DNA of 22,992 nt from Seison nebaliae (Eukaryota > Rotifera > Pararotatoria > Seisonacea > Seisonidae): positions 1 through 22,992 of the forward strand of contig JALJEE010002546.1 of NCBI GenBank assembly GCA_023231475.1, read 5' to 3'. Both the position numbers and the translations under genes were made by a program. The notes beneath the pieces are model-generated. The model searched no databases. It saw only the letters and a list, made by a program, of their open reading frames with translations, and was not told where the DNA came from. Shown one piece after another: positions 1 through 22,992 of this stretch. Every line of letters starts with the position of its first letter. Within the stretch, counting starts at the first letter, position 1.

Positions 1-849
1 CTAATTCTATGATTTGTTATCGTTTGAAAAGTATTATGTTGATTTCATGTTCTTTTTAGTTAATGAAAGAAATATTAGTATAGAAATTGTATTACTTTTC
101 CTTAATTAGTTTATTACAAAAATATTCTAATCTATTTTAAACTCTAAATAAAAATGAACTGATAATAATTCTTCTTCCATTCAATTCTTATCAATACATA
201 ATAATATATTAAAAATATAATTATATATATTATTTTACAATTATAATTATAATATCATCATTTAAAATTTCTTTAAAGACTTCTATGTCTAAAATCCTGA
301 CCTGATCGAACCAGACGGATGTGATATTTGGTAGTAAAGTCATCGAAATTAGACTAATTTTGCTATTGTTCAATATAATCTATTCCCATCTTGTCTGAAT
401 AAAGATCTAAATCCTTTCGCCTATATTTGATTGAGTTTCAAATCTTCACCTTAAACGAAAGTATCCGATAGAAAGGCACCGAAATAAAAAATTTTAAAAA
501 TTAGGATAGGTGAAAAATTATGCTAATAATGATAGGATTTTAATATTTTGGCACATAGTTAAATTAGTATCAAAATTGGTGCAAAACTCATAAATTAAAA
601 ACCAAGGCAATAATGATGATATATTTTATTATTATTTATTTAATTGAAAATCCCGATCAATTGGCAAAGATTTGGTTGGGTCATATGGAAAAATAAAATG
701 TTTGACATCGTTAAGAAGAATATCACACAGTAAATCGTAATAACGGATAGTATGAGAAATAACTCCATCGACAGAAAAGAACGGTGCGTGAAAAGATAGA
801 TCGTTTCCAGACAGTATAAAGAAAGAACCAAATTCTCAAGAAAAAATAA
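1..849. other. AT-rich non-coding stretch
   Basis: No convincing gene is visible. The sequence is very AT-rich, with a TATA/TAAT-type simple-sequence patch around 195-265. Every frame is frequently stopped. It lies directly upstream of the reverse transcriptase remnant and could include decayed parts of the same element, but no further RT or endonuclease motif could be read here. Confidence 0.6.
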
Positions 850-1323
850 ATTACAAATCAATTCTATAATATGTTTGGCATAAATAAAGGAGTAAGACAA
901 GGATGTATTCTCGCTCCATGGATTTTTGGTAAAGTATTGGACGATATTCTTATTGAATCCAATCGAAAATTTTTATTTAAAGTTGGTCCGAATTCCTTTC
1001 CTGCAGTTATTCGTACACAGATGATATAGATCCTCATTTGCACGAATAACGTTCGTCAGTGTAAAAGAGTTGTGGCTTTCATCAGTGATCATTTAGCTAT
1101 TGTTGGAATCAAATGTAATCAGAGTAAGTTATCGATTATCTCTAATATTTCTACATTTCCTATTCGTTATCACTTGAAGAAACTATCTCTTTCACTAGAA
1201 GATGCTTTATCGTTGACCTCTAATTTCGATATTTCTTATCATGTCCCCGAAGCACTCAAACATTTTATTGCGACGGGCAGGAATCTAATTTCAAATAACT
1301 CCTTAGAGGGATTCTACGCTTAA
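850..1323 (+). pseudogene. Degenerate non-LTR retrotransposon reverse transcriptase fragment
   Basis: A frame opened just after a stop at 847 reads a peptide containing GVRQGCILAPWIF and VLDDIL (about 883-951). This matches RT block 4 of LINE-type reverse transcriptases, where the usual form is G-V-R-Q-G-C/D-x-L-S-P-x-L-F. That frame stops at 1027-1029. The catalytic YxDD equivalent is visible only in another frame, as Y-T-D-D at 1014-1025. The first frame then resumes (1030-1323) with VGIKCNQSK at about 1096-1122, resembling the G-(L/I)-x-x-N-x-x-K block after the catalytic site. Block order and spacing fit an RT palm, so this is a 3' RT piece broken by frameshifts and a stop. No endonuclease domain is seen. 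The A-rich run after AATAAA near 1388-1400 could be the old 3' tail. The clade cannot be assigned. Confidence 0.72.
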
Positions 1324-1673
1324 TTATTATTATTCTTTTTTTATTTCTTATTTTTCTTTTTAATTTACCACGCGGGGATTTCCTATGAATAAAAAAAAAA
1401 TAATGATAACATATGTGATTTTTGTATAACTTTTGATTTACAAGGTAACATAGGGAAGTGTGAATGAGGTTTTATCAAATTAAGTTTTTGGTTAATATTA
1501 TAATATTAATATTAATAATTTTTATCCTTAAACCTTTTAATTAAGCTTTAAAAATTTACTTCAATCCGCAAATTGCCGTAAAATTGTAAAAGAAGAGAAA
1601 AAGGAATGTCAAAGTCGCCAAAACAAAGAGGGTCTTTGACAGAGATAGTCGAGTTTTGACAGAAGAGGAAAAC

Positions 1674-1680
1674 TATAAAA
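1674..1680 (+). promoter_or_regulatory. Possible TATA box
   Basis: TATAAAA lies upstream of the broken coding-like pieces at 1782-2790. AT-rich DNA produces such strings by chance, so this is only a candidate core promoter. Confidence 0.25.
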
Positions 1681-1781
1681 GAGATTGATCATTTTCTATT
1701 TGAAACGATTCGTTTTTTATCGAATAAACTTATTAATTATCTATTATTTTCCTCAAACAATTACAAAATCAGTGTGACTTA

Positions 1782-2790
1782 AGCCAAATTTTATCGACGC
1801 ATCATTTGAATGATGCAATTATAGTTTTTATCGATAAAATAAAAAGTTAAATTAATCATAATCAAGAATAATGTTATATCGCTATAAAAAGAGTTGTTGA
1901 TTTAAAAATTTATGATAGAGAAATAGAATTTTCTCAAGATGGTCGTTATGTAAATACACTGACCACAAGTCCGGTGAATCAGTTGGAAAATTCGATAGAA
2001 AATATTTTCAAAAATGAATTCTATGAATCATCGGATGATGAAACAGATGAAGATGAAAAACATAAAGAGAATACCGAACAAATTATCGATATGAAACGGA
2101 AAACTGAGATTCCTGAATATCTTAAAAAGTATCCAAAACATTAACTTAAAACAATTTTTTTAATATACAAAAACTTCGTTGTTTATGTGAAGTGTTATGA
2201 TGATCTATTGATGATGTTGAAAAGCAAGAAATAGATTAAAAAACTATCTAATTTGAAAGAATTAATATTCGAAATTTTTTTGGTGCAGCAAATGTCAATA
2301 ATCGTTCACGATTCTGTCCTAAAAAGCTGCGCTCTTCAAACTGCCACAGAGTCCAACAAGACAGATTTTTCCGCAAGTTAGTGATTCATCAATTAGTTTA
2401 AGAAAGTTTGTCGAATTCGAGTATTATCGACTGTCGAATCGTAAAGGTACAGAGTCCGAAGAAAAATCTTTAAGAAATCAAATGCAACATAATTCGTTTC
2501 GAATAGTTGTTCAGGATTAGACCACCAATTTCTTTGATGTTTTGAACACTAATCAAATGGGATTGCAAATGGAATATGCCAGTCAACGATCATTGGTTGT
2601 CATATCAAATAGTAAAACTGAAATATAAGTTAAATCATATGACGATCATATCATGAAAACATAGTTTTACAATTAAACCAACAAAATCGATTAGTGGCAA
2701 AATAATGGCAAGAATTTGTTTGAAAGAAGTGAATGGCAGAATATCTTCTACTGTTCTTCCTCAATTAGTATTCCAAGAAACTTCGTACTA
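1782..2790 (+). pseudogene. Fragments of an unidentified gene, probably decayed
   Basis: Several protein-like stretches lie in order on the + strand but do not join into an intact frame. 1782-1845 reads through ...LNDAIIVFIDKIK. A 48-nt GTT...AG segment (1846-1893) can be removed in phase, leading into 1894-2141, which contains FSQDGRYVN, a Ser/Asp/Glu-rich patch, and ends EYLKKYPKH before TAA at 2142. The same frame reopens at once as LKTIFLIYKNFVVYVKCYDD (2145-2204). After an acceptor-like TTTTTGGTGCAG at 2277-2288, further pieces occur (about 2290-2390, and about 2340-2625 with one in-frame TAG at 2518). The last segment includes TTNFFDVLNTNQMGLQMEYA. No family is recognised. It could be a decayed gene or an intron-rich gene I failed to splice. 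Confidence 0.35.
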
Positions 2791-3342
2791 ACTTGTAGTA
2801 CTTTTCGGAAATTAACCAAAAATTAGCAAAAATTGAAAATTTTATCTTAATCAGCATAATTGTTCATATATCTTTTTTATTTCTTATTTCTAATTTCGTT
2901 GCCTTCCTATAGGACACTTCCACTGTTAGCCGAAAAGTCATAAAAAAACTATGTGATTCCCTTATATATAATTAAATTCCTCATATTCTTATACTATTCC
3001 TAAGCATTTACTACATACTGAAATAAGAATGTGATACGCTGACGAATTGGAAAATCGGAAATAAATCATCTGAAACATAAATCATGATAATTCATTGAAT
3101 GTTCATTCATGATGAATTGGATTTACTATTATGTTTTTTTATTAAGAATACTCTTCACATTTCCACACACAATTTGAGGGTAATCTGCCTACTAGAACTC
3201 TCTAGAATCGTCCAAAGTTCTCAACACAAGTTTTATAACATCTTAATTAAACAAACAATAACTCATAATCGTTCATGAACAGTCAACATAACTTTTAAAA
3301 TTCAGTTGCTTTTTTCATTCTTCTAAGAAATAAGGCAAAAAT
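2791..3342. other. Intergenic region upstream of WASHC2
   Basis: AT-rich, with no frame of note and no clear repeat. The last part is the presumed promoter and 5' leader of the WASHC2 gene. A short pyrimidine run ending in CTAAG (3316-3327) precedes the ATG by about 15 nt and could be a 5'-leader acceptor, but no donor can be assigned. Confidence 0.5.
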
Positions 3343-5318
3343 ATGATCAGTGATTCTTCGGATCCCATTTCTCTTTGGGAGACAGCGTGGACGATAGACG
3401 AGATAAGAGAATGTGGTACCAATTGGTCTTTGGCTGCCGATGCAGCTGTTCGATTTCATTTTAACTTTCTCTCTCAAATCTCTCTGATAGGTATTGCTTC
3501 GAATGAAGAAAGAAGAAGAAAATCTCTGGGAACAGATCAATCAATTTAATGAGAAATTGGACAATATCCAAAAGGATATTTCAGTTGAAATTAGTTTTTC
3601 GTCTTTTTTTATCTCCTCTCAAATTAGATGAACGAAGTAAGTTTGAATAATGTAGCAAATCGTTATCTTTTCTTATCAAATACCAAAATCATGGAAACGG
3701 TTTGGTTAATTTTTTCAAAATTTAATTCTTGATCTATTCTATGAAGAAAGTACGCGATTCGACAGGAAATGTTTATCAGAAAAAAGCAAAAGGTCAACAA
3801 ACTAATCAAGTGACTATCTCAATTTAACTTGTAAGTGAAAATTCTTTCTAAATAGAAAACGAAAGAAGAAATTGAAAGAATTGCAATAAATACATACGAC
3901 GATTGTATGAAAACGGCAGTTGATATTCTCAATGTTTCCATCGATAAGGAATTAGAGATCAACGAGAGTGAATCATCATTACCTTGGATCATTGGTTTAG
4001 TTTCTGCGAGAAGATTTATTTGAAAATATTCTTTAATTTATTATCAGGTTCCCCCAAATTCTTCTTTTATGATTCGGTTGGACTTGATACGATTGATGTT
4101 AATTTTTTTTTGAACTCTCCTAAATGTTAATGAATTTGATGATGAGCAGATGGATTCAACAAATGAGAATAATTCCCATGTGGATAAAAACCGATCTCGG
4201 AAAGAATCGATAACATCATCTTTGCCTCCTCCTCCACCACCATCACCTCCACCACTCTTCATGACGGATGATGGAGAAGAAACGAATGAGAAATCAGCTG
4301 AAAAAGAGAGCGATGTGCTAACGGAACGATCAAATTGTGAACCTTTGGAAGAGAATGATTCCATATTTCCGCAATCATATTCTTCAGCAACTGACGATGA
4401 GAAAGATGGAAAAGAAAAAGTTGTAATCGATGAAGAGAATTTAACTTCCCATCAATCTTTAGAAGAAGCAAATGAAACGATGATCGGAAACACCGATGTT
4501 CGTCTTTCCTTTCTAAAACTTTCTACAATTCCTTCCCCATCAGATGTCGATGGAATTTCAGAAGAAACCCATTCGACAACCAATGTCAATAGCGGACGAA
4601 TTAAAGATGAAATTCAGAAGGAGTGAATTGGAACCATCGGAATTTAATAAGTCTGATGTTCTCTCTTCATCTCCGCAACAATTACCATCGAACAATGAGA
4701 AGGTTCATATTCTTCTCATTTCCTTTTGTCAACAAAATAATTATTCATTTCCAGTCGGAACAATTCCAAAAGAAACAAACAAAAGAAGAAAAATCACATT
4801 TGTTTCATTCGAATGAAATTTCACGTCAAATGACAAACAAAAAATACATTAAGAAAGATATTGAAGAAGATGATAGTTCGAGTGATGATCTTTTTATCGA
4901 TTCCGATGAAGAGAACGATATGTTCGTCACCCAAATACCCAAAAGTTGACTTCCCGTTCTATAATTAATTTTTATTTCAAATTTAGAAATCATCGAATTA
5001 ATTCCAAACGCGAAAGAAACTGCAGAAAACTCGCTGAAAAAAAATGATCATGAAATCGATAGTGAGGAAGAAGAAGAAGATGATGATGATGATGATGATT
5101 ATTTATTAAATATTTTGAAGAAACAAAATAAGAAGAAAATGACAGATAATTCATCGAATAAGAAACTGCCAGAAATCGAGTCAAATACGGAAAATAAATC
5201 GAGTTCAGAAGAAAAAATTTCAAAGGAAGAAACAGATGAAGATTTATCTTCACTCGATTTCTCTTTAAATAATTCACATAATTCTTCAAATGATGAAGAT
5301 GATGATAATCAGGTTTAA
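3343..5318 (+). CDS. WASHC2: WASH complex subunit 2 (FAM21), ten exons
   Basis: WASHC2 links the actin-nucleating WASH complex to retromer on endosomes. Proposed exons: 3343-3447, 3491-3583, 3628-3699, 3747-3809, 3856-3994, 4048-4097, 4150-4497, 4544-4702, 4755-4944, 4987-5318, all phase-consistent, giving 516 residues. The FAM21 head is clear: W-T-I-D-E-I-R then NWSLAAD (27-33) followed by LL across intron 1, RYLFLSNTK (78-86), and LPWIIGS (153-159) restored by a phase-1 intron. The tail has a poly-proline run (200-209), a SIADEL box (about 305-310) like the FAM21 S-F-A-D-E-L motif, one LF-acidic-MF repeat (389-400) of the retromer-binding kind, and an Asp/Glu-rich end. At about 516 residues it is far shorter than vertebrate FAM21 (over 1,300). 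Intron 4 is the least certain: its donor could be GTGACT at 3810 or GTTTAT at 3771. The last exon may carry another donor at 5313. Confidence 0.85.
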
Positions 5319-7055
5319 ATTTGTTTCTGAAACAGGAAAAAATATTGATGAGAAATTGGCTGGAATAAGACGTTAGCAATACCAGATTTCCAACTAGTCA
5401 TAATGATTTGGAGTGGAAAGATAATATTTACGTTAAAATTAATTGTTTGTCATGAAGTTGTCATGACTTTGACCGATGTCATCAGCTGAAGGTCATTAAC
5501 GAATTGATCTGACACTTCTCCTTGCCTTGTTGGCTAAACAATGAACGAGTCGAATGAGAACTACCGAAATTTTACTTGTTATTCATATTTCTCTTTATAC
5601 CCTTACATCGTTGCGACATTCATTTCATAGTTCAATCGCATTCGACCTCTAGTCAATTCATGAACATGATAAAGGAACATAAATTTGTCGTTCTCCTTTC
5701 CGACTGAGAAATCACTTCATTTCCAGATAGATCAAAAATCTCTCTGTTTTCAGTCAGATCAGAAATCTCTCTATTTCCAGGTAAATCAAAAATCATCTTC
5801 TGGAGAAATTGAGGAGGAACACGTCGAACTAACATTGGAACATGTTTCACACGGATTGATGAGGAGAATACAAAAAATTAAGATATTTTAGATGAAACTA
5901 TTCCCAATTCTCCACTTTCATTTCATTCAAACTAATTCAAATTCGAGTCATAAGAAGTTTGGCGTCAATTTGCGATTATATAACAAATTGAGATTGAGAG
6001 ATTGAGAACAATTGTAAACATAGTGACCTTCATTCTTATTATCTTTCTCTCCATGTGTTACCGAACGACTGTAACCGAACAAGAGATGTGTTCGAGTTTC
6101 TCTCAAATTTTATAGCCCATATCAAATGAGCAAAAAGTTTAACACTCTCTCCACAAAACGAAGATTGTTGACTATGATTTTATGTTTTATCTCGTCAAAT
6201 TACATAAGACACGTCGCTTCACTGTTTTGTGAGAGCAATTAATTTTAGATCGAATTTCTCTTTTCTTCATCGATCACGAAAATCCATTTCTTCCTAATAA
6301 TAGCGAACTCTAATGTGTATTAGGTAACGTGGTGAAGAGAACAGTAGACTATGTCGGAAACTGGACGACGATCAAATAATTTCGTCCATTTTCTCCGTTT
6401 CTCTCTCTCTTTCTCTCTCAATTTATGAGTGTGTGGTAGGAGAAATAACTTTCGTGTAATTGACAATAATTATTATTTATTCAGAAAGAATTTGATATTG
6501 TAGTAACTTTCGAAAAAGTCTCTCGTTGCTATGACGATGAGGAGAGAAGGAATTGTAATTAATTTAAAACTATTTTGAACGGATAAACAAAGAATTATCG
6601 ATCTTAAATGAATCGATCGATTCCATTTGTCTAATGGGAATCGTGTTAAAATTTAAATCGTTACCTCTCATCAGTAACTGATGAATGACAACCGTTTCAT
6701 TTCTTTTCCCACATAATTATCGACCATAATTGGATCGTGAGAATCGAATTGTCGATAGCGGATTTATGTATATTGCATTCGGAATTATTCCGCAGTTAAA
6801 ATCATCATCTTCATATATACGTATAGAGAATAGAAAAAGAAATATGATACGAGAAAAAAAAATATCTTTGCATAAATTCCAACAGTTTCCTTTATTCTCT
6901 CGCTCTCTCCGTTGTGGTGAATATTTTTTTCTTTTTCATCAAATTATCGCTTCTTTCCGAAATGATCGATCAAGTGGAAAATAAATATATTCTTTCCACT
7001 TCCTACCACTTCCGTCACTTACAATCAATATATTAAAAATTGTATTCTCCTCTAG
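5319..7055. other. Long intergenic region with few coding signals
   Basis: No recognised gene. It holds the 27-nt tandem repeat at 5706-5786, pyrimidine-rich CTCTCT runs near 6394-6420, and otherwise AT-rich unique sequence. The last part ends in TTCTCCTCTAG at 7045-7055, a good splice acceptor directly before the ATG of the supervillin-like gene, so a 5'-leader intron probably lies here (for example GTCACT at 7014, 42 nt). Confidence 0.5.
5706..5786 (+). repeat. 27-nt tandem repeat, three copies
   Basis: Three consecutive 27-nt units start at 5706, 5733 and 5760, and a fourth begins at 5787 then diverges. In the + frame they read a nine-residue repeat of the form QKSL-x-FQ-x-D/N (EKSLHFQID, QKSLCFQSD, QKSLYFQVN). 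The open frame (about 5685-5891) has no ATG start and no recognisable homologue. It may be a minisatellite in non-coding DNA or part of an unrecognised exon. Confidence 0.7.
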
Positions 7056-8105
7056 ATGCCAGCAGTGAGGCAAACTGAATCTGGAAGAATTAAAGAAGAA
7101 ATCGTCAGTTCCATCCACTCCGACATGTCCAATGTCAGTCAAATGAGTCTTAAAGAGAGACTCGCTCTCTACAACGACAATTGTGAGAAAGTCTCACCGA
7201 AAAAGAAAATAATACCGAAAAAACTTTCAAATTCAAAATTAATTTCTCCAATTCATGAAAAAGAAAAGGAAAATACGAAAACGAAAGACAATCAATTAAA
7301 ATCGATTACTTCATCATCGACTGAAGAAAAGGAAAATTCATTTTCTTCAATTCAAAATCGAATAAAATCATTTGAAAAATCGAAGAAACCACAAAAAGTC
7401 GTTCATCGAGTTAAGAAAGATTTCGAGGCTTCTGATCGTCAACTATTCAAAAAAACCTTATCAAACGATGAGAAGGAGAGGAGTAAACAATTCTCCAATT
7501 CAACTGATCTCTCACAAAAATCGAATGTTTCCAATTCCATCGTCAAACAACAAGTTCAGGATCGAGTAGCTTTCCGAAATAATTTGGACAAATTAATCAA
7601 TCGTGGGCCCAATCGAAGAAAAAATACCAGACCAATAACCATGTACGAAGTTTCGGCAGAGGAAGTCGAATCGCAATATATGACACCGTTCCGAGTTCTA
7701 CCGGTGGACGAGACGAACAACAACAGTTCACGAAAAGAAGAAAATGAGGAAAATAAAGAGAAGGAAGAAAAAACGAATGATCAACAAAAAGAAATTTATA
7801 AAGTTTAAATTAATTTTTTAAATTTAATTTTAATCAAATTAATTTTAATTTTTAAATATTAGGTGAGAGCGAACATCCCAACTCCGAGGAGAATGAAGAA
7901 TTCGAGAACGACGACGAATGTATTGAATGAGGTGGCTAATGAGAAACCATCAAAACCTCGTAAAACTATCCATCCAGCAATGGCGAAAATTGAAGATGAT
8001 TTTAATAGAAATTTATTTTCGTCTGATAATGATGAGGATGAATCTCTTCGTTTGCACGGGAAAATCAATAAGAAAACACATCGCTTTTATAAACCTGATC
8101 CTTAA
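7056..8105 (+). CDS. Short supervillin N-terminal-like protein, two exons
   Basis: Exons 7056-7802 and 7863-8105 join in phase 0 across a 60-nt intron (GTTTAA...TATTAG), giving 329 residues. It is highly charged and looks disordered. MSLKERLAL (30-38) resembles the supervillin motif M-S-I-K-E-R-L-A-L. RVAFRNNLDKLI (170-181) followed by RRKNTRPITMYEV (187-199) resembles the supervillin segment with R-Y-x-T-Q-P-(V/I)-T-x-x-E-V, which lies in its actin- and myosin-binding N-terminal half. No gelsolin repeats or headpiece occur within the exons or in the next 1.5 kb, so this would be a gelsolin-less relative. By analogy it may bind cortical actin or myosin II; this is inference. The start is the first ATG after a strong acceptor (AG at 7054-7055). 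An AATAAA lies about 120 nt after the stop. Confidence 0.6.
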
Positions 8106-8227
8106 TTGTTGGCTGGTTCAATTGTTTTATAATATAATTTATTCAAGCATTCCCCCCTCATCATCGTCCATTCGACTACATCTGACGCATACAACTACCA
8201 CACATAGTCCACTATATTTAAAAGTGA

Positions 8228-8233
8228 AATAAA
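8228..8233 (+). terminator. Polyadenylation signal of the supervillin-like gene
   Basis: AATAAA lies about 120 nt after the stop codon at 8105, a reasonable 3'-UTR length for such compact genes. It is a candidate only, because AT-rich DNA contains many such hexamers. Confidence 0.4.
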
Positions 8234-9612
8234 ATATTCTATTTTCTCTCAACTCGCTAGAATTGAAATTTAACTATACTTAAAACTCAACAAATAATTC
8301 TTGGCTTACATTGTAAGAGGAGATAATGAAGTTGACTAATTCTCGTCTGTCTTCTCTCATCGATATATAAAATGAATTGATAAGATCAATTTCAATCGTT
8401 TATATAAAAATTCCTCCTAATGGAATACTTTGTTTTCTGGAAAATGAATAAAATGATAAAATAGGTCGGAATTGGAATCGTATAATGATAAATTCGAAAA
8501 AAATCTCAATTTAAAAAATAAAGATAAATGTAAAAAAATTATATAAAAGCTATTTAAGATTTAACCACACAAACATAGTTATAGACAATACTACTTTTCT
8601 TAATATTTCATTATAGATTTAAGTTGTACATAGATATTAAAAAAAATCCTTTTTCTTCAATTCTTTCTTTTAATCACTTAAATATTCTTTCTTTACAACG
8701 TATGAATTGTCTGAAGTTGAAACAGAATTTCTATTATTAATTTTCGAATATTTTAATCTAATTTGATTTAGAATATCTCCGACTACCAGATCGTCAACGA
8801 AATGATATGCTGCGTTTAAAAATGATAAGGAGATTAATTAGAAGAGAAAAAATTGCATCGATATTTTTTAAGTTTCTCTCGTCCAAACTAAACAGACGAC
8901 TAAACATTAATCAGTTTGAAATTTAGGTAGGATGATCGTTTGGAAGTATTGTCATCAAGTCATATTTGGGTAGTTGTGGGTGTAATTGTGGAAACTAAAT
9001 TTGAATTTAATGTTGAATGACTGGTATTAATTGGTTGTTTTATAAAAGAATAATTTAATGTTAAGAATAGCATCAGATGATAATGAGCACACTACCACTA
9101 ACAGAAGATAAGTTCTGTACATGAACTTTCTGTATGATGATTAATTGTAGTTTTATTCTCTGATGTTTAATAACAAATTATCTGAGTGACTGATGTTTAT
9201 ACACAATTATTTATATATAAACTGAGAAGGAATGTGAATGAGAGCTCATTACCGTATCAATCTTCTACGTCTCATACATCAGAATATGAATTTGGTGCAA
9301 ACGGAAAAAGGAATTTGTTTCTCCCGTTCACACAATTAGCAGAGACTATTCTACGTACGTACTGAAGTTTACATAGAATTCTCTTATTAATTTAAATTTC
9401 ATTTCAGTTTTATTCTCTTTTACTTTATATATTAGATAACTCTTCCTGTTTCAATTCGTACGCCATCATTTTCTTTCATTAGTCTTTTCATCATTGACTG
9501 GTTGAAGTGAACGGAGAATTTCTTCCAGAAATTCTGGAGATTAAAGTGAAATATCAATTTCCCTGACTCAGGAGACCATTCCAGTTGTGAGAGGATTTAA
9601 GCAGAAGATGTG
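8234..9612. other. AT-rich intergenic region
   Basis: No gene, RNA gene or clear repeat is seen. Frames are short on both strands. The right end is the presumed promoter and 5' leader of the CPES-like gene. Confidence 0.5.
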
Positions 9613-10938
9613 ATGAATGTGCTCCGATGGAAAATGAATGTGTGTCCTCTACAACATCTCCTCATATTCATCAAACTATTCTGGTTAGTCATATTCGTCT
9701 ACTGTCTAGTTAGTGAATGGCAATATATGAGTGAAGTGAAGCAATTCCAAGTAAAATCCAATCTTCTCATCGACAGTAAAGATTTGGTCTATTCGAAAAT
9801 TTTTCAAAATTATTCCGTCAAATTTCGTTTGATGGATCCAATCGGTCAATATATCGAGACACCGATAGGTGAATCGATAGCGAAAGTGATTTATCGATAT
9901 TTTCCCAACATCACTCCCAATCAAGTCTCGTTCACGGCCATACCGATTTGTATCGTCAGTTTTTTCCTCCTCGTTCATCCTACCAATTTCCATCTCGTCA
10001 TTTTGGGCATTTCAATTATGGAATTGCAGAATATTTTTGATTGTGTCGACGGATCATTATATCGATTGAAATCTCACAATCATTATTATATTTCCATCAG
10101 GAATCGACTTTCATGGTACATAGATGCGTGTTGTGATATCGTAACTGGAATCACATTATTTCTCGTCATTCTCATCATTACCAGGAAGAATAACGGAATG
10201 AAAATGCGCCGTTATATCTGGTTGAAATTGATCTCATTCTTTTACTCTTTCAAACAAATCACAAAATTTCTTTGGAAGAATTTCATTCGACATCTCTCCA
10301 ATTCATCCACACATTCAAATGACATGAATGAAAAGAAAGAATGGATAGACAACGAATCATTTGATGATTCTGATGAGAATTATAATACTAACAAATCCCC
10401 ACCAATATCTCAAAAGAGGACCATGTCCACATTTCTCATTTTCTCATTTGGCGCTCGTTTTCTCTTATTGGCATATGTTTGTGATCAGATCCTCCAAGAA
10501 TACACTAGACTACTTCATTCGAATGATCCATTCCGATCTGAATTATCGATTATCGATCGAGATGACAATAGTGAACAATCTGTCAATCAAACAATTTTCG
10601 ACTCATCCCAAATGGATAGTCTACTCAAAAGAATGAGAAGAGAAACGGAAATATTGAAAAATGTTCGTTCTTATCAAATATCCGTCTTCAAATCATGGAC
10701 AACATTTATTCTCACTAGTTTATGGCGATTGACATATCCACTTTTCATCAAAGATCAATTACTCATCGCAATTTCGTTGAAGTCATTGAAGAAGTATATC
10801 TATTTCACCAATTCGCTCGGTTGGATATATCTCATTCTTCTACTCATTCTCTCCAAACTCCATTTCATTCACATCACCAACAATATCCACCAATTGCTTC
10901 TCAACAATCAACAACCGACTGATAATTTGCTCAAATAA
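9613..10938 (+). CDS. Cpes: CDP-alcohol phosphotransferase, ceramide phosphoethanolamine synthase-like
   Basis: A 441-residue, single-exon polytopic membrane protein. The CDP-alcohol phosphotransferase signature reads D143-xx-D146-G147-xx-Y150-R151 then S167-xxx-D171-xxx-D175. The usual motif is D-xx-DG-xx-A-R...G-xxx-D-xxx-D. The Y in place of A before R is a variant described for insect ceramide phosphoethanolamine synthase, which moves phosphoethanolamine from CDP-ethanolamine to ceramide in the Golgi lumen. All four Asp are kept, but the second-half Gly is Ser. Other features fit: a membrane anchor (about 15-35), a roughly 60-residue stretch before the catalytic core, then hydrophobic segments near 104-140, 174-190, 274-292 and 395-413, and a charged acidic insertion (about 235-265) in the middle. 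The start is ATG 9613; the codon before it is GTG. Another CDP-alcohol transferase (choline/ethanolamine type) is the main alternative. Confidence 0.72.
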   Translation: MNVLRWKMNVCPLQHLLIFIKLFWLVIFVYCLVSEWQYMSEVKQFQVKSNLLIDSKDLVYSKIFQNYSVKFRLMDPIGQYIETPIGESIAKVIYRYFPNITPNQVSFTAIPICIVSFFLLVHPTNFHLVILGISIMELQNIFDCVDGSLYRLKSHNHYYISIRNRLSWYIDACCDIVTGITLFLVILIITRKNNGMKMRRYIWLKLISFFYSFKQITKFLWKNFIRHLSNSSTHSNDMNEKKEWIDNESFDDSDENYNTNKSPPISQKRTMSTFLIFSFGARFLLLAYVCDQILQEYTRLLHSNDPFRSELSIIDRDDNSEQSVNQTIFDSSQMDSLLKRMRRETEILKNVRSYQISVFKSWTTFILTSLWRLTYPLFIKDQLLIAISLKSLKKYIYFTNSLGWIYLILLLILSKLHFIHITNNIHQLLLNNQQPTDNLLK

Positions 10939-11053
10939 TTTTTTTTCCAATTTTCATTTTTTTTAAAATATTTATCCGGAAACAAAACCTTAAAAAAGCT
11001 AAAGAGAAAAACCATTTTTCTAAATGAATGGATTGTTTTGGATGGAATATATC

Positions 11054-11215
11054 GAATTTTTAATGGAATTTCATATTGAAAAAAAAATCAGTTTTTTGAA
11101 AAATATGGAATTTTTAATGGAATTTCATATTGAAAAAAAATCAATTTTTTGAAAAATAAGGAATTTTTAGTAACATTTTATATTGAAAAAAAAAACCATC
11201 TTTTAGGAAATTATG
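11054..11215 (+). repeat. 53-54-nt tandem repeat, three copies
   Basis: Units start at 11054, 11108 and 11161. Each begins GAATTTTTAATGGAATTTCA or a variant and contains TATTGAAAAAAAA and a TTTTTTG or TTTTAGG block. A fourth, degraded unit may begin near 11216. The array lies between the 3' ends of the CPES-like gene (+) and PPP2R3C (-). Confidence 0.75.
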
Positions 11216-11238
11216 GAAATATCAATTTATGATGGAAT

Positions 11239-11244
11239 TTTATT
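11239..11244 (-). terminator. Polyadenylation signal of PPP2R3C
   Basis: On the minus strand this reads AATAAA, about 20 nt past the PPP2R3C stop codon. The 3' UTR would be very short and would end in or beside the tandem array. Confidence 0.5.
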
Positions 11245-11260
11245 TAAGTGAGAAAAAAAA

Positions 11261-12892
11261 TTAGAAATTGGATTGAATTTCATCGAATTCATATACATTA
11301 TAGGAATCATCTCGTTCACCGGATTGATGTTCTGCTTCTAATTTATTGTCATATGATTCTTCCGTTGGCAGATTGAGTGAATCAGACGACGGACTTTTAA
11401 CATCAACATCTTCCACCGGTTCGGGTGGTTGTTGTTCCATCATTTGTCTCGTCTCGAATTGATCACGATGTTCATGTAGATAGAAACCACGAACGTCAAT
11501 CAATATGGTGACGACAGTGGCAGCAAATCCACAATTGATGAGATCTTTTAAATAAATTCTCTCGAGATTTTTCGGTGAGATCATGTCGAATATTTCGCGA
11601 CACATAATAAGAGTTGAAGGAAAGAAATTGTTAATTTCATCCAATTTCTTCTGTTCTTTCTCACCATTCGTTTCTTCGTCGTCTTCTTCATTTAAATTAT
11701 TTAATCGACCATATTCTTTTTTTACTCCTTCATAAAAATATTCGATATCGAAAGCAGTCATATAACCTTTTTGTGAGAAATCAAGAAAACGGAAAAAATA
11801 TCGGATGGATTGAGGTTCGTTAATCGTTTCTCGTGCCAATAATAAATCGATGAAAGAAACATATTCTAATTCCGTCGAGATGGTATCGAAAAGAACATCG
11901 AGAAATGTTGAAGTGAAATTAGCGAAATGATTCATTTCTTCTCTCGATAATTTTCCGTTTCCATCACGATCTAATTGAATGAATTTTTGGAAAATTCTCT
12001 CACAATTCTCTGCGGAAAACCAATTTTTCTTCGTCAAATAATTTCCACAAAGATCATTCATGAGAAATGAGGAAGAATTGAGAGGTTGATCGATCTCATC
12101 TCTCAATTCTAATAGATCATCCAAATATCCACTGACTAAAATATCGGAAATTCGAATTCTTCTCAATTTCATAGGATCGAGAAAAAAGAAGAATTTACGA
12201 ACGACGACCATCGAATAGAAATTGTACAAAGTCGTCGAGAGATGATTGAGTGAAGTTAATGTAGGAATTAATTCCATAATATATTGAGTCAGATGGTTTT
12301 GACTTAACATGCCACCACCATCAAAATCATAAAGAGCTAATCCGTATCTTGTCTGTGACGTCCATGACTGTTTCATAATGAACGATTTTATTTGAGAGAT
12401 GGAAATTTGATGGTTGAAATTGAGAGCGGAAAAAAGTGGAATTGTCAAAAATTTCAAAAATTTCTTGTTTTTCTTTTTCATCAATAATTCAATGAGTTCT
12501 CGATATTGATCATATGTTAATAAATCATCGGTGGCTGATGGAAAATGTGATTCGATGATTTGATCAATTTGATCCATCTCCTCATCAGAAATAGTGTCGT
12601 TCTCTAATTTCTTGTGAATTAATTCACGTTTCGCACATGCTCTTAATTTCAAACGGAAATTATTCTCTTTAACATCTTCCATCATTGCCACCTGATTCAT
12701 TGGACTGTTAATTTGTGGTCGATGTGGGAGATGTTCGTACAATTTCTCCAAATATTTTCCTTCCACTTCGTCCACCAATTCAGGACATTCTACACACGAA
12801 TTACACCATTTTTCAAAAGTTTTCGGAACGATTTTTTTCTTACGTTGATTCTCTGCTAATTTCAATTTAAGTTTTTCTATTTTGGTGGACAT
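11261..12892 (-). CDS. PPP2R3C: Protein phosphatase 2A regulatory subunit B'' gamma
   Basis: A 543-residue single-exon protein matching the PPP2R3C/G5PR family of EF-hand PP2A regulatory subunits. The family directs PP2A or PP5 activity and acts at centrosomes and in lymphocyte survival in vertebrates. Diagnostic stretches are SWTSQTRYGLALYD (176-189), IMELIPTL (205-212), VRKFFFFLDP (231-240) and DDLLELRDE (258-266). A canonical EF-hand loop, DRDGNGKLSREE (308-319), has liganding D308, D310, N312, K314, S316 and E319. EIFDMISPK (433-441) and TILIDVRGF (462-470) complete the family C-terminus. It is longer than the human protein (about 450 residues). The extra length is an acidic low-complexity insertion (about 399-420), a Pro/Ser/acidic tail after 488 and a longer, diverged N-terminus. 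The start is the first ATG (12892). It is divergent from DDX6, with 540 nt between the start codons. Confidence 0.92.
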   Translation of the reverse strand: MSTKIEKLKLKLAENQRKKKIVPKTFEKWCNSCVECPELVDEVEGKYLEKLYEHLPHRPQINSPMNQVAMMEDVKENNFRLKLRACAKRELIHKKLENDTISDEEMDQIDQIIESHFPSATDDLLTYDQYRELIELLMKKKNKKFLKFLTIPLFSALNFNHQISISQIKSFIMKQSWTSQTRYGLALYDFDGGGMLSQNHLTQYIMELIPTLTSLNHLSTTLYNFYSMVVVRKFFFFLDPMKLRRIRISDILVSGYLDDLLELRDEIDQPLNSSSFLMNDLCGNYLTKKNWFSAENCERIFQKFIQLDRDGNGKLSREEMNHFANFTSTFLDVLFDTISTELEYVSFIDLLLARETINEPQSIRYFFRFLDFSQKGYMTAFDIEYFYEGVKKEYGRLNNLNEEDDEETNGEKEQKKLDEINNFFPSTLIMCREIFDMISPKNLERIYLKDLINCGFAATVVTILIDVRGFYLHEHRDQFETRQMMEQQPPEPVEDVDVKSPSSDSLNLPTEESYDNKLEAEHQSGERDDSYNVYEFDEIQSNF

Positions 12893-13432
12893 TCCTCTGT
12901 GGTTGTCATGGAAACATGGTATAAGCTTAAAATTTAAATTTATAATTCAGATTTAAATTTTAAAGAAATTTTTTTGAAAAATTCCCAAGATATTTTTATT
13001 GGCAAATGAGGCTACTGTCCAAAATTAGACATGTAACATATGGAATTATTAATAAGAATTGTTTGTTTATCTGCTAAATTATTAAGGGAAATTTTCGAAA
13101 TGTTCGACGCTTAAATTTCGAATGAGATTCTTTCTGCGTTTAATGTAAATTGGGAGATAAATTAATGTTATTATTGGGCGATTGTGTATTGATTTCGAAT
13201 CCATGAACATCGTCTTGTGAAGGGCAATATAGGAGTTGCCTCTACCATGTGTTCCTTCTTGCTAATTCTAGTTTAACATTTTCTTCTCCTTATTTCTACA
13301 TAGATTCTCCTTATTCTAAAGATTGTCGCTAAAATAAAAATTTTTTGAAATTTTCAATAAATATTTCTAATTTTCCTTCTACAAGTACTGTACGACTACA
13401 AGTCCATATTGGAAAGACACACGTTCCTAATC
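12893..13432. promoter_or_regulatory. Shared intergenic region of divergent PPP2R3C and DDX6
   Basis: These 540 nt separate two outward-facing start codons, so the region must hold both promoters unless one gene has a long leader. No strong TATA box or known factor site stands out. The sequence is AT-rich and unique. Confidence 0.5.
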
Positions 13433-15328
13433 ATGAGTAACAAGAAAGTGACACCTGACAACGATGATGATCCTCCCTGGTGTGCATCATCGTTACCTGA
13501 GAAAAAGAATGATCCTCCATATATATCGTCATCGGATAGAAACAATGATCCTCCTCAGAAATCGGAGGATATTATAAGAAATTTTGAACCGTCAAAACGA
13601 GCGAAAGGTAAAAATAATCCTGCATGGAAATCGTCACCGGATGGATCAACAAGAAATAAGGGACAGATGAATACTGGATGGAAATCATCACCGGATAGAT
13701 CAACGAGAAATAAAAGAGAGATAAATACTGCATGGAAATCATCAGCTGAAAGTCCAACACGACCGTCAATGACGAAAGCAAATTTGGAAGAAAAGAGAAT
13801 AACAGCTCTCATGAATAATCGAAGAGTACAAACGGATGATGTGATGGATAAGAATAATACGGAATTTTCTCATTTCAATTTAAAATATGAACTTCAAATG
13901 GGAATTTATGAAAAGGGTTGGGCACAACCATCTCGAATCCAATCGAAAACTATTCCCTTCATTCTCCAAGGAAGAAATATATTAGCGAGAGCAAAGAATG
14001 GAGTAGGGAAAACAGGAGCCTTTCTCATTCCTATGCTTCAAATGATCGATACGAATTTATCAAGAATTCAAGCACTCATCATCGTTCCAACGAGAGAATT
14101 GGCACTCCAAACTTCACAAACGGCAATTCAATTAGCGAAGTATTTAAACACGAAAGTCACAGTGACTACCGGCGGAACAAATCTAGTAGAAGACATTTTA
14201 AGATTTGAAAATACCGTTCATATGGTGGTGGCGACGCCAGGAAGAATTTTAGATCTGATGGAGAAAAATTTAGCCGATACAAAAGAGTGTGGTATATTGG
14301 CATTGGATGAAGCGGATCGTATTCTGTATATGGATAAAGATAGAATGTTATTTAAAATAATTTCTCATTTAGCACCTAAGCCACAAATTTTGTTATTATC
14401 GGCTACTTTTCCGAATTTGGTGAGAGATTTTACAATGAATTATTTGGAGAATCCACAATATGTAAATGACATGGAAATTTTGACGTTGAAAGGCGTCACT
14501 CAATATTATGCTTTTGTTGAAGAACGACAGAAAGTGGCATGTTTAAATACTTTATTCAATCGACTCAATTTTAATCAGTCGATAATTTTTTGCAATTCAG
14601 TTCAACGAGTTGAATTGTTAGCGACGAAAATTCATTCATTGGGTTACTCCTGTTTCTACATCCATTCGAAGATGATGCAACGTAATAGAAATCATGTCTT
14701 CCATGACTTCCGTGAAGGAAAGTGTCGACATCTCATCAGTTCTGATTTGTGTGCGAGAGGAATCGATAACGAAAATGTGAATGTTGTGATCAATTTTGAT
14801 TTGCCTAAAAGTGCCGAAACTTATCTCCATCGTATTGGTCGTAGTGGTCGATTTGGACATTTGGGTATTGCCATCAATCTCATTACATATGAAGATCGAC
14901 ATGATCTTCGGAAAATAGAAGATGAATTAGGAACGGGAATTATTCCAATTCCAAAAGAGATCGATTCTCGTCTCTATGTATCATCAGCTTTAGTTGTTGA
15001 TCATGATCATAGTAATACAGATCGAATGGAAGAAGTAGCATTGGTGAGAAGGAAACAAGAAGCGGATTATCATCAACGATTGGCAGATTTAAAAATTGAA
15101 CATGAACGAGAACGAGAACAACAACAAGATTTAGTTTCATCTTCTACTCAACAACAACCTCAATCATCCTACAACAACAATAATAATAATAATAATAATC
15201 GAAATTCAAATTATCGTCAAAACAATAATAACAATGATGACGGTAATTATAATGGGAGATTTCATCATCATCATCATCATCATAATCATTCTAATAATAG
15301 TCATCAATCGAAAGGAATGAGATGTTAA
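13433..15328 (+). CDS. DDX6: DEAD-box RNA helicase DDX6 / Me31B
   Basis: A 631-residue, single-exon protein of the DDX6/Me31B/Dhh1 family, which represses translation and promotes mRNA decapping in P-bodies and binds eIF4E-T, LSM14, EDC3 and PAT1. Motifs in order: Q-motif region (147-170), Walker A AKNGVGKT (187-194), PTREL (219-223), TGGT (about 246-249), TPGR (268-271), DEAD (292-295), SAT (323-325), ARGID (441-445) and HRIGRSGR (466-473). The DDX6 signatures [21 protein letters not shown] and SCFYIHSKM are also present. The N-terminus has an unusual set of degenerate repeats (N-x-x-W-K-S-S-P-D-x-S-T-R-N-K) at about 55-110. The C-terminus is extended by about 100 residues, with a coiled charged stretch, a Gln/Asn-rich run and a His run, likely prion-like or phase-separating. 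The start is the first ATG; an upstream TTG in the same frame is ignored. Confidence 0.95.
15170..15290 (+). repeat. Trinucleotide runs (AAC/AAT and CAT) inside DDX6
   Basis: AAC/AAT repeats at about 15171-15199 and CAT repeats at about 15264-15284 encode the Asn and His homopolymers of the DDX6 tail. They are pure or nearly pure codon repeats, so they are likely polymorphic in length. Confidence 0.8.
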
Positions 15329-15366
15329 ATTTTCCACATCTTCTCTTCGGATGAATGAATGAAATG

Positions 15367-15372
15367 AATAAA
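15367..15372 (+). terminator. Polyadenylation signal of DDX6
   Basis: AATAAA lies 38 nt after the DDX6 stop codon, consistent with a short 3' UTR. Confidence 0.5.
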
Positions 15373-15377
15373 AATTA

Positions 15378-15602
15378 TTAATGAATGTAGAGAAAATTAT
15401 TTCGTTCTTCATCCCGAAAAAGACGCGAAAAAAGATGATAAATTATTATTTTTTCTATTTGTAAATTATTTTCAATGTTTCCTTCTGTTTCTCGAAGAAA
15501 CTGAACATTTTCGATTTGTTGGAAGAAACAATTCGATTGTGTTTCCAACCATTTCACAATTCCCCTTTTTCTTTCTATTTCACTACAATTATTATTCTCC
15601 AT
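15378..15602 (-). CDS. Possible small protein of 74 residues
   Basis: An ATG-started frame on the minus strand, ending about 50 nt from the DDX6 stop in convergent orientation. The product is mixed charged and amphipathic (KWLETQSNCFFQQIENVQFL region, 17-36), with codon use like its neighbours (many TCG, CGA and GAA) and an upstream in-frame stop fixing the start. No family is recognised. It could be a real small gene, an exon, or chance in the 3' region of DDX6. Confidence 0.3.
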   Translation of the reverse strand: MENNNCSEIERKRGIVKWLETQSNCFFQQIENVQFLRETEGNIENNLQIEKIIIYHLFSRLFRDEERNNFLYIH

Positions 15603-16318
15603 ATTTCCAATTTATCATTTCATCATCAACATCATAGAGCAAACGGATTATTTCCGATTCCATCTAATTAGATCATTACCAGACAATTAAATGACGTAAT
15701 CCGTCATCTTTTTTTTCAAGTCTGTTACACTTTCCCTTTTCATCGACCGATGTGGAACTTTTCGATTATGAAACCATATTCCCATTACATGTAAATCCTC
15801 TTTTACTTATCTTAGTGAAAATATGGAATTGAATCGAGAAGAATTCCTCAAATTTTCCTCCTACAAAAACACTAAACAATCATCACAATGAATTGTGAGA
15901 ACCGTCATCGAAGCAGCAAAAATACCATCACCAGAATATTGTAAAGTCGAACCAACTCTCGATAATCAGCAAGAATTCCATCCAATTCCCTATAATGGAA
16001 AAGTTGATGTTTTGTATGATATCCATCATGTGATATTGTATAAATTCCGAAGTTTTTTTGATCGTCCCATTTTCATCGATTCTCTCCTCCTCCTCCTCCT
16101 CATCACCACTATCACCACCAAAAAATGAGACATAATCGTGTCAATTTTAATTTTAATTTGATACAATAATTTTTGAGAAAAGATTCTCCTTCGAATAAAA
16201 ATGACAACAAACGATCAATTTCTAATTTTTCTTCTTCAGTAGATCTTCTTTTAAAAATTTGAAAAAAAAAAAAATTTTGAAAATTTTTTGAAAATTTTTC
16301 TTCTTTCCAATTGAGGAT
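15603..16318. other. Intergenic region upstream of XPD
   Basis: No secure gene. A frame at about 15892-16128 (+) reads a protein-like peptide ending in a Leu-rich stretch but has no ATG and is not recognised. A TCC/CTC run lies at 16081-16101. From 16255 to 16300 there are A- and T-homopolymer blocks (AAATTTT repeats). The XPD ATG follows a pyrimidine-rich CTTCTTTCC stretch by about 10 nt. Confidence 0.45.
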
Positions 16319-18658
16319 ATGAAGATAGAATTTGACGATTTAACGGTTTTATTTCCGTACGATTTCATATATCCCGAACAATATTTGTATATGAAAGAAC
16401 TTAAGAAATGTTTGGATCAGGAAGGACATTGTCTTCTCGAAATGCCGACAGGAACGGGAAAAACGGTTTGTCTTCTCTCACTCACCGTCGCTTATATGTT
16501 GGCCCACAACGATAAAATGAAGAAGATAATTTATTGTTCTCGAACAATTCCAGAAATGAATAAAGTGATTAATGAATTGAAATGTCTTTTCACTTATTAT
16601 AAGAAAATGAATCGTCCAACTATGATTGATGGTAAAGAGATGTTGGGTTTTATTTTGTCATCTCGAAAGAATTTGTGTCTGCACTCTCGAGTCTCGCAAA
16701 TGAAGAGTGGGCGGGAAGTGGATGGATTGTGTCATCGATTGATGGTCAATCAGAAGATAATGGAAGAGACATCGGACGATATTGAAGATCAAATGGAGAA
16801 TTTGGAAGTGTGTAAATTCTATATTGATCTAGAGAAGGAATTGGATGAGAGAGGAGCATGTGGTAGTATGGAGAGTGGTGGTGTGTTCGCTTTGGAAGAT
16901 CTGAAAGAATTGGGTGAGAAAGAAGGTAAATGTCCATATTTCATGGCGAGACGAATGTTGGAAGATGCTCATATCATCGTTTATTCTTATTCTTATTTAT
17001 TGGACGTGAAAATTGCTCAGAAAATTTCCATCAAATTTCCTGAAGAATCAGTGGTAATTTTTGACGAGGCTCATAATATCGATTCGGTTTGTATCGATTC
17101 TCTCAGTCTCACTCTCAACAATCGCACATTGGAAGACGCGTCAAAAAGTTGTGAAGTGCTCACCACTCGATTAAGTCGAATGAATGAGAAAGTATTGAAA
17201 GATGAATATAGAACCATATTAAAATCGATAGAAGAGAGGAAAGAGAAGAGGAATCAGAATGCTCTCCTCGCCAATCCCATCAGAGATGATGATTTGTTAA
17301 TGGAAAAAATTCCAGGAAATATGAGAAATGGAAAACATTTCGTACAATTCCTTAAACGTGTCATCGAATATATCCAATCGAGAATGAGAGCACAACACGA
17401 TATACACGAATCGCCCCCTCTCTTCCTTCGAGATATCGGTCAACGAATGTTAATCGAAAGATCTCATCTTCAATTCGCTGCGGAACGTCTCCGAATTCTC
17501 ATGGACACATTAAAAATCGAAGATATTCTCAATTACACAGCTCTTACCGTTGTCGCTGATCTTTGCACGTTGACAGCGACTTATGTCAAAGGTTTCAGTA
17601 TCATTATTGAACCATATGGTGGAAATAAGAAAATGTCGAACGGTTTGTTGAAATTGGATCCAATTCTCACATTCGCTTGTCACGATGCCAGTATCGCGAT
17701 AAAACCGATTTTAAAAAAATACCGAAATGTCGCCATCACTAGCGGAACGTTATCTCCTTTGAACATGTTGCCGAGAATTTTGGATTTTATTCCAATTCTT
17801 TCCTGCTCGTTTACTATGTCGTTATCACGACAAAATCTTTGTCCACTTGTCGTTTCGAAAGGGAATGATCATATTTCAATGACCACAAAATTCCAAACAA
17901 GAGATGACGAAAGTATCTCCAGAAATTATGGATTGTTACTCATTAGTTTATGTAAAACTGTTCCTGATGGTATAGTCGCTTTCTTTACATCTTATTCTTA
18001 TCTTGAATCCACTATCGCTTCCTGGTACGAACAACGAGTGTTGGAGCAATTGCAAAAACATAAATTAGTTTTCATCGAATCACCTGATTCGAAAGCAACA
18101 AGTTTAGCACTTTTCAATTATCAGCGCGCTTGTCAAAGTGGACGAGGAGCTCTCCTTCTTTCCGTTGCACGTGGCAAAGTATCAGAAGGAGTCGATTTCG
18201 ATCATCATTATGGTCGTTGTGTAGTGATGTTTGGAGTTCCATTCGTCTATACCAAGTCGAGAACGTTAAGAGCTAGATTGGAATTCCTGCGTGAACGGTA
18301 CAATATCAGGGAAACGGATTTCCTCACTTTCGACGCCATGAGACATGCAGCTCAATGTGTCGGACGAGTATTGAGAGGAAAAACGGATTATGGTCTGATG
18401 GTGTTCGCTGACGCCAGATTCGGACGTGCCGATAAACGTTCTCGTCTTCCCAAATGGTTAGGCGAGTACATGAGAGATGGTGTTTGTGATCTCACAATCG
18501 ATGAGTGTATTTTTGTGGCGAAACGTTATTTCAAAATGATGGGCAAACCAATGACAACAAAAAATCAATTAGGTGTAGCTTTATTGAATGAAGATCATTT
18601 GAAAGATCCGGAATTAGTTGAATCATTAAAAAAAAAAGTTGTTGTCGCTAATTTTTAA
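16319..18658 (+). CDS. ERCC2: TFIIH helicase subunit XPD / ERCC2
   Basis: A 779-residue single-exon protein matching XPD, the 5'-3' iron-sulphur DNA helicase of TFIIH used in nucleotide excision repair and as a scaffold for the CAK kinase in transcription. Walker A is MPTGTGKT (42-49, K48). The four Fe-S cysteines are C120, C138, C165 and C205, with more residues between C138-C165 and C165-C205 than in human XPD. The DEAH box is D249-H252, in VVIFDEAHNID. Family blocks continue: AITSGTLSP (472-480), SVARGKVSEGVDF (615-627) and motif VI QCVGRVLRGKTDYG (679-692) with both arginines. The Arch domain lies between about 260 and 440. The length is close to the human 760, and the C-terminal LGVALLNEDHL block is present. 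Nothing is missing, so it should be active. The start is the ATG that aligns with the family N-terminus (MKIEFDDLTVLFPYDFIYPEQ). Confidence 0.96.
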   Translation: MKIEFDDLTVLFPYDFIYPEQYLYMKELKKCLDQEGHCLLEMPTGTGKTVCLLSLTVAYMLAHNDKMKKIIYCSRTIPEMNKVINELKCLFTYYKKMNRPTMIDGKEMLGFILSSRKNLCLHSRVSQMKSGREVDGLCHRLMVNQKIMEETSDDIEDQMENLEVCKFYIDLEKELDERGACGSMESGGVFALEDLKELGEKEGKCPYFMARRMLEDAHIIVYSYSYLLDVKIAQKISIKFPEESVVIFDEAHNIDSVCIDSLSLTLNNRTLEDASKSCEVLTTRLSRMNEKVLKDEYRTILKSIEERKEKRNQNALLANPIRDDDLLMEKIPGNMRNGKHFVQFLKRVIEYIQSRMRAQHDIHESPPLFLRDIGQRMLIERSHLQFAAERLRILMDTLKIEDILNYTALTVVADLCTLTATYVKGFSIIIEPYGGNKKMSNGLLKLDPILTFACHDASIAIKPILKKYRNVAITSGTLSPLNMLPRILDFIPILSCSFTMSLSRQNLCPLVVSKGNDHISMTTKFQTRDDESISRNYGLLLISLCKTVPDGIVAFFTSYSYLESTIASWYEQRVLEQLQKHKLVFIESPDSKATSLALFNYQRACQSGRGALLLSVARGKVSEGVDFDHHYGRCVVMFGVPFVYTKSRTLRARLEFLRERYNIRETDFLTFDAMRHAAQCVGRVLRGKTDYGLMVFADARFGRADKRSRLPKWLGEYMRDGVCDLTIDECIFVAKRYFKMMGKPMTTKNQLGVALLNEDHLKDPELVESLKKKVVVANF

Positions 18659-18700
18659 TATTCATTTTTATCATTTTTTTATTTTTTATATTCCAAAAAA

Positions 18701-18706
18701 TTTATT
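18701..18706 (-). terminator. Possible polyadenylation signal of the small membrane protein gene
   Basis: It reads AATAAA on the minus strand, 87 nt past the stop at 18793. It also lies in the 3' region of convergent XPD, so the two 3' UTRs probably overlap. Confidence 0.35.
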
Positions 18707-18792
18707 TCATTCTTCTTAACTTTCAATACTGTTATTCGTTAAAATTAAAATTATTGAAATTTAATGAAATTATTTAATAATTTCCAATCTAC

Positions 18793-19331
18793 TTAAACAT
18801 AAGTATCTTGACCAGAGTCTTCATTTTTATCATTATCTGATTCTATCTTTATTTCAATGGTTTCCTTAACATCTTCATCGTTTGTTGGTTGGTTCGTTAT
18901 CAATTTCGTTTCTTCATTCATCTCATCATTCGGTTGTGAATTTTGGATGAATTTCATTTCATCGTTCGTCTCATTATCTGGTTGTGAATTTTGGATAAAT
19001 TTCGTTTCCTCAAAATTGTCACTAGTTGTCGGTTGGTTTCGATCCATTTGCTCCTCATTCGCCTCAGTAACTAAAAGATTTTTCATGAATTTTCGACTAC
19101 GTACTGATTTCAAATGATAATAAATTCCACCACTGAGAGTCAGACCAACTAGTAATCCTAAACCGACAATAACGATCGTATAATCGATCGGTCTAAATTG
19201 AATATCTTGTGAAGCGAGTGCTGGAAAAGTTGGAGGTGTGATAGTTGAAGAAACGAAGAAAAACTTTTCGTGTTAATGCCCACAAGAATTTGGAGGAAGA
19301 GAATAATACAGGGAGAAACCAAATGAAACAT
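18793..19331 (-). CDS. Small type I membrane protein with acidic repeat tail, two exons
   Basis: Exon 1 (19331-19265) and exon 2 (19220-18793) join in phase 1 across a 44-nt intron (GTTTTT...TTCCAG), giving 164 residues. Exon 1 encodes a signal peptide (1 to about 20, hydrophobic core CIILFLQILVGI). A short outer segment (about 21-36) follows, then one clear membrane helix (37-57, rich in G, V, L and I), then a basic stop-transfer stretch (HLKSVRSRKFMK). The cytoplasmic tail is acidic and holds three 16-residue repeats starting at 94, 110 and 126 (ETKFIQNSQP type). It ends DTYV, which fits a class I PDZ ligand (T/S-x-hydrophobic). No homologue is recognised. Neither exon alone makes a sensible protein, whereas the spliced product has coherent topology, which supports the intron. 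Confidence 0.62.
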
Positions 19332-19802
19332 ATTTATACTTAAAATAATTCAAAAACTGATAGGAAATCGGATAAGTTGGAGAAATGGGAAATTTCCTAA
19401 AATAAATTTATAATTGAAATTGTTTTGAATTCGCTTAATTTCGTTTATGATATCTCTTTTATTACATTTCACCTTTTAATTAAAATAAAACACTCTATCT
19501 AATTAACAAATCAATTTCTTTCGAAATTCTTAATTATAAACAATTGTACACAATTTCACAATGTAAAACACTAATTGAACATTGGATTGTGAAGGAATTG
19601 TAAAATGAGTTAAATTTATTATAGAAATTGTGTTATGCACAATTTCAAAACAATTCCACAATATATAACACAAAGTGAACATTGGATTGTGAAGAAATTG
19701 TGAAATGAGTTAAATTTAGTACAGAAATCATTGGAATGAGATGAAGTAGAATGAATGAGATTTGTTGAGCGGAATGGAAGCATAATGAGAGAAATATTAT
19801 AT
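19332..19802. other. Intergenic region with a 100-nt duplication
   Basis: The region lies between the small membrane protein gene and XXYLT1, both on the minus strand. It is AT-rich and contains the direct duplication described separately. No gene is seen. Confidence 0.55.
19551..19728. repeat. Direct tandem duplication, period 100 nt
   Basis: 19551-19628 aligns with 19651-19728 at an exact offset of 100 nt with about a dozen differences. It includes the identical core GAACATTGGATTGTGAAG and, further on, ATGAGTTAAATTTA. The intervening 19629-19650 contains GTGTTATGCACAATTTC. Both copies carry short ACAATT/AATTGT inverted elements. Confidence 0.8.
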
Positions 19803-20984
19803 TTATAAATCGACTTTACTACCTTCTTCGATTCGGAACAATTCCATTTCCATCTCATCGATGATATCGGTAGGAATTAATGTATCGCAATTCCCATGAA
19901 TTATTGTCGATGTAGTTTCATTATCACATTTATAATAAGATGATCTCTTATTCTCATATCCGTTCTGATACCACCATTGACATAATTGGTAATTGAATGA
20001 ACAATGGAGATTATGGAAATATTTCGGTGAGTTGAATGAGACAAGACTATAAACGTCTTGATCACCCAAATGAGCATTCATTTCATATTTCTTTATTAGT
20101 TCATCTACATTTTTTATTTCCATTAATTTCTCATATTTCTTATTCGATCTCAATCGACTTAAATAGAAAAGTGCCACTCCTGAATTGAAACCAGGTTGTC
20201 CTGGTATCGATTTTCTTTTTCCATTAGAATCAAATATCGATCCTCCAACTAATGTTCCAGGATTTTTCTGACGATAATTAACTAACATATGTCGATAAAC
20301 TGGTTGCATTTCTGGTACGAGTCCAATAAGATTTTCCCGTTTGAAATGACTGAATTCATTCCAGAGAATAGCAATATCATTTTGAAATTGGAGATCGATA
20401 TCTAACATGATCAATCGATTAATCGAATTAAGTTTAGTGTTGGGAAGTCGATGAAGTACAAGTGAAATGAAAAATAGTCGATCACTATAATAAGCACCAG
20501 GTTTGTGACTGAATCGTTTTTGGAATTCACCCAATTCATTTATCAAATCATCAGATAAATCATTTAAATCGATATGATTCAAAGAGAATTTACAACGATT
20601 TTCTGGTATGTCTTTCACTTTCAACATTCGTTCTCTCATCAAACGATGATTGGTCATCAATCGATGAACATGATCGAAATATTGAGTAGAGGCCATCGTC
20701 AATCTTTCTGCTATCTGGAAACTTTCTCGATCTCCAATTACGAAAAAATTGAGAGGAATAGTCGAATATCGAAAAATCGAATTCATCAAATGTGAAAATC
20801 GATTCTGCAATTTCCGATTAGATTCGATATTGGAGAAAAGAATGGCCACATTACCAGCAGAATTATGATATAAATCTCGTCTGATATCGATAGCGATTGA
20901 CGATTGGAAAAGAAGGAAAAAAATTAAATTTATCATTCTAAAGGAAAAGAGAATAAAAATTATTTGAAATTTCTCCATTTTCAT
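19803..20984 (-). CDS. XXYLT1: Xyloside xylosyltransferase 1 family glycosyltransferase
   Basis: A 393-residue protein (or 377 from Met17) matching XXYLT1, an ER type II enzyme that adds the terminal alpha-1,3-xylose to O-glucose-xylose glycans on EGF repeats such as those of Notch. Seen in the sequence: an N-terminal hydrophobic anchor (about 17-31), YSDRLFFISLVLHRL (166-180), the DxD metal site D195-I-D197 within IMLDIDLQF, MQPVYRHM (226-233), PGFNSGVALFYL (264-275), HLGDQD (305-310) and the C-terminal CQWW...IIHGNC (335-366). These blocks and their spacing follow the family. A pyrimidine tract ending CTTTTCCTTTAG lies one base before the Met17 codon and could pair with a GTTAAA donor 55 nt upstream, so a 5'-leader intron with Met17 as true start is plausible. 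No coding intron is seen. Confidence 0.9.
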   Translation of the reverse strand: MKMEKFQIIFILFSFRMINLIFFLLFQSSIAIDIRRDLYHNSAGNVAILFSNIESNRKLQNRFSHLMNSIFRYSTIPLNFFVIGDRESFQIAERLTMASTQYFDHVHRLMTNHRLMRERMLKVKDIPENRCKFSLNHIDLNDLSDDLINELGEFQKRFSHKPGAYYSDRLFFISLVLHRLPNTKLNSINRLIMLDIDLQFQNDIAILWNEFSHFKRENLIGLVPEMQPVYRHMLVNYRQKNPGTLVGGSIFDSNGKRKSIPGQPGFNSGVALFYLSRLRSNKKYEKLMEIKNVDELIKKYEMNAHLGDQDVYSLVSFNSPKYFHNLHCSFNYQLCQWWYQNGYENKRSSYYKCDNETTSTIIHGNCDTLIPTDIIDEMEMELFRIEEGSKVDL

Positions 20985-21065
20985 AGTTTAACAAATTCTT
21001 TCCATTTTATAATTGGAAAATTTCATATTTTATATAATTTCCAAACAGTATAAAAGAATTTCTTT

Positions 21066-21638
21066 TTAACAAATTTTAAAAGAACAGGAAGGAGTTTCCT
21101 TCCCAATAATATTGTTGAGTTGGACGACTTGATCATGTCGTTTGATTGTCACGTGAATCGGTTCCAGCAGATGTTGTTGGGTGAACAAAGAAAGTTTCTC
21201 CATGAGCAATTCCTTCTCGAAATCAATCAATTCTCTACGTGGTCTTTTAATGTCGCCATATTTTAAGAGAACATCAGAACATCTGATACCTTTTTTGAAT
21301 AATTCAGAATTCTCATCCACATCAGTAATTATGGCGAGATCCATCAAAATTTTTTCCGTCTCCGTTTCTTCTTTTTTCTCTTTCGCATTCTCATGGAGAT
21401 GATGCAATGTCTTTTCCATCACTTCCATCAATTTTTTCCGATCATTTAATAATCGATTAATTTTCTGACGTTTCTCCACCACCGTATGAACGTCGATATC
21501 GTTTCTAGGGAAATCGTCATCATCTTTCAATTCTTTTCTCATGTCCTCACAATTCTCTTCTTTCAAACGTTCAGAATTTTCTTTTACTCGTCGATCGATC
21601 TCATCAATCACTGCCATCAGATATTTCGCCTCTTCCAT
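21066..21638 (-). CDS. Unrecognised coiled-coil protein, 190 residues
   Basis: Read from ATG 21638 it gives 190 residues. It is strongly charged and helical: MEEAKYLMAVIDEIDRRVKE at the start, then KRQKINRLLNDRKKLMEVME (about 58-77) with leucine spacing typical of a coiled coil, then a less regular region (DLAIITDVDENSELF) and a helical stretch DFEKELLMEKLSLFTQQHLL (about 140-160). The C-terminus is not charged (SCSFKIC). No family is recognised; it may be a subunit of a multi-protein complex, which is inference. The frame stays open upstream to 21827, including an ATG at 21716, but that extension overlaps the SDF2 3' signals and has a different, hydrophobic composition, so 21638 is preferred. 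It lies 185 nt after the SDF2 stop on the same strand. Confidence 0.6.
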   Translation of the reverse strand: MEEAKYLMAVIDEIDRRVKENSERLKEENCEDMRKELKDDDDFPRNDIDVHTVVEKRQKINRLLNDRKKLMEVMEKTLHHLHENAKEKKEETETEKILMDLAIITDVDENSELFKKGIRCSDVLLKYGDIKRPRRELIDFEKELLMEKLSLFTQQHLLEPIHVTIKRHDQVVQLNNIIGKETPSCSFKIC

Positions 21639-21774
21639 TCTCACTCTTCCAAACAATAAAGAGACAGAGAGAAAATTCTGTCGAACAAAAAAATTTATTA
21701 ATTCATCTATAAACATAAGACGGACGGGAGAGAAGAATTTGATGGAAATATTTATTATTTTTGTATGAAAAAAA

Positions 21775-21780
21775 TTTATT
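21775..21780 (-). terminator. Polyadenylation signal of SDF2
   Basis: AATAAA on the minus strand, 44 nt past the SDF2 stop; a second copy lies at 21751-21756. It leaves about 110-135 nt for the promoter and leader of the downstream coiled-coil gene. Confidence 0.5.
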
Positions 21781-21823
21781 TTTATCGAAACAAATTCCGT
21801 AAGAAAACACTTTACTTCCCCTC

Positions 21824-22585
21824 TCAATCATCCACATCATCATCTTGGTCGTCGTTCAATTTGTCTTTCTTACCAATTTTCAAATCATCTTTATTCGTCG
21901 ACAAAATAAAAATTCCTTCAGACGCTCGCCATAAACTTTGTGCTGACGATGAATAATGTGCGGTCACTTCCTTCTGACCATGAATCGGTCTTCCATATGT
22001 GTCACCAGGAACGTGTAAATATTTGCCGGTAGCAACATGTTTAAATTTAACGTCACTAGATCGCTCCCAATATTTCGCCTCCTTATTTGCACATTCCACT
22101 TTCCAATTGTCACTGGAATCGCCCACTCCATTTTTCCCATATGCTGACACTTCTTGTCCGTGGGATAACGGCGATCGATATTGACCATGTGAGTGGAGTA
22201 ATTTCCCAGTTGTCATATGGAGTAATCGAATGACACTGTTACATTTGATCGGTTGTCCGCGCTCACAAAATAGATCACCCGGTTTCACATTTTTGTGGGT
22301 GGGCGATTGAGTGAGGTCACGTCCTAACACCTGCCAATAACTGTTGTGATCGGATGTATCATCGATCGCTGTCACTGATTGTTGACCGCTACCACTTCCA
22401 TATTTAACGTCGTGCGAATGGAGACAAACGCGGGAATAAGTATTCTTCAATTTCAACGAGGAACCGCAAGTGACAAATTGTGTGGATTGTTTACAATTAC
22501 CCACTGTCACTTGGAGGAGAAGTGTGAGAGAAAAGAGGAGAAGAACAATATTGGAGAATGATCGAAAATGATCATTTCCGTACAT
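21824..22585 (-). CDS. SDF2: Stromal cell-derived factor 2-like MIR-domain protein
   Basis: A 253-residue secretory-pathway protein of the SDF2/SDF2L1 family, an ER lumen partner of the DNAJB11/BiP chaperone system. Features: a signal peptide (about 12-30), then three MIR beta-trefoil repeats (about 36-92, 110-165 and 168-222). Hallmarks are VTCGSSLKLKN, LHSHDVKYGSGSGQQSVTA, NSYWQVLG, CERGQPIKC, LHSHGQYRSPLSHGQEVSAYG, VKFKHVATGKYL, YGRPIHGQKEV and LWRASEGIF. There is a roughly 13-residue insertion (LTQSPTHKNVKPG) in the first repeat compared with mammals. The protein ends in an Asp-rich tail (DDQDDDVDD) and not in HDEL/KDEL as SDF2L1 does. The start is the first ATG (22585); the frame is open a few codons upstream from a TTG. 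A possible UPR element lies about 40 nt upstream. Confidence 0.93.
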   Translation of the reverse strand: MYGNDHFRSFSNIVLLLFSLTLLLQVTVGNCKQSTQFVTCGSSLKLKNTYSRVCLHSHDVKYGSGSGQQSVTAIDDTSDHNSYWQVLGRDLTQSPTHKNVKPGDLFCERGQPIKCNSVIRLLHMTTGKLLHSHGQYRSPLSHGQEVSAYGKNGVGDSSDNWKVECANKEAKYWERSSDVKFKHVATGKYLHVPGDTYGRPIHGQKEVTAHYSSSAQSLWRASEGIFILSTNKDDLKIGKKDKLNDDQDDDVDD

Positions 22586-22626
22586 GTTTAGTGTGGTGTC
22601 CAATCAACTTGCAACCGTTTAAAGAA

Positions 22627-22640
22627 TGACGTGTGCCAAT
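22627..22640 (-). promoter_or_regulatory. Possible UPR element (UPRE/ERSE-II-like) of SDF2
   Basis: On the minus strand the sequence reads ATTGGCACACGTCA. It contains an ACGTCA/TGACGTG core as in the XBP1/ATF6 UPRE, and ATTGG-N-xCACG, one base from the ERSE-II consensus ATTGG-N-CCACG. It lies about 42 nt upstream of the SDF2 ATG. SDF2L1 is a known ER-stress target in mammals, so the position makes sense, but one short match is weak evidence. Confidence 0.4.
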
Positions 22641-22992
22641 AAGTAAAAACTGATGAAAAATGAAAATTAGAATAATGAACTGAAATTCAACTGACGAAAT
22701 TGATTCAGCTATCAATTTGAACAATCTTTTCCTTATCTCTTTCCTATCTGACAGTTAAAGGATCACTGAAATTTAAGCATGAATCATCAATACCAATCTT
22801 TCGAATTTTATGACATTTTATTCCCCCACAACTTAATCGAGAGAAAACAAAGTTCCTCAGAACCTTCTACTCATTTTATCATCGCTGTAAATTTTTTTCG
22901 ATTCCATTGAAACTTAAGTTGTTCGTCACTTATTGCTGTGATTTTTATGGACTTGCTGTTTCCTTATCTAATACTCATAAGTCGTTGTTATG
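22641..22992. other. Upstream flank of SDF2, no gene seen
   Basis: AT-rich sequence with no long frame on either strand and no clear repeat. It probably contains the rest of the SDF2 promoter, and possibly the flank of a gene beyond the window. Confidence 0.45.

Follow-up and report, generated by a model that had tools for sequence, protein, structure and literature searches.

A probable shift of 5' splice sites from GTR to GTT, with a matching base change in U1 snRNA genes, in Seison nebaliae

The window analysed here, i.e., the whole stretch of 22,992 nucleotides of DNA of the seisonid rotifer Seison nebaliae, is contig C409 of a 36.03-Mb assembly of 846 contigs. Between positions 3448 and 4986 of its forward strand it carries nine tiny introns of a gene that, when spliced, gives one open frame of 516 aa. 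The product is identical (100% over 100% of the 516-aa length) to the deposited protein SNEBB_007880, although such a match with a deposited model does not amount to RNA proof. The deposited protein has 844 aa and, beyond the nine introns, also uses introns at 5313-7055 and 7803-7862. The name WASHC2/FAM21, given to the gene in the preliminary description of this DNA, is tentative and found no confirmation in sequence searches. A search of Pfam with the product (P0121) gave no family match at E 1, its first 174 residues gave no solved-structure match below E 0.03, and a homologue search with the 516-aa protein, in which 7989 candidates were scored, listed the deposited protein itself alone. 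Elsewhere in the window, the XPD gene (16319-18655, forward strand) is an uninterrupted frame of 779 aa. Its deposited counterpart, SNEBB_007884, may be trimmed or spliced differently, since it has 760 aa and is 98% identical to that frame. A broken stretch resembling reverse transcriptase lies at about 870-1323 of the forward strand; it contains GVRQGCILAPWIFG, presumably a reverse-transcriptase motif, and is probably a decayed retroelement.

The joins of the first six introns of the interrupted gene, all on the forward strand, are the same in SNEBB_007880: 3448..3490 (43 nt, donor GTTCGA), 3584..3627 (44 nt, GTTGAA), 3700..3746 (47 nt, GTTTGG), 3810..3855 (46 nt, GTGACT), 3995..4047 (53 nt, GTTTAG), and 4098..4149 (52 nt, GTTAAT). 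Introns 7 (4498..4543, 46 nt, GTTCGT) and 8 (4703..4754, 52 nt, GTTCAT) are present in SNEBB_007880 and were also called by our gene model with all donor positions scored, and intron 9 (4945..4986, 42 nt, GTTGAC) is likewise present in SNEBB_007880 and was called even when +3 was left unscored. Two further introns of the same strand follow. Intron 10 (5313..7055, 1743 nt, GTTTAA), absent from the preliminary description, is inferred from the SNEBB_007880 join NQ/MPAV, and intron 11 (7803..7862, 60 nt, GTTTAA) corresponds to the SNEBB_007880 join IYK/VRAN as read on the sequence. The minus-strand gene at 18793-19331 contains one intron (19221..19264, 44 nt, GTTTTT), which was called by the gene model, also with +3 unscored. 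The donor of intron 4 is uncertain, since other frame-keeping splice choices exist in its region, one of them GTTTAT at 3771. The nine frame-keeping introns of 42-53 nt of the preliminary description are borne out by the identity with SNEBB_007880, and all nine of its donor sequences could be reproduced from the window. Its count of T at +3 in 10 of 11 introns becomes 11 of 12 once the intron at 5313-7055 is added, the exception being the GTGACT of intron 4 at 3810. Judged from the sequence, the nine tiny introns are the structure of this gene.

Similar introns occur in other genes of S. nebaliae, in which they could be anchored by homology. In seven genes chosen by hand (six of 47 intron-bearing predictions, and LUC7), T is present at +3 in 15 of 15 anchored introns. 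One intron of calcineurin, two of a homeobox gene (within the homeodomain), one of METTL16, two of AP-2, three of POFUT1, and one of U1-C give gap-free joins when compared with solved structures. In the case of LUC7, the six exons joined across five introns form one PF03194 match of 241.8 bits vs. 52-60 bits for the pieces; it is this continuous match that supports the joins. The spliced product also aligns with yeast Luc7, but the alignment contains gaps, one of which adjoins the first join. The boundaries of the anchored introns come from a model that scores +3, and the LUC7 donors were chosen by eye; 8 of the 10 model-derived introns were also found with +3 unscored (the exceptions are L021 7947 and L035 1458), and for 10 of the 14 short anchored introns there is no frame-keeping GT..AG alternative lacking T at +3 within 18 nt. 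Three introns at or beyond the edge of an alignment were left out of the 15, namely, L021 8160 (GTTTTA, 87 nt), L035 1271 (GTTATT), and L036 1655 (GTTCGG); each of them has T at +3.

One of the LUC7 introns, intron 2 (L038:1014-1502), is 489 nt long and begins with GTTAGTA, a near full match to a U1 with A at position 6 (see below). Its donor being GTTAGT, the GTT pattern extends beyond the tiny introns. It may be that stronger donors are required in longer introns; a GTTAG start is seen in two of the eight listed introns over 65 nt, which are too few for a test. An exception to the GTT pattern was found in the ATP synthase c gene (L022:4309-4798, minus strand), where a 41-nt GTGAGT intron and a GTTTTT intron occur together. 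Because of its position in the unconserved leader, the GTGAGT intron was not counted among the 15 anchored introns; its join is also present in the deposited SNEBB_006515, the C-terminus of which departs from the open frame.

The canonical 5' splice site of metazoan U2-type introns is MAG/GTRAGT, recognized by a U1 snRNA of the 5' end AUACUUACCUG. The donors of S. nebaliae were tabulated in a sample of 257,024 bases (0.7% of the genome), which comprised 200 kb drawn from 20 contigs in addition to the window, the snRNA loci, and the protein loci, and includes the overlap between loci L001 and L002. The gene model used was trained on long frames and required GT..AG. A variant based on codon usage only was too weak, missing most of the window introns, and was replaced by a context codon model, which at first, when donors carried no further weights, yielded 20 introns; T was at +3 in 16 of these. 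Before splice signals were learned, eight control dinucleotides yielded 18-29 introns of scattered lengths vs. 25 for GT-AG; since these untrained controls gave about as many introns, only the trained class of short introns (up to 65 nt), with reversed and complemented sequences as controls, was used. Splice signals and lengths were then learned with one donor position at a time left unscored, +3 remaining unscored throughout all rounds that led to its own table, and one duplicate was removed from the counts.

Results of the fully trained run, in which lengths of up to 120 nt were allowed, comprise 73 introns, namely, 65 short ones of 41-62 nt and 8 of 85-115 nt. When lengths of up to 900 nt were permitted and T at +3 was scored, 80 introns were listed, of which 8 exceed 65 nt. 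In the sample the trained model called 64 short introns, as opposed to 4 in the reversed and 1 in the complemented sequence. Its sensitivity is low, as it recovered 4 of the 11 short introns of the window, 2 of these with +3 unscored. It also calls a candidate intron at 1873-1918 in the window.

The most pronounced signal is that of +3, where T is present in 49 of 54 short introns (C in 2, G in 2, A in 1) under the model with +3 masked. In non-coding sequence, too, GT is followed most often by T (0.42), and against this background the enrichment has a binomial p of 3.6e-14, calculated for 50 of 55 introns before removal of the duplicate. When each of the remaining positions was masked in turn, the counts were A 34, G 18, T 9, and C 4 of 65 at -1; A 33, T 11, C 9, and G 7 of 60 at -2; T 24, A 18, C 11, and G 4 of 57 at +4; T 21, A 15, G 15, and C 14 of 65 at +5; and T 29, A 25, C 4, and G 3 of 61 at +6. 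Relative to the local background, the information content amounts to 0.78 bits at +3, 0.39 at -1, 0.21 at -2, and 0.06-0.15 at +4 to +6. The view that +4 to +6 are nearly random thus holds, and the last exon base, described earlier as not fixed, is indeed variable but biased. A donor profile dominated by GTAAGT or GTGAGT, which was named at the outset as the one that would speak against the GTT donors, was not found: in the +3-masked 257-kb sample GTGAGT occurs in 1 of 54 donors and GTAAGT in 0 of 54.

The GT-AG ends, assumed by the gene model, join coding sequence in frame, as is characteristic of U2-type introns, and the joins were checked by homology and against the deposited model. At +3 to +6 the short introns lack the GTRAGT complementarity to canonical U1, with T at +3 and near-background composition at +4 to +6. 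The system of S. nebaliae can therefore be classed as a variant of U2-type splicing in which GT-AG is kept and GTRAGT is not. Genome-wide pattern counts (407 for GTTAGT...TTTYAG vs. 682 for its backward-pattern control, and 122 for the GTGAGT pattern vs. 213) were set aside as giving no support, since they are below their own controls. No clear branch-point word stands out in 64 introns.

The search for U1 snRNA genes revealed four with scores over the cut-off of Rfam family RF00003 (97.4 to 112.9 bits vs. 69.5), a number that is a lower bound, as 41 of 293 candidates were scored. Only one of the four has the canonical 5' end AUACUUACC; in the other three, the 5' ends of which are AUACUAACC or AUACUAACU, position 6 is A. 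In particular, the 5' end of L002 (AUACUUACCUGG) equals the family consensus, L001 and L003 share AUACUAACCUGG with A at position 6, and L004 (AUACUAACUUGG) has U at position 9 in addition to A at position 6. The conserved ACUUACC is accordingly present in L002, and the other three read ACUAACC or ACUAACU; these three genes reach the RF00003 score without its conserved 5' end. In the established pairing scheme, position 6 of U1 pairs with donor position +3, and position 9 pairs with -1. A single contig carries L001 and L002 at a distance of 1.5 kb from each other, which shows that the two come from one genome.

All four U1 genes share a common fold, in which 15 of the 41 predicted pairs are changed on both sides with pairing kept. 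The loop CAUUGCAC is present in the three genes with A at position 6, and L002 has CAGAGCAC instead. The 3' box AATTAAACT follows L001, L003, L004, the U2 gene L031, and the U5 gene L034 exactly, and L002 with one mismatch. A promoter-like motif, which was derived from the sequences preceding L002, L004, U2 L031, and U5 themselves, is found upstream of these four genes with 0-1 mismatches of 10, and L001 and L003 lack it (at least 3 mismatches of 10). A genome-wide search for ATACTNACYTGGC returned the four U1 genes and one further site; this fifth U1-like 5' end (on contig C629) was dropped, as no U1 body is visible in 400 bases.

The fit of U1 changes to the donors was assessed by scoring all 33 single-base changes of U1 positions 1-11 against the donor profile. 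With respect to in-register pairing, the change of U6 to A ranks first of 33 (+0.87 expected pairs), the change of U6 to G second (+0.45), and the change of C9 to U third (+0.38). The mean number of in-register pairs of 11 rises from 5.33 for canonical U1 to 6.19 for U1 with A6 and 6.76 for U1 with A6 and U9, and the mean duplex energy over the 54 donors of the +3-masked table changes from -2.35 through -2.88 to -3.22, respectively. By this energy measure, in which the duplexes with the same donors are unconstrained, the change of U6 to G, which is seen in no U1 copy, ranked first of 33 and that to A fourth. This conflict between the two rankings is real; we gave the in-register count more weight, since free duplexes permit other registers. 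Counter to a choice of donors by pairing only, such pairing would favour AGT at +4 to +6, and the observed bases at these positions do not follow it. Taken together, a U1 change is probably the cause of the GTT donors, as far as can be judged from sequence.

Other parts of the splicing machinery appear ordinary in their recognition sites. The single U6 copy found has a canonical ACAGAGA box, the three U2 copies found contain GUAGUA, and the loop of U5 is canonical. Homologues of U1-C, METTL16 (with the NPPF motif), LUC7, and SNRNP27 are present in the genome. Of the two alterations proposed earlier, that of U1 has thus gained sequence support (A at position 6 in three of the four genes found), and that of U6 was not borne out, given the canonical box and the presence of METTL16 and SNRNP27 homologues. 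A role of small intron size through intron definition, suggested there as the alternative, would fit the lengths of 41-62 nt. The third U2 copy (L033, on contig C796) is probably a pseudogene, since it scores more weakly (78.7 bits) and has no 3' box (4 mismatches of 9). The donors of minor introns are of the RTATCC type, and none of the 65 short introns starts with GTATCC; a search for U12 snRNA gave 0 matches in the genome and was also silent in its control genomes. In the U1-C gene (L036), residues 25-29 are NQGKN vs. human CSGRK, with differences at 25, 26, 28, and 29. Possibly, this change, adjoining the helix of U1 and donor, is part of the same adaptation. According to the parts of the report available to us, a human U1-C double mutant R28G/K29S gave no enhancement of E complex, and single alanine changes near or at residue 28 left yeast growth unaffected (PMC4383343).

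Results of our analysis indicate, with a probability of roughly 0.8, that the ordinary U2-type introns of S. nebaliae have come to use GTT in place of GTR as their 5' splice-site code, and that a base change in U1 accompanied this shift. A6 would restore a Watson-Crick pair with T at +3, provided that U1 with A6 is expressed and pairs in this way in the cell. U9, present in one of the A6 copies, is able to pair with either A or G, which are the most frequent bases at the end of the exon, and may thereby help at -1. The canonical copy has been retained, perhaps for the small number of GTRAGT introns, of which the GTGAGT intron in ATP synthase c is an example. As +4 to +6 are almost without information, recognition probably relies on about five pairs (-2 to +3) and on intron definition, with introns of about 40-62 nt and T-rich 3' ends; the short length may offset the missing pairing at +4 to +6. 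The recognition sites of U6, U5, and U2 are unchanged. It is somewhat less certain, and still favoured by us, that the swap is compensatory and genome-wide (R to T at +3, U to A at position 6 of U1) and that U1s with A6, with A6 and U9, and of canonical sequence divide the donors among them.

Among other explanations, T at +3 could be a neutral effect of an AT-rich genome, in which donors have decayed to GT and common bases. The GC content of the window (32.6%), the prevalence of T after GT in non-coding sequence, and the near-background state of +4 to +6 agree with it. Nevertheless, +3 is T in 91% of the short introns, with the p value given above, whereas +4 to +6, subject to the same composition, are hardly enriched, and composition leaves unexplained why the partner base is A in three U1 genes, so that we regard this explanation as very improbable. 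Hardly any credence can be given to the possibility that the tiny introns stem from errors of the assembly or from by-eye patching of a decayed gene. Nine interruptions within 1.5 kb, in a window where most of the other genes form long single frames, might suggest it, but the joins are identical in SNEBB_007880, similar introns elsewhere join conserved domains without gaps or raise one continuous domain match, and the short introns of the sample far outnumber those of its reversed and complemented versions.

More weight, albeit still at a low probability, should be given to the possibility that the U1 genes with A6 are pseudogenes or have another role, the introns being read by canonical U1 or by no U1, and T at +3 resulting from U6, a protein, or intron definition. 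The canonical L002 scores like the best A6 copy (112.4 vs. 112.9 bits) and has the promoter-like motif that L001 and L003 lack, and the U1-C protein differs from human U1-C at residues 25, 26, 28, and 29, in the region of the R28G/K29S mutant as described in the available part of that study (PMC4383343). On the other hand, the A6 copies retain exact 3' boxes, covarying stems, and the CAUUGCAC loop that is lost in L002, the changed base of U1 is precisely the partner of the changed base of the donor, and U6 is canonical.

The 5' end of U1 helps to read every intron and is treated as nearly immutable. If the donor and U1 indeed changed together, S. nebaliae would show how a splice code can be rewritten, the ingredients being extra U1 copies, a shifted base, the retention of the old copy, and tiny introns. 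Among the matches listed in a search of open-access PMC, there was no published case of a matched change of GTT donors and U1. In the S. nebaliae genome report by Mauer et al. (2021, PMC8351084), the sections available to us deal with the span of introns rather than with the sequence of splice sites, and indicate that RNA-seq of this species (22.9 million pairs) already exists.

The system of S. nebaliae shares with the canonical metazoan one the GT-AG ends, the T-rich 3' ends, U1 of the RF00003 family, and canonical U2, U5, and U6 sites, and differs from it in T at +3, in the almost uninformative +4 to +6, and in A6, which is present in all but one of the four U1 genes found. As far as the accessible parts of the respective papers describe them, three other systems invite comparison. 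The diplonemid S. specki, like Seison, has a canonical U1 gene and in addition one whose 5' end is altered; this alternative U1 has a run of C, its complementarity to the canonical donor logo is described as comparable (PMC12621601), and in contrast to Seison the variant comes without base-for-base compensation shown in those parts. In Saccharomycotina, a lineage-wide change likewise concerns one donor position beyond GT, as +4 switches from A to U are linked to METTL16 and SNRNP27K. However, Parker et al. found ACUUACC to be invariant wherever U1 was identified (227 of 230 Saccharomycotina and 9 of 10 outgroups) despite changed donors (PMC10581693), whereas in Seison U1 is changed and METTL16 and SNRNP27 homologues are present. 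Fritillaria borealis is, like Seison, an animal with donors shifted genome-wide and a U2-type spliceosome kept. In this species 95% of introns escape GT/AG, the two U1 versions have identical, strictly preserved 5' ends, and its authors propose U2AF duplication and m6A changes, a divergent U1 not being the route taken (PMC13326754). In Seison, unlike in F. borealis, GT-AG is kept and it is U1 itself that has changed.
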